From positions 1 through 64,000 of the forward strand of contig JAJZSW010000004.1 of assembly GCA_021849505.1 (NCBI GenBank): a stretch of 64,000 nt of DNA, given 5' to 3'. Of this stretch, positions 1 to 64,000 are shown in pieces (the first letter of the stretch is position 1; every line of letters begins with the position of its first letter). Below the pieces are notes generated by a model that was not told where the DNA came from, made no database searches, and saw nothing but the letters and a program-made list of their open reading frames with translations. Position numbers and translations under genes: made by a program. This stretch comes from Pseudomonadota bacterium. Its GTDB lineage: Bacteria; Pseudomonadota; Gammaproteobacteria; Burkholderiales; Rhodocyclaceae.

Positions 1-1
1 G

Positions 2-622
2 GCCCATCGCGACTTGGCCGGCTTCGACTTCACGCAAGCGAAGGTGGATGAGACGCTGATCCGTCGGCTGCATGGCGGTGAGTTCATGCAGGCCGCGCAC
101 AACGTGGTGTTGATCGGCGGTCCGGGAACCGGCAAGACGCATCTGGCTACCGCGATCGGCGTGGAGGCGATCCAGCATCAGGCCAAACGGGTGCGCTTCT
201 TCTCGACGGTGGAGATCGTCAATGCCTTGGAGCAGGAGAAGGCCAGCGGCCGGCAGGGGCAGTTGGCCTATCGGCTGATGTACGTCGATCTGGTGATCCT
301 GGATGAACTCGGCTATCTGCCCTTCAGCCAGACCGGCGGGGCGCTGCTCTTCCATCTGCTCTCGAAGCTCTACGAGCATACGAGCGTGATGATCACCACG
401 AACCTGTCCTTCACCGAGTGGGGCAGCGTCTTTGGCGACGCCAAGATGACCACCGCGCTGCTTGATCGCCTGACCCATCACTGCCACATCGTCGAGACCG
501 GCAACGAGTCCTGGCGCTTCAAAACGAGTACGGCCCGGCTGCAGCCGGGCCGTACTCGTTCAACCAAATCTCAAGGAGGGAGCAAACCACCCGAAATCGA
601 AGATTTATCCACACCAGCGTAG
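2..622 (+). CDS. istB: IS21-family helper ATPase IstB (5' end outside window)
   Basis: Walker [16 protein letters not shown], Walker [26 protein letters not shown]; typical IstB; frame open at left edge. Confidence 0.93.
523..560. repeat. 38-bp perfect palindrome in the istB 3' end
   Basis: AACGAGTACGGCCCGGCTG|CAGCCGGGCCGTACTCGTT, self-complementary with no loop. Confidence 0.9.
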
Positions 623-637
623 CTATACTGCGCGCAT

Positions 638-696
638 AAACCGTGGGTCACTTTTAGATGAATATCCCGGGTCAGAATTAAGTGAACGCCAACACA
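638..696. mobile_element. Probable terminal end of the IS21-type element (repeated GGGTCA...ATGAA/GTGAA blocks)
   Basis: gtGGGTCActtttagATGAAtatcccGGGTCAgaattaaGTGAAcgccaaca resembles the multiple terminal repeats of IS21-like elements; other end outside window. Confidence 0.55.
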
Positions 697-698
697 CC

Positions 699-1399
699 TC
701 GCTATCAATGGCACGCTCAATCGCTACACCGCTCTTGTTTCGGCGATTCTGAACAAGGCGCGTAGAGAATGGGAGTGGATCGATTCGGTGCCGTGCCTGA
801 AGCGGTTTAAGGAAAAGCCGGGTAGGGTTCGCTGGATTACGCCCGAACAGGCGCAAAGGCTTTTGGATGAGCTGCCGGAGCATTTGAGGGAAGCGGTCTT
901 GTTCTCTCTGGCGACCGGGTTAAGGCAAGCCAACGTCTTTCGCTTGGAATGGAGTTGGATCGACATGCAGCATCGTGTGATCCGCATTCCTGGGGCGCAG
1001 TTCAAGAACGGCGACGATCACGGCGTGGCGCTTTCCGACGCTGCCATTGAAGCTCTCAAGCGGCAAATCGGCAAACACCATGTCCGGGTCTTCACCTACA
1101 AGGGGAAGCCTGTGGCCGCGCCTGGATTAGCTTGGAAGAAGGCTTTAACAAGAGCGGGAATTGATGATTTCCGGTGGCACGATCTGCGGCACACCTCGTT
1201 CTCCTGGCTACGCCAGAAGGGCGTGAGTCTCGATGTGATCGAAGCTATCGGCGGATGGCGGGATGGCAAGATGGCGCGGCGGTATGCGCACATTGCTGCT
1301 CATCATCTGGTGCCGCATGTGAAGGTGCTAGACGGTGTCCTGGCACATTTACGGCACACGGGAGTGGAGGAAGGGAACCTTAGTTCCGCAACCCTTTGA
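699..1399 (+). pseudogene. Tyrosine recombinase/integrase, 5'-truncated (C-terminal catalytic half retained)
   Basis: Frame reads INGTLNRYTALVSAILNKARREWEWIDSVPCLKRF...ATGLRQANVFRLEW...HDLRHTSFSWL...GGWRDGKMARRYAHIA; R..HxxR..Y present, N-terminus missing at IS end. Confidence 0.8.
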
Positions 1400-1405
1400 A
1401 TTAGT

Positions 1406-1482
1406 TGGGGTGGCTGATGGGACTCGAACCCACGACAACCGGAATCACAATCCGGGACTCTACCAACTGAGCTACAGCCACC
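1406..1482 (-). tRNA. tRNA-His (GTG)
   Basis: Reverse complement GGTGGCTGTAGCTCAGTTGGTAGAGTCCCGGATTGTGATTCCGG...GGTTCGAGTCCCATCAGCCACCCCA. Confidence 0.95.
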
Positions 1483-1493
1483 ACCCTGAAAAC

Positions 1494-1570
1494 TGGTCCG
1501 CCCGGCGAGACTCGAACTCACAACCCCCGGCTTAGAAGGCCGGTGCTCTATCCGGTTGAGCTACGGGCGG
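1494..1570 (-). tRNA. tRNA-Arg (TCT)
   Basis: Reverse complement CCGCCCGTAGCTCAACCGGATAGAGCACCGGCCTTCTAAGCCGG...GAGTTCGAGTCTCGCCGGGCGGACCA. Confidence 0.95.
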
Positions 1571-1599
1571 TCTGTCGAACGGTCGGGGATGCAGGCACC

Positions 1600-1676
1600 T
1601 GGTCGGGGTGGAGGGATTCGAACCCCCGACATCTTGCTCCCAAAGCAAGCGCGCTACCGGGCTGCGCTACACCCCG
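1600..1676 (-). tRNA. tRNA-Pro (TGG)
   Basis: Reverse complement CGGGGTGTAGCGCAGCCCGGTAGCGCGCTTGCTTTGGGAGCAAG...GGTTCGAATCCCTCCACCCCGACCA. Confidence 0.95.
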
Positions 1677-1805
1677 AGGAGCGCGCATTCTACTGATCCG
1701 CCTCCGGCCGGTCAAATGAATGTGTCGAACCTGTCGAACCTGCGATCCCTGCCCATGACCCTGCCGTGATGAGGCATAATTCGCAACAATTTTGTAACAA
1801 ACGCC

Positions 1806-3395
1806 ATGGAACTCGACAACATCACCAGCATGGAGCGGGCGACCCGCAGGGGGCAGCGCGAACTCTTCCGCTTCGGCATCGCCCTGTTGTTCATCGTCGC
1901 CGTGATGTTCTACACCTGGGCGCAGGGCGGTGGCAGCTTCCTGCTGATCGTGGCCGCGATGATCGGCGGCTACATGGCGATGAACATCGGCGCCAACGAC
2001 GTCGCCAACAACGTCGGCCCGGCCGTCGGTTCCCGTGCCCTGACGATGACCGGCGCGCTGGTCATCGCCGCGATCTGCGAGGCTGCCGGCGCACTGATCG
2101 CGGGTGGCGACGTGGTGCAGACCATTCGCGGCGGCATCATCAGCCCGGAGGCTGTCGCAAACCCCGATACCTTCGTCTGGCTGATGATGGGCGCCCTGCT
2201 CGCCGGGGCGGTGTGGCTGAATATCGCCACGGCCGTCGGCGCGCCCGTGTCCACGACGCACTCCATCGTCGGCGGGGTACTCGGCGCCGGCATCGCCGCG
2301 GGTGGCTGGGACGTGGCCAACTGGGGCAAGATGAGCACGATCGCCGCCAGCTGGGTGATTTCACCGGTCATGGGCGGCCTGATCGCCGCCGCCTTCCTCT
2401 ACCTGATCAAGCGCCAGGTCACTTACCAGGGCGACATGATGGCCGCCGCGCGGCGCACCGTGCCCCTGATGGTAGCGTTCATGGCCTGGGCCTTTTCCAC
2501 CTACCTGCTGCTCAAGGGCGTGCAGGCCCTGATCAAGATGAGTTTCCTGACGGCTGCGCTGATTGGCCTGGTGGTCGCCGTCGCCGTGTACTTCCTGGTC
2601 CGCCCGCGCATCGAACGGCAATCGCGCGCGGAAGTCGCTGCCAGCATCACCGACAAGTCGCGGGTCAATTCGATGTTCACCGTGCCGCTGATCTTTGCGG
2701 CGGCCTTGCTTAGTTTCGCCCATGGCGCCAACGACGTTGCCAACGCAGTCGGTCCGCTGGCCGCCATCGCCGACATCCTCGGCGGCACTGGCGACATCGG
2801 CAAATCGGCCGCGATTCCGCTCTGGGTGATGATGGTCGGGGCGGTTGGCATCGCCATCGGCCTCGCCCTGTTCGGCCCGAAACTGATCCGCACCGTCGGC
2901 TCGGAAATCACCGAACTCGACCAGATGCGCGCCTACTGCATCGCGATGGCCGCGACGATCACCGTCATCATCGCCAGCCAGCTCGGCCTGCCCGTCAGCT
3001 CGACCCACATCGCCGTCGGCGGGGTCTTCGGGGTCGGCTTCCTGCGTGAATACCTGAAGTCCAACTACGCGCGCATGGTCGAGGAGATCAAGTCGCACCA
3101 TCCGGCGGGCGACCAGGCGGCGCTCGATGCCTTCCTCGATCGTTTCGACAAGGCCCCGGTCGAGGACAAGGGCAACATGCTGCGCGAATTGAAGCTCAAG
3201 GCCAAGCTGCAACTGGACGAAGAGGAACTGCTCTCGCCCAAGGAGCGCAAGGGGCTGCGCAAGGTGTATCGCGGCGAGCTGGTCAAGCGCTCGCAGATCG
3301 TCAAGATCGCCGCCGCCTGGGTCATCACCGTGCCGGCCTCGGCCTTCCTCGGCGCGCTGTTCTACTTCGCCATCCGCGGCGCGATGCTGCCCTGA
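1806..3395 (+). CDS. pit: Inorganic phosphate transporter, PiT family
   Basis: Duplicated GANDVANNVGPAVGS / GANDVANAVGPLAAI signatures, multiple TM helices. Confidence 0.92.
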   Translation: MELDNITSMERATRRGQRELFRFGIALLFIVAVMFYTWAQGGGSFLLIVAAMIGGYMAMNIGANDVANNVGPAVGSRALTMTGALVIAAICEAAGALIAGGDVVQTIRGGIISPEAVANPDTFVWLMMGALLAGAVWLNIATAVGAPVSTTHSIVGGVLGAGIAAGGWDVANWGKMSTIAASWVISPVMGGLIAAAFLYLIKRQVTYQGDMMAAARRTVPLMVAFMAWAFSTYLLLKGVQALIKMSFLTAALIGLVVAVAVYFLVRPRIERQSRAEVAASITDKSRVNSMFTVPLIFAAALLSFAHGANDVANAVGPLAAIADILGGTGDIGKSAAIPLWVMMVGAVGIAIGLALFGPKLIRTVGSEITELDQMRAYCIAMAATITVIIASQLGLPVSSTHIAVGGVFGVGFLREYLKSNYARMVEEIKSHHPAGDQAALDAFLDRFDKAPVEDKGNMLRELKLKAKLQLDEEELLSPKERKGLRKVYRGELVKRSQIVKIAAAWVITVPASAFLGALFYFAIRGAMLP

Positions 3396-3450
3396 GCCCT
3401 CCGAACGGCCGCGTCATCATCGCGCCGCCTGAAACTGCTATCTTCGGGCC

Positions 3451-3848
3451 ATGGAATCGAAAGACAGCAGCCCTGGTCATGCCACCGAAAGCCCGTTCAA
3501 GGGCAAGACCGGCCTCACCCGCCTGATCAACGCCTGCCGCTACTCGTTCGACGGCTTCGCCGCCGCCTACCGCCATGAGGATGCCTTCCGCCAGGAGACG
3601 TGGCTGGCGCTGGTGCTGATTCCGCTCGCGCTGTTCCTGCCGGCCAGCGGCATCGGCAAGGCGCTGATGATCGCCAGCGTCCTGCTGGTGCTGATCGTCG
3701 AATTGCTGAATTCAGCCGTGGAAGCAGCGGTGGATCGCGTGTCGCTGGAACGCCATCATCTCGCCAAGCGCGCCAAGGACATCGGCAGCGCGGCGGTGCT
3801 GCTCGCGCTGGTCAACGTCGTCGCGACCTGGGGGCTGGTGCTGTTCGG

Positions 3849-3852
<4 letters not shown>
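3451..3852 (+). CDS. dgkA: Diacylglycerol kinase
   Basis: [13 protein letters not shown]...[11 protein letters not shown]...[13 protein letters not shown]. Confidence 0.93.
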
Positions 3853-5209
<1,357 letters not shown>

Positions 5210-5210
<1 letters not shown>

Positions 5211-6055
5211 TACTGATTTCCCCTTTCCATGGCGGCCCAGACCGCCAATGCATCCTTCGTTGCGGCGACGTCATGCACGCGCACGATGCGCGCGCCGCGC
5301 TCGACCGCCAGCACCGCCGCCGCCACGCTGGCCGGCATGCGTGCCGCGCCGTTCGGCTGGCCGGTCACCGCGCCGAGCATCGACTTGCGCGACAGCCCGG
5401 CCAGCACCGGCACGCCGAGTTCAGTGAACCGCCGCAACTCGCGCAGCAGCGTGTAGTTGTGTTCCGCCGTCTTGCCGAAGCCGAAGCCCGGGTCGACCAG
5501 CAGGCGTTCCTTCGCGATGCCGGCCGCCTGGCAGGCCATCAGGCGCGCCGTGAGGAAGGCATGAACCTCTTCGACGACATCCTCGTACCGAGGGCTGGCC
5601 TGCATCGTGCGCGGTTCGCCCTGCATGTGCATCAAACAAATCCCGACTTCGCTGTCTGCCACGGCCTCCAGAGCGCCGGGGGTCCGCAGCGCCGCGATGT
5701 CGTTGATCAGCGCCGCGCCCTCCCCGATCGCCATGCGCATGACTTCCGGCTTCATTGTGTCGACCGAGACCGGCAGGCCCCAGTCGCGCACCGCCTTCAG
5801 CACCGGCAGCAGCCGGACGATCTCCATCTCGGCCGGCACGGGCGCCGCGCCGGGGCGCGAGGACTCGGCGCCGAGGTCGAGGAGGTCCGCCCCCGCCGCG
5901 CGCTGCGCCTCGGCATGGGCGATGGCCGCGTCCGCGTCGCCGCCGACCCCGTCGCCCGAGAACGAGTCGGGCGTGAGGTTGACGATGCCCATGATCAAAG
6001 GCCGATCATCAGCGGAAAGCGGCAGCCGGTACCGGCCGCAATACAGCGTTGTCAT
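5210..6055 (-). CDS. folP: Dihydropteroate synthase (start MTTLYCGRY)
   Basis: [45 protein letters not shown]. Confidence 0.95.
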
Positions 6056-6102
6056 GGGCCGGATTCTACCGGCTGGCAGGCCGATCCAGGCGTGCGCCGA
6101 TC

Positions 6103-6876
6103 TCAGCGCGCCAGCTTGCGCACCAGCGCGCGCAGTTCGGTGATCGACCAGGTTCCGGACGCCAGCTGCGGCAGCTTCAAATTGCCGGCGAGGATCAGCG
6201 GCAGCTTGTAGTCCTCGGTATGGTTGGTGCCATGCAGCGTGTCGTGGCCGGCATGGTCGCTGGTCACGACGAGCGCATGGCGGCCGCGCCTGCTCACTTC
6301 TTCGAACAAGGGGGAGAGCGCCGCGTCGATCTGGGTCAGCTCGTCGAGATAATCCTGCGACAGCCAGCCCGACTCGCCGCCCGCCCATTCGAGCCCGCTC
6401 ACGTGGAGGAAGGCGAAGCGCTTGCCTTCGCCACGGAAGAAGGCACGCATGCGCTCGATGCCATCGTGCGGTGCGAGACCATGCGCGCCGACGGCCGCAT
6501 TGACCAGATAGCCGAGCTTCGGTTTCGAATAGTAATAGGCAGTGCGATAGCCCGCCATGCGTGCATCGTCGAAGAGGGTCGACTTGACCACCTGCGGCTG
6601 CCCCGGTTGCCAGTCGTTGTCGACCTTGCCGTTCTGTGCTGGTGGCAACCCCGTCATCATCGCGGTGTGCGCGATCAGCGTCTTCGGCGGCTCGACGCTG
6701 CGCCCTTGCAGCGTAAAACGGCCTGACTGCATCAGCGCGTGCAGCATCGGGCTGGTCCTGGCGCTCAGGGCGCCGGGATGCAGTGCGTCGATCGAGACGA
6801 CGAGAATGCTGTCGGCGGCGAACGCCTTCGTCGCAACCAGCAGGATAAGCAGTGACAACACTTTACGAAGTTTCAC
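6103..6876 (-). CDS. Exported alkaline-phosphatase-superfamily (NPP-like) protein
   Basis: Signal peptide, ILVVSIDALHPGAL, TLIAHTAMMTGLPPA, VVTSDHAGHD; GTG start adjacent to upstream regulator stop. Confidence 0.75.
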   Translation of the reverse strand: MKLRKVLSLLILLVATKAFAADSILVVSIDALHPGALSARTSPMLHALMQSGRFTLQGRSVEPPKTLIAHTAMMTGLPPAQNGKVDNDWQPGQPQVVKSTLFDDARMAGYRTAYYYSKPKLGYLVNAAVGAHGLAPHDGIERMRAFFRGEGKRFAFLHVSGLEWAGGESGWLSQDYLDELTQIDAALSPLFEEVSRRGRHALVVTSDHAGHDTLHGTNHTEDYKLPLILAGNLKLPQLASGTWSITELRALVRKLAR

Positions 6877-6878
6877 GA

Positions 6879-8201
6879 TCAGGCTTCCTCTCCGGCTTGC
6901 GCGCGAATTTCGTGCTTCTTCATCTTTTCCCAGAGGTTTTTTCGGCTGATGCCCAGTTGCGCGGCGGTTTCCGCGATGCGTCCCTGGTTGGCGGCAAGCG
7001 CCTCGACGATGCGCCGGCGCTCGCTGGCGGCGACGTGATCGGCGAGCGTCGGGGCGGGCATCGCCTGCGCAGCGGCACAGTCGCCGCACAGCGTCGCAGC
7101 GGTCAGCACCGGCGCGGGCGAGAGGATGCAGCCGCGTTCGAGGCAATGGCGCAGCTCGCGCACGTTGCCGGGCCAGTCGGCGGCCAGCATCGCGTCCTCG
7201 GCACTGGCGTCCAGGCTGCGTTTCGCCCCATCCCCCGAAAACTCGGCGAGGAAGCGGTCGGACAGCCAGAGGATGTCCTCGCGGCGCTCCCGCAAGGGCG
7301 GAATGTCGATCTGCACGACATGGATGCGGTAATACAGATCTTCGCGAAAGCGGCCCTCCTCCACCATCTTCTTCAGGTCGCGATGCGTGGCGCAGACGAG
7401 GCGGATATTGACCGGAATCGGCTTTTCCCCGCCGACGCGCACGATGGCGCGTTCCTGGATCGCGCGCAGCAGCTTGACTTGCATCGGCAGCGACATGTCG
7501 CCGATTTCGTCGAGGAACAGCGTGCCACCATCCGCCTGCTCGAAGCAGCCCTTGTGCTCCTTCACCGCGCCGGTGAAGGCGCCGCGTGCATGACCGAAGA
7601 GTTCGGCCTCCATCAGGGATTCGCTCACCGCCCCGCAGTTCACGGCCACGAAAGGCTGCTTGCCGGACGGATCGGCCTGCGCATGCAGGGCACGGGCGAC
7701 CACCTCCTTGCCGACGCCCGACTCGCCGGTAATCAGTACCATGCGTGCATTCGCGGCCAGGCGGGGCAGCATCGCCTCGATCTGGCGCATCCTGCTGGAG
7801 ATGCCCAATTGCGGATTGTCATCTGTACCAGTACGTTCGCGTGTACTCAGGCTGCGCACCTTGTCGAGCAGTTTCGGCACGTCGAGCGGCTTGGTCAGGT
7901 AGTCCTCTGCGCCCAGCTTCAGCAGGCGCACCGCCTGGTCGATCGCGCCATGGCCGGTGATGAACAGGAAGGGCGGCAAGGGCTGGCCGGATTGCCGCAA
8001 TTCGACGAACAGCTCCTCACCGGAGATATCCGGCAGGCGGATGTCGCTGATGGCCAGCGCATAGTGCTTGTGCAGCAGGCCCGGCACCGCAAGGCGGCCG
8101 CGCTGGAACCAGTCGCAGGCATAGCCTTCCATGTCCAGCCGCTCGACGAGCGCCTCGCCCATGATCGGGTCGTCCTCGATCAGGCAGATCTGCGGTTTCA
8201 T
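6879..8201 (-). CDS. Sigma-54-dependent two-component response regulator, NtrC family (ArxR-like position)
   Basis: REC domain; [14 protein letters not shown] motif in [14 protein letters not shown]-terminal Fis-type HTH. Confidence 0.92.
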
Positions 8202-9703
8202 GCTGCGTTCCCCTGTTTCAGTGCCGTCTCGCCAAGACTGACTTTCGCTGCGGCGGCATCATCAGGCGGCAACGGCAGGCTGACAACGAAACGAATCTCG
8301 CCATCGCGGCACTCGACCGCAATGCTGCCGTTCAGCTGCTTGACGGTTTGATAGGTGACCCACAGTCCAAGCCCATGCCCGCCTTCGCGGCCGGACACGA
8401 AAGGCTCGAACAGGTGGGCAAGAATTTCCTGCGGCGGCGGCTCGCCTTCATTGGCGACCACCAGACTGAACTCGTCGCTTGTTCTGCTTGCCATCACGCG
8501 GATGCGCCCCTCCTGCGGTGTCGCCGCGATGGCGTTCAGCAGCAGGTTGATGAGCACCTGCCGGACGAAGCTCGCCGGCAAGGGCAGGCTTTCCGGCAAG
8601 TCGATTTCGAATTCGAGGTGTATGAGTTTCTTGGCGACCTGGGGTTCGATCAGCGTGCGCACATCCTCGAAATCCTGCCGGCCAAGGTCGCGCGCCTGCA
8701 CGCGCGCCTGCACGAGCAACGCCCCGACCGTCTCGGTGATCTGCTGCAAGCCGCGTTCGAGCAGGGCCACGGTGCGCGCCGTGGCGGCATCCATCGTCCC
8801 GCGCTGCTTCAGGGTATCGATGGCCATCAGCATCCCGCCGAGCGGGTTGTTGACCTCGTGCGCGATACCGGCGGCCAGCCGGCCCACGGCGGCCAGCCGC
8901 TCGGACTGCATGACCTCCTTTTCGAGCGCGGTTTTTTCGCGAATTTCGGCGGCGGCCCGGCGATAGGCCGTGAAAAGTTCCCCGAGTTCATCATGGTAGG
9001 CATACAACTCTGGACCCAGTTCCTCGGGCGCACCCGTGACGATCTCGCTCATGCCGTGTGCCAGCTGCACCAGCGGTTCGGTCATGCGCCGACCCCAGTA
9101 CCAGTTGAGCGGCAGCAGGATTGCCAGCACCAGGGCGCACGTGCCGGCGGCACCCAGGGCAAAACCGAAGAAGCGCGGCAGGAAGACATCCTTGCTGTGC
9201 GTGATCACCAGGGTACCGAGATGCTCGCCTTCTTCGGCCAGCGGTATCGAGACATGCAGCCGGTCGGATCCCGGGAACTCATGTGCTCCGGTGGCCTCCG
9301 GGTTCTTGATGCGCAGAGCTTCGGCCAACTCCGGGAAGTCCTCTCCCAGGCTGGCCAGATCGGCAAGGATGGGCATCGCGAGGGGCTGCGATGAAACGAG
9401 CACCCGCAGATTCCTGTCGACGACGAAGATCGCCGCCGGGTCCATGGCCTGCCTGCTGCCTTCGTCATGAAAAGGCGCGCGAATCAGTTCATAAGCGCGC
9501 CAGATATCGTCGTGCAGCAGCGTCGTAAACAGGGTTTTGGCGAGGGTAAACCCAAGACTTTCGGAACTGATGACGAGATCGTGCTTGAGATCGTCGAAGG
9601 CCCGCAGCATGAGCGCGCCGGAGACCGCCAGCGTTGCGGCGACGATCAGGCTGCTGCCCCACAGCGGAATCTTGTGACGCAAGCTGAGGTCGAAGAAACG
9701 CAT
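8198..9703 (-). CDS. Membrane sensor histidine kinase (ArxS-like position)
   Basis: Two TM segments with periplasmic loop, GIAHEVNNPLGGML H-box, N/G boxes; 4-bp overlap with response regulator. Confidence 0.88.
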   Translation of the reverse strand: MRFFDLSLRHKIPLWGSSLIVAATLAVSGALMLRAFDDLKHDLVISSESLGFTLAKTLFTTLLHDDIWRAYELIRAPFHDEGSRQAMDPAAIFVVDRNLRVLVSSQPLAMPILADLASLGEDFPELAEALRIKNPEATGAHEFPGSDRLHVSIPLAEEGEHLGTLVITHSKDVFLPRFFGFALGAAGTCALVLAILLPLNWYWGRRMTEPLVQLAHGMSEIVTGAPEELGPELYAYHDELGELFTAYRRAAAEIREKTALEKEVMQSERLAAVGRLAAGIAHEVNNPLGGMLMAIDTLKQRGTMDAATARTVALLERGLQQITETVGALLVQARVQARDLGRQDFEDVRTLIEPQVAKKLIHLEFEIDLPESLPLPASFVRQVLINLLLNAIAATPQEGRIRVMASRTSDEFSLVVANEGEPPPQEILAHLFEPFVSGREGGHGLGLWVTYQTVKQLNGSIAVECRDGEIRFVVSLPLPPDDAAAAKVSLGETALKQGNAA

Positions 9704-9711
9704 CGGGCCGG

Positions 9712-10602
9712 TCAGTATTCGCCGAAGGCGCGCATCATGTCGACCACGCCGGCGTATAGCCGCAGCTCGCCGACAGTGAAACCGTCGAGGTTGAGCTGCT
9801 CAAGAATGCGGCGGCCAGCGACGTCATTGGACATGTCGAGCAGCACGCGCTGCATCGTCGCAAAGTCCTCCGCCGACACGGAACGATGGGCAGCGAAAGG
9901 CGGAAAGCCATATTCCGGCGAAGCGCCGATGATGCGCGTGCGCGCGGTGAGTTCGGGTTTGATGCGCGTGAGCGTGTCCCACACGTAACTGTCCATCGAG
10001 GCGCCCTCGGCCATGCCGCTGGCCACGGCCTCGACCGCCTTGCGGTGGGAAAACGTGAAGAAGGTTTTGCGAAAGAAGGTTTGGGGGTTCTCCCCAAGCT
10101 GCCGTACCCAATAACGCGGCACGAGATAGCCGGTGTTCGAATACGGGTCGGAATAGGCGAAGGCGGCGCCTTTGAGATCGGCCATGCCCTGCGCTTTGGC
10201 ATTGTCCGCATGCACCAGCAGATAGGCCCGGTAATAGGGGCGACCCTTGTTGACCGGTACCACCAGCAACCGCACCAGATCCTTCAGATACAAAAACGGG
10301 TAATCGCACAGCCAGGCGAATTCGAGGCGGGACTGGTGCAATAAATCCATCGTTTCGCGGTAACTGTTGCGCGGGTGAAATTCAATGGTGACGCCGAGTT
10401 TCGCTTCCAGATAGCGGCGCCATTCCGCCATCAATGCATGCCGGTCATGCACGAAGGCGGGGGTCAGGCCGATCCGGATGATGCGTTGCGCGCCGACCGT
10501 GCTGGCGAGCGCACCCGCCGACCCCAGCGCGATAGCCGCCGCCCCCGCTTGCAGCAGACGCCGCCGCTGCCGATTACCGTTTGGTAACTCGATGGATCCC
10601 AT
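9712..10602 (-). CDS. PhnD/AioX-like periplasmic phosphate/phosphonate/oxyanion-binding protein
   Basis: RRRLLQAGAAAIALGSAG Tat-like leader; LGVTIEFHPRNSYRETMDLLHQSRLEFAWLCDYPFLYL; FAYSDPYSNTGYLVPRYWV typical of PhnD-like SBPs. Confidence 0.85.
   Translation of the reverse strand: MGSIELPNGNRQRRRLLQAGAAAIALGSAGALASTVGAQRIIRIGLTPAFVHDRHALMAEWRRYLEAKLGVTIEFHPRNSYRETMDLLHQSRLEFAWLCDYPFLYLKDLVRLLVVPVNKGRPYYRAYLLVHADNAKAQGMADLKGAAFAYSDPYSNTGYLVPRYWVRQLGENPQTFFRKTFFTFSHRKAVEAVASGMAEGASMDSYVWDTLTRIKPELTARTRIIGASPEYGFPPFAAHRSVSAEDFATMQRVLLDMSNDVAGRRILEQLNLDGFTVGELRLYAGVVDMMRAFGEY
10573..10588. promoter_or_regulatory. Candidate upstream activator site ATTACC-GTTT-GGTAAC
   Basis: Near-perfect dyad; same motif at 10617-10632 and 17692-17707. 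Confidence 0.6.
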
Positions 10603-10616
10603 TCCAAGCACCCCCC

Positions 10617-10632
10617 GTTACTGATTGGTAAC
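10617..10632. promoter_or_regulatory. Candidate upstream activator site GTTACT-GATT-GGTAAC
   Basis: Dyad 44 bp from the previous copy, about 100 bp upstream of a sigma-54 promoter. Confidence 0.62.
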
Positions 10633-10649
10633 ACTGATTATAGGAAGGG

Positions 10650-10667
10650 TCTTCGGCTTACCGAAGA
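10650..10667. repeat. Dyad TCTTCGG-CTTA-CCGAAGA between activator sites and sigma-54 promoter
   Basis: 7-bp arms, 4-nt spacer. Confidence 0.7.
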
Positions 10668-10728
10668 ACATTTTCACTATCGCTTGAAATTTAAGGGCTT
10701 GGCATCCCACTCACGCTAGCCGGGATAC

Positions 10729-10745
10729 CTGGCACGCTCCCTGCA
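10729..10745 (+). promoter_or_regulatory. Sigma-54 promoter CTGGCACGCTCCCTGCA
   Basis: GG/GC elements with exactly 10 bp between; matches YTGGCACGN4TTGCW at nearly all positions. Confidence 0.82.
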
Positions 10746-10832
10746 CTCATGCATGGCAATCGAAGCAGCCACACCCAAGGCTTTATGGGAAGCGTGGTTC
10801 AGGAAATCGCTCAACTCTCGGGGGAATCAAGC

Positions 10833-11834
10833 GTGTTCAGATCCTGGCGAAAAACCACGGCGGCGGTTGCCGCATTCGTTGCGTGCGTCTGGAGTTTCCA
10901 GGCACACGCCGGAGATGCCGTTGCGGCGGACCCCGAAGTCGTCGAGAAAAACCGCAAGGCCAACGAGGCCTGCTTTGCCTGCCACAGCGAATTCGGGTTC
11001 AAGAATCCGCCGCGTACCGACATGGATATGAAGAAGCTCGCGGAAACCCTGTACGACCCCAAGGTGTTCGCCGGTTCCAACCATGGCACGATGGACTGCC
11101 GTCAGTGTCATGGCCAGGGCTACAACGACTATCCGCACTCTGAAACCGGCAAGAGCGAAACCAGTCCCTGCTCGGAATGCCATGCCACCAAAGTCGCCCG
11201 CCTGGAACCCCAGTATGACGCCTCGGTGCATGCGCGACTGGAAAGCGTCAAGGCGAAATTCACCTGCGCGACCTGCCACGATCCGCACATTGACCTCGGT
11301 GCAACCCTGCTCAAGGATCCGCTCAAGATCGCCGTGCAGGACAACAAGGCCTGTCTCGAATGCCACGACTCGGACGAGGTCTTCGCGAAATACGCCGCGG
11401 ACGACGATAAAACGCCGGGCATCAAGAAGAAGCGGCCCAATATCGACACCATCCACGAGTGGCTGCCGAACACCAAGCGGCACTGGCAGACGGTGCGCTG
11501 CGTCGAATGCCACACTCCCGAGGTGAAAGCCAACCGTCCGCTTTCGCATGAAATCCTCGACAAGGAAAAAGCCGAGAAGAACTGCCTGAGCTGCCATTCC
11601 GCCAATAGTTCCCTGAAGACCCGGCTCTACCGCCACCTGGTGAAAGACGAGCAGGACAGGCTGGGTTTTACCAACAGCATCATCCTCTCCAGCTCCTACG
11701 TGATCGGCGCCACCCGCCATCCGCTGCTCGACAAGATCGTCATCGGCCTTGTCGCACTGACCCTCGGCGGCGTGTTGTTGCACGGCGCCATCCGCATCGT
11801 CTTCGCCATCCGTCGCAAGGGGAAAAAGCAATGA
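10833..11834 (+). CDS. Membrane-anchored heptaheme c-type cytochrome (GTG start inferred from the sigma-54 TSS)
   Basis: Seven CXXCH motifs (CFACH, CRQCH, CSECH, CATCH, CLECH, CVECH, CLSCH), N-terminal signal, C-terminal TM helix. Confidence 0.88.
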   Translation: MFRSWRKTTAAVAAFVACVWSFQAHAGDAVAADPEVVEKNRKANEACFACHSEFGFKNPPRTDMDMKKLAETLYDPKVFAGSNHGTMDCRQCHGQGYNDYPHSETGKSETSPCSECHATKVARLEPQYDASVHARLESVKAKFTCATCHDPHIDLGATLLKDPLKIAVQDNKACLECHDSDEVFAKYAADDDKTPGIKKKRPNIDTIHEWLPNTKRHWQTVRCVECHTPEVKANRPLSHEILDKEKAEKNCLSCHSANSSLKTRLYRHLVKDEQDRLGFTNSIILSSSYVIGATRHPLLDKIVIGLVALTLGGVLLHGAIRIVFAIRRKGKKQ

Positions 11835-12448
11835 GCGATCGCATCTATCTTCTGCCTCTCTGGATCCGCCTCTGGCACTGGACCAACGCGCTGCTGATCA
11901 TCACATTGGCCGTCACCGGCATCAGCCTTCACTTCGCCGATCCCAAACTGCCGCTCGTCGAATTCGCGCTCGCCGCACGCATCCACGACATCGCCGGGCT
12001 CGCCCTGGTGGCGCTGTATGTCCTGTTCGTCATCGCCAATATCGTCACCGGCAACTGGTGGCAATACGTGCCCAAGCCGCCCGGCGTGCTGGAGCGCTGC
12101 GTCAAGCAAGGTCGGTGGTACATGGTTGGCATCTTCAAGGGCGAACCGCACCCGTATCGCGTCTCCGAAGAGGCCAACTTCAATGCGATGCAGGCCATCG
12201 CCTACTGGGTGATCATGTACGTTGTCATGCCCGTCATGCTGATCACGGGACTGTTGTTCCTCTATCCCGAATTCGCGCCCGACCGCTTTTTCGGCTTCGA
12301 CGGCCTGCTGCCGGTCGCGATCCTTCACTACCTCACCGGGGCGGTCATCATCATGTTCATGATCGCGCACATCTATCTCGGCACCACCGGCAAAACAGCC
12401 ACAAGCATGTTCAAGACCATGTTCACCGGCTGGTACGAGCAACATTGA
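11831..12448 (+). CDS. Cytochrome b subunit (formate dehydrogenase gamma/thiosulfate reductase cyt b type)
   Basis: LPLWIRLWHWTNALLIITLAVTGI, four TM helices, ILHYLTGAVIIMFMIAHIYL. Confidence 0.83.
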   Translation: MSDRIYLLPLWIRLWHWTNALLIITLAVTGISLHFADPKLPLVEFALAARIHDIAGLALVALYVLFVIANIVTGNWWQYVPKPPGVLERCVKQGRWYMVGIFKGEPHPYRVSEEANFNAMQAIAYWVIMYVVMPVMLITGLLFLYPEFAPDRFFGFDGLLPVAILHYLTGAVIIMFMIAHIYLGTTGKTATSMFKTMFTGWYEQH

Positions 12449-12488
12449 CCACAGTTTTCACTCGCCAGTTTTCCATAGGAGAAACACC

Positions 12489-13556
12489 ATGAACTTCGTG
12501 ACAAATGCCATCGCCCTCGCCGTCATCGCCACCTTTGCCAGCAGCAGCGCTCTGGCCCAGGCCCAAGAAAAGCCCAAGGCGCAAAAACCGGTGCCGGTCC
12601 CCGCGCTCAAGGCGGATGCCGCCCCGAAGGTCGATGGCTCCGCTGATGATGCGGTCTGGAAATCCGCCGCGGTCGTCAAGCTCGAAGCCGTCAAGGGCGT
12701 GAACTTCAAGGACAACAAGGGCAACACCAACGGGACGGTGCAGCTCGCCTATACCGCCGACACCCTCTACATGCTGATTACCTATGACGATCCGACCTTC
12801 TCCGTCAAGCACAGTCCCTACGTCAAGAAGGCTGACGGCAAGTGGGAAATGGTCAAGGACCCGGGCGACAAGGGCAGCGACGACAACAAGTTCCACGGCG
12901 ACAAGGTGTCGGTGATGTGGAACATCAACGACAGCATCTTCGGCTTCACCGACAAGTTCTCCTGTACCTCGGTCTGCCATGGCGGCGAAAAAGGCAAGGC
13001 TTATGGGAACAAATACAGCGAGGAGGCCGAAGAGACTGCCGACCTGTGGATCATGCGCTATTCCCAGGGCGGCGCACTGGGCTATGGCGACGACAAGTAT
13101 GTGGACAACACGAAGTTCGACCCGGTCAAGTCCCCGGATGCCGGCCGCAAGGCCGATCCGAGCAGCGGCGGTGGCTATGAAAAGATCAAGCTGGTCAACG
13201 GCAAGCCGGAATTCATGGGCAAGGACGCCAAGCCCGCCAACAAGGGCGGTACGTACTGGGTCAAGGCGGAAGACAAGGTGGCCTTCGACGACAGCAAGTT
13301 CAAGGCAGGCGACGAAGTCGCTTCTGTGATCGTCGCACCGTTCAAGGGCGACCGCGGCGATGTTTCGGTCGGCGCCAAGTGGGATAAAGGCAAATGGACC
13401 GTCGAGTTCGCCCGCAAGCTGAAAACCGGCTCCAAGCATGACATCGACCTCAGCGACCTGGGCAAGACCTACGCCTTCGGCATCGGCTTCTTTGACAACG
13501 CCGAGATGCGCCATGCCTATGTGCAGGCACCGCTGCACCTGCAATTCCAGAAGTAA
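12489..13556 (+). CDS. Periplasmic EB_dh (ethylbenzene dehydrogenase-type heme-binding) domain protein with CX3CH motif
   Basis: Signal peptide; VDGSADDAVWKSA...VQLAYTADTLYMLITYDDPT...DKVSVMWNIND; FSCTSVCHGG. Confidence 0.78.
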   Translation: MNFVTNAIALAVIATFASSSALAQAQEKPKAQKPVPVPALKADAAPKVDGSADDAVWKSAAVVKLEAVKGVNFKDNKGNTNGTVQLAYTADTLYMLITYDDPTFSVKHSPYVKKADGKWEMVKDPGDKGSDDNKFHGDKVSVMWNINDSIFGFTDKFSCTSVCHGGEKGKAYGNKYSEEAEETADLWIMRYSQGGALGYGDDKYVDNTKFDPVKSPDAGRKADPSSGGGYEKIKLVNGKPEFMGKDAKPANKGGTYWVKAEDKVAFDDSKFKAGDEVASVIVAPFKGDRGDVSVGAKWDKGKWTVEFARKLKTGSKHDIDLSDLGKTYAFGIGFFDNAEMRHAYVQAPLHLQFQK

Positions 13557-13580
13557 TCGACACACCGAAAAGGAGTCGTC

Positions 13581-16139
13581 ATGAAACTGACCAGACGTGA
13601 ATTCCTCATGGGGTCATCGGCAACTATCGGCCTGCTGATGGTCGAAGGCGTCCTTGCCGCCACCCCGCGCAATCCGAAATCCAGCGCCATCAAGATCCGC
13701 AAGGCCGGCCCTGCCGCACCCTCCAAGGGCGAATGGGTGCCTAGCACCTGTCAAGGCTGCACGGCCTGGTGCGCCGTGGAAATATTCGTGCAGGACAATC
13801 GCGCGGTGAAAGTGCGCGGCAATCAGCTCTCCAAGGCGAACAACGGCTATTGCTGTCCCCGCGGCCACCTGATTCCGCAGCAAACCTACGATCCGGACCG
13901 CATCAAGGTGCCGATGAAGCGCACCAACCCCGTGAAGGGACGCGGCGTCGACCCGCAGTTCGTGCCGATCAGCTGGGACGAGGCGCTTGATCTCGTCGCC
14001 GACAAGATGATCGAACTGCGCAAGAACGACGAGCCGCACAAGTTCGCCTACATCCGCGGCCGCTACTCCTCCACCGCGACGCAGATCCTCTACGGTGCGC
14101 TGCCGGCCATCTACGGCACCCCGAATTACTTCTCCCACAGCGCGATCTGCGCCGAGGCGGAGAAGATGGGGCCCGGCCTGACCCAGGGCTTCTTCGGCTA
14201 CCGCGACTACGACCTGGCGCGAACCAGGTGCCTGGTGACCTGGGGCTGCGATCCGGTTTCCTCGAACCGCATGGTGCCGGCAACCATCAAGCACCTCGGC
14301 GACATCATCGCGCGCGGCAGCCTGATCGCCGTCGACCCGCGCATGTCCACCTCGGCGGCGAAGGCCCATGAGTGGCTGCCGATCAAGCCGGGTACCGATG
14401 GCGCGCTAGCCAGCGCCATGGCGCATGTGCTGCTGGTCGAAGGGCTGTGGAACAGGGAATTCGTCGGCGACTTCAAGGACGGCAAGAACCTCTTTGTCGC
14501 CGGCGCGGCGGTGGATGAAGCCGCCTTCGCCGAAAAGGAAACCCATGGCCTGGTGAAGTGGTGGAACATCGAACTCAAGGACAAGACCCCAGCCTGGGCC
14601 GAGCAGGAGACCCTGATTCCGGCGGCCCAGACGCTGCGCGTCGCGCGCATGATGGCCAAGCATGCGCCCCAGACCGCCGTCTGGATGGGGCCGGGCGCGG
14701 CCATGTATCCGCGCGGCACCTATGCGGCGATGGCGGTGCATGCGCTCAACGGCCTGCTCGGCTCTATCGATGTCGAGGGCGGCGTGTTGCAGACCACCAG
14801 CCCGCCGCTCGGCGCCTACCCCAAGCGCGACGCCTACCTGGACGAGGTCGCCAAGAAGCACGGCAAGGGCAAGAAGGTCGACGGCCGCGGCGCGAAGGAC
14901 ATGCCGGCGATGATGAATGCCAGGCCGGGCAGCGGCGTCGTCACCAACAACATCGCCAACGGCATGCTCAAGGATCCGGGCGCGGTCAAGGTGCTGCTGA
15001 GTTCCTGGTCGAACTTCAACTTTTCCTGCACCGACCCGGCCCGCTGGGACAAGGCGCTGGCGCAACTGCCCTTCTTCGCGCACATGGTCACCAACGCCTC
15101 GGAGATGACACAGTTCGCCGACGTGGTACTGCCCTCGACCATGAATGCCAGCGAAGGGCTCTCGGTGATTTCCAACAATGGTCTGACGCATGGCTTCGCC
15201 TCGATCCAGCAGCCGGCCGGCAAGCGCCTGTGGGACGTCAAGCAGGAAGAGACCGAGGTCTGCTGGCTGCTCGCGGCCAAGCTCAAGGCCAGGGGCTTCC
15301 CGAACCTCTACGACTACTTCGCCAACGAGTTCAAGGATCCGGAAACCGGCAAGACGCCGACCAACGAGATGGAGTTCTCCGAGGTGCTGGCCAAGATCTC
15401 CAGCGCACCGCTGTGGATGCCCAAGGAAGCGCTCAAGGGCGACAAGCTCGAAGGCTGGGCGGATTACCGCAAGAAGGGCATTTACAACACCCAGCAATAC
15501 AGCTTCAAGAAAGGCTGGGGCGGCAAGTTCAACACCGCGACCAAGAAGTTCGAGTTCTACAGCGAGACGCTCAAGAAGGGCTTGACCGAACATGCCGCGA
15601 AGTACCAGACCACGATCGACGAGGTGCTGAAGGTTTCGGGCTATCTCGCCCAGGGCGAACTCGCCTTCGTGCCGCACTACGAAGCACCGAAGCGGCATGG
15701 CAGCTACCAGGACTACCCCTTCGAGTTCGTCGATTACAAGTCGCGTCTCAATCGCGAGGGGCGCTCGGCGAACTTGCCCTGGTACCAGGAATTCAAGAAG
15801 ATGGACACCGGCGATGTATCCTGGGGCGACGTGCTCAAGATGAACCCGGCCGACGGTGCGAAGCTGGGACTCAAGACCGGCGACACGGTGAAAATCACTT
15901 CGCCGGCGGGATCGATCGTTACCCAGCTCAGGCTGTGGGAGGGCATCCGTCCGGGCACCGTCACCAAGTGCTATGGCCAGGGCCACTGGGCCTACGGCCG
16001 TGTCGCGGCCGGGGACTATGCGAAGGCCCTGCCGCGTGGCGGCAACAACAACGAGATCCTCGTCGATGACTACGACCGACTGAGCGGCTCCACCGCGCGC
16101 AATGGCGGCTTCACCGGCGTCCGGATCGAAAAGGCCTGA
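13581..16139 (+). CDS. Tat-exported molybdopterin oxidoreductase catalytic subunit, ArrA/ArxA-like (candidate respiratory arsenate reductase)
   Basis: RREFLMGSSATIG Tat signal; CQGCTAWCAVEIFVQDNRAVKVRGN (4Fe-4S); YIRGRYSS; FSHSAICAEAEKMGPG; 852 aa. Confidence 0.82.
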   Translation: MKLTRREFLMGSSATIGLLMVEGVLAATPRNPKSSAIKIRKAGPAAPSKGEWVPSTCQGCTAWCAVEIFVQDNRAVKVRGNQLSKANNGYCCPRGHLIPQQTYDPDRIKVPMKRTNPVKGRGVDPQFVPISWDEALDLVADKMIELRKNDEPHKFAYIRGRYSSTATQILYGALPAIYGTPNYFSHSAICAEAEKMGPGLTQGFFGYRDYDLARTRCLVTWGCDPVSSNRMVPATIKHLGDIIARGSLIAVDPRMSTSAAKAHEWLPIKPGTDGALASAMAHVLLVEGLWNREFVGDFKDGKNLFVAGAAVDEAAFAEKETHGLVKWWNIELKDKTPAWAEQETLIPAAQTLRVARMMAKHAPQTAVWMGPGAAMYPRGTYAAMAVHALNGLLGSIDVEGGVLQTTSPPLGAYPKRDAYLDEVAKKHGKGKKVDGRGAKDMPAMMNARPGSGVVTNNIANGMLKDPGAVKVLLSSWSNFNFSCTDPARWDKALAQLPFFAHMVTNASEMTQFADVVLPSTMNASEGLSVISNNGLTHGFASIQQPAGKRLWDVKQEETEVCWLLAAKLKARGFPNLYDYFANEFKDPETGKTPTNEMEFSEVLAKISSAPLWMPKEALKGDKLEGWADYRKKGIYNTQQYSFKKGWGGKFNTATKKFEFYSETLKKGLTEHAAKYQTTIDEVLKVSGYLAQGELAFVPHYEAPKRHGSYQDYPFEFVDYKSRLNREGRSANLPWYQEFKKMDTGDVSWGDVLKMNPADGAKLGLKTGDTVKITSPAGSIVTQLRLWEGIRPGTVTKCYGQGHWAYGRVAAGDYAKALPRGGNNNEILVDDYDRLSGSTARNGGFTGVRIEKA

Positions 16140-16170
16140 GCCCGCAACGCACGAATCAAGGAGATAGATA

Positions 16171-16941
16171 ATGCCCAAATATGGAATGGTCATCGACCTG
16201 CAAAAGTGCGTCGGCTGCGGAGCCTGCGCCCTCGCCTGCAAGGCGGAAAACAACACCCGGGATCGCGGCGACAACAACGCACACAACTGGGCCGACTTCA
16301 TCAGCACGACCGAAGGCAAGTTCCCTAACACAACCCAGATCGTGCTGCCGGTGCTGTGCAATCATTGCGACGTACCGGCCTGCATCCCGAAGTGTCCGGT
16401 CGTGCCGTCTGCGATATTCAAGACGCCGGACGGCTTCGTGCTGATCGACCACGAAACCTGCACTGGCTGCAAGGCCTGCCAGCAGTCCTGCCCGTACAGT
16501 ACCGAAGCGCTGGACGACCGCAGCCTCGCTGGCGAAACCTACAGCGTGATCAGCTTCAACAACAAACGCAAACCAGCACAACCGCGCTGGGAAGACAATA
16601 CCGCGATGATTCCCGGCTGCACCTCTTCCGGCGCCGAGGTGGCGAAAGCGGCGGGCGCCCCGCTGCCGGCCATGAATGGCTATGAATCCACTGAAACCCA
16701 GCCGGTACGCGCGCGCGGCGTGTTTGAAAAGTGTACCTTCTGCTATCACCGCGTCACCCACGGCCTGCTGCCGGCCTGCGTGGATGTGTGCCCCTCCAAG
16801 GCGCGCATTTTCGGCGATTTGAAGAACCCCAAGTCGGAAATCGCCCAGATCGTCAAGAAGCAGAAATACTTCCGCCTGCAGGAGGACAAAGGCACCAAAC
16901 CGAACGTGTACTACATCAACAAGTACAGCGCGCGGGCCTGA
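16171..16941 (+). CDS. 4Fe-4S ferredoxin-type electron transfer subunit (ArrB/TtrB/DmsB-like)
   Basis: CVGCGACALACKAENNT, CNHCDVPACIPKCP, CTGCKACQQSCPY, CTFCYHRVTHGLLPACVDVCPSKA. Confidence 0.92.
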   Translation: MPKYGMVIDLQKCVGCGACALACKAENNTRDRGDNNAHNWADFISTTEGKFPNTTQIVLPVLCNHCDVPACIPKCPVVPSAIFKTPDGFVLIDHETCTGCKACQQSCPYSTEALDDRSLAGETYSVISFNNKRKPAQPRWEDNTAMIPGCTSSGAEVAKAAGAPLPAMNGYESTETQPVRARGVFEKCTFCYHRVTHGLLPACVDVCPSKARIFGDLKNPKSEIAQIVKKQKYFRLQEDKGTKPNVYYINKYSARA

Positions 16942-17000
16942 ACGCACGCGCATTACAATCACGAGGCAGGGGCGACCCTGCCTCTTTTTTGGGACATGCC

Positions 17001-17627
17001 ATGACTGAAACGGAAATGCGTGAAAAGCTTGCGCGCGAAGACCTGTGCCGCCTGCTTGCCGCCTGCTACTACGAACCGGAACCCGCCTTCGCGGCAGAAG
17101 GCTTGTTCGACAATCTGCTCGCCGCCGCGCGGCAAGTCGATGAAGCCTTCGTCCCGCACGCGCAGGCAATGGGCGAGGCATTCCGCGCCACGGCAGCGCA
17201 AGCGCTGCTGCTCGATTACACCCGGCTGTTCCTCGGCCCGATGGATATCCTCGCCAAGCCTTACGGATCGGTCTGGCTCGACCAGGAAAAGACCCTGATG
17301 AACGACAGCACGATGGCCTTGCTCGATCTCCACAAGGAAGCAGGGTTCGAGATGGACGAGGAATTTCGGGAACTGCCCGACCATGTCGCCGCGGAACTCG
17401 AATTTCTCTACCTGCTGATCTTCCGCGAGAACGAAGCGCTACGCGCCGGAGATACGACCAAGCACGAACAGGCCCGCGTTCTCAAGCGGCGCTTTCTGTC
17501 GCAGCACCTCGGCCGCTGGATCGGTCCGTTCGCGGCCGCCATGCACGGCAATGCGCAAACCGACTTCTACCGCCAGTTGGCCGACCTGACAGAGAAGGTC
17601 GTCAAGCAGGAAGCCGCGCGGAGATAA
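17001..17627 (+). CDS. TorD/DmsD-family molybdoenzyme chaperone
   Basis: All-helical; LLDYTRLFLGP...PYGSVWLDQEKTLM...LPDHVAAELEFLYLL. Confidence 0.87.
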   Translation: MTETEMREKLAREDLCRLLAACYYEPEPAFAAEGLFDNLLAAARQVDEAFVPHAQAMGEAFRATAAQALLLDYTRLFLGPMDILAKPYGSVWLDQEKTLMNDSTMALLDLHKEAGFEMDEEFRELPDHVAAELEFLYLLIFRENEALRAGDTTKHEQARVLKRRFLSQHLGRWIGPFAAAMHGNAQTDFYRQLADLTEKVVKQEAARR

Positions 17628-17646
17628 GCGATTTGCCGCCCGCTGC

Positions 17647-17670
17647 AAAGTCGGCGCTGGCAGGACGCCA
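17647..17670 (+). repeat. Dispersed 24-bp repeat, copy A
   Basis: aaagtcggcgctggcaggacgcca. Confidence 0.85.
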
Positions 17671-17691
17671 CCCGACTCAGCAGCATAGCCG

Positions 17692-17707
17692 GTCACCATT
17701 CGGTAAC
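17692..17707. promoter_or_regulatory. Candidate upstream activator site GTCACC-ATTC-GGTAAC
   Basis: Same 16-bp dyad as at 10573 and 10617; another candidate (GTTACC-GTTA-TGCAAC) at 17734. Confidence 0.6.
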
Positions 17708-17733
17708 TTTCTCTCTGGCTGATAAATGGAGAT

Positions 17734-17749
17734 GTTACCGTTATGCAAC
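17734..17749. promoter_or_regulatory. Degenerate second activator site GTTACC-GTTA-TGCAAC
   Basis: Perfect left half-site, weaker right half; 42 bp from preceding copy. Confidence 0.42.
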
Positions 17750-17879
17750 TCAGTTATTCAGCATATCAGCATATGTACATAAACTTTTCAAACATGTGGT
17801 TAGCTTCTTTTCTATATAAATAAGGCACTTATTGCGCAGCCTCCTTCATTGAATTCGAAGACACTCCCTCGACAGCCAC

Positions 17880-17896
17880 CTGGCACGCCACGTGCA
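17880..17896 (+). promoter_or_regulatory. Sigma-54 promoter CTGGCACGCCACGTGCA
   Basis: GG and GC separated by exactly 10 bp; directly upstream of a small ORF with strong SD. Confidence 0.8.
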
Positions 17897-17939
17897 TGGG
17901 TCATTGATACAACAAGCACCCATAACCGAGGAGGTCAAC

Positions 17940-18098
17940 ATGAATCAAACATCAACCGGAAGTTGCCAGCAGCCGGAAGAATCCGGAGTGGTCAAAACAT
18001 GCAAGATCTTTTGCGGCTCATGCATCATGTGTGCACTGGCCGTGCCGTTCGTGCTGATCGTACTTTTCGTGGTGGCCAGATTTTTTGGCTATATCTGA
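17940..18098 (+). CDS. 52-aa Cys-rich single-TM peptide, undescribed
   Basis: MNQTSTGSCQQPEESGVVKTCKIFCGSCIMCALAVPFVLIVLFVVARFFGYI; SD GAGGAGG 5-6 nt before ATG; sigma-54 promoter about 43 bp upstream. Confidence 0.72.
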   Translation: MNQTSTGSCQQPEESGVVKTCKIFCGSCIMCALAVPFVLIVLFVVARFFGYI

Positions 18099-18324
18099 AC
18101 AAGCGCGTGCGGCGCAACGGCACCTGAGCGCATTCCATCGTCCTGCTTCGATCATCCGCAGCAACAACCCATGCCCTCGATTTGCACTGGAGGGCTTGGC
18201 ACGTCGCCATAGGAGCAATACACGCAACAAACGTCCGGCAGGGGCTTGAACAGTACGTCGCTACCCTGGCACGCGTAGAACCAGTGTCAGCACTGACGGG
18301 ACGTCACTTCAGGCCACGTAGCCT

Positions 18325-18597
18325 TTAGAACTTGTAGAAATCCCTGTTCAGATAGGCGTACAGGTCGTCGATGTCCTGCTCGGTCAGCGCCGGGTTGTAG
18401 TAGTCGCCCCAGCGCAGCAGTTCCTTGCGCAGCGCATTCCCGGACTTCACCTTGCGGTCGGGACGCGCGTAGAGCTCGGTGCCGTGGCAGTCGAGGCAGA
18501 TCTTGTGCAATTCGGCGCCGCGCGCGGCATCGCCCTTGACGGTGCCGCCGTCGCAGGCGCCCAGCGTCAGCGCGGCCAGGATAAAGACGGCCTTCAC
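18325..18597 (-). CDS. Small c-type cytochrome lipoprotein
   Basis: VKAVFILAALTLGACDGG lipobox; AELHKICLDCHGTELY CXXCH. Confidence 0.78.
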   Translation of the reverse strand: MKAVFILAALTLGACDGGTVKGDAARGAELHKICLDCHGTELYARPDRKVKSGNALRKELLRWGDYYNPALTEQDIDDLYAYLNRDFYKF

Positions 18598-18887
18598 TTG
18601 TCGCGCCCTCCGCGCCATTGCCGGCCCGGCGGTTCGCAACTCACGCCCGGCTGGCCCGCCGCGCGCGCCTGCATCTCGCTACGGTGTGCGGCGCGAATCG
18701 CCTGCCGCTCTTCGAGCGTGAGCGCCGCGCGCATCCTCGCACGATAGGCTTCGCGCTCCTCAGGGGTCATGCGGTCGGCGCAGTAGATCAGTTCGCGCGG
18801 CTCGGCCGGCGGGCCGGCAGGCTGTGCGACCGCCTGTGCCGACAAAGCCAGGAACGTAACCAGCAGCAACACGAATCCGGGTTTCAT
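18594..18887 (-). CDS. Small exported protein of unknown function
   Basis: Signal peptide MKPGFVLLLVTFLALSAQAVAQ; RMTPEEREAYRARMRAALTLEERQAIR; 4-bp overlap with downstream cytochrome. Confidence 0.65.
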   Translation of the reverse strand: MKPGFVLLLVTFLALSAQAVAQPAGPPAEPRELIYCADRMTPEEREAYRARMRAALTLEERQAIRAAHRSEMQARAAGQPGVSCEPPGRQWRGGRDK

Positions 18888-18942
18888 GGCCAATCCCTCG
18901 CAATACGTTCATTCCAGAATAGCAGCCCATTTCCCATGCACA

Positions 18943-20142
18943 ATGTCGGCTTCGCTCAACTCGCCATTGGGACCGCCCATGCCATCCGGACCGCGTGAAA
19001 TCGTCACCCCCTTCCGTCCCATCCCGCTCGCCGTGCCGGAGGGGATGAAACCGAACGAGTTCTTCAACAGCGCGGAGAACCTCGCCGACCTGATGCACAA
19101 CAACGGGCTGCTCCACAATCCCGAGGGCCTGCTGCTCTACCGCAAGGCGCTCGGGCACAGCAACCTGTTCGACTGCTCGATCATCTACAACACCTCGCAG
19201 CGCATCCTCGACCCGCTCGGCCGGCCGGTGCGCCGCACGCAGGTGCCGGAAGCGGTACGCAACGTCTGGAACCGCATGAACCAGATCCTCATCGCCTTCA
19301 TGCTGGAGCGCTATCCCGATCACGCAACGCATCTGGTGCTCGCCGGCGAGGCGAGCCTGGACGCCACCTGGCCGCTCACCTCGCCGGGGGTGCCATCGAT
19401 CCGCATGCTGCACAACCATTTCATCGTCTTCGACAAGCAGGCGCTCGCCGCCGCGCCGCTGGCCGATGCGCACAACCCGAACCTGACCGACGGCGGCCAG
19501 CATTCGCTGTTCCAGGCCACCATGCACGACGTCTACCAGGCCTTCTTCGACGCCCTCGACCTGGACATCCTCGTCCCCTGTGCGGCGGACGTGTCGCGCC
19601 TCGCGCTCACCGGCTACCCGCAGGGCCTGCCGAGCTGGGAAGTCCGCGGCGGCGCGGCGGCCCTGCGCGACGTGCGGTTCTGGAAGGAATACGACATCAT
19701 CCTCAAGGGTTTCATCGACTTCTACCGGACCTTCTTCGGCCAGGTGTCGACGCGCAATTCGCCGCTGCCGCGCGACATTCACTTCCCCCAGCTGGTCGAG
19801 GAAAAGCTGCTGTTCGACAACGCTTTCCTCACGGCCGCGAAGATGGTGCGCGACCAGTGCATCAGGGATGCGCAGTACGCGAACCTGATCCGCTGGCAGC
19901 CGGCCTTCAAGCAGCTGATCTACCGCAACGACGACGGTAAGCTGATCGTGACGATCAGCCAGAATTCGATCGGCAACGCCATCACCGAGCTGCTCGGCGT
20001 GGTGGTGAACCGCCGGCCGGACGCGGAGGCCTATGCCGCGGCCGAACCGGCCCTGCTCGATCAGCTGCTGGAAGTGCGCCGCCGGCTGGTCGCTGCCGAC
20101 CTCGGCGAAGGCATCGCCACGGCGCAGTGGGGTACGGACTGA
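18943..20142 (+). CDS. Conserved hypothetical protein (start uncertain)
   Basis: Long ORF with coding-like codon usage and no frame interruption; no family recognised. Confidence 0.65.
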   Translation: MSASLNSPLGPPMPSGPREIVTPFRPIPLAVPEGMKPNEFFNSAENLADLMHNNGLLHNPEGLLLYRKALGHSNLFDCSIIYNTSQRILDPLGRPVRRTQVPEAVRNVWNRMNQILIAFMLERYPDHATHLVLAGEASLDATWPLTSPGVPSIRMLHNHFIVFDKQALAAAPLADAHNPNLTDGGQHSLFQATMHDVYQAFFDALDLDILVPCAADVSRLALTGYPQGLPSWEVRGGAAALRDVRFWKEYDIILKGFIDFYRTFFGQVSTRNSPLPRDIHFPQLVEEKLLFDNAFLTAAKMVRDQCIRDAQYANLIRWQPAFKQLIYRNDDGKLIVTISQNSIGNAITELLGVVVNRRPDAEAYAAAEPALLDQLLEVRRRLVAADLGEGIATAQWGTD

Positions 20143-20167
20143 ATGCGCCGCCTGTATTTCCATTGCG

Positions 20168-20191
20168 AAAGTCGGCGCTGGCGGGATGGCA
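20168..20191 (+). repeat. Dispersed 24-bp repeat, copy B
   Basis: aaagtcggcgctggcgggatggca. Confidence 0.9.
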
Positions 20192-20297
20192 TCCCGTCCG
20201 GTGGCAAGACAGACTGCCAGGCTTGCCTTGCCCGGTCGATCAGCACATCAGCCCGAGAACGTCTCGGCGCGCCCCAGGTGCAAAGGTTTTGCACGAT

Positions 20298-21353
20298 TTA
20301 CAGGATCGCGTTGAACAGGTAGCCGACGATGACGATGCCGCTGGCGACGATGGCGACGTAGATGGCAATCAGGCGCAGCTTAAGCGCCTTGCGCAGGATG
20401 ATCATCTCGGGCAGCGACAGGGCGACGACGCTCATCATGAAGGCGAGCAGCGTGCCCATCGCGGCACCCTTGCCGTAGAGCGCTTCGACAATGGGAATCA
20501 CGCCCGCCGTGTTGGTGTACATCGGCACGCCAAGTCCGACTGCCGCCGGCACGGCCCACCAGGCTTCCTTGCCCATCAGCGTGGCCATCAGCTCCTGCGG
20601 CACGTAGCCATGGATGCCGGCGCCGATGGCGATGCCGACCATCACGTAGGGCCAGACGCGGCCGACGATTTCCTTGACGCTGCTCCATGCGCTGGCGAAG
20701 CGCTCCGGCCAGGTAGGCCGATCCATGTTCGCGCTCACCGCGCCGCCACTCTGGATGGCGACCACCCAGTCTTCGAGGTAGCGTTCCAGGTTGAGCCGGG
20801 CCAGAATCATGCCGGCGACCACCGCCAGCGCGATGCCGAAGCCGAAGTACAAGGCGGCGACTTTCCAGCCGAACATCGCGGCGAGCATGACGACCGCGAT
20901 CTGGTCGATCATCGGCGCGGCGATGAGAAAGGTGAGCGTGATGCCGAGCGGCACCCCGGCCGACAGGAAGCCGATGAACAGGGGCACCGCCGAACAGGAA
21001 CAGAAGGGCGTGACGGCGCCGAGCAGCGCGGCGAGCAGGTAGTTGACCGACGCCGCCCGGCCGGCCAGCATGGCGCGCGTGCGTTCCGGCGTGAAGAAGG
21101 TATGCACGATGCCCATCACGAACACGATGCCGGCGAGCAGCAGCAGCACCTTCGGCGTGTCGTAGACGAAGAAATGCACCGCCTCGGCGAAACGCGTGCC
21201 GCGCTCCAGCCCGAGCGCCGCGACGACAGTGTCGGCGAAGGGAATAAGCTGGCTGTAGACCGCGACCCAGACAACGGCGGCGATGGCAATGCCGATCAGC
21301 CATTTCGCCAAAATCGGCGCTGGCGGGACGGCACCCGCATTGATTCCGCTCAT
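20298..21353 (-). CDS. Permease of the YraQ/ArsP-type (PF03773-like)
   Basis: AVTPFCSCSAVPLFIGFLSAGVPLGITLTFLIAAPMIDQ signature, multi-TM. Confidence 0.85.
   Translation of the reverse strand: MSGINAGAVPPAPILAKWLIGIAIAAVVWVAVYSQLIPFADTVVAALGLERGTRFAEAVHFFVYDTPKVLLLLAGIVFVMGIVHTFFTPERTRAMLAGRAASVNYLLAALLGAVTPFCSCSAVPLFIGFLSAGVPLGITLTFLIAAPMIDQIAVVMLAAMFGWKVAALYFGFGIALAVVAGMILARLNLERYLEDWVVAIQSGGAVSANMDRPTWPERFASAWSSVKEIVGRVWPYVMVGIAIGAGIHGYVPQELMATLMGKEAWWAVPAAVGLGVPMYTNTAGVIPIVEALYGKGAAMGTLLAFMMSVVALSLPEMIILRKALKLRLIAIYVAIVASGIVIVGYLFNAIL
21310..21333 (+). repeat. Dispersed 24-bp repeat, copy C (inside permease N-terminal codons)
   Basis: aaaatcggcgctggcgggacggca. Confidence 0.9.
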
Positions 21354-21586
21354 GACGCCAGCCAGCCGTCGATCTTGTCCTTGCCTGGGATGCCGCCGGC
21401 GTGCACCACCTTGCCGTCGATGACGACGCCCGGCGTGCTCATCACGCCGTAGCGCATGATGTCCTGGATCTCTTCGACCTTTTCGATCTGCACGGCGACG
21501 CCCCTGGCGGCGGCGGCCTCCTCGATGAGCTTGAAGGTGGTCTTGCAGCTGGCACAACCGGTGCCGAGGACTTTGATGTTCTTCAT
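21350..21586 (-). CDS. Small thioredoxin-like protein (CASCK redox motif)
   Basis: MKNIKVLGTGCASCKTTFKLIEEAA...VMSTPGVVIDGKVVHAG; overlaps neighbours. Confidence 0.88.
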   Translation of the reverse strand: MKNIKVLGTGCASCKTTFKLIEEAAAARGVAVQIEKVEEIQDIMRYGVMSTPGVVIDGKVVHAGGIPGKDKIDGWLAS

Positions 21587-22659
21587 GACCTTGCTCCTTG
21601 TTCGTACCAGGGTTTGGTGGCATTCACCACCTTGACGACCAGCAGCATCACCGGCACCTCGATCAGCACGCCGACCACGGTCGCCAGCGCCGCGCCCGAC
21701 TCGAAGCCGAACAGCGAGATCGCGGCGGCGACGGCCAGTTCGAAGAAGTTGCTGGCACCGATCAGCGCCGACGGGCAGGCGACGGAGTGCTTTTCGCCGA
21801 CCTGCCGGTTGAGCCAGTAGGCGAGACTGGAATTGAAGAACACCTGGATCAGGATCGGCACGGCCAGCAGCGCGATGATCAGCGGCTGCTCGATGATGGC
21901 CTTGCCCTGGAAGGCGAACAGCAGCACCAGCGTGGCGAGCAGGGCCGTGATCGACCAGGGGCCGATTTTCGCCATGACCGCATCGAAATGCGCCGGTCCC
22001 TTTTTCAGCAGCCTCTTGCGCCAGAGCTGGGCAAGTGCGAGCGGGATGACGATGTAGAGCACGACGGAAGTCACCAGCGTGTCCCACGGCACGACTATCG
22101 CCGAGATGCCGAGCAGCACGCCGACGATGGGCGCGAAGGCGAACACCATGATCGTGTCGTTGAGGGCCACCTGCGAGAGCGTAAATAGCGGATCGCCGTT
22201 GGTCAGGCGGCTCCAGACGAAGACCATCGCCGTGCACGGCGCGGCGGCTAGCAGGATCAGGCCGGCGATGTAACTGTCGATCTGGTCGGCCGGCAGATAC
22301 GGCGCGAACAGATGGCGGATGAAGATCCAGCCGAGCAGCGCCATCGAGAAAGGTTTGACCAGCCAGTTGACAACCAGCGTGACGCCGATGCCCTTCATAT
22401 GGGTTTTCACTTCGGCGAGGGCGCCGAAGTCGACCTTGATCAGCATCGGGATGATCATGATCCAGATCAGCAGGCCGACCGGCAGGTTGACCCGGGCAAT
22501 CTCCATGTGGCCGAGCGCCTGGAACGGCGCGGGGAACCACTGGCCGAGACCGATGCCGACGAGGATGCAGAGGAAGACCCAAAGCGTCAGCCAGCGCTCG
22601 AAGAAGGACATGGGCGCGCCGGCGGCGACTTTGGCGGTGACTTCGCACTGGGCCGACAT
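21583..22659 (-). CDS. ACR3-family arsenite efflux transporter
   Basis: LIWIMIIPMLIKVDFGAL, AAAPCTAMVFVWSRLTNGDP, NDTIMVFAFAPIVG. Confidence 0.93.
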   Translation of the reverse strand: MSAQCEVTAKVAAGAPMSFFERWLTLWVFLCILVGIGLGQWFPAPFQALGHMEIARVNLPVGLLIWIMIIPMLIKVDFGALAEVKTHMKGIGVTLVVNWLVKPFSMALLGWIFIRHLFAPYLPADQIDSYIAGLILLAAAPCTAMVFVWSRLTNGDPLFTLSQVALNDTIMVFAFAPIVGVLLGISAIVVPWDTLVTSVVLYIVIPLALAQLWRKRLLKKGPAHFDAVMAKIGPWSITALLATLVLLFAFQGKAIIEQPLIIALLAVPILIQVFFNSSLAYWLNRQVGEKHSVACPSALIGASNFFELAVAAAISLFGFESGAALATVVGVLIEVPVMLLVVKVVNATKPWYEQGARS

Positions 22660-22660
22660 G

Positions 22661-23155
22661 TCAGGCCTTCGATTGCAGGGCGTGGATGTGACGCGCGGCA
22701 AAGTTGGCTTCGTCCGGGCTCATGCCTTCGAGCGGCAAGGCGAGGAAGGCATCGACGCGCGCTCTGAGTTCCTGATAGGCCTTTTCGAAGGCTTCCCGAC
22801 GGGCCTCGAGCGGTTCGACATGGGCCGGGTCGTCGATACCCCAGTGGGCCGTCGTCGGGTGGCCGGGCCAAACCGGGCAGACTTCCCTGGCTGCGTTGCC
22901 GCAGACCGTGAATATGTAATCAAAGCGGAGAGCGTCCGGTGCGGCAAATTCGTCCCAGGACTTGCTGCGCGCGCCAGCGCAGGAGATGCCGTGTTTCTGC
23001 AAGGTTTCGAGCGCGACGGGATTCACCTGTCCGGCCGGCTTGCTGCCGGCGGAATACGCCTTCACGCGGCCATGGCCGAGGTGGTTGAACAGCATCTCGC
23101 CGAGGATCGACCGGGCCGAATTGCCGGTGCACAGAACGAGGATGTTGATGGTCAT
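22661..23155 (-). CDS. arsC: Arsenate reductase ArsC, LMW-PTP-like
   Basis: NILVLCTGNSARSILGEMLFNHLG, TVCGNAAREVCPVWPG. Confidence 0.92.
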   Translation of the reverse strand: MTINILVLCTGNSARSILGEMLFNHLGHGRVKAYSAGSKPAGQVNPVALETLQKHGISCAGARSKSWDEFAAPDALRFDYIFTVCGNAAREVCPVWPGHPTTAHWGIDDPAHVEPLEARREAFEKAYQELRARVDAFLALPLEGMSPDEANFAARHIHALQSKA

Positions 23156-23165
23156 CGATAACTCC

Positions 23166-23525
23166 TTATGCGGGAAGCCGGGCGCGCCGACGGGTGATGG
23201 TGGAACTGACCGCGGTCTTGGGCAGGCAATTTTCCACGCTGGCGCCGTTGCAGCAGTTCCGCGTCAGGAAGGCGATCAGTTCATCCATCGCCGCGTAGTG
23301 GGCCGCGTAATAGATGAAGCGGCCTTCCTGCCGCGCTGCCAGCAGGCCGGCCTGGGTCAGCGTCTTGAGGTGGAAGGACAGCGTGTTGGCGGGAATGCCC
23401 AGCTGCGCGCCGATCTCGCCGGCGGCCAGTCCCGCCGGGCCGGTTTCGACAAGCAGGCGGAACAGCGCGAGTCGGGTTTCCTGCGCCAGGGCAGCGAGGG
23501 CGGTGACGGCATCTGTCGTTTTCAT
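23166..23525 (-). CDS. arsR: ArsR-family transcriptional regulator
   Basis: LAQETRLALFRLLVE...IGAQLGIPANTLSFHLKTLTQAGLL; first gene of the ars cluster. Confidence 0.9.
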   Translation of the reverse strand: MKTTDAVTALAALAQETRLALFRLLVETGPAGLAAGEIGAQLGIPANTLSFHLKTLTQAGLLAARQEGRFIYYAAHYAAMDELIAFLTRNCCNGASVENCLPKTAVSSTITRRRARLPA

Positions 23526-23599
23526 TTCATTATTTCCAGAACTTTCGAAATGTTAGGACAAAAATATCGGGAAGTCCAGCTTCCCGATTTCGTGATGCG

Positions 23600-25483
<1,884 letters not shown>

Positions 25484-25518
25484 GCTATAGCCTCTCTTTC
25501 ACCTTTAACCGTCTGATT

Positions 25519-26154
25519 CTATGTCAACCGCTTCTTCCTGGCCAGCAGATACAACTCGGCGCTGCGATCCCGCGACGCCGCCGGCTTGCGTGTCGTCAGC
25601 GTCTCGAAAACCGCCTGCATCTCCTTGCGCAACTCCATGAAACCCGCACCCTGAAAGACCTTGACCAGGAGATCACCTCCCGGCTTCAGATGTTGACGTG
25701 CGAAATCGAGCGTAAGTTCAGCCAGATAGATCACTTGAGCACTGTCCGTGGCTGCAATACCTGTCATATTGGGCGCCATGTCCGACAAAACAAGGTCGAC
25801 CTGCCGTCCCGCCAGCGCTGACTTCAACCGTTCCAGCACCGCATCCTCGCGGAAGTCGCCCTGGATGAATTCGACGCCGGGCATCGGTTCGAAATCCAGC
25901 AGGTCGAGCGCGATCAGCCGCCCGCCGGGCTGGATGCGCTTCACCGCGTACTGGCACCAGCTGCCGGGCGTCGCGCCGAGGTCGACGACGGTCATACCCG
26001 GCTTGAGCAGGTGGTCCTTCTCGTCGATCTCTTTGAGCTTGAACACCGCGCGCGCACGCCAGCCCTCCTTCTGCGCCTGCTGCACATAGGGATCGTTGAT
26101 ATGCGCCTGCATCCACTGCTTGCTTTTCTTTTTCTGCTTCGTCGTCCAGCTCAT
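25519..26154 (-). CDS. rlmE: 23S rRNA (uridine2552-2'-O)-methyltransferase
   Basis: [44 protein letters not shown]. Confidence 0.95.
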
Positions 26155-26181
26155 TTTGTCCAGCTCATCTAAAATCCGCCC

Positions 26182-26550
26182 ATGAACCCATTATCGCCTA
26201 CCGAAGTCCGTGCGCTGCGCGCGGCCGCGCATCATCTCAACCCGACCGTCGCCATCGCCGGCAACGGCCTGACACCCAACGTCCTGAAAGAAATCGACCT
26301 TTCGCTCAAATCCCACGAGCTGATCAAGGTCAAGCTCCACGGCATCGAGCGCGAGGAGCGCGCCGCCCTGCTCGAACAGATCTGCGCCGAACTCGACTGC
26401 GCGCCCGTGCAGCACATCGGCAACATCCTCGTCTTTTGGCGCCCCAAACCGGAAGGTGCGGTTGAAGACACCAAACCCAGACGTCGCAAACCCGCCCCGA
26501 AGAACAAGAAGCAGGCCGCCGCCGCGCTGGAAAAGAAGGCGCGCAAGTAG
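26182..26550 (+). CDS. yhbY: Ribosome-associated CRM-domain RNA-binding protein
   Basis: [20 protein letters not shown]...[16 protein letters not shown]. Confidence 0.92.
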
Positions 26551-26555
26551 CACTG

Positions 26556-26578
26556 TGCCGTCTTGCCGGCGCCGACTT

Positions 26579-26579
<1 letters not shown>
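26556..26579 (-). repeat. Dispersed 24-bp repeat, copy D (yhbY/uvrB convergent junction)
   Basis: tgccgtcttgccggcgccgacttt. Confidence 0.88.
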
Positions 26580-28627
<2,048 letters not shown>

Positions 28628-28731
28628 AAGACATAAGAGCCGGTTTTTTGATTGCCGCACTGCGGCAGAAATGCGCGATTGGGCTATTATTGCGCGATTC
28701 CCCTCTCACATTTTTCAGGAGCTTTGCCGTC

Positions 28732-29940
28732 ATGAGCACTTCACTCTTCGCCAACGTCGAAATGGCCCCCCGCGACCCGATCCTGGGCCTGACCGAAGCC
28801 TACAACGCCGAAAAGAATCCCGCGAAAGTGAATCTGGGGGTGGGCGTGTATTTCGGCGACGACGGCAAGATCCCGCTGCTCGCCGCCGTCAAGCAGGCCG
28901 AGCAGGCCCGCCTCGCGGCCCAGCCGCCGCGCGGCTACCAGCCGATCGAAGGCACGCCCGCCTACAACGGCGCCGTGCAGGGCCTGCTGTTCGGCAAGGA
29001 ATCCGACATCGTCGGTTCCGGCCGCGCCGCGACCTTCCAGTGCCTCGGCGGCACGGGCGCCCTGCGCGTCGGCGCCGACTACCTGAAGGCCCTGCTGCCC
29101 GGTTCCACCGTTTACATCAGCGACCCGAGCTGGGAGAACCACCGCCAGCTCTTCGAAGCCGTCGGCTTCAAGGTCGACACCTACGCCTATTACGATCCCG
29201 CCACGCGCGGCGTCAATTTCGCCGCCATGAAGGCCTCGCTGGCCGCGATGCCGCCGAAGTCCATCGTGCTGCTGCACGCCTGCTGCCACAACCCGACCGG
29301 CGCCGACCTGACCGCCGCCCAGTGGAAGGAAGTCGTCGCCGCGATCAAGGAGCGTGATCTCGTCGCCTATCTCGATATGGCCTACCAGGGCTTCGCCGAA
29401 GGCATCGAGCAGGACGGCGAGTCCGTCAGCCTGTTCGCCGCGTCCGGCCTGCAGTTCTTCGTCGCCAGTTCCTTCTCCAAGTCCTTCTCGCTGTACGGCG
29501 AGCGCGTCGGCGCGCTGACCGTCGTCACCGCCAGCAAGGACGAAGCGGCCCGCGTCACCTCGCAGATCAAGCGCCTGATCCGCACCAACTATTCCAACCC
29601 GCCCACCCATGGCGGTGCGATCGTCGCGGCCGTGCTGACCAGCCCCGAACTGCGCAAGATGTGGGAAGACGAACTCGGTGGCATGCGCGACCGCATCCGC
29701 ACGATGCGCGCCAGCTTCGTCGCGAAGCTCAAGGAAGCGGGCACGGCACAGGACTTCGGCTTCATCAACGTGCAGCGCGGCATGTTCTCCTACACCGGCC
29801 TGACCGCCGCCCAGGTCGAGAAGCTGCGCGCCGAGTACGGCATCTACGCCGTCGGTACCGGCCGCATCTGCGTCGCCGCCCTGAACACGCGCAACATCGA
29901 TTACGTGGTCAAGGCAGTCGCAGCCGTGCTGAAGGGCTGA
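28732..29940 (+). CDS. Aspartate/aromatic aminotransferase
   Basis: MAPRDPILGLTEAYNAEKNPAKVNLGVGVY; ASSFSKSFSLYGERVG PLP lysine. Confidence 0.95.
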   Translation: MSTSLFANVEMAPRDPILGLTEAYNAEKNPAKVNLGVGVYFGDDGKIPLLAAVKQAEQARLAAQPPRGYQPIEGTPAYNGAVQGLLFGKESDIVGSGRAATFQCLGGTGALRVGADYLKALLPGSTVYISDPSWENHRQLFEAVGFKVDTYAYYDPATRGVNFAAMKASLAAMPPKSIVLLHACCHNPTGADLTAAQWKEVVAAIKERDLVAYLDMAYQGFAEGIEQDGESVSLFAASGLQFFVASSFSKSFSLYGERVGALTVVTASKDEAARVTSQIKRLIRTNYSNPPTHGGAIVAAVLTSPELRKMWEDELGGMRDRIRTMRASFVAKLKEAGTAQDFGFINVQRGMFSYTGLTAAQVEKLRAEYGIYAVGTGRICVAALNTRNIDYVVKAVAAVLKG

Positions 29941-29967
29941 TTTGCCGCTATACTTCGCGTCCCTTTC

Positions 29968-30042
29968 GGGCGGCTAGCTCAGCGGTAGAGCACTGCCTTC
30001 ACACGGCAGGGGTCACAGGTTCGAACCCTGTGCCGCCCACCA
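29968..30042 (+). tRNA. tRNA-Val (CAC)
   Basis: GGGCGGCTAGCTCAGCGGTAGAGCACTGCCTTCACACGGCAGGGGTCACAGGTTCGAACCCTGTGCCGCCCACCA. Confidence 0.96.
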
Positions 30043-30051
30043 AAACACCCC

Positions 30052-30083
30052 AAAGGGCCCGGATGATTCTCCGGGCCCTTTTC
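30052..30083 (+). terminator. Rho-independent terminator after tRNA-Val
   Basis: AAAGGGCCCGG-atgattct-CCGGGCCCTTTT hairpin plus T run. Confidence 0.85.
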
Positions 30084-30108
30084 GATTTCCGCGCGGGATT
30101 CACCGGTC

Positions 30109-31122
30109 CTAGAAGTCGGCATCCAGCACGACGCGGTAGCGCGCCTTGCCGGAGCGCAGGTGCGCGAGCGCCTCATTGACCCGGCTCATCGGGAAATGCT
30201 CGACCTGCGGCTCGATCCGGTGCCGGACGCAGAAGTCCAGCATCTGCGCCATGTCGGTCGGCGAGCCGATCGCGGATCCGGACACGCACTTCTGCCCGTC
30301 AAGCAGCGAGAACACCTTGACCGGCACCGGTTCGAGCACCGCCCCGACGAAATGCAGCCGGCCGTGCGGCGCCAGCGTCGAGATGAGCGCCGGCCAGTCG
30401 AGCGGCACATTCACGGTCACGATGAGCAGGTCCAGCTTCTTCGCAAGCTGCGCGATGGCTTCCGGGTCGGTGCTGGACACGACGCGATGGGCCCCCAGCG
30501 CCTTGGCTTCCCTGGACTTCGCTGGCGAGGACGTGAAGGCGGTGACCTCGCAGCCCCAGGCCTTGGCGAACTTGACCGCCAGATGACCGAGGCCGCCGAT
30601 GCCGACGACGCCGACCCGACTCAGGGGCGAGATGTCATAGGCAATGAAGGGCGTGAAGACGGTGATGCCGCCGCAGAACAGGGGCCCTGCCACCGCTGGG
30701 GATAGCCCTGCGGGCAGGGGCACCGCCCAGGGCCACTGGGCGCGCACGCGTTCCGCAAACCCGCCGGGATGGTTGGAGATGGTCGCCCTGCTGTCGGCGC
30801 ACTGGTGATGCTCCCCGCCCAGGCAGGAAGCACAATGCAGGCAACTGCTGTTGGCCCAGCCGACACCCACCCGTTGCCCGATCTCCAGGCCCCTGGCCTG
30901 CGGCCCCATGGCGACGACGCGCCCGACGATTTCATGGCCGGGCACGATGGGATAGGTGGTGAATTGCCAGTCGTTGTCGATCATCGACAGGTCGGAATGG
31001 CAGACCCCGCAATGCTCGACCGCGATCTCGACCTCGTCGTCGCCCAGCGGGCCGGGTTCGTATTCGTAGAGCTCCAGCTTCTGGCCGGGTGCCTTGGCAG
31101 CCCATGCGCGTATCTTGCCCAT
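30109..31122 (-). CDS. Zinc-dependent alcohol/aldehyde dehydrogenase
   Basis: GVCHSDLSMID, GHEIVGRVVAMG, CxxC zinc cluster, VGVVGIGGLGHLAVKFAKAWG. Confidence 0.93.
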   Translation of the reverse strand: MGKIRAWAAKAPGQKLELYEYEPGPLGDDEVEIAVEHCGVCHSDLSMIDNDWQFTTYPIVPGHEIVGRVVAMGPQARGLEIGQRVGVGWANSSCLHCASCLGGEHHQCADSRATISNHPGGFAERVRAQWPWAVPLPAGLSPAVAGPLFCGGITVFTPFIAYDISPLSRVGVVGIGGLGHLAVKFAKAWGCEVTAFTSSPAKSREAKALGAHRVVSSTDPEAIAQLAKKLDLLIVTVNVPLDWPALISTLAPHGRLHFVGAVLEPVPVKVFSLLDGQKCVSGSAIGSPTDMAQMLDFCVRHRIEPQVEHFPMSRVNEALAHLRSGKARYRVVLDADF

Positions 31123-31186
31123 CGAATCGCTCCTCATATCAGACAATCGTCAGCGCATTTTACGCGGGCACGCTCGCCAGCCGGCC

Positions 31187-32449
31187 TCACGCGGCGACGG
31201 GGAGTTGCGCCCAGCTCGTCGTGTAGCACGGCGACATCCTTGCGCGCTTCATCTTCCAGCGCTTGTCGACTCCCTCGGCGGCCGAGCGCAGGGTACCCCG
31301 CCCCCAGATCGCGTTGATGCGGTCCAGCGCCTGCATCAGGCGGGAGTTGTCCTGCGCCGGCGAGAACAGGCTCATCTGCCGGTTCGCCGCATCCGTCAGC
31401 TCGAGCAACGCGACCCCCGCCTTCTGGTAGGCGAAACCGGGGCGGTAGATGCGCTTGAGCCCCCACAAGGCCGCCTGCGTCAGGCGCAGGGTGTCGTCGG
31501 TCGCTTCCGGCAGCGGGATGGTCAGTCCGCGCTGGTACTGCGGCGCGTCCTTGTGCGGGTTGGTGCGGATGTAGACCTGCAGCATGCCGGCCAGCGATCC
31601 CTGCACGCGCAGCCTCTCCGCCGCGCTGGCGATGTAGCTCGCCACGGCTTCCTTGAGCTGCGGCAGGTCATACACATAGCTGCCGAACGAACGCGATGAC
31701 TGGATCTGCTGCTTGTTGGACGCGACCTCTTCCAGCGCCAGGCAGGGGATGCCGTTCAGCTCGGCCACCGTGCGCTCGACCACGACCGAGAACTCCCGGC
31801 GCAGGGTCTTGGCATCGGCGGTCCGGAGGTCTTCGACAGTGGCGATGCCCCGGGCGGCAAGCTGCTTCGTGAGCCGCGGGCCGATGCCCCAGACCTCACT
31901 GACCTCGATACGGGAGAACAGTCCGGAACGCTCGGCTGCCGTCAAGCGGCTGAAGTCGCAAACCCCGTCCGTTCCGGCCAGCCCCTTCTTTGCGCAGTGG
32001 TTCGCCAGCTTGGCGAGCGTCTTCGTGTCGGCGATGCCGACGCAGACGGGGATGCCCACCCACTGCTTGACCTGCCGGCGTATCCGCCGGCCGAACTCGA
32101 CCAGGTCGAACTGCCCGAACCCGTCCAGGCCGAGGAAGCATTCGTCGATGGAGTAGATCTCGTGGTCCGGGGCGTATTGCCCGAGGATCGCCATCACCCG
32201 GTTGCTCATGTCGGCGTACAGGGCGTAATTGCTGCTGAGGGCGACGATGCCGTGCTCCCTGGCCAGGTCGCGCATCTGGAACCACGGGGTGCCCATCCTG
32301 ACGCCGAGCGCCTTGACCTCGTTGCTGCGCGCCACGGCGCAGCCGTCGTTGTTGGACAGGACGACGACCGGCCGGCCTTCGAGCCGGGGAGCGAAGACCC
32401 GTTCGCAGGAGACGTAGAAGTTGTTGCAGTCGACCAGCGCGATGGGCAT
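31187..32449 (-). CDS. umuC: DNA polymerase V catalytic subunit (Y family)
   Basis: [35 protein letters not shown]. Confidence 0.94.
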
Positions 32450-32451
32450 CG

Positions 32452-32880
32452 CTAAACCTTGTGGATGCTCCAGCGCACGACGCCCCATACCGCGAGCTCC
32501 TGGTCGCCCGCGACGAGGATGTCCCCGTGGCCGGGATTGCCCGAGCGCAGCAGGATGCCATGCGGCAACAGGCAGAGCTGCTTGACGGTGAAGCTGCCGT
32601 CGATGACGGCAATCACGACGCAGCGGTCCTGCGGCTCCAGCGCACGGTCCACGACGAGCAGATCGCCGTCATGGATGCCGAAGCCGGTCATCGAATGCCC
32701 CTGCACGCGAATGAAGAAGGTGGCTTCCTGGTGCTCGATCAGGTGCTCGTCGAGGCTGAGGCGTTCTTCGTGGTAATCCGTCGCCGGGGACGGGAAGCCC
32801 GCGGGGACAGGCCGTGCCAGTACAGGGCATCCCGGCAACGGGATGCACGGCAAAGGCAGGCTGACCCAAGGTGTTTCCAT
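32452..32880 (-). CDS. umuD: UmuD/LexA-type S24 peptidase
   Basis: [48 protein letters not shown]; adjacent to umuC. Confidence 0.93.
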
Positions 32881-32895
32881 GAACACCATGCTAGT

Positions 32896-32907
32896 GAACG
32901 TTCGTTC
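32896..32907. promoter_or_regulatory. Candidate LexA/SOS box GAACGAACGTTC (reverse strand) upstream of umuDC
   Basis: GAAC-N4-GTTC dyad 16 bp from the umuD start. Confidence 0.5.
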
Positions 32908-32925
32908 TCCTGTCAACCATCCTGC

Positions 32926-33672
32926 CTACCTGAAGCTCCTGAACTGCCGGCCGCTGATCCTCATCTGGCGGACGATGTCGTCCGGCCGGCAATCGGGGTG
33001 CGCCGCCAGTGCGATGCCCGACCACGCCGCGATCCAGCTTTGGACCTTTTCCTCCCCGACCTTGTACTGCGCGGCGACGGTGGCGACGGCCCTGCCGTCG
33101 GCGATCCGGCCGTCCGCGACCCAGCGCAGGTAGCGGATTGCCGCCTCGATGGCGGTTCTCGCCAGGGGATCGTCCGGCAGTTTCGCCGCCGTCGCCTCCC
33201 GGGCTCCACCCCGGAGTTGCCTGAGGCAATCTTCCAGGCTTCCCGCCACGATCAGGGCCGGCACGGCCAGCATCAGGTTCAGGGGCAGGCCGAAGTCCTC
33301 GATGGCCATGCCACGGTCGTCGCGCGTCCTTGCCGGATCAGCCTGTTCGATGCGATTGACCCGCGCCAGCAGGGTCTCCCCGCGTTCGACGTAGCCGCAC
33401 ACCTGCTTGCCCAGCGCCACGGCATAGCCGAGCTCGAAACAGGTGCCCGAATCCGGCTCCGCCCCGCGAAACGGGTTGAGGTTGGCGACGACCGCCTGCG
33501 CCTGCCGGATCAGCTCGAGGTTGGCCGCGAAGATCCTGTCCGGCGCGGTCTCGCCGTGGTCGATGGGCAGCAGCGGCTCGCAGCCATGGCGGCGGCAGAT
33601 TTCCCGGGCGGATTCGGCCCACTCGAGGACATCGGGGCGGAAGACGTCGGGACCGGCGAGGTAGATTTTCAT
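32926..33672 (-). CDS. Nucleoside 2-deoxyribosyltransferase-like protein with C-terminal extension
   Basis: KIYLAGPDVFRPD...ANLNPFRGAEPDSGTCFELGYAVALGK; C-terminal about 80 aa extra helical region. Confidence 0.82.
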   Translation of the reverse strand: MKIYLAGPDVFRPDVLEWAESAREICRRHGCEPLLPIDHGETAPDRIFAANLELIRQAQAVVANLNPFRGAEPDSGTCFELGYAVALGKQVCGYVERGETLLARVNRIEQADPARTRDDRGMAIEDFGLPLNLMLAVPALIVAGSLEDCLRQLRGGAREATAAKLPDDPLARTAIEAAIRYLRWVADGRIADGRAVATVAAQYKVGEEKVQSWIAAWSGIALAAHPDCRPDDIVRQMRISGRQFRSFR

Positions 33673-33750
33673 GGGCGGGGATGATCGGCAGGAAGTCCAG
33701 GGAGTTTACCGGTCCGTACAATGGCGGTTTTTTTGCACGGGAGATTCCTG

Positions 33751-34407
33751 ATGGACATTGCCAAGATCGCCTTGAGCCGCCACACCTGCAAGGCCTACGA
33801 CCCGGGCCGCAAGATTCCGGCCGAGCAGGTCGAGCAGCTCAAGACGCTGCTGCGCCATGCGCCCTCCTCGGTGAATTCGCAGCCCTGGCATTTCATCGTC
33901 GCTGCCAGCGATGCCGCCAAGGCGCGCATCGCCAGGGCGACCGAGCACCCGGTGTATGCGGCCAACACGCCCAAGATCCTCGCTGCCTCGCATGTGGTGG
34001 TCTGCTGCGCGCGCACGACCATGGACGAGTCGCAGATCACGGCGATCACCGACCAGGAGGAGCGCGACGGCCGCTTCCCGAACGCCGAGGGCAAGGCGCT
34101 CCAGTTCAAGAGCCGCAGCTTCTACGTGAATCTGCACCGCTTCGACTTCCGTGACACCCAGCACTGGATGGAGAAGCAGGTCTATCTCGCGCTCGGCACC
34201 CTGCTGCTGGGCGCCGCCACGCTGGGCATCGACGCGACGCCGATCGAGGGCTTCGACAGCCGCGTCCTCAACGATGAGCTCGGCCTGCGCGAGCAGGGGC
34301 TGACCAGCGTGGTGCTCGCCGCGCTCGGCTATCGCGGCGCGGAGGATTTCAACGCCCGGCTGCCCAAGTCCAGGCTGCCCGCCGCGACGGTGATTTCCGA
34401 GCTTTGA
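33751..34407 (+). CDS. NfsB-like NAD(P)H nitroreductase
   Basis: SRHTCKAYDPG, HAPSSVNSQPWHFIV, C-terminal VVLAALGYR. Confidence 0.88.
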   Translation: MDIAKIALSRHTCKAYDPGRKIPAEQVEQLKTLLRHAPSSVNSQPWHFIVAASDAAKARIARATEHPVYAANTPKILAASHVVVCCARTTMDESQITAITDQEERDGRFPNAEGKALQFKSRSFYVNLHRFDFRDTQHWMEKQVYLALGTLLLGAATLGIDATPIEGFDSRVLNDELGLREQGLTSVVLAALGYRGAEDFNARLPKSRLPAATVISEL

Positions 34408-35108
34408 ACCCCGCCTTCCGCGCCGGTGCAGAAGCCGGCTTGCGCGCCTTCATCCCGCTGTCGGTCGGCTTCATTCCCTGGGCGATCGTCACCGGCATCG
34501 CCATGCGCGCCATCGGCATGGATGCCCTCGAATCGATGGGCATGAGCCTGCTCGTCTTCGCGGCGACCGCGCAGTTCGGCGCGCTGCCGCTGATCGCCAG
34601 CGGCGCGCCGCTGTGGCTGATCTTCGTCACGGGCATGGTCCTGAACCTGCGCTTCGTGATTTTCAGCGCGGCGATCGCGCCGGCCCTGCACGAGCAGTCG
34701 CTGGCGCGCCGCCTCGTCGGCGGCTTCCTGCTCACCGACGCGGCGTTCGCGGTGCTCGGCCCGGGACTCGCCGGCGCGCGCGACCCGGCCTGGCGCTGGG
34801 GCTATTACCTCGTCCCCTCGCTCTACGGCTGGCTGCTCTGGCAAGGCTTCGTGCTGGTCGGGGTCCTGGGCGCGGGCTTCTTCCCGCGCGACTGGTCGCT
34901 CGAGTTCATGGGCACGATCGCGCTGATGGTCATGGTCGTGCCGATGGTGCGCTCGCAGCCGATGCTGGTCGCCGCGCTGACGGGCGGCCTGGGCGCCGTG
35001 TTCCTGCGCGACCTGCCGCTGCGGCTCGGCCTGTTCGCCGCCATTCTGCTCGGCATCGCGGCGGGCTTCGCCGCCGAGCACTGGCGCAGGAAGGAGACGG
35101 CGGAATGA
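34404..35108 (+). CDS. azlC: AzlC-family branched-chain amino acid exporter subunit
   Basis: FRAGAEAGLRAFIPLSVGFIPWAIVTG; 4-bp overlap with azlD. Confidence 0.9.
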   Translation: MNPAFRAGAEAGLRAFIPLSVGFIPWAIVTGIAMRAIGMDALESMGMSLLVFAATAQFGALPLIASGAPLWLIFVTGMVLNLRFVIFSAAIAPALHEQSLARRLVGGFLLTDAAFAVLGPGLAGARDPAWRWGYYLVPSLYGWLLWQGFVLVGVLGAGFFPRDWSLEFMGTIALMVMVVPMVRSQPMLVAALTGGLGAVFLRDLPLRLGLFAAILLGIAAGFAAEHWRRKETAE

Positions 35109-35434
35109 TCGAAGGCGTCTGGCTGTGGATCGCGTTCCTGCTGCTGGGAGCCACCACGCTGATCACGCGCGGCAGCTTCATCGTGATCGGCGAGCGGGGC
35201 AGCCTGCCCCCGGTGCTGCAGCGCGCCCTGCGCTATGCGCCAGCCGCCGCCCTCTCGGCGCTGGTCGTGCCGGACCTGCTGCTCGTGCAGGGCGACCTCC
35301 AGCCCTTCAATCCCAAGCTGTTCGCCGGACTGGTCGTCATCGCGATCGCGCTGCGCTGGCGCAATCCCTGGCTGCCGTTCATCCTCGGCATGGGCGCGCT
35401 GTGGGCGGCCCGCTTCTTCGCCGGCCCGGCCTAG
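35105..35434 (+). CDS. azlD: AzlD-family exporter subunit
   Basis: LLGATTLITRGSFIV...LRYAPAAALSALVVPDLL. Confidence 0.88.
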   Translation: MIEGVWLWIAFLLLGATTLITRGSFIVIGERGSLPPVLQRALRYAPAAALSALVVPDLLLVQGDLQPFNPKLFAGLVVIAIALRWRNPWLPFILGMGALWAARFFAGPA

Positions 35435-35438
35435 CGCG

Positions 35439-35462
35439 TGCCGTCCCGCCAGCGCCGACTTT
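35439..35462 (-). repeat. Dispersed 24-bp repeat, copy E
   Basis: tgccgtcccgccagcgccgacttt. Confidence 0.92.
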
Positions 35463-35521
35463 CATATTGACGCCGGCACGCGATTCCTGAACACTGGACA
35501 CCCCCAATGCAGGAGACCGCC

Positions 35522-36373
35522 ATGAACCGTTTCCGCCTCGCTGCTTTCCTTTGCGCATTGAGTTTGTTCGGCAGCACCCACGCCGAAACACCGCGTCCGG
35601 CACTGCCGCTGTTCGACGCCCATCTCCACTACAACTGGGAACCCGCGCCGCACCTGCCGCTCGACCAGGTGCTGGCGCTGCTGCGCGCGCAGAACGTCAC
35701 GGGCATCCTCGCTACCAGCCGGCCGAACGACGGCACGCGCGCGCTCTACGAAGCTTCGCGCAGCACGGCGCGGGATCTCTGGGTCGTTCCCTTCATCCGC
35801 CCCTACCGCGTGCGGCCGGACATCCAGACCTGGATGAGCGATCCGCAGACCGAACAACTGATCGCCACGGAATTCGCGCGCGGCTACTATCGTGGCATCG
35901 GCGAGTTCCATCTGTCCGGCCAGGCCGCCGCTGCGCCGCAGGTGAAGACCACCGTGGCCTTCGCAGCGAAACACGACCTCTACCTGCACGCCCACGCCGA
36001 CGACGAGGCGCTCGAAATCCTCTTCCGGCACGACCCGCGGGCGAAAATCATCTGGGCGCATACCGGTTTTTCGACCGCGCCGGAAAAGGTCGAGGCCTAT
36101 CTGCAGCGCCATCCGACGCTCTGGTGCGAGTTGTCCTACCGCTACGGCATCACCGACGGCAGCGGCCGGCTGACGCCCGAATGGAAGCGACTCTTCGAGA
36201 AATACCCCGACCGCTTCCTGGTCGGCTCGGATACCTGGATCGATGAGCGCTGGGACAGCTACGCCGCCATCATGGGCGGCTACCGGCAGTGGCTGGCGCA
36301 GTTGCCGCCGGCGGTGGCGGAGCAGATCGCCTTCCGCAACGGCGAGCGGCTGTTTCAAAAATTGACGAAATAG
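35522..36373 (+). CDS. Exported amidohydrolase-type TIM-barrel metal-dependent hydrolase
   Basis: Signal peptide; LPLFDAHLHYNWEP; GSDTWIDERW. Confidence 0.8.
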   Translation: MNRFRLAAFLCALSLFGSTHAETPRPALPLFDAHLHYNWEPAPHLPLDQVLALLRAQNVTGILATSRPNDGTRALYEASRSTARDLWVVPFIRPYRVRPDIQTWMSDPQTEQLIATEFARGYYRGIGEFHLSGQAAAAPQVKTTVAFAAKHDLYLHAHADDEALEILFRHDPRAKIIWAHTGFSTAPEKVEAYLQRHPTLWCELSYRYGITDGSGRLTPEWKRLFEKYPDRFLVGSDTWIDERWDSYAAIMGGYRQWLAQLPPAVAEQIAFRNGERLFQKLTK

Positions 36374-36431
36374 GCCGCTGGCCGGCGGGCAATTGGGGGA
36401 AAATCCGCCAGCGCCACTCTTTGTCCCGATC

Positions 36432-37619
36432 ATGCCCGCATCCGCATCCAACGCCCCCCGCAGCGCCGGCCGCATCCTCGTCGTTCTCGCCGTCATCATC
36501 GCCCTCGCCGCCGCCGGCTGGTACTGGCGCGAACAGTCGGCCGCGCCGCCGGCCAAGAAGGGGCCGGGCGCCATCCCCGTCGTCAGCGCCGCTGTCGCCA
36601 CGGCCGATGTGCCGGTGCGCCTCGCCGCCAACGGCACGGTCAGCGCACTGCAGTCCGTCGAGGTGCGCGCCCAGATCAGTGCGACGATCCGCGCGGTTCA
36701 CGTCAAGGAAGGCCAGTTCGTCAAGCGCGGCGAGCGGCTGTTCACGCTGGATACGCGCACCGAGGAGGCGAACCTCGGCAAGGCGGCGGCGCAGGTCGCC
36801 AAAAGCCGCGCGGATCTCGCCAATGCCGAGCGCAACCTGAAACGGCAGCGCGAACTCTTCGCGCAGAAATTCATCTCGCAGACGGCGCTCGACGCGGTGC
36901 AGAACCAGGTCGACAGCCTGCGCGCCCAGGTCGCGGCCGATCTCGCCGTGGTCGAAGCCGGCCGCGTCGCGCGCGGATACGGCGAGATCGTCGCGCCGAT
37001 TGCCGGCCGCATCGGCGCGGTGAATGTCTATCCGGGCAGCCTGGCGCAGCCGAGTGGCACGCCGCTGGTCAGCATCACGCAGATTGACCCGATCAACGTC
37101 AGCTTCACGCTGCCCGAGCGCGAACTGCCCCAGCTGCAACAATCGATGGCGCAGGGCGCGGTCGCGGTGGCGGCCCGTCTCGACGCGGACAGCCCGGCGA
37201 CGCGTAACGGCAAGCTGGTCTTCATCGACAACGCGGTCGACAGCGGCAGCGGCACGATCCGGCTCAAGGCGCAGTTCGACAATCCCGACAGCCGGCTCTG
37301 GCCGGGCATGTTCGTCACTGTGAGCCTCTCGCCGCGGACCCTGACCAACGTCCTCACCGTTCCGGTCCAGGCGGTGCAGACCGGGCCGGAGCGGAAGTTC
37401 CTCTACGTGATCGACGCGGAGAACAAGGTCGGCATCGCGCCGGTGCGCGTCCTGCTGGTGCAGGATGGCCGCGCCGTCATCGAGGGGCCGGATGCCGGCA
37501 CCCGCGTGGTTGTCGAAGGCGCGCAGAACCTGCGCCCCGGCAGCACGGTCGCCGAAGCGCGGCCGGACGACCCCAAGGCGCCCTCCGGCGCAGGAAAAGG
37601 CAAGCAGAAGCCATCATGA
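36432..37619 (+). CDS. RND efflux periplasmic adaptor subunit
   Basis: Membrane-fusion protein layout; VHVKEGQFVKRGERLFTLD, APIAGRIG. Confidence 0.93.
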   Translation: MPASASNAPRSAGRILVVLAVIIALAAAGWYWREQSAAPPAKKGPGAIPVVSAAVATADVPVRLAANGTVSALQSVEVRAQISATIRAVHVKEGQFVKRGERLFTLDTRTEEANLGKAAAQVAKSRADLANAERNLKRQRELFAQKFISQTALDAVQNQVDSLRAQVAADLAVVEAGRVARGYGEIVAPIAGRIGAVNVYPGSLAQPSGTPLVSITQIDPINVSFTLPERELPQLQQSMAQGAVAVAARLDADSPATRNGKLVFIDNAVDSGSGTIRLKAQFDNPDSRLWPGMFVTVSLSPRTLTNVLTVPVQAVQTGPERKFLYVIDAENKVGIAPVRVLLVQDGRAVIEGPDAGTRVVVEGAQNLRPGSTVAEARPDDPKAPSGAGKGKQKPS

Positions 37620-40600
37620 ACCTCTCGGAACTCTGCATCCGCCGTCCGGTGATGACGGTGCTGCTGTCGGCCTCCGCCATCGTCGCCGGCATTCTCGCCT
37701 ACATCGGCCTGCCGATCGCCGCGTTGCCGAGTTACGACGCGCCGACGATTTCCGTCACCGCCAACCTGCCCGGCGCGAGCCCGGAGACCATGGCCGCGTC
37801 GGTCGCCACGCCGCTCGAGCGGCAGTTCTCGACGATCGCCGGACTGGAAGTGATGAGCTCGACCTCGACGCTCGGCAGCACTTCGATCACGCTCGAGTTC
37901 GCCCAGGACCGCAGCATCGACAGCGCCGCCATCGACGTGCAGGCCGCGCTGCTGCGCGCCCAGCGGTCCATGCCGGCGGAAATGACCACGCCGCCGGCCT
38001 ATCGCAAGGTCAATCCGGCCGACGCCCCGATCGTCTTCCTTTCGCTCACCTCGCCGTCGATGCCGCTGTCGGACGTGAACAACTTCGCCGACAAGCTGAT
38101 CGCGCCGACGCTTTCCACCCTGCCGGGTGTCGCCCAGGTCAATATCAACGGCCAGAAAAAGTTCGCGGTGCGCATCCGCGTCGATGCCGAGGCGCTCGCC
38201 GCGCGCAACCTGACGCTGGAAGACATCGCCACCGCCCTGCGCGGCGCCAACGCGAACTCGCCGGTCGGGGTACTGGAAGGACCGCGCCAGACGCTGACCA
38301 TCCAGGCCAACCGCCAGCTCGAAAACGCGGAAGCCTTTGCGCGCCTGATCGTCGCCACGGCGCCCGGGGGGCGTCCGGTGCGCCTGGCCGATGTCGCCGT
38401 CGTCGAAGACAGCGTCGAATCGGTCAAGACCGCGAGCTGGGTAAACGGCGAGCGTGGCATCACCCTTTCGGTGCTGCGCCAGCCGGGCGCGAACACCGTG
38501 GCGACCGTCGACGCGATCCGCGCCGCCCTGCCCGGCCTGATCGCCCAGATGCCCGGCTCGGTCGAACTGAAGCTGCGCAACGACCGTGCGCGCTCGATCC
38601 GCGAGGCGATCCACGACGTGCAGGTCACGCTCGCCTTCACGATGGCGCTGGTCGTCGGCGTCATCTTCCTGTTCCTGCGCAAGCCGAGTGCGACCATCAT
38701 CCCGGCGCTCTCGCTGCCGATCTCCCTGCTCGGCACGGTGGCGCTGATGCGCGCGTTCGGCTACACGCTCGACAACATCTCGCTGCTGGCGATCACGCTG
38801 GCGGTCGGCCTCGTGGTGGATGACGCCGTCGTCGTGCTCGAAAACATCGTGCGCCACGTCGAGAACGGCGAGAAGCCGCTGCAGGCGGCCCTGCGCGGCG
38901 CGAAGGAAGTCAGTTTCACGATCGTGTCGATTTCCGTTTCCCTGGTCGCAGTGTTCATTCCGATCTTCTTCATGCCCGGCGTGATCGGCCTGCTGTTCCA
39001 TGAATTCGCCGCGGTCGTCGGCATCGCCGTCCTCATTTCGGCGCTCGTGTCCCTGACGCTGATCCCGATGCTGGCGAGCCGCTTCATCCGCCACGAGGAG
39101 GCCGCAAGCCGCAGCCTGCGCCTGACGGCCTGGTTCGAGCGCGGTTTCGCGGCGACGCTGCGGCTCTACGAGCGGGCGCTCGACTGGTCGCTCGGGCACA
39201 GCCGCAGCGTTCTCGCGCTGGCTTTTGCCACCTTCGCCGCGACCTGGTGGCTGTTCGTCGTGCTGCCCAAGGGCTTTTTCCCCAACGAGGACATCGGCCA
39301 GGCCATCGTCACCGTCGAGGCCGTCGAGGACATTTCCTTTCCGGCGATGACCGAGTTGCTGCAGCGCACCAGCGACGTGATCCGCGCCAACCCGGCGGTG
39401 GATACCCTGATCGTGCATGCCAACGACAGCAACAGCGGCCGCATGTTCATGGCCCTCAAGCCCAGCGGCCAGCGCCCGCACATCGACAAGGTGGTCGAGA
39501 GCCTGCGCCGGGAAACGCGCGCCATCCCCGGCGTCAATGTCTTCATCAACCCGATGCAGAACCTGCGCCTCGGCGGGCGGGTCAGCAAGAGCCGCTACCA
39601 GTACATCCTGCGCAGCGTGAAGGCGGGCGAACTGCGCGCGTCGGCCGACGGCATGGTGACGCGCCTACGCGAGGATCCGCTGTTCCGCGACGTCACCACC
39701 GATGCCCAGATCAAGAGCCTGCAGGCGCGCCTCGAGATCGACCGCGACAAGGCCAACCTGCTCGGCGTGCAGATCGCCGACATCCGCACCGCCCTCTACA
39801 GCGCCTTCGGCGAACGGCAGGTCTCGACGATCTTCACTTCGAGCGACAGCTACCAGGTGATCCTGCAGCTGGGCGCGGAAGACCGCGCCGAGGAAAGCGC
39901 CTTCGACAAAATTTATCTGCGTGCGAAGGGTGGCGCCCTCGTCCCGCTGGCGAGCCTCGCGACGGTCGAGCGCGAAGTCGGCCCGCTGTCGATCAACCAC
40001 GCCGGCCAGCTCACGGCGATCACGATTTCCTTCAACCTCGCGCCGAACGCGGCGCTCGGCGATGCTTCGCGCAACATCGAAAAGTACCGGCAGGAGCTCA
40101 ACTTCCCGGCCAGCATCCTGACCAGCTGGGGCGGCGATGCGGCCGCCTTCCAGGCCTCGCAGACCAGCCAGTGGATCCTGATCGCCGCCGCGCTGCTGGT
40201 CATCTACGTGCTGCTCGGCGTGCTCTACGAGAGCTACATCCACCCGCTGACGATCCTCGCCGGCCTGCCCTCCGCGGCCGTCGGTGCGCTGTGCCTGCTC
40301 TGGCTGTTCCGCATGGACCTTTCGATCATCGCCATGATCGGCATCCTGATGCTGATCGGCATCGTCAAGAAGAACGCCATCATGATGATCGACTTCGCGC
40401 TCGCCGCGCAGCGCGAACAGGGCATGGACCCGCGCGCGGCGATCCGCAGCGCCTGCCTGATCCGCTTCCGGCCGATCATGATGACCACCTCGGCCGCGCT
40501 GATGGGCGCGCTGCCGATCGCGCTCGGCCTCGGCGCGGGCGCCGAGTTGCGCCAGCCGCTCGGCCTCTCGGTCGTCGGCGGCCTGCTCTTCTCGCAGGCG

Positions 40601-40684
40601 ATCACGCTGCTCATCACGCCGGTGATCTACCTCGCGCTCGACCGCTACTCGGGCAGCGGGCCGCTCAGGATCGATGGAAAGTAA
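37616..40684 (+). CDS. RND efflux transporter permease (HAE1-like)
   Basis: 1022 aa; IRRPVMTVLLSASAIVAG, GLVVDDAVVVLENI, GIVKKNAIMMIDFAL. Confidence 0.95.
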   Translation: MNLSELCIRRPVMTVLLSASAIVAGILAYIGLPIAALPSYDAPTISVTANLPGASPETMAASVATPLERQFSTIAGLEVMSSTSTLGSTSITLEFAQDRSIDSAAIDVQAALLRAQRSMPAEMTTPPAYRKVNPADAPIVFLSLTSPSMPLSDVNNFADKLIAPTLSTLPGVAQVNINGQKKFAVRIRVDAEALAARNLTLEDIATALRGANANSPVGVLEGPRQTLTIQANRQLENAEAFARLIVATAPGGRPVRLADVAVVEDSVESVKTASWVNGERGITLSVLRQPGANTVATVDAIRAALPGLIAQMPGSVELKLRNDRARSIREAIHDVQVTLAFTMALVVGVIFLFLRKPSATIIPALSLPISLLGTVALMRAFGYTLDNISLLAITLAVGLVVDDAVVVLENIVRHVENGEKPLQAALRGAKEVSFTIVSISVSLVAVFIPIFFMPGVIGLLFHEFAAVVGIAVLISALVSLTLIPMLASRFIRHEEAASRSLRLTAWFERGFAATLRLYERALDWSLGHSRSVLALAFATFAATWWLFVVLPKGFFPNEDIGQAIVTVEAVEDISFPAMTELLQRTSDVIRANPAVDTLIVHANDSNSGRMFMALKPSGQRPHIDKVVESLRRETRAIPGVNVFINPMQNLRLGGRVSKSRYQYILRSVKAGELRASADGMVTRLREDPLFRDVTTDAQIKSLQARLEIDRDKANLLGVQIADIRTALYSAFGERQVSTIFTSSDSYQVILQLGAEDRAEESAFDKIYLRAKGGALVPLASLATVEREVGPLSINHAGQLTAITISFNLAPNAALGDASRNIEKYRQELNFPASILTSWGGDAAAFQASQTSQWILIAAALLVIYVLLGVLYESYIHPLTILAGLPSAAVGALCLLWLFRMDLSIIAMIGILMLIGIVKKNAIMMIDFALAAQREQGMDPRAAIRSACLIRFRPIMMTTSAALMGALPIALGLGAGAELRQPLGLSVVGGLLFSQAITLLITPVIYLALDRYSGSGPLRIDGK

Positions 40685-40690
40685 ACCGGG

Positions 40691-40714
40691 TGCCGTCTTG
40701 CCAGCGCCGACTTT
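40691..40714 (-). repeat. Dispersed 24-bp repeat, copy F
   Basis: tgccgtcttgccagcgccgacttt. Confidence 0.92.
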
Positions 40715-40741
40715 CGCAAAAATTGCTATGCTTCGATAATT

Positions 40742-41272
40742 ATGAACACCGATACCCGCCCCTTCCTGTATCGCGATATCGAGTATCTCGGCGGCGCAAG
40801 CGGCTTCGTCGACACCGTGCTCGAAGCAATCAACAGGGAAGTGCTGTTCGACGAGTTCTACCACTACGAAATCGAGGAACTCTGCCAGTTCATGCACTGC
40901 TTCAGCGCTCCCGCCGGCACGGTGCTGCTGCAGGAGGGCGAGGAAGGCGACCATCTGATCCTGCTGCTCGCGGGCCAGGTCATCGTGCGCAAGACCGATA
41001 TCGGCGGCACGGTGCATAGCCTGGCGATGGTCGGGCCGGGCAGCATCCTCGGCGAGATGTCGCTGATCGACGGCGAGCGGCGCTTCGCCAGTTGCGTCAC
41101 TGCCGAACCGACGCGCTTCGCGGTCATGTCGAAATCCGAGCTCAACGAAATTCTCGCCTTGCACCCGCGCCTGGCGAACAAATTCCTGACCATGCTGCTC
41201 CAGATGATGGTCAGCCGCCTGCGCGACATGGGCACGCGCGCGATCTCACCCCTTTCCAAGCCGCTCGTCTAG
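40742..41272 (+). CDS. Cyclic nucleotide-binding (cNMP) domain protein without DNA-binding domain
   Basis: PAGTVLLQEGEEGDHLILLLAGQVIV...GPGSILGEMSLIDGERR. Confidence 0.87.
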   Translation: MNTDTRPFLYRDIEYLGGASGFVDTVLEAINREVLFDEFYHYEIEELCQFMHCFSAPAGTVLLQEGEEGDHLILLLAGQVIVRKTDIGGTVHSLAMVGPGSILGEMSLIDGERRFASCVTAEPTRFAVMSKSELNEILALHPRLANKFLTMLLQMMVSRLRDMGTRAISPLSKPLV

Positions 41273-41328
41273 CGGTCTAATCCAGATCGATCGGCAGATC
41301 GTTCTGCCTGCAGACATTCGTCACCGCC

Positions 41329-43239
<1,911 letters not shown>

Positions 43240-43332
43240 TAAATACTTTGTATCCACCGAGCCATCCGGACTTCGCATAATGCTGCCCCGCAGCATGACT
43301 GCTCCCACAAGGGCGAAACGGAATGGACAAAA

Positions 43333-45090
43333 ATGGAAACCATCCAGACTGATGTAGCCATCATCGGCGCCGGCGGCGCCGGACTGCGCGCCGCAATCGC
43401 TCTCGCGGAAACCGATCCAAAACTTCGCATTGCCCTGATCTCCAAGGTTTATCCCATGCGCAGCCACACCTGCGCGGCGGAAGGCGGCGCGGCCGGCGTG
43501 ATCAAGCCGGACGACAGTTTTGATATCCATTTCGACGATACCGTGGGTGGCGGCGACTGGCTCTCCGACCAGGACTGCGTCGAGTATTTCGTGCATGAAG
43601 CGCCGAAGGAACTGCTCCAGCTCGAACACTGGGGCTGCCCGTGGAATCGCGAGCCGGACGGCTCGGTCGCCGTGCGTCCCTTCGGCGGCATGAAGAAGAA
43701 GCGCACCTGGTTCGCCGCCGACAAGTCCGGCTTCCACATCCTGCACACGCTGTTCCAGACCTCGCTGCAGTTCGACTCGATCAAGCGCTACGACGAGTAT
43801 TTCGCGCTCGACCTGCTGGTCGACGCCGGCCGTTGCCAGGGCCTCACCGCGATGGACATGCGCAGCGGCCAGCTGCGCCAATTCCACGCCAGGGCGGTGA
43901 TCATCGCCGGCGGCGGCGCGGGGCGCATGTTCCCTTTCACCACCAACGGGGCGATCAAGACCGGCGACGGCATGGCGATGGCCTACCGCGCCGGCGCGCC
44001 GCTGAAGGACATGGAGTTCGTGCAGTACCACCCGACCGGCCTGCCGAACACCGGCAGCCTGCTCACCGAGGCCTGCCGCGGCGAGGGTGGCATCCTCGTC
44101 AACAAGCACGGTCGCCGCTACCTGCAGGACTACGGCATGGGGCCGGAAACGCCGGTCGGCCAGCCGCAGCTCAAGACCATGGAGCTCGGCCCGCGCGACC
44201 GCGTCAGCCAGGCCTACTGGCACGAACTGCAGAAGGGCAACACCGTCACGACGCCCTGGGGCGAATGCGTGCTGCTCGACATGCGCCACCTCGGCACGAA
44301 GAAGATCAACGAGCGCCTGCCGCTGGTGCGCGAGCTGGCCGAAAGCTACCTCGGCGTCGACATCGTCAAGGACCCCGTGCCGATCCGCCCGGTCGTGCAT
44401 TACATGATGGGCGGCATCTCGACCAACACGCAGGCGGCCACGCCCCTGCCGGGCCTGTTCGCCGCCGGCGAATGCGCCTGCGTCAGCCTCAACGGCGCGA
44501 ACCGCCTCGGCTCGAACTCGCTCGTCGAGCTGCTGGTGTTCGGCCGCCGTGCCGCGCTCTCCGCCATCGAGCACATCGAGAAGACTCCCGCCGCCAATAC
44601 CGCCGCGCTGGAAGCCTGCGCCGACCAGACGCAGCAGCGCATCCGCGCGCTGTTCTCGCGCACCGCCGGCACCGAGTCGGTCGCCGGCCTGCGCAAGGAA
44701 ATGATGACCACGATGGAGGAGCATGCCGGCATCTACCGCACCGAAGCCGGCCTGCAGGCAGCCGTCGCCAGGATCCATGAACTGCGCGAGCGCTACCGCC
44801 GCGTCGTGCTGACCGACAGGACCAACGTCTATAACACCGACCTGTTCCAGACGCTCGAACTCGGCTCGATGCTCGACTGCGCCGAAGCCGTCACGGTCGG
44901 CGCGCTGGCGCGCAAGGAATCACGCGGTGCCCACCAGCGCCTCGACTTCCCCGAACGCGACGACAAGAACTTCCTGCGCCACACCATGGTGTATCACCAG
45001 GGCGCCGATGCGCCGCGCATCGATTACCTCGACGTTGTCATCACCAGGTCGCAACCGGGCATCCGCGACTACTCGGGGGGCCATCAATGA
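43333..45090 (+). CDS. frdA: Fumarate reductase flavoprotein subunit
   Basis: IGAGGAGLRAAIALAE, RSHTCAAEGGAAGV, HYMMGGISTN; followed by FrdBCD-type subunits. Confidence 0.92.
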   Translation: METIQTDVAIIGAGGAGLRAAIALAETDPKLRIALISKVYPMRSHTCAAEGGAAGVIKPDDSFDIHFDDTVGGGDWLSDQDCVEYFVHEAPKELLQLEHWGCPWNREPDGSVAVRPFGGMKKKRTWFAADKSGFHILHTLFQTSLQFDSIKRYDEYFALDLLVDAGRCQGLTAMDMRSGQLRQFHARAVIIAGGGAGRMFPFTTNGAIKTGDGMAMAYRAGAPLKDMEFVQYHPTGLPNTGSLLTEACRGEGGILVNKHGRRYLQDYGMGPETPVGQPQLKTMELGPRDRVSQAYWHELQKGNTVTTPWGECVLLDMRHLGTKKINERLPLVRELAESYLGVDIVKDPVPIRPVVHYMMGGISTNTQAATPLPGLFAAGECACVSLNGANRLGSNSLVELLVFGRRAALSAIEHIEKTPAANTAALEACADQTQQRIRALFSRTAGTESVAGLRKEMMTTMEEHAGIYRTEAGLQAAVARIHELRERYRRVVLTDRTNVYNTDLFQTLELGSMLDCAEAVTVGALARKESRGAHQRLDFPERDDKNFLRHTMVYHQGADAPRIDYLDVVITRSQPGIRDYSGGHQ

Positions 45091-45830
45091 AAGAGCGCCT
45101 CATCCGCCTCGAAGTCTTCCGCTACAACCCGGACACCGACACCGAAGGCCATTACCAGCACTACGAAGTGTCGTGCCTCGAGGAATGGGTCGTCCTCGAC
45201 GCCCTCAACAAGGTCAAGGAAACCCTCGACCCGACGCTCAACTTCCGCTGGTCCTGCCACATGGCCGTCTGCGGCAGTTGCGGCATGATGATCAACGGCG
45301 AGCCCAGGCTGGCCTGCCACACCTTCCTGCGCAACTATCCGGGCACGATCCGCGTCGAGCCGCTGGTGCACTTCCCGGTCGAACGCGACCTGGTCACCGC
45401 GCCCGACGACTTCATGGAGAAGCTCAAGCGCGTCAAGCCCTGGATCATCCGCAAGGACAAGCAGCCGATCGAGCAAGGCGAATACAGGCAGACGCCAAAG
45501 GAACTGCTGCGCTTCCGCCAGTACGCGATGTGCATCAACTGCACGCTCTGCTACGCGGCCTGCCCGGAATACGGGTTGACCAGGCATTTCATCGGCCCCG
45601 CGGCGCTGGCGCTCGCCCACCGCTACAATCAGGATTCGCGCGACCAGGGCCGTGACGAGCGCCAGGAAGTCGTCGCGACCAAGGAAGGCGTCTGGGAATG
45701 CACCTTCGTCGGCGCCTGCTCGGAAGTCTGTCCGGTGCATGTCGATCCGGCCAGCGCACTGCAACAGATGAAGATCGCCAGTTCCTTCGACTGGATCAAG
45801 GAGCATCTGTTGCCGGGAGGCGGAAAATGA
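45087..45830 (+). CDS. frdB: Fumarate reductase iron-sulfur subunit
   Basis: RWSCHMAVCGSCGMMINGEPRLACHTFL; CINCTLCYAACPEYG; CTFVGACSEVCPVHVDP. Confidence 0.93.
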   Translation: MKERLIRLEVFRYNPDTDTEGHYQHYEVSCLEEWVVLDALNKVKETLDPTLNFRWSCHMAVCGSCGMMINGEPRLACHTFLRNYPGTIRVEPLVHFPVERDLVTAPDDFMEKLKRVKPWIIRKDKQPIEQGEYRQTPKELLRFRQYAMCINCTLCYAACPEYGLTRHFIGPAALALAHRYNQDSRDQGRDERQEVVATKEGVWECTFVGACSEVCPVHVDPASALQQMKIASSFDWIKEHLLPGGGK

Positions 45831-46219
45831 GCCGGAAACCCCTGATTCGGGAAGTGCCGCCGACCACGTGGTACTTCCGCCATCCACGCTACCTGCGCTA
45901 CATGTCGCGCGAGATCACCAGCCTCTTCGTCGGCGCCTACTGCGTGCTGCTGGTGTGCGGCCTCGGCGCGCTGGCGGACGGCAAGGAAAGTTACGAGGCC
46001 TTCCTGCTCGCCCTGCAAAGCCCGCTGTCGATCGCCTTCCACGTGGCCGCCTTCATCGCCGCGCTCTATCACGCGACGACCTGGTTCAACGCTACGCAGG
46101 TCGCCATGCCGATCCAGATCGGCGAGAACTTCGTGCCGGGCAGCTGGATCTCCGGCGCGCACTACGTCGTCTGGGCGTTGCTCTCGGTTGTCGTCATCCT
46201 GCTCGCGGGAGTGTTCTGA
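45827..46219 (+). CDS. frdC: Fumarate reductase membrane anchor subunit C
   Basis: TTWYFRHPRYLRYMSREITSLFVGAYCVLLV; 3 TM; operon context. Confidence 0.87.
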   Translation: MSRKPLIREVPPTTWYFRHPRYLRYMSREITSLFVGAYCVLLVCGLGALADGKESYEAFLLALQSPLSIAFHVAAFIAALYHATTWFNATQVAMPIQIGENFVPGSWISGAHYVVWALLSVVVILLAGVF

Positions 46220-46221
46220 CC

Positions 46222-46566
46222 ATGGCCAAATCCAACAAACCCGTCGTCTGGTTCCCGTTCGCCGCCGGCGGCACGGTGATCGCCTTCTTCATTCCGGTGA
46301 TCGCCCTGCTCACCCTGCTGGTGGCCTTCGGAAAAGTTCCGGCCGGCCTGAGCTACGAAAGCATGCATTCATGGCTGGCCGATTGCGTGCTCGCCAAGCT
46401 GGCGGTCTTCGGCATCCTCGCCCTGTCGCTGTGGAGTTCCGCGCACCGCCTGCGCTGCACCTGCTTCGATTTCGGCCTGCGCATCGACACCCTGGTCGCA
46501 GCCGTCCTCTACAGCGCGGCGATCGTCGCCAGCCTCGCGGCGGCGATGTTCCTGTTCAGGCTCTAG
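46222..46566 (+). CDS. frdD: Fumarate reductase membrane anchor subunit D
   Basis: PVVWFPFAAGGTVIAFFIPV; 3 TM; AHRLRCTCFDFGLR; operon context. Confidence 0.84.
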   Translation: MAKSNKPVVWFPFAAGGTVIAFFIPVIALLTLLVAFGKVPAGLSYESMHSWLADCVLAKLAVFGILALSLWSSAHRLRCTCFDFGLRIDTLVAAVLYSAAIVASLAAAMFLFRL

Positions 46567-46590
46567 GCAGACTGTGCGCCAGCGTGCGCA

Positions 46591-47301
46591 CTAAACGCTT
46601 GGCGCCAGAGCGCGCCACAATGTCTTGCCCTTGCTTTCCTTGTCGATCTCGGCAAGCACGCGTTCGTGCTCGGCCAGTTCTTCCGCGGCGGCCGCCACCA
46701 CACGGATCGGCGGATGCTCGCCCTTGATGAAGGCGATCGCCGCCGCGCCGCTGTCGAGATCCATCACCAGGCTTTCCTGTCCGCGCGTCATGGCGAGGTA
46801 GACCTCGGCGAGCAGTTCCGCATCGAGCAGGGCGCCATGCAACTGGCGCCCAGAATTGTCGACGCCGAATTCGCTGCACAGCGCATCGAGGCTGTTCTTC
46901 TTGCCGGGACGCAGGTCGCGCGCCATCTTCAGCGTGTCGGTGATCGCATCGCAGGCGGACTTGAACGGACCGCGATCGATCAGGCCCAGTTCGTAATCGA
47001 GGAAGCCGGTATCGAAGGGTGCGTTGTGGATGATCACCTCGGCGCCGGCGACGAATTCGAGCAGTTCCTCGGCGATCTCGGCGAACTTCGGCTTGTCGGC
47101 GAGGAACTCGTCGGTCAGGCCATGCACGGCCTGCGCGCCGGCCGCGATCGGCCGCTCGGGATTGAGATAACGGTGGAAGCGCTTGCCGGTCAGCTTGCGG
47201 TTCAGCAGCTCGACGCAGCCGATCTCGATGACGCGGTCGCCCTGCCGCCATTCGAGGCCCGTCGTTTCGGTATCCAGCATCACTTGCCGCACTTCGCTCA
47301 T
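46591..47301 (-). CDS. dnaQ: DNA polymerase III epsilon subunit
   Basis: [49 protein letters not shown]. Confidence 0.96.
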
Positions 47302-47735
47302 CTGTTTTCCTCGATGGCCCGGCGCGCCAGGGCATCGACGCGCTCATTTTCAGTGTGTCCCGCATGGCCGCGCACCCACAACCATTCGATCCGGTGTCCG
47401 ACCGTCAAGGCATCGAGCATCTGCCAGAGGTCGGCATTTTTCACCGGCTGGCGATCGGCGGTCTTCCAGCCGCGCCGCTTCCAGCCGTGGATCCATTCGC
47501 TGATGCCCTTCTGCACATACTGCGAATCGGTATGCACGCGCGCCGTCACCGGCCGCTTCAGGACGCGCAGCGCCTCGATCACCGCCATCAGTTCCATGCG
47601 GTTGTTGGTGGTCGCCGGATCGTAGCCGGACAGCTCCCTTTCCTTGTCGCCGCTGCGCAGCAGCGCCCCCCAGCCCCCCGGACCGGGATTGCCGCTGCAG
47701 GCGCCATCGGTGTAGATATCGACAGTATCCTTCAT
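47298..47735 (-). CDS. rnhA: Ribonuclease HI
   Basis: [53 protein letters not shown]. Confidence 0.96.
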
Positions 47736-48475
47736 TGCGCGTCGATGACCTTCTCGTTCTTTTGCGCCAACGGCTTCTGCGGCATCAGTGCGAGCGCCTT
47801 TGCGCGCGCCATGCGATCCTTCCACTTCGGCGTGACCAGGCGCATGCCCTGCTGGCGCTTGATCGCCTGCACGACATAGACGCCGCCGGCGATCGGCCAC
47901 CAGCGGTCGCCGGCCGGCTCCATGAAGCGCCAGCGGGCGAGCCATTTCTCCTGCTGCACCGGCGGCGCATAGCAGCCGAAGGCGCCGGCACGCGTCTCGT
48001 GGCCGAGCAGGGCGAACCAGTCGCGCAGGCGCGGCACGCTGATGTAGCGGCCCTGCCAGGGCGCCGCGCCGCGCTTGCCCGCCAGCAGCCGGCGCAGGCC
48101 CCAGAGGCTGTAGGGGTTGAAGCCGGTGACCACCGCGCTGCCCTCGGGCACCAGCACGCGGTCGACTTCGCGCAGGATCTGGTGCGGATTCGCGTCGAAT
48201 TCAAGTACATGCGGCAACACGACGAGATCGAGGCTGTTGGTCGCGAACGGCAGGTGATGCGGATCGCTCTTCACCGCCACGCCGGCACGATCGCAGCAGT
48301 AGAAGCGGAAGGGCATGCGGTTGGCGCGCAGGAAATCGACCTGCGGAAAACCGATCTGCACGGCATTGAAGCCGAAGATGTCGGCCAGCAGGTTGTCCAG
48401 CCTGGCCTGCTCCCAGCCGAGCACGTACTGGCCCTGCGGCGTCTCCAGCCAAGCGGAAAAACCGGCGATAGCCAT
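47732..48475 (-). CDS. Class I SAM-dependent methyltransferase
   Basis: [38 protein letters not shown]. Confidence 0.85.
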
Positions 48476-48489
48476 TACAATCGCCCCCC

Positions 48490-49260
48490 ATGCGGATCGA
48501 ACCCATTCCGGCATTCGAGGACAACTACATCTGGGCCTTGCGCGGCATGGGCCCGGTGGGACGCGTCGCCGTCGTCGATCCGGGCGAGGCTGCGCCGGTA
48601 CTGCGCTTCCTGGAGCAAACCCGCGACCGCCTCTGCGCGATCCTCGTCACCCACCGGCACGGCGACCATGTCGGCGGCATCGCCGAGATCCTCGCCCACC
48701 ATCCCGCGCCCGTGTATGGCCCCGCGCTGGAGGCCGGCGACGTCATCACCCATCCGCTGCGGGACGGTGATCGCCTGACGCTGCAGGCGCTGGGCATCGA
48801 TTTCGAGGTGTTGCATCTGCCGGGACATACGCTGGGTCATGTCGCCTATTATCGCAAGGGACTGCTGTTCTGCGGCGACGTTCTCTTCGGCGCCGGATGC
48901 GGTCGCGTCTTCGAGGGCACGCTGGAGCAGATGCACGCCTCGCTCGCGCGTATCGCCGCCCTTCCCGCCGCCACGCACATCTATTGCGCCCACGAATACA
49001 CGCAATCCTGCCTGGGCTTCGCGCGCACGGTGGAACCGGACAACCCCGCCATCGCCGCGCGCGCCGCCCGCGTCGCGTCCTTGCGCCTCGCCGGCCAGCC
49101 TTCGGTGCCTTCGACACTGGCCGATGAACTCGTCACCAATCCCTTCCTGCGCTGGAACGCGCCCGCAGTGATCGCCGCCGCCACGGCGCGGCTCGGCCAC
49201 CCCCCCGCGAGCGACGCCGAAACCTTCGGCGCCATCCGCGTCTGGAGAGACTCGCTCTAA
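48490..49260 (+). CDS. gloB: Hydroxyacylglutathione hydrolase
   Basis: FEDNYIWAL, THRHGDHVGG, HLPGHTLGHVAYY, CAHEYTQSCLGFA. Confidence 0.95.
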   Translation: MRIEPIPAFEDNYIWALRGMGPVGRVAVVDPGEAAPVLRFLEQTRDRLCAILVTHRHGDHVGGIAEILAHHPAPVYGPALEAGDVITHPLRDGDRLTLQALGIDFEVLHLPGHTLGHVAYYRKGLLFCGDVLFGAGCGRVFEGTLEQMHASLARIAALPAATHIYCAHEYTQSCLGFARTVEPDNPAIAARAARVASLRLAGQPSVPSTLADELVTNPFLRWNAPAVIAAATARLGHPPASDAETFGAIRVWRDSL

Positions 49261-49282
49261 ACCATCCCCAAGAGGAAACGCC

Positions 49283-50449
49283 ATGAAGAAGACCCTGCTC
49301 GCCTGCCTGCTCGCCACCGCGCTGTCCGCTGCTCACGCCGCGGACAGCGTGAAAGTCGGCTTCCTCTCGACGCTCTCCGGCCCCGCCGCCGGCCTCGGCG
49401 TCGACATCCGCGACGGCTTCCAGCTCGCCATGAAGCACCTCGGCGGCAAGCTCGGCGGCATCCCCGCCGAGGTCATCATCGCCGACGACAAGCAGGATCC
49501 GAACACCGCCAAGCAGACCGCCGAGCGCTTTCTCAAGAAGGACAAGGTCGACTTCATGACCGGCATCATCTTCTCGAACATCCTGCTCACCATCGCCAAG
49601 CCGGTCTTCGACAGCCAGACCTTCTACATCTCCGCCAACGCCGGCCCCTCGCAGCTCGCCGGCAAGGACTGCAACCCCTACTTCTTCAACGTGTCCTGGC
49701 AGAACGACAACGTCGCCGAGGCGATGGGCAAGTGGGCCTCCGACAAGGGCTACAGGAACGTCATCGGCGTGGCGCCCAACTACCCCGCCGGCAAGGACGC
49801 GCTCAACGGCTTCAAGCGCTTCTTCAAGGGCAACATGTCCGACGAAATGTACACCAAGCTCGGCCAGCTCGACTACGCGGCCGAGCTGGCCCAGCTGCGT
49901 GCCGCCAAGCCGGATGCCGTCTTTTTCTTCCTGCCGGGCGGCATGGGCATCAACTTCATCAAGCAGTTCGTCGCGGCCGGCCTGTCCAAGGAGATGCAGT
50001 TGATCACCTCCGGATTCTCGGCCGACCAGGACACCATCCCCGCCGTCGGCGAGCCGCTGCTCGGCACCTTCAACTCCTCGCACTGGGCGCACGACCTCGA
50101 CAACGCGGCCAACCGGAAATTCGTCGCCGACTTCGAGAAGGAATACAAGCGCCAGCCCTCTCTCTACGCATCCCAGGGCTACGATGCCGCGATGCTGATG
50201 GACGCCGCCGTGCGGGATTCGAAAGGGAAGCTCGACGACAAGGCGGCCATGCGCAAGGCGCTGGAAGCCGCGAAGTTCGCTTCGGTACGGGGCAAGTTCA
50301 GGTTCAATACCAACCACTATCCCGTGCAGGACTACTATCTGCGCATCGTCCACAAGGACGCACAGGGCCGCATCACCAACAAGCTGATGGGCACCATCTT
50401 CACCGACCACGCCGACGCCTATGTCGGTGAGTGCAAGATGCCCAAGTAA
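49283..50449 (+). CDS. ABC transporter substrate-binding protein (LivJ/K-like)
   Basis: Signal peptide; VKVGFLSTLSGPAAGLGVDIRDGFQLAMKHLGGKLGG. Confidence 0.9.
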   Translation: MKKTLLACLLATALSAAHAADSVKVGFLSTLSGPAAGLGVDIRDGFQLAMKHLGGKLGGIPAEVIIADDKQDPNTAKQTAERFLKKDKVDFMTGIIFSNILLTIAKPVFDSQTFYISANAGPSQLAGKDCNPYFFNVSWQNDNVAEAMGKWASDKGYRNVIGVAPNYPAGKDALNGFKRFFKGNMSDEMYTKLGQLDYAAELAQLRAAKPDAVFFFLPGGMGINFIKQFVAAGLSKEMQLITSGFSADQDTIPAVGEPLLGTFNSSHWAHDLDNAANRKFVADFEKEYKRQPSLYASQGYDAAMLMDAAVRDSKGKLDDKAAMRKALEAAKFASVRGKFRFNTNHYPVQDYYLRIVHKDAQGRITNKLMGTIFTDHADAYVGECKMPK

Positions 50450-50472
50450 AAGTCGGCGCTGGCGGGACGGCA
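50449..50472 (+). repeat. Dispersed 24-bp repeat, copy G
   Basis: aaagtcggcgctggcgggacggca. Confidence 0.92.
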
Positions 50473-50474
50473 CC

Positions 50475-50942
50475 ATGACCCTCGAAACCTGGGAACTGCT
50501 CTCCTATGTCGTCACGGTGATCGGCCTGCCGTTCGCCATCGGCATCTTCTTCTACGAGCAGCGCAAGGAGCGCGAGAACGAGGAAGAAGCCGCCTGGCAG
50601 CAGCTGTCCGATGCCTACATCGACTTTCTCGAAGTCGTCCTCGCCAATCCCGACCTCAAGCTGCGCAGCCAGGCGCAGACGCCCGACCTGACGGACGAAC
50701 AGCGCGAACGCATGCGCGTCATCTTCGACATGCTGATCTCGCTGTTCGAGCGCGCCTACCTGCTGCTCTACGAGGACGCCATGAGTGAGAAGCAGCGGCG
50801 CCGCTGGCACTCGTGGGACGACTACATGCGTGAGTGGTGCGGCCGCGAGGACTTCCGCGCCTACCTGCCGGAACTGCTGCGCGGCGAGGATCCCGATTTC
50901 TCCGCCTACATCATGAAGCTGGCCGAAGCGGAAGCCCGATAA
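50475..50942 (+). CDS. Hypothetical protein with N-terminal TM helix
   Basis: LSYVVTVIGLPFAIGIFFYEQRKEREN; ATG 2 nt after a copy of the dispersed repeat. Confidence 0.7.
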   Translation: MTLETWELLSYVVTVIGLPFAIGIFFYEQRKERENEEEAAWQQLSDAYIDFLEVVLANPDLKLRSQAQTPDLTDEQRERMRVIFDMLISLFERAYLLLYEDAMSEKQRRRWHSWDDYMREWCGREDFRAYLPELLRGEDPDFSAYIMKLAEAEAR

Positions 50943-50966
50943 CACGACAACCCGCCGGGGATTTAC

Positions 50967-53642
50967 ATGAAGATCACCCGCCACTCACGGCTTTCCGTAA
51001 CCCTGCTCGCCGGCTTCGCCCTGGGCTGGGGCGTGGCCGCGTATCTGCTGCACCAGAACTGGCAATACAAGCAGGATCAGTTTCTGGACCAGCATGCCGG
51101 CGTGGTTGCCACCGCCTACCATGCCAGTGTCGACAGCTACGCGCTCGCCACGCAGATTCTGGTTGCCGAGTCGATCCGCCGCCCCGAGGTGATCGCCACC
51201 TTCGCGCGCGGTGTCGATGGCGACCCCGCAGCACGCGACCAACTCCATCGCCTGCTGACGCGCACTTACGACGACCTGGTCAAGCACGGCATCCGCCAGC
51301 TGCATTTCCACACCGCGACCGGCCACAGCTATCTGCGTTTTCATGCCCCTGACAAGTTCGGCGACCCGCTGTTCGACGTGCGGCCTTCCCTGCGCATCGC
51401 CAGTGCCGAGAATCGCAACGTGTTCGGCTTCGAACCCGGACGGATTACTTCGGGATTCCGTTATGTCTTCCCGCTCTTCGCTGGCGAACGCCATCTCGGC
51501 GGAGTCGAAACCAGCGTGACCTTCCGCTCGATCCGCGAGACGATGGCACGCATCGCCCCCGGGCGTGAGTACGCTTTCGTCCTGAAGCGCGACACTGTCG
51601 AAGGCGTGGTATTCAGTGATACGCGCAGTCTCTATGTGCCCTGGGCAACGAACCCCGACTACTTCGTCGAGGACCCGGACCACAAACTGCCCGACTCTCC
51701 GCCGCCGGCGACACCGCAGATGCGCGCCCTCGAGGCGGCGCTGGTCACCGATGCGCGCGTCGCGGCGGGAATGGCTGCCGGCAAGCGGTTTACCCTGCCG
51801 GTTGCCGTGCAAGGCGAGTTCTGGGCGGTATCGCTGATTCCGGTCAGCGACGTGACCGACCGGCAAGTCGCCTATGTCGTCTCCTACGTCGCCGCCCCTT
51901 ATCTTGGTGACCTGCGCTGGGAGTTTCAGCGCAGCCTGGCGATCGCCGCCCTGGTGCTGGCCGCACTGTTCTTCCTCGCCTGGCGTCAGTGGCGGACGCA
52001 GCAGCAGCAGCGCAGTGAAGCGGATCGGCTGCGCGCCATCACCGACACCATCGCCGACGGCCTGTATGTGCTGGATGCGGACGGCCGGGTCACGCTGGTC
52101 AATCGAGCCTTCACCGACATCCTCGGCTATCGTCCCGACGATGTCATCGGCAGGATCGGCCACGACATCTTTCACGCGCACAATCGCGCGGGCGTGGCGG
52201 TGCCGCTCGAACAGTGCCCGATCTACTCCAGTGTGCGGGCGGGCAGGTCCTTCTGGGGCGAGGAGATTTTCCTGACCCGTGATGGCGTCTACCTGGAAGT
52301 CGAAGCGGCCGGCGGCCCGATTCTCGATGACAAGGGACGTCCGTCCGGCAGCTCGGTCACGGCCTTCCGCGACATTTCCGCGCGCAAGGCAGCCGAGTCC
52401 GCACTGGTCGAAGCCAAGCAGGCCGCCGAGGCCGCCAACCTCGCCAAGAGCCGCTTCCTGGCGACGATGAGCCACGAAATCCGCACGCCGCTGAATGGCG
52501 TGCTCGGGATGGCGCAACTGTTGCTCATGGGCCCGACCAACGCGACGGAAACGCAAGAGTACGCTCGCGTCATCATGAACTCCGGCCAGACGCTGCTCAC
52601 CCTGTTGAACGACATACTCGATCTTTCGAAGATCGAAGCCGGCCGCATCGAGCTTGAGAACGGCGTCATCGAACCCGAGCAGATCATGCGCGAAATCGCC
52701 GCGCTGTTTGCCGGCTCCGCCGCCGAAAAGGGACTGGCGCTCGGCGTCGCGTGGCAGGCTGCGGGACACGACGCCGGGCGGCGCTATCGCGGTGACCCGC
52801 ATCGCCTGCGCCAGATGCTCTCCAACCTGACCGGCAACGCCATCAAATTCACCAATCAGGGCGAAGTACGCCTCAGCGCGCGGGAAACCGGTTGCGCCGG
52901 CGACCGCTGCATGCTCGAGTTTTCGGTCAGCGACACCGGCATCGGCATCGCCGCCGACAAGCTCGACCGCCTGTTCAAGCCCTTCTCGCAGATCGATGCC
53001 TCGACGACACGCGAATTCGGCGGCACCGGCCTCGGCTTGTCCATCGTCCGCAGCCTGGCGCAACTGATGGGCGGCACCACCGGGGTCGAAAGCATTCCCG
53101 GCGAGGGCTCCCGCTTCTGGTTCCGGATCGTGCTGGAACCACTGGCGGCCGATGCCGACAGCCGGCAACACCCCCGCATCACCGATGTGGCGCTGGAGAC
53201 GCTCGACGCCGAGGGACTGCGCGGTCGCATCCTCGTGGTGGAAGACAACCGGACCAATCGCCTGATCATCAGCGCGCTGCTCGGCAAGCTCGGCCTGACA
53301 GTGGAAACCGCCGAAGATGGCCAGCAGGGCGTCGAGCGCATTCTCAACCCGGCTGACCGGCCCCTGCCCGACCTGATCCTGATGGATGTGCACATGCCGG
53401 TTCTCGACGGCCACGGTGCCACCGCGCGCATCCGGCAATGGGAAGCGGAGCATGACCGGCCGCGCCTGCCCATCATTGCCCTCACCGCCAACATCTACGC
53501 GGAAGATCGCGAACGCTGCCTCGCCGCCGGCATGGATGACTATCTTGCCAAGCCGGTCAATGCGGGCGAGTTGAAGGAATTATTGCTGCGCTGGCTGGGT
53601 TGCGCAGACTCACGGCCCCGTCTTCTTCAGCCACTTCAATAA
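50967..53642 (+). CDS. Hybrid sensor histidine kinase/response regulator (Cache-like sensor, PAS, HK, REC)
   Basis: TM-flanked periplasmic region; PAS; MSHEIRTPLNGVLGM H-box; ILMDVHMPVLDGHGA REC. Confidence 0.93.
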   Translation: MKITRHSRLSVTLLAGFALGWGVAAYLLHQNWQYKQDQFLDQHAGVVATAYHASVDSYALATQILVAESIRRPEVIATFARGVDGDPAARDQLHRLLTRTYDDLVKHGIRQLHFHTATGHSYLRFHAPDKFGDPLFDVRPSLRIASAENRNVFGFEPGRITSGFRYVFPLFAGERHLGGVETSVTFRSIRETMARIAPGREYAFVLKRDTVEGVVFSDTRSLYVPWATNPDYFVEDPDHKLPDSPPPATPQMRALEAALVTDARVAAGMAAGKRFTLPVAVQGEFWAVSLIPVSDVTDRQVAYVVSYVAAPYLGDLRWEFQRSLAIAALVLAALFFLAWRQWRTQQQQRSEADRLRAITDTIADGLYVLDADGRVTLVNRAFTDILGYRPDDVIGRIGHDIFHAHNRAGVAVPLEQCPIYSSVRAGRSFWGEEIFLTRDGVYLEVEAAGGPILDDKGRPSGSSVTAFRDISARKAAESALVEAKQAAEAANLAKSRFLATMSHEIRTPLNGVLGMAQLLLMGPTNATETQEYARVIMNSGQTLLTLLNDILDLSKIEAGRIELENGVIEPEQIMREIAALFAGSAAEKGLALGVAWQAAGHDAGRRYRGDPHRLRQMLSNLTGNAIKFTNQGEVRLSARETGCAGDRCMLEFSVSDTGIGIAADKLDRLFKPFSQIDASTTREFGGTGLGLSIVRSLAQLMGGTTGVESIPGEGSRFWFRIVLEPLAADADSRQHPRITDVALETLDAEGLRGRILVVEDNRTNRLIISALLGKLGLTVETAEDGQQGVERILNPADRPLPDLILMDVHMPVLDGHGATARIRQWEAEHDRPRLPIIALTANIYAEDRERCLAAGMDDYLAKPVNAGELKELLLRWLGCADSRPRLLQPLQ

Positions 53643-55610
53643 GGTCTCGTACAGCCTGTCCGGATCGACCGGCTTGGCGATGTGGCCGTTCATGCCGGCG
53701 GCCAGGCAGGTTTGGCGATCCTCGTCGAAGGCATTCGCCGTCATCGCCAGAATCGGCGTTTCGCGGTTCAGCGAAGCGGCACGAATGGACTGGGTGGCAC
53801 CGATGCCGTTGAGATTCGGCATCTGCATGTCCATCAGAATCAGGTCGTAGCGGTTCTGGCTGGCTAGTTCCAGCGCCTGGCGGCCATCTTCGGCGATGTC
53901 GACAGCCAGGCCGACATCGCCCAGCAATCCGCAGGAAACTTCGCGGTTGACGGGTTCGTCTTCCGCCAGCAGGACGCGCGCGCCGCCGTGGTCGCGGCGC
54001 AGTTGCTGCTCTGCCCCGGTGGTTTCAAAAGTCGGCGCTGGCGGGACGGCAGCGAGTTTCCTGCGCCTGAGCGGGACGCTGAACCAGAACGTGCTCCCCG
54101 CCCCGGGCGCGCTCTCCACGCCGATCTCGCCACCCATCAACTGCACCAGACGCTTGCAGATGGCCAGGCCCAGTCCGGTACCGCCGTACTTGCGCGTGGT
54201 GCTGTTATCGGCCTGCTCGAAGGAGGTGAAGAGGCGACTCTGCGCAGCGGGGTCGATGCCGATGCCGGTATCGACGATTTCGAAGCGTACCTGCACCGCC
54301 TCGGGCGTTTCCTTGACGGACCGGACACGCAAGCGGACATGGCCATGTTCGGTGAATTTGATGGCATTGCCGGCGAGGTTGAGGAGGATCTGGCCCAGCC
54401 GCAACGGGTCTCCCTCGAGCGGCAGCCGGGCCAGATCGCCAGGCACATCGATTTCCAGCCTCAGGCCTTTTTCTTCCGCCTTGTGGCCGAGCACGCTGAC
54501 GAGGTTCGCGACGATGCCGGCAATGTGCAGGGGAGCGTCTTCGAGCACCATGCGCTCGGCTTCGATCTTCGACAGGTCGAGAATGTCGTTGAGTACCGCC
54601 AGCAAATTGGTGGCGGCGGTTTTGGCCTTGTCGAGATGGTCGAGTCCTTTCGGGTCGCCCATGCGCCGCCTGGCCAGTTCCAGCATGCCCATGACGCCAT
54701 TCATCGGCGTGCGCAGTTCATGACTCATGTTGGCGAGGAAGGCGCTCTTCGCGCGGCTGGCGGATTCCGCCGCCTCCTTGGCGGCCGCCAGTTCGCGGGT
54801 ACGCGTGTCGACGGTTTCTTCGAGACTCTCCGCCAATTCGCGGTAGCGGTTTTCGCTTTGCCGCAATTCGTTTTCCCGGTCATGCAGGACCTGGATGCGC
54901 TCAGCGATGCTATGGGACATGGTGTTGAAGTTGTCGGCCAGCAGGCAGATCTCGTCGCGGAATCCGGAGGTCGGCACCTGGGAGCCGTATTCGCCATCGA
55001 CGATGCGGTTGGTGGCGGTGAGCAGATAGGGGATGTGGCGGGTGATCAGGTAGCCGCCGGCCACGAGCAGAAGAGTACCGAGCAGGATGCCGGCCAGCGC
55101 GATCAGCATGCCCTGCTGGATCAGGCTGTCGCGTGCCGTGGCCAGGCTTGCCAGCGAGAGTCCAAGACGCACCGTGCCGACCGGGTTGCCGGAAACCGAC
55201 AGCGGGATATAGGCGTGAAAGATCAGGTCGTCGAGGGCGTCGGCGACGACCAGGTCAGCCTTGGGCAATCTGCCGGCATCGACCTCGCCGCGCACGGCGA
55301 CCGGCTTGTCCTCCCGGTCGAGCACCACGATGTAGGTGAGCTCCGCATGCTGCGCGGCAAGAATCTCGTCGAGAATCGCAGTGACCTCGACATGATCGCG
55401 CACGAACACCCGCCCGCTCAGGGAGGCATTCATGAGCGGCTTCAATCTATCGAGCCGGGCCTGGGTCTGCGTTTCGAGCAAGTCGCCCATCAGACGGAAG
55501 CTGTTGGCCAGCAGCAGGGCCAGCATGATCGCTTGCACGACAACAGCGATGGCCACCAGCCTGAAACGGATCGAGCGGTACCAAGGCGTGCGACGAGCGG
55601 CAGGCGCCAT
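53610..55610 (-). CDS. Hybrid sensor histidine kinase/response regulator
   Basis: TM-flanked sensor, HAMP, MSHELRTPMNGVMGMLEL, LILMDMQMPNLNGIGA REC. Confidence 0.93.
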   Translation of the reverse strand: MAPAARRTPWYRSIRFRLVAIAVVVQAIMLALLLANSFRLMGDLLETQTQARLDRLKPLMNASLSGRVFVRDHVEVTAILDEILAAQHAELTYIVVLDREDKPVAVRGEVDAGRLPKADLVVADALDDLIFHAYIPLSVSGNPVGTVRLGLSLASLATARDSLIQQGMLIALAGILLGTLLLVAGGYLITRHIPYLLTATNRIVDGEYGSQVPTSGFRDEICLLADNFNTMSHSIAERIQVLHDRENELRQSENRYRELAESLEETVDTRTRELAAAKEAAESASRAKSAFLANMSHELRTPMNGVMGMLELARRRMGDPKGLDHLDKAKTAATNLLAVLNDILDLSKIEAERMVLEDAPLHIAGIVANLVSVLGHKAEEKGLRLEIDVPGDLARLPLEGDPLRLGQILLNLAGNAIKFTEHGHVRLRVRSVKETPEAVQVRFEIVDTGIGIDPAAQSRLFTSFEQADNSTTRKYGGTGLGLAICKRLVQLMGGEIGVESAPGAGSTFWFSVPLRRRKLAAVPPAPTFETTGAEQQLRRDHGGARVLLAEDEPVNREVSCGLLGDVGLAVDIAEDGRQALELASQNRYDLILMDMQMPNLNGIGATQSIRAASLNRETPILAMTANAFDEDRQTCLAAGMNGHIAKPVDPDRLYETLLKWLKKTGP
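54028..54051 (+). repeat. Dispersed 24-bp repeat, copy H (in-frame in kinase HATPase-REC linker)
   Basis: aaagtcggcgctggcgggacggca; encodes AVPPAPTF on the minus strand. Confidence 0.92.
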
Positions 55611-55615
55611 ACCGG

Positions 55616-56440
55616 CTATTTCCTTTCCAGCACGGCGGTGAATGGGTCGATGCGTTTCATGGTCGCGGCGTCGAGCGGCTGAAAGTCACCCAGCTTGGAT
55701 CGTTCGAGAAAGCGCTGGCCCTCGGGATGTGCGCGCACGGCCAGGAAAGCCTCGCGGATCCTTTCGAGCAAGGCATTGTCGTGGCGCGGGTGGGCCAGCA
55801 CCAGGGCGCCCGGCGTCGCCTCGGTGCGCAAGATCTCGCGGACGGCATCGCGCTGTTCCACCGGGACGTTGATGAGCACGGCCGTCGGGATGGCCCCGAC
55901 ATCGGCCTCGCCGCGCAGCGTCGCCTCCATGACATTCGAGAAGCTGGCGGTCAGGATCGGCCTGACTTCGCGGTCGAGCGACATCCCGCCGGACTGCAAT
56001 GTCCGTTCGACCAGTTGATAGGTCATCGACAGCCGGGCACCGATGGCAATCGAGCGTCCTTTCAAATCGGCCAGGCCGTGCAGCGGCGCTTCCTTGCGAC
56101 AGATCAGGGCAACCTGGATCCGGTGGGCGGTCTGGGCGACGGGCCGGTAGCCGTCGCGCTTCTCGGCAAGACGCCCCATGTGCGGCGCGGTGAAGATGAT
56201 GTCGTATTCCCCCGCCCGGGTACGCTCGATGAATCTTTCGAAATCCGGCGCGGAGACCAGGTTGACCGGCCTGCCGAGGGACTGCGCCAGATGGTCGCCG
56301 AGCGGTGCGAATTGCTCGACGATCTGGCTCGGCGAGAGGTAGGGATAAACGCCGAGATTCAGCGTGCCCGTAGGCGCTGCCGCCAAAACAGGGCGGGCCA
56401 GCGCAATGAGCAGGACAACGACAGACAGGAACAGTTTCAT
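55616..56440 (-). CDS. PhnD-like phosphate/phosphonate-type substrate-binding protein
   Basis: LNLGVYPYLSPSQIVEQFAPLGDHLAQSLGRPVNLVSAPDFERFIERTRAGEYDIIFTAPHMGRL. Confidence 0.87.
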   Translation of the reverse strand: MKLFLSVVVLLIALARPVLAAAPTGTLNLGVYPYLSPSQIVEQFAPLGDHLAQSLGRPVNLVSAPDFERFIERTRAGEYDIIFTAPHMGRLAEKRDGYRPVAQTAHRIQVALICRKEAPLHGLADLKGRSIAIGARLSMTYQLVERTLQSGGMSLDREVRPILTASFSNVMEATLRGEADVGAIPTAVLINVPVEQRDAVREILRTEATPGALVLAHPRHDNALLERIREAFLAVRAHPEGQRFLERSKLGDFQPLDAATMKRIDPFTAVLERK

Positions 56441-56508
56441 GCTCTCCCCAACATGAAGAAACCCGGTGTGTGATTACGGCGAATCGAAGGCTAGGGACAT
56501 GTTACACC

Positions 56509-56555
56509 CAGCATCTACCACGCGTGGCGGGGCGTGGTATCGGTGATGCGGGCGA
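56509..56555 (-). pseudogene. Degenerate fragment of the recN 3' end
   Basis: 56509-56547 matches recN 60192-60230 at 34/39 positions by eye; reverse frame reads ARITDTTPRHAW* vs RecN ITDTTRRHAREMLGG*. Confidence 0.65.
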
Positions 56556-56585
56556 CGCCGACAGCCGGGAGGGCCTAGAACGTAC

Positions 56586-59261
56586 TCACGTCTCCGACTT
56601 CTGCAGCCACCTCAATAAGGTCTCGTACAGCCTGTCCGGATCGACCGGCTTGGTGATGTGGTCTTTCATTCCGGCGGCCAGACAGGTATCGCGATCCGCG
56701 CCTGAGGCGTTCGCGGTCATGGCGAGGATGGGGGTTTCGCGGTTCAAGGAGTCTGCCCGGATGGCTTGTGTCGCTTCGATTCCATTCATTACCGGCATCT
56801 GCATGTCCATCAGGATCAGTGTGTAAGGGTTCCGTCGGGCGAGTTCCAGTGCCTGCCGGCCGTCCTCGGCCAGATCGACGACAAAGCCGACATCTTCCAG
56901 CAGGCCGGACGCCACGATCCGGTTGATCGGTTCGTCCTCGGCGATCAGGATGCGCGTGCCGGCGTATCCGGTTTGCAGGCGCTGCTCCGCGGGGAAGGCT
57001 GCGAAAGTCGGCGCTGCCGGGACGGCATCGGGTTCGCATTTCCTGAGGGGAACGACGAACCAGAAGGTGCTGCCGCTGCCCGGCGTACTCGCCACGCCGA
57101 TCGCGCCGCCCATCATCGTCACCAGCCGCTTGCAGATCGCCAGCCCAAGCCCGGTGCCGCCGTACTTGCGGGTCATGCTGTTGTCGGCCTGCTCGAAGGA
57201 CTGGAACAGGCGCGTCTGCGCTTCGGCATCGATGCCAATTCCGGTGTCGGCGACTTCGAAGCGGACTTGAACCGCCTCGGCAGTTTCGCCGACCTGACGG
57301 ACGCGCAGAACGATTTCGCCATGGTCGGTAAATTTGATGGCGTTGCCGATCAGGTTCATGAGAATCTGGCCCAGGCGCAGAGGATCGCCCTTGAGATGAG
57401 CCTGGCCGAGCTGGGCGGGGACATCGACGGCAAGACGCAGGCCTTTCTCGTCGGCTTTGTGGCCGAGGGTGCCGGTGAGATGGTCGATGCTCTCGGCGAT
57501 TCGCAGGGGCTGGTCTTCCAGCACCATGCGGTCGGCTTCGATCTTGGAGAGGTCGAGAACATCGTTGAGAACCCCGAGCAGACGTTCGGCCGAGCTTTGG
57601 GCCATGTCGAGCTGATCCAGGGCCTTCGGATCGGTGATGCGTCGCCTGGCGAGGTCGATCATGCCCATGACGCCATTCATCGGTGTGCGCAGTTCATGGC
57701 TCATGTTGGCGAGGAAGGCGCTCTTCGCACGGTTGGCGGATTCGGCGGCGTCCTTGGCCTCGACCAGTTCAGTGGTACGGGTTTCTACCAGTTCTTCCAG
57801 GTGTTCCCGGTGGTTGGCGAGTTCCGCTTGAGTGCGCAAACGCTCGCTGATGTCGTGAAAGGCGACGACCGATGCACCGGTCGGCCGGTCGGGCTCGTCG
57901 CGGATCGGTCCGGCGGCCGCCTCAACATCCAGCAAGACACCGGCGCGGGTGCGGAAAATCTGCTCGCCCCGGAAAGACTTGCCTGCCCGCACGCTGGAAT
58001 AGATCGGGCACTGCTCGATCGGCACCACCGCGCCCGCGCGATCGTGAGCGTGAAAGATATCGTGGCCGACCTTGCCGACCACCTCTTCGGGACGATAGCC
58101 GAGAATGTCGGTGAAGGCTGGATTGACCAGCGCGACCCGGCCACGCTCATCCATCACATAGAGGCCATCGGCAATGGTATCGGTAATGGCGCGCAGCCGC
58201 TCCGCTTCGCGCCGTTGCTGCCAATGCATCCGCCACAGATGCCAGCCGGACAGGCACAGGACAGCCAGGGCCAGCGCGGTCAGCGCGAGGGTGCGCAGAT
58301 ACTCCTGTCGCAATGTGCCGAGATGGGGAGCAGCCACATAGGCGGCGACATAGCCGACACATCGCCCGGCCACATCGCTGACGGGGATCAACGACACTGC
58401 CCAGTACGCGCCCCCCAGTGCCACTGGCAAGGTGAGGCTTTGTCCCGCCGCCATCCCGGCCGCCACGCGCGCATCCCTCGCCAGTGCCGCGTCGATTGCA
58501 TGCATTTGGGGGGTAGGCGGCGGCGAGTCGGGCAGCCTGAATTCCGGGGCATCGACGACGTAATCGGGGTTCATCGTCCAGGGCACATATTGATCGTGCG
58601 TATCCTGGAACGCCACGCCTTCGATAGTGTCGCGTTTCAAGACGAAGGCGTAGTCCCTCCCGGGAGCGACTCGGGCCATGGTGTCGCTGATCGAACGAAA
58701 GGTTGCACTGGTTTCCACGCTGCCCAGATGGCGCCCGCCGTCGAACAAGGGATAGACATAACGAAAGCCGGAAACGACGCGCCCGACTTCGAAGCCTGAA
58801 ACCGGCCGCAATTCGGTATTTGCGATGCGCAGGGACGGGCGCACGTCGAACAGCGGATCGCCGAACTTGTCGAGGGCATGGAACCGCAGATAGCTATGGG
58901 CTGTCGCGGTGTGGAATTGCATCTGGTTAAGGCCGTGCTTGACCATCTCGTCGTAAGTGCGCGCCAGCTGTCGATACAACTGGCCGCGCGCCGCGGCATC
59001 GCCGTCGATGCCGCGTGCGAAGGTGGCGATCACTTCCGGACGACGCACCGACTCGTCCACCAGAATCCGCGAGGCCAGCGCATAGCTGTCCACGCTGGCA
59101 TGGTAGGCGGTGGCGACCACGCCGGCGTGCTGATCGAGATAACTGTCCTGCTTGTCTTCCCAGTTCTGGTGCAGCAGCCAGGCGGCAACACCCGTGCTCA
59201 GGACGAAAACCGCGAACAGGATCAGTCCGGGCCGGACGTGCGGCAAAGTCGTGCCGCGCAT
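56586..59261 (-). CDS. Hybrid sensor histidine kinase/response regulator (mosaic paralogue)
   Basis: N-terminal half similar to 50967-53642 product; HK/REC half similar to 53610-55610 product. Confidence 0.93.
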   Translation of the reverse strand: MRGTTLPHVRPGLILFAVFVLSTGVAAWLLHQNWEDKQDSYLDQHAGVVATAYHASVDSYALASRILVDESVRRPEVIATFARGIDGDAAARGQLYRQLARTYDEMVKHGLNQMQFHTATAHSYLRFHALDKFGDPLFDVRPSLRIANTELRPVSGFEVGRVVSGFRYVYPLFDGGRHLGSVETSATFRSISDTMARVAPGRDYAFVLKRDTIEGVAFQDTHDQYVPWTMNPDYVVDAPEFRLPDSPPPTPQMHAIDAALARDARVAAGMAAGQSLTLPVALGGAYWAVSLIPVSDVAGRCVGYVAAYVAAPHLGTLRQEYLRTLALTALALAVLCLSGWHLWRMHWQQRREAERLRAITDTIADGLYVMDERGRVALVNPAFTDILGYRPEEVVGKVGHDIFHAHDRAGAVVPIEQCPIYSSVRAGKSFRGEQIFRTRAGVLLDVEAAAGPIRDEPDRPTGASVVAFHDISERLRTQAELANHREHLEELVETRTTELVEAKDAAESANRAKSAFLANMSHELRTPMNGVMGMIDLARRRITDPKALDQLDMAQSSAERLLGVLNDVLDLSKIEADRMVLEDQPLRIAESIDHLTGTLGHKADEKGLRLAVDVPAQLGQAHLKGDPLRLGQILMNLIGNAIKFTDHGEIVLRVRQVGETAEAVQVRFEVADTGIGIDAEAQTRLFQSFEQADNSMTRKYGGTGLGLAICKRLVTMMGGAIGVASTPGSGSTFWFVVPLRKCEPDAVPAAPTFAAFPAEQRLQTGYAGTRILIAEDEPINRIVASGLLEDVGFVVDLAEDGRQALELARRNPYTLILMDMQMPVMNGIEATQAIRADSLNRETPILAMTANASGADRDTCLAAGMKDHITKPVDPDRLYETLLRWLQKSET
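57004..57027 (+). repeat. Dispersed 24-bp repeat, copy I (same linker in the paralogous kinase)
   Basis: aaagtcggcgctgccgggacggca; encodes AVPAAPTF. Confidence 0.9.
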
Positions 59262-60112
59262 CAGAAGTTGTCCTTCTCCGGAATGTTGGCACGCGCGCGC
59301 AGCTTGCGCACGGCGTCGTAGTCCTGGTCGGCGGCAGGCACGGCACCGTGGCGGATGTTGTCGCCCCAGGTCGCGCGCTGCGCCGGTTCGGCGCCGATCA
59401 GTGCCGCACGGAGCGCGGCGATGCGCTCGGGCGACAGGCGCGCGCCGTTGGCGACCAGCGCGAATGAAGTCAGCGGCGGGCTTTCGGCGACGATCTGCAA
59501 ACCGAGGTGGGCGTATTTGTTGCCGATGGCCGTTTTCAGACCGCCTGCATCGTAATCGCCGCGCGCCACCGCCAGCGCCACCGCGTCATGCTGGTTGAAG
59601 TAACGGTAGCGGTTCTTTTCGAGATCGCTGCCGGCGCGGCGCAACATGCCATCGGTGGCAAGGTAACCGCAGGTGGAATACGGATTGGTCAGGGCGATGG
59701 TCTTGCCGCGCAGATCTTTCGCGGCAAGCTTGCGTTCCGCCAGGACGACGATGGCGCAGGTGTAGTAAGGCTGACCATCCTTTTCGTTGAAGTGCGCGAC
59801 CGGCACGGCTGCCGGAAAACGCTCCTTGAGGACCACATAGGGCAACGGGCCGAGGTAGGCCAGGTCGAGCTTGCCGGCCTCGAATTTTTCCAGAATCGTC
59901 GCGTTGCTTTCGGAATACTCGATGCGCAGCCGCGTACCGAGCGCCTTGCCGAGATAGTCGAGCGCCGGTTTCCACTGGCTGGCGACGGTTTCCGGGGATT
60001 CCATCGGCAACGGCGCGAAGGCCAGCGGTTCGGCTGCATGCGCCGGCAGTCCGCCAGCCTGAAAGATGAAGACGGTGGCGAGTAACAGGCGAGCTGGGTG
60101 AACGATCTTCAT
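59261..60112 (-). CDS. PhnD-like phosphate/phosphonate-type substrate-binding protein
   Basis: Signal peptide; LAFAPLPMESPETVASQWKPALDYLGKALGTRLRIEYSESNATILEKFEAGKLDLAYLGPLPYV; TNPYSTCGYLATDGML. Confidence 0.88.
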   Translation of the reverse strand: MKIVHPARLLLATVFIFQAGGLPAHAAEPLAFAPLPMESPETVASQWKPALDYLGKALGTRLRIEYSESNATILEKFEAGKLDLAYLGPLPYVVLKERFPAAVPVAHFNEKDGQPYYTCAIVVLAERKLAAKDLRGKTIALTNPYSTCGYLATDGMLRRAGSDLEKNRYRYFNQHDAVALAVARGDYDAGGLKTAIGNKYAHLGLQIVAESPPLTSFALVANGARLSPERIAALRAALIGAEPAQRATWGDNIRHGAVPAADQDYDAVRKLRARANIPEKDNF

Positions 60113-60113
60113 G

Positions 60114-60137
60114 AAAGTCAGTGCTGGCGGGACGGCA
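60114..60137 (+). repeat. Dispersed 24-bp repeat, copy J
   Basis: aaagtcagtgctggcgggacggca, 1 nt from the PhnD-like start codon. Confidence 0.87.
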
Positions 60138-60182
60138 CGGTAAAAAGCGCGATTTGTCAATTATGCTACAGCCGGCAGTTGG

Positions 60183-61835
60183 TCAGCCTCCCAGCATTTC
60201 CCGCGCGTGGCGGCGCGTGGTGTCGGTGATCTTCACGCCACCGAGCATGCGGGCGATTTCCTCGACGCGGGCCGGGCCATCGAGCGGCGTGACGCGGCTG
60301 ACAGTGCTGCCGTCCCGGGTTTCCTTGGCGATCGACCATTGCCAGCCGGCGCAGGCCGCGACCTGAGGGAGGTGGGTGACGCACAGCACCTGGCGGTCGG
60401 CGCCGAGCTGCCTGAGCATGCGGCCAACGATCTCGGCGACGCGGCCGCCGATGCCGACATCGACCTCGTCGAAGATCAGCGTGCCGGCCGCATGCGACTG
60501 GCTGGCAATCACCTGCAGCGCGAGGCCGATGCGCGACAGCTCGCCGCCGGAGGCGACTTTGGCGAGCGGACGCGGCGGCTGGCCGGCATTCGCGGTGACG
60601 AGATACTCGATGCTTTCGAGGCCATGGGACGCCCCTTCGTCCAGGACGTCGAGCACGATCTCGAAGCGTCCGCCGGGCATCGCCAGTTCCTGCATCGCCT
60701 GCGTGACTGCTTCACCGAGTTTTTTAGCCGCCTGCCGGCGTTCCTTGCTCAGGCGCTGCGCCACCTTGAGGTAGGCCGCCGCGGCTTCCTGTTCGCGCGC
60801 CGCCAATGCCGCAGGATCGGCGGCCAGCGCCAGCTCGTCCAGCCGCGCCTGCAGGCGCGCGAGCACCTCGGGCAGTTCTTCGGGCGGCACGCGGTGCTTG
60901 CGCGCCAACTGGGTCACGGCATCGATGCGCGCGTCGAGTTCGCCCAGCCGCCCAGGATCGAGGTCGAGGCGGTCGCGGTAGCGCCGCAGCGCCAGCCCCG
61001 CTTCTTCGAGCTGAATCAGGGCGCTCTCGAAGAGCTGCGCCGCCTCGCCCAACTGCGGATCGACGCCCGTCAATTCCGTGAGCCGGCCGCTCGCATGCTG
61101 CAGAGCATTCAGCACCCCGGCATCGCCATCGTCCAGAGCAGCCAGCGCGGCATCGCTGGCTTCGAGCAGACTGGCGGCATGGCCGAGCCGCCGCTGTTCC
61201 TGCTCGGTCTCCCGCCAATCCTGTGCATCGAAGGCGAGCGCGGCAAGTTCCTTCACCTGCCAGTCGAGCAACTCCCTTTCGCGCGTGTTCGCCGCGACAT
61301 CCTGCTCGGCCGCCTTGCGCGCCTCGCGCAGCTTGCGCCAGTCGGCGAAGCGTTCCGCCACTTCGCGCGCTAGCGCTTGCGCTCCTGCGTGGGCGTCAAG
61401 CAGCGCGCGCTGGGCGTCGGCGCGCAGCAGCGAGTGGTGGGCATGCTGGCCGTGGATGTCGCAGAGGAAATCCGCCGCCGTGCGCAGCTGGCCGAGCGTC
61501 GCGGCGGTGCCGTTGAGCCAGGCGCGCGAACGCCCCCCCGCATCGACCACGCGGCGCAGCAGGCAGGTGTCAGGATCGAAGTCGTTGGCGGCCAGCCAGG
61601 CGGCCAGCGGCGATCCGGGCGCCACCTCGAACTCGGCGGAAACCTCGGCCTTCTCGGCCCCCACCCGAACCACGCCAGCGTCGGCGCGCTCGCCGAGCGC
61701 GAGCGAGAGCGCATCGACGAGGATCGACTTGCCGGCGCCGGTCTCGCCGGTGAGCGCGCCGAAGCCGCCGGCGAACTCGAGTTCGAGCCGGTCGACGATG
61801 ACGAAATCGCGGATCGTCAGGCGCAGCAGCATCAT
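60183..61835 (-). CDS. recN: DNA repair protein RecN
   Basis: LTIRDFVIVDRLELEFAGGFGALTGETGAGKSILVDALSLALG; LIFDEVDVGIGGRVAEIVG. Confidence 0.96.
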   Translation of the reverse strand: MMLLRLTIRDFVIVDRLELEFAGGFGALTGETGAGKSILVDALSLALGERADAGVVRVGAEKAEVSAEFEVAPGSPLAAWLAANDFDPDTCLLRRVVDAGGRSRAWLNGTAATLGQLRTAADFLCDIHGQHAHHSLLRADAQRALLDAHAGAQALAREVAERFADWRKLREARKAAEQDVAANTRERELLDWQVKELAALAFDAQDWRETEQEQRRLGHAASLLEASDAALAALDDGDAGVLNALQHASGRLTELTGVDPQLGEAAQLFESALIQLEEAGLALRRYRDRLDLDPGRLGELDARIDAVTQLARKHRVPPEELPEVLARLQARLDELALAADPAALAAREQEAAAAYLKVAQRLSKERRQAAKKLGEAVTQAMQELAMPGGRFEIVLDVLDEGASHGLESIEYLVTANAGQPPRPLAKVASGGELSRIGLALQVIASQSHAAGTLIFDEVDVGIGGRVAEIVGRMLRQLGADRQVLCVTHLPQVAACAGWQWSIAKETRDGSTVSRVTPLDGPARVEEIARMLGGVKITDTTRRHAREMLGG

Positions 61836-62657
61836 TTATCTATAGGGCGTGGCGCTCCAGTGGAGCTTTTCCCGCAACATCGCGAAATAGCTGTAGCCGG
61901 GCGGATGCAGCAGCGTCAGCGCGTGGGCGGAGCGGGAGATGCGCACGATATCGCCGGCTTGCGCGTCGAAATACGCCTGACCGTCGCAGAGCACGCGGCC
62001 ATCGTAGGACTGCACCAGCCGCAGCTCGACGCAGCTGCTGTCGGCAATGGTGATCGGCCGGTAGGTCAGCGCGTGCGCGCACAGCGGCACCAGCGCGATG
62101 CCGGGCACGGCCGGCTGGAGGATCGGCCCGTTGGCCGCCAGCGCGTAGGCGGTCGAGCCGGTCGGCGTGGCGACGATCATGCCGTCGGCGCGCAGCACGT
62201 AGAGAAACTCGTCATCGACGCGCACCTCCATCTCGATCATGCGGCCGGGATCGCCCTTGTTCACGACGACATCGTTGAGCGCATGGGTGCGAAAGACCTC
62301 CATGCCGTCGCGGAACACGCGGGCTTCGAGCAGCATGCGCCGGTCGGGCGTGAATTCGCCGGCCAGCAGCCGGTCGAGCGCCGGCAGCATGTCGGCGCGC
62401 GCGATGTCGGTCATGAAGCCGAGCCGGCCCTGGTTGATGCCGACCAGCGGCACGTCACAGCCCGCGAGCTGGCGCGCGACGGACAACAGGGTGCCATCGC
62501 CGCCGACGACGATCGCCACATCGGCCTGGTCCGCCGCGGCCGCGGCGAGCACGTCGATGCCGCGGGCATGCAGGTGGGCGCGCAGCAGCTCGACGGCCGC
62601 GAGGGCATCGGCGCTGCCGCTCTTGCCGAACAATGCAACGGTGCGGAATATGGTCAT
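61836..62657 (-). CDS. nadK: NAD kinase
   Basis: VAIVVGGDGTLLSVAR; GINQGRLGFMTDI; TPTGSTAYALAANGPIL. Confidence 0.96.
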   Translation of the reverse strand: MTIFRTVALFGKSGSADALAAVELLRAHLHARGIDVLAAAAADQADVAIVVGGDGTLLSVARQLAGCDVPLVGINQGRLGFMTDIARADMLPALDRLLAGEFTPDRRMLLEARVFRDGMEVFRTHALNDVVVNKGDPGRMIEMEVRVDDEFLYVLRADGMIVATPTGSTAYALAANGPILQPAVPGIALVPLCAHALTYRPITIADSSCVELRLVQSYDGRVLCDGQAYFDAQAGDIVRISRSAHALTLLHPPGYSYFAMLREKLHWSATPYR

Positions 62658-63829
62658 GCCGCCCTCCTCTGCGACTGTGCCTGCGCCATTTTCTGCAGTT
62701 TCTCGAACACCGGCGGCAGCAGGGAGTTCTGCAGCGTGCGCTGGGTGAACAGGAAACGGCCGTCGCAGATGAAGCCGAGCTCGGCCCAGTCGACCTGGTC
62801 GTTGAGCAGATCGGCCGCCAGCGCGAGATCCATGCCGGGCAGGCGCGGAAACAGCGCGAGCACCGACCCGTCGTAATTCGGACAGTCGTGCAGGAAGAAG
62901 GGGCGCGACCGGCGCGTCTTGCAGTTCACGTAGATGCGCGGCGAAGCGGAGACGTGATGAAGCCGGCCCCAGTGCCACCAGTTCGACTCGTCGAAGGGCC
63001 GCACGCGCCGCGCCAGCAGCTTGTCCTTGTGGGCCTCGAGCTGCGGGTGGAGCGCGCCGAAGATCATGCGCCGGGTGCGGCCGTCGTCGATGGTCTTCGA
63101 GCAGACGAATTCGGCGTTGCCCTCGGGATGCTCGAAGATCTCGTCGGCGCCGGAGACCGCGCCGACCTTGACGTCGAACAGGTCGGCCAGCGGCATGCGG
63201 TAATCGCCGCGCAGGAACATCAGCTGGCCATCGACCAGCGCGAAGTGGCGGCCGTCATGCAGGCGCCGTTCGTGACGCCCGCGCTCGAAGCGGAAGATCG
63301 CGCAGTTCGGGTTGTGCGAGCCGAAGATGCGCGCGTCGCCCAGCTCGATGAAATCGGTGATGTCGCCCTCTTCGTAGAGGAAGGCGTTGAGCTTGCGCGC
63401 CGCGGTCAGCTTGGTGAATTCGCGCGGCACGATGAAGATCAGCTCGCCGCCGCGGCGCAGGTGGCGCACCGCCTTTTCGATGAAGAACAGGCACAGGTTG
63501 CTGCGCCCGTCGAACAGCGTGCTGTCGAGCAGGGCCAGCGTTTCCGGCGGGATATCCTGCTGGCGCACGTAGGGCGGATTGCCGATGATGGTGTCGAACT
63601 TCTCCTCCAGCGGCAGCGCGAAGAAATCCATCACGCGCGCGCCGGACGGCGCCACGGTTGGGTCGATCTCGATGGCCTCGCAGCCGTTGATGCGCGTGCA
63701 GAACGCGCCGTCGCCGGCCGAAGGGTCGAGGCTGCGCCCGCGCCGCTTGCGCAGGGCGAGCATGCGCTCCACCACCGCGGCGGGGGTGAACACCTGGCCC
63801 AGGGCATGGACATTCAGTTGTTTTGACAT
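62654..63829 (-). CDS. N6-adenine-type DNA methyltransferase-like protein
   Basis: [38 protein letters not shown] (NPPY motif IV). Confidence 0.85.
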
Positions 63830-63833
63830 GGAA

Positions 63834-63857
63834 AAAGTCGGTGCTGGCAGGACGGCA
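63834..63857 (+). repeat. Dispersed 24-bp repeat, copy K
   Basis: aaagtcggtgctggcaggacggca, 4 nt from methyltransferase start. Confidence 0.87.
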
Positions 63858-63904
63858 TGAATGCCCGGCATTGTAATCGAGAGGTTCGCTACAATCTGTC
63901 CGCC

Positions 63905-64000
63905 ATGCTCGACCCGCGCGCCCAAACCCTGCTCAAGACCCTGATCGAACGCTATATCGTCGAAGGGCAGCCCGTCGGCTCGCGCACGCTCTCCAAATAT
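63905..64000 (+). CDS. hrcA: Heat-inducible transcription repressor HrcA (N-terminus; runs off window)
   Basis: [32 protein letters not shown]. Confidence 0.9.

Follow-up and report, generated by a model that had tools for sequence, protein, structure and literature searches.

A small membrane peptide gene of an unnamed family, its apparently inherited sigma-54 promoter and its probable place in an AioX/ArxX-like X-S-R regulon

A 52-residue, single-pass membrane peptide is encoded on the plus strand at 17940..18098 of the window, by which we mean the whole 64-kb stretch of DNA analysed here. Here we report that this peptide is an uncatalogued small protein of an unnamed family, that its gene is nearly certainly real and not a chance ORF, and that it very probably belongs to the regulon of an AioX/ArxX-like X-S-R sensor module encoded in the same window. 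As an explanation of the whole we favour, though at somewhat less than an even chance, a bitopic inner-membrane accessory protein of this arsenic-type X-S-R redox regulon.

The first-pass annotation, made from the sequence alone, had proposed an unannotated 52-aa gene at this site, and had named a lack of conservation of its reading frame in relatives as one result that would refute the proposal. The translation of the frame is as it had been given, the strong Shine-Dalgarno sequence GAGGAGG is present on the plus strand at 17928..17934, 5 nt before the ATG, and the frame is kept in relatives. Full-length homologues were found in six other genomes, all of the same bacterial family: a search of relatives first gave the congeners G002 (44% identity) and G017 (39%), a profile search led to G079 and G199, both in another genus, and the profile also recovered G341 and G212, which represent a third genus. 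Start codons are aligned and lengths fall between 50 and 54 aa across the seven homologues, window included. The dN/dS ratios (Nei-Gojobori) were about 0.21 for G002/G017, 0.20 for G079/G199 and 0.49 for G341/G212, and between the window and G017 silent changes dominate the codon divergence (dN 0.50, dS 2.57, the latter near saturation). By these codon comparisons the frame is under purifying selection. A GTG start at 17892, which would give a 68-aa ORF, was rejected, as it lies upstream of the predicted transcription start site and receives no support from the homologues.

The scan for the peptide within the family covered 399 sampled genomes. Beyond the family-level group, scans of sampled genomes across the order and the class gave no member that convinced us; where weak matches (E 1e-4 to 0.01) were inspected in all six frames, the frames proved broken or unrelated, and tblastn of the peptide against plasmids gave no match. 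From these searches the peptide family looks confined to one GTDB family, within which its occurrence is sporadic. The earlier statement that no family could be recognised also held good. Pfam gave nothing for three members of the peptide family up to E 10, and nothing was matched in PHROGs, PADLOC or PDB sequences. NCBIfam gave no match for the other homologues tested, and for the window peptide only the AimP pheromone family (NF033802) at 13.1 bits and E=0.081, which we rejected against the curated cut-off of 35 bits.

The first-pass annotation had further placed the gene under a near-consensus sigma-54 promoter of its own, with a predicted start site about 33 nt before the ATG and with activator dyads shared with a neighbouring Mo-enzyme operon. 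A motif scan finds the predicted sigma-54 site, TGGCACG-CCAC-GTGCA with one mismatch, on the plus strand at 17881..17896, where it aligns with an operon promoter of G017; transcription is predicted to start at about 17906, giving a leader of about 34 nt. Sites with a single mismatch number two in the 64-kb window against 0.93 expected, a number which alone is not above chance, so that what counts is their placement below the dyads: both sit in the two intergenic regions that carry dyads. The dyad GTTACC-N4-GGTAAC, with up to two mismatches, occurs four times in 64 kb against 0.46 expected, and none of 100 shuffles reached four. Two copies precede the ArrA-like Mo operon (10573..10632, starting at 10573 and 10617, 44 bp apart) and two precede the peptide, namely GTCACC-ATTC-GGTAAC at 17692..17707 and, 42 bp from it, GTTACC-GTTA-TGCAAC at 17734..17749 (both unstranded). 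The ArrA-like operon has its own predicted sigma-54 promoter by motif scan on the plus strand at 10730..10745. The dyads are common to the two transcription units and, at up to two mismatches, are the only ones in the window.

The same dyad is found near X-S-R/Mo operons of seven relatives (G002, G017, G064, G163, G284, G297 and G010), and in G009 it lies upstream of X; in G004, where X-S-R stands beside an arx-type cluster, no such dyad was detected at two mismatches. Positions recorded in relatives were 7761-8133 and 15309-15366 in L184, 12623-12672 in L189, 8917-9283 in L190, 9180-9237 in L191, 3006-3383 in L192, 5631-5688 in L105 and 7391-7448 in L186. Since GTTACC-N4-GGTAAC recurs at X-S-R/Mo operons of relatives, it is very likely the operator of the ArxR/AioR-like regulator family, as judged from sequence. 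The peptide thus has both this predicted operator and a predicted sigma-54 promoter upstream of it.

Divergent from the Mo operon, three minus-strand genes encode the X-S-R module: a periplasmic oxyanion sensor of the AioX/ArxX/ArrX subfamily (9712..10611; family search and AioX alignment), an ArxS/AioS-like sensor histidine kinase (8198..9703) and an ArxR/AioR-like NtrC-type sigma-54 response regulator (6879..8201), the last two assigned by family search. The best PDB match of the X sensor is AioX (E=2.3e-58). Tyr88, Cys106, Tyr131, Ser161, Ser163, His192 and Asp210 are given as arsenite-pocket residues of AioX in the sections of PMC5908839 consulted, and the window X sensor keeps them all in the alignment; by these residues alone, a sensor of arsenite cannot be told from one of arsenate. 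An NtrC-type sigma-54 regulator and a histidine kinase are encoded with X, the arrangement by which AioXSR/ArxXSR modules are recognised. As far as the sections at hand of PMC5908839 and PMC6549141 go, the module resembles AioXSR, ArxXSR and ArrXSR in its PhnD-like X, its histidine kinase, its NtrC-type regulator and its divergence from a Mo operon. It differs from them in its neighbour, an ArrA-like operon that includes EB_dh, b561 and multiheme c subunits, and in the presence of a second, similarly built promoter with one small peptide gene behind it; such a peptide is not described in those sections of the arx literature (PMC5908839, PMC6549141). Given the AioX/ArxX-like character of this divergent module, the regulon to which the peptide very probably belongs is of the same type. 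The X-S-R gene order was seen in G002, G017, G004, G009 and G010. Six members of the genus keep an X related to that of the window (58-74% identity), of which just two carry the peptide.

The neighbouring operon (10749..17627, plus strand; family and PDB matches) encodes a multiheme c-type cytochrome (10749-11834), a cytochrome b561 (11831-12448), an EB_dh domain protein (12489-13556), an ArrA-like Mo subunit (13581-16139), an ArrB-like subunit (16171-16941) and a TorD-like protein (17001-17627). Among structures and NCBIfam models the Mo subunit is closest to ArrA of the respiratory arsenate reductase ArrAB: among solved structures ArrA (6cz7) scores highest at 911 bits, and the top NCBIfam model, also ArrA (NF041714), gives 1034.6 bits, under the curated cut-off of 1600 bits. 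Unlike ArrAB, however, the operon includes EB_dh, b561 and multiheme c subunits. Membrane parts were predicted in the b561 and in a C-terminal TM segment of the multiheme cytochrome. Relatives at 60-85% identity are widespread in other bacteria, among them Betaproteobacteria, Geobacter-type bacteria and Nitrospirae, and suggest a distinct enzyme clade.

A specific tie of the peptide to this Mo operon, which had been part of the original proposal, was not borne out. Profile and tblastn scans of about 80 fetched loci with the ArrA-like enzyme, including the suggested tBLASTn search against loci with the same Mo operon, found no copy of the peptide in any of them. Since none of these loci carries it, the link between peptide and operon is regulatory and positional rather than one of co-inheritance. 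In relatives the peptide either ends a different operon or stands alone. In G002 and G017 the X-S-R module adjoins an arx-type cluster (Mo subunit, FeS, NrfD-type, TorD), in which the alignment of the Mo subunit is interrupted. A ferredoxin-type gene follows the arx-type cluster of G017, and its placement resembles the position of arxB2 in strain M52, as given in the part of PMC6549141 consulted. Next to arx lies a second operon of Mo, FeS, c-type (read in G002), TorD, FccA, FccB and peptide genes, with the peptide as the last gene, 40-60 bp after fccB, in both genomes; in G017 it is the sole ORF of this Mo/FccAB operon with a predicted TM segment. The operon combines relatives of FccAB (flavocytochrome c sulfide dehydrogenase) with a Mo-bisPGD protein of the PhsA/ArrA superfamily; none of the operon's subunits is related in sequence to the peptide, and the window is without this operon. 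Most members of the family that have the Mo/FccAB operon have no detectable peptide; in G074 the operon was inspected and no peptide follows fccB. In G079 a multiheme/b-type cytochrome gene precedes the peptide, and the copies of G341 and G212 stand alone among unrelated neighbours, without dyads and without X-S-R alongside within the fetched DNA. In G064, G163, G284 and G297 (L189, L190, L191 and L192), the Mo-FeS-TorD part of this second operon is directly divergent from AioX-like X-S-R, and this Mo enzyme is apparently uncharacterised and metalloid- or sulfur-linked; the family scan gave no peptide match in these four, as far as the 399 sampled genomes go.

The description of the promoter as the peptide's own needed amending. 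In G017, the promoter region of the Mo-FeS-c-TorD-FccAB-peptide operon shares homology with positions 17646..17915 (plus strand) of the window, which lie ahead of the peptide gene. Alignment of these 270 bp with the sequence upstream of the G017 operon scored 236, against a shuffle maximum of 54. In a search of 19 congeneric genomes only the G017 operon promoter matched strongly (77% over 193 bp, E=4.8e-34). In both genomes the aligned stretch begins immediately after the stop codon of the gene before it and takes in the two dyads as well as the sigma-54 site. The many short matches in the same search correspond to a dispersed palindrome at the left end of the region. This REP-like palindrome (GCTGCAAAGTCGG...CCGACTCAGCAGC) lies at 17642-17684, directly after the TorD-like gene; short copies occur in nearly all 19 congeneric genomes, and several matches to its core occur in the window. 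Neither a trace of FccAB nor the body of the Mo/FccAB operon was found within the 64-kb window, and the Mo subunit of that operon was not found in the window's 94%-complete genome at E <= 1e-150. Thus, the sigma-54 site stands as proposed, but by descent it would be the promoter of the Mo/FccAB operon, whose body is absent here; that the peptide promoter was inherited from this operon is well supported by the alignment. Most simply read, the window lineage has lost the operon body that once separated promoter from peptide, although the body may instead have been inserted in the lineage of G002 and G017.

In the peptide itself, about 20 polar N-terminal residues are followed by one strong TM segment, which spans residues 28-46 and has a mean hydropathy of 3.04. 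AF2 predicts nothing but one helix (residues 17-48), with moderate confidence: pLDDT is 67 overall and 88 over residues 31-50, and pTM is 0.35. NapE/TorE-type proteins are small bitopic proteins of about 50-60 aa with one TM helix, located with a periplasmic Mo enzyme. The peptide is like them in size, in its single TM helix and in its location with a Mo enzyme, but differs in a CxxC at the membrane edge and in its regulon, and NapE/TorE was rejected as an assignment, the family profiles in Pfam and NCBIfam being unmatched. A lipoprotein reading of 'GSC' was also rejected by inspection, as the Cys comes after about 27 mostly polar residues and the hydrophobic stretch follows it. Of the five cysteines of the window peptide, three are spaced C-x2-C-x2-C at the membrane edge, giving both CxxC pairs (C25-C28 and C28-C31). 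All seven homologues have one pair or the other, C28 being the sole invariant cysteine in their alignment; C21 is unique to the window and C9 is absent from G079 and G199. The C-x3-C-x2-C-x2-C cluster to which the first-pass annotation had drawn attention is therefore present, but is particular to the window.

We infer that the peptide crosses the membrane once, carries a thiol pair at the membrane edge and acts as an accessory or anchor protein. The X protein would sense an arsenic (or antimony-like) oxyanion and the kinase would phosphorylate the NtrC-type regulator, which would bind the paired dyads and fire the sigma-54 promoter, so that peptide and Mo enzyme would appear together. Originally the peptide may have been the sole membrane-spanning part of an otherwise soluble Mo/FccAB operon, an anchor or docking subunit whose CxxC would make a redox contact or a metal-thiolate one; the window lineage has retained the peptide, probably in the service of the neighbouring complex or of some other oxidoreductase in the periplasm. 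For an accessory role we counted frame conservation, the dyads, the AioX-like sensor, the last-gene position, promoter homology and the helix prediction, along with its being the sole TM ORF of the G017 operon and the cytochrome gene upstream of the G079 copy. Against it stand the many Mo/FccAB operons with no detectable peptide and the orphan copies of G341 and G212 without dyads, and against the need for an anchor, the window operon already has membrane subunits of its own. Doubtful as a more specific form is that the peptide founds a single-pass CxxC family that couples X-S-R controlled periplasmic oxidoreductases of metalloids or sulfur (Mo/FccAB) to the membrane, a modular part that stayed under the ancestral promoter when the intervening enzyme genes disappeared and now serves the ArrA-like complex.

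Other explanations share part of this evidence. A thiol peptide, co-induced by the arsenic sensor, could bind As(III)/Sb(III) at the membrane surface, either protectively or as a local sink. In its favour are the AioX-like module that would control it, the cysteines of the window peptide and the CxxC in all seven homologues. Because most of the cysteines vary, there is less to be said for the earlier idea that a four-Cys cluster binds As(III), although the CxxC at the membrane edge is universal among the seven, and two homologues lack dyads and arsenic-type neighbours; we consider such binding unlikely. It is distinctly unlikely that the peptide is a relic of a deleted operon, of which promoter and last gene remain while the product has no present role. 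The promoter homology to G017, the missing FccAB and the missing Mo-subunit match would fit a relic, yet frame, Shine-Dalgarno sequence, dyads and sigma-54 site are all intact, and the divergence from G017 is mostly silent (with dS near saturation). A regulatory membrane peptide that exerts feedback on a membrane enzyme of the regulon, be it the sensor kinase or another one, would agree with the shared regulon, the small bitopic form and the separability from the enzyme operon. It is made improbable by the genus members that keep a related X, only two of six having the peptide, and by the orphan copies, which are not beside X-S-R in the fetched DNA. Small hydrophobic ORFs easily arise by chance and two homologues are orphans, but a spurious ORF, or a toxic or lytic peptide outside the regulon, was already disfavoured and is very improbable in view of seven homologues with conserved start, length and CxxC, dN/dS below 1, an end-of-operon position in two genomes and no PADLOC or PHROGs match.

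The peptide would add an uncatalogued small protein to an arsenic-oxyanion-type regulon. The likely operator, GTTACC-N4-GGTAAC, mostly comes as a pair some 42 bp apart with a sigma-54 site downstream; it is defined across several related genomes and can be used for finding further members of the regulon. A small terminal gene that outlives its operon under the operon's promoter would also be a clean natural test of a function of the peptide independent of the enzyme. Just downstream of the peptide, at about 18150-18300 on the minus strand, lies an apparently degraded remnant with the motif 'CCVYCSYGDVP', a seemingly intact relative of which is present at L144:18200-18415.
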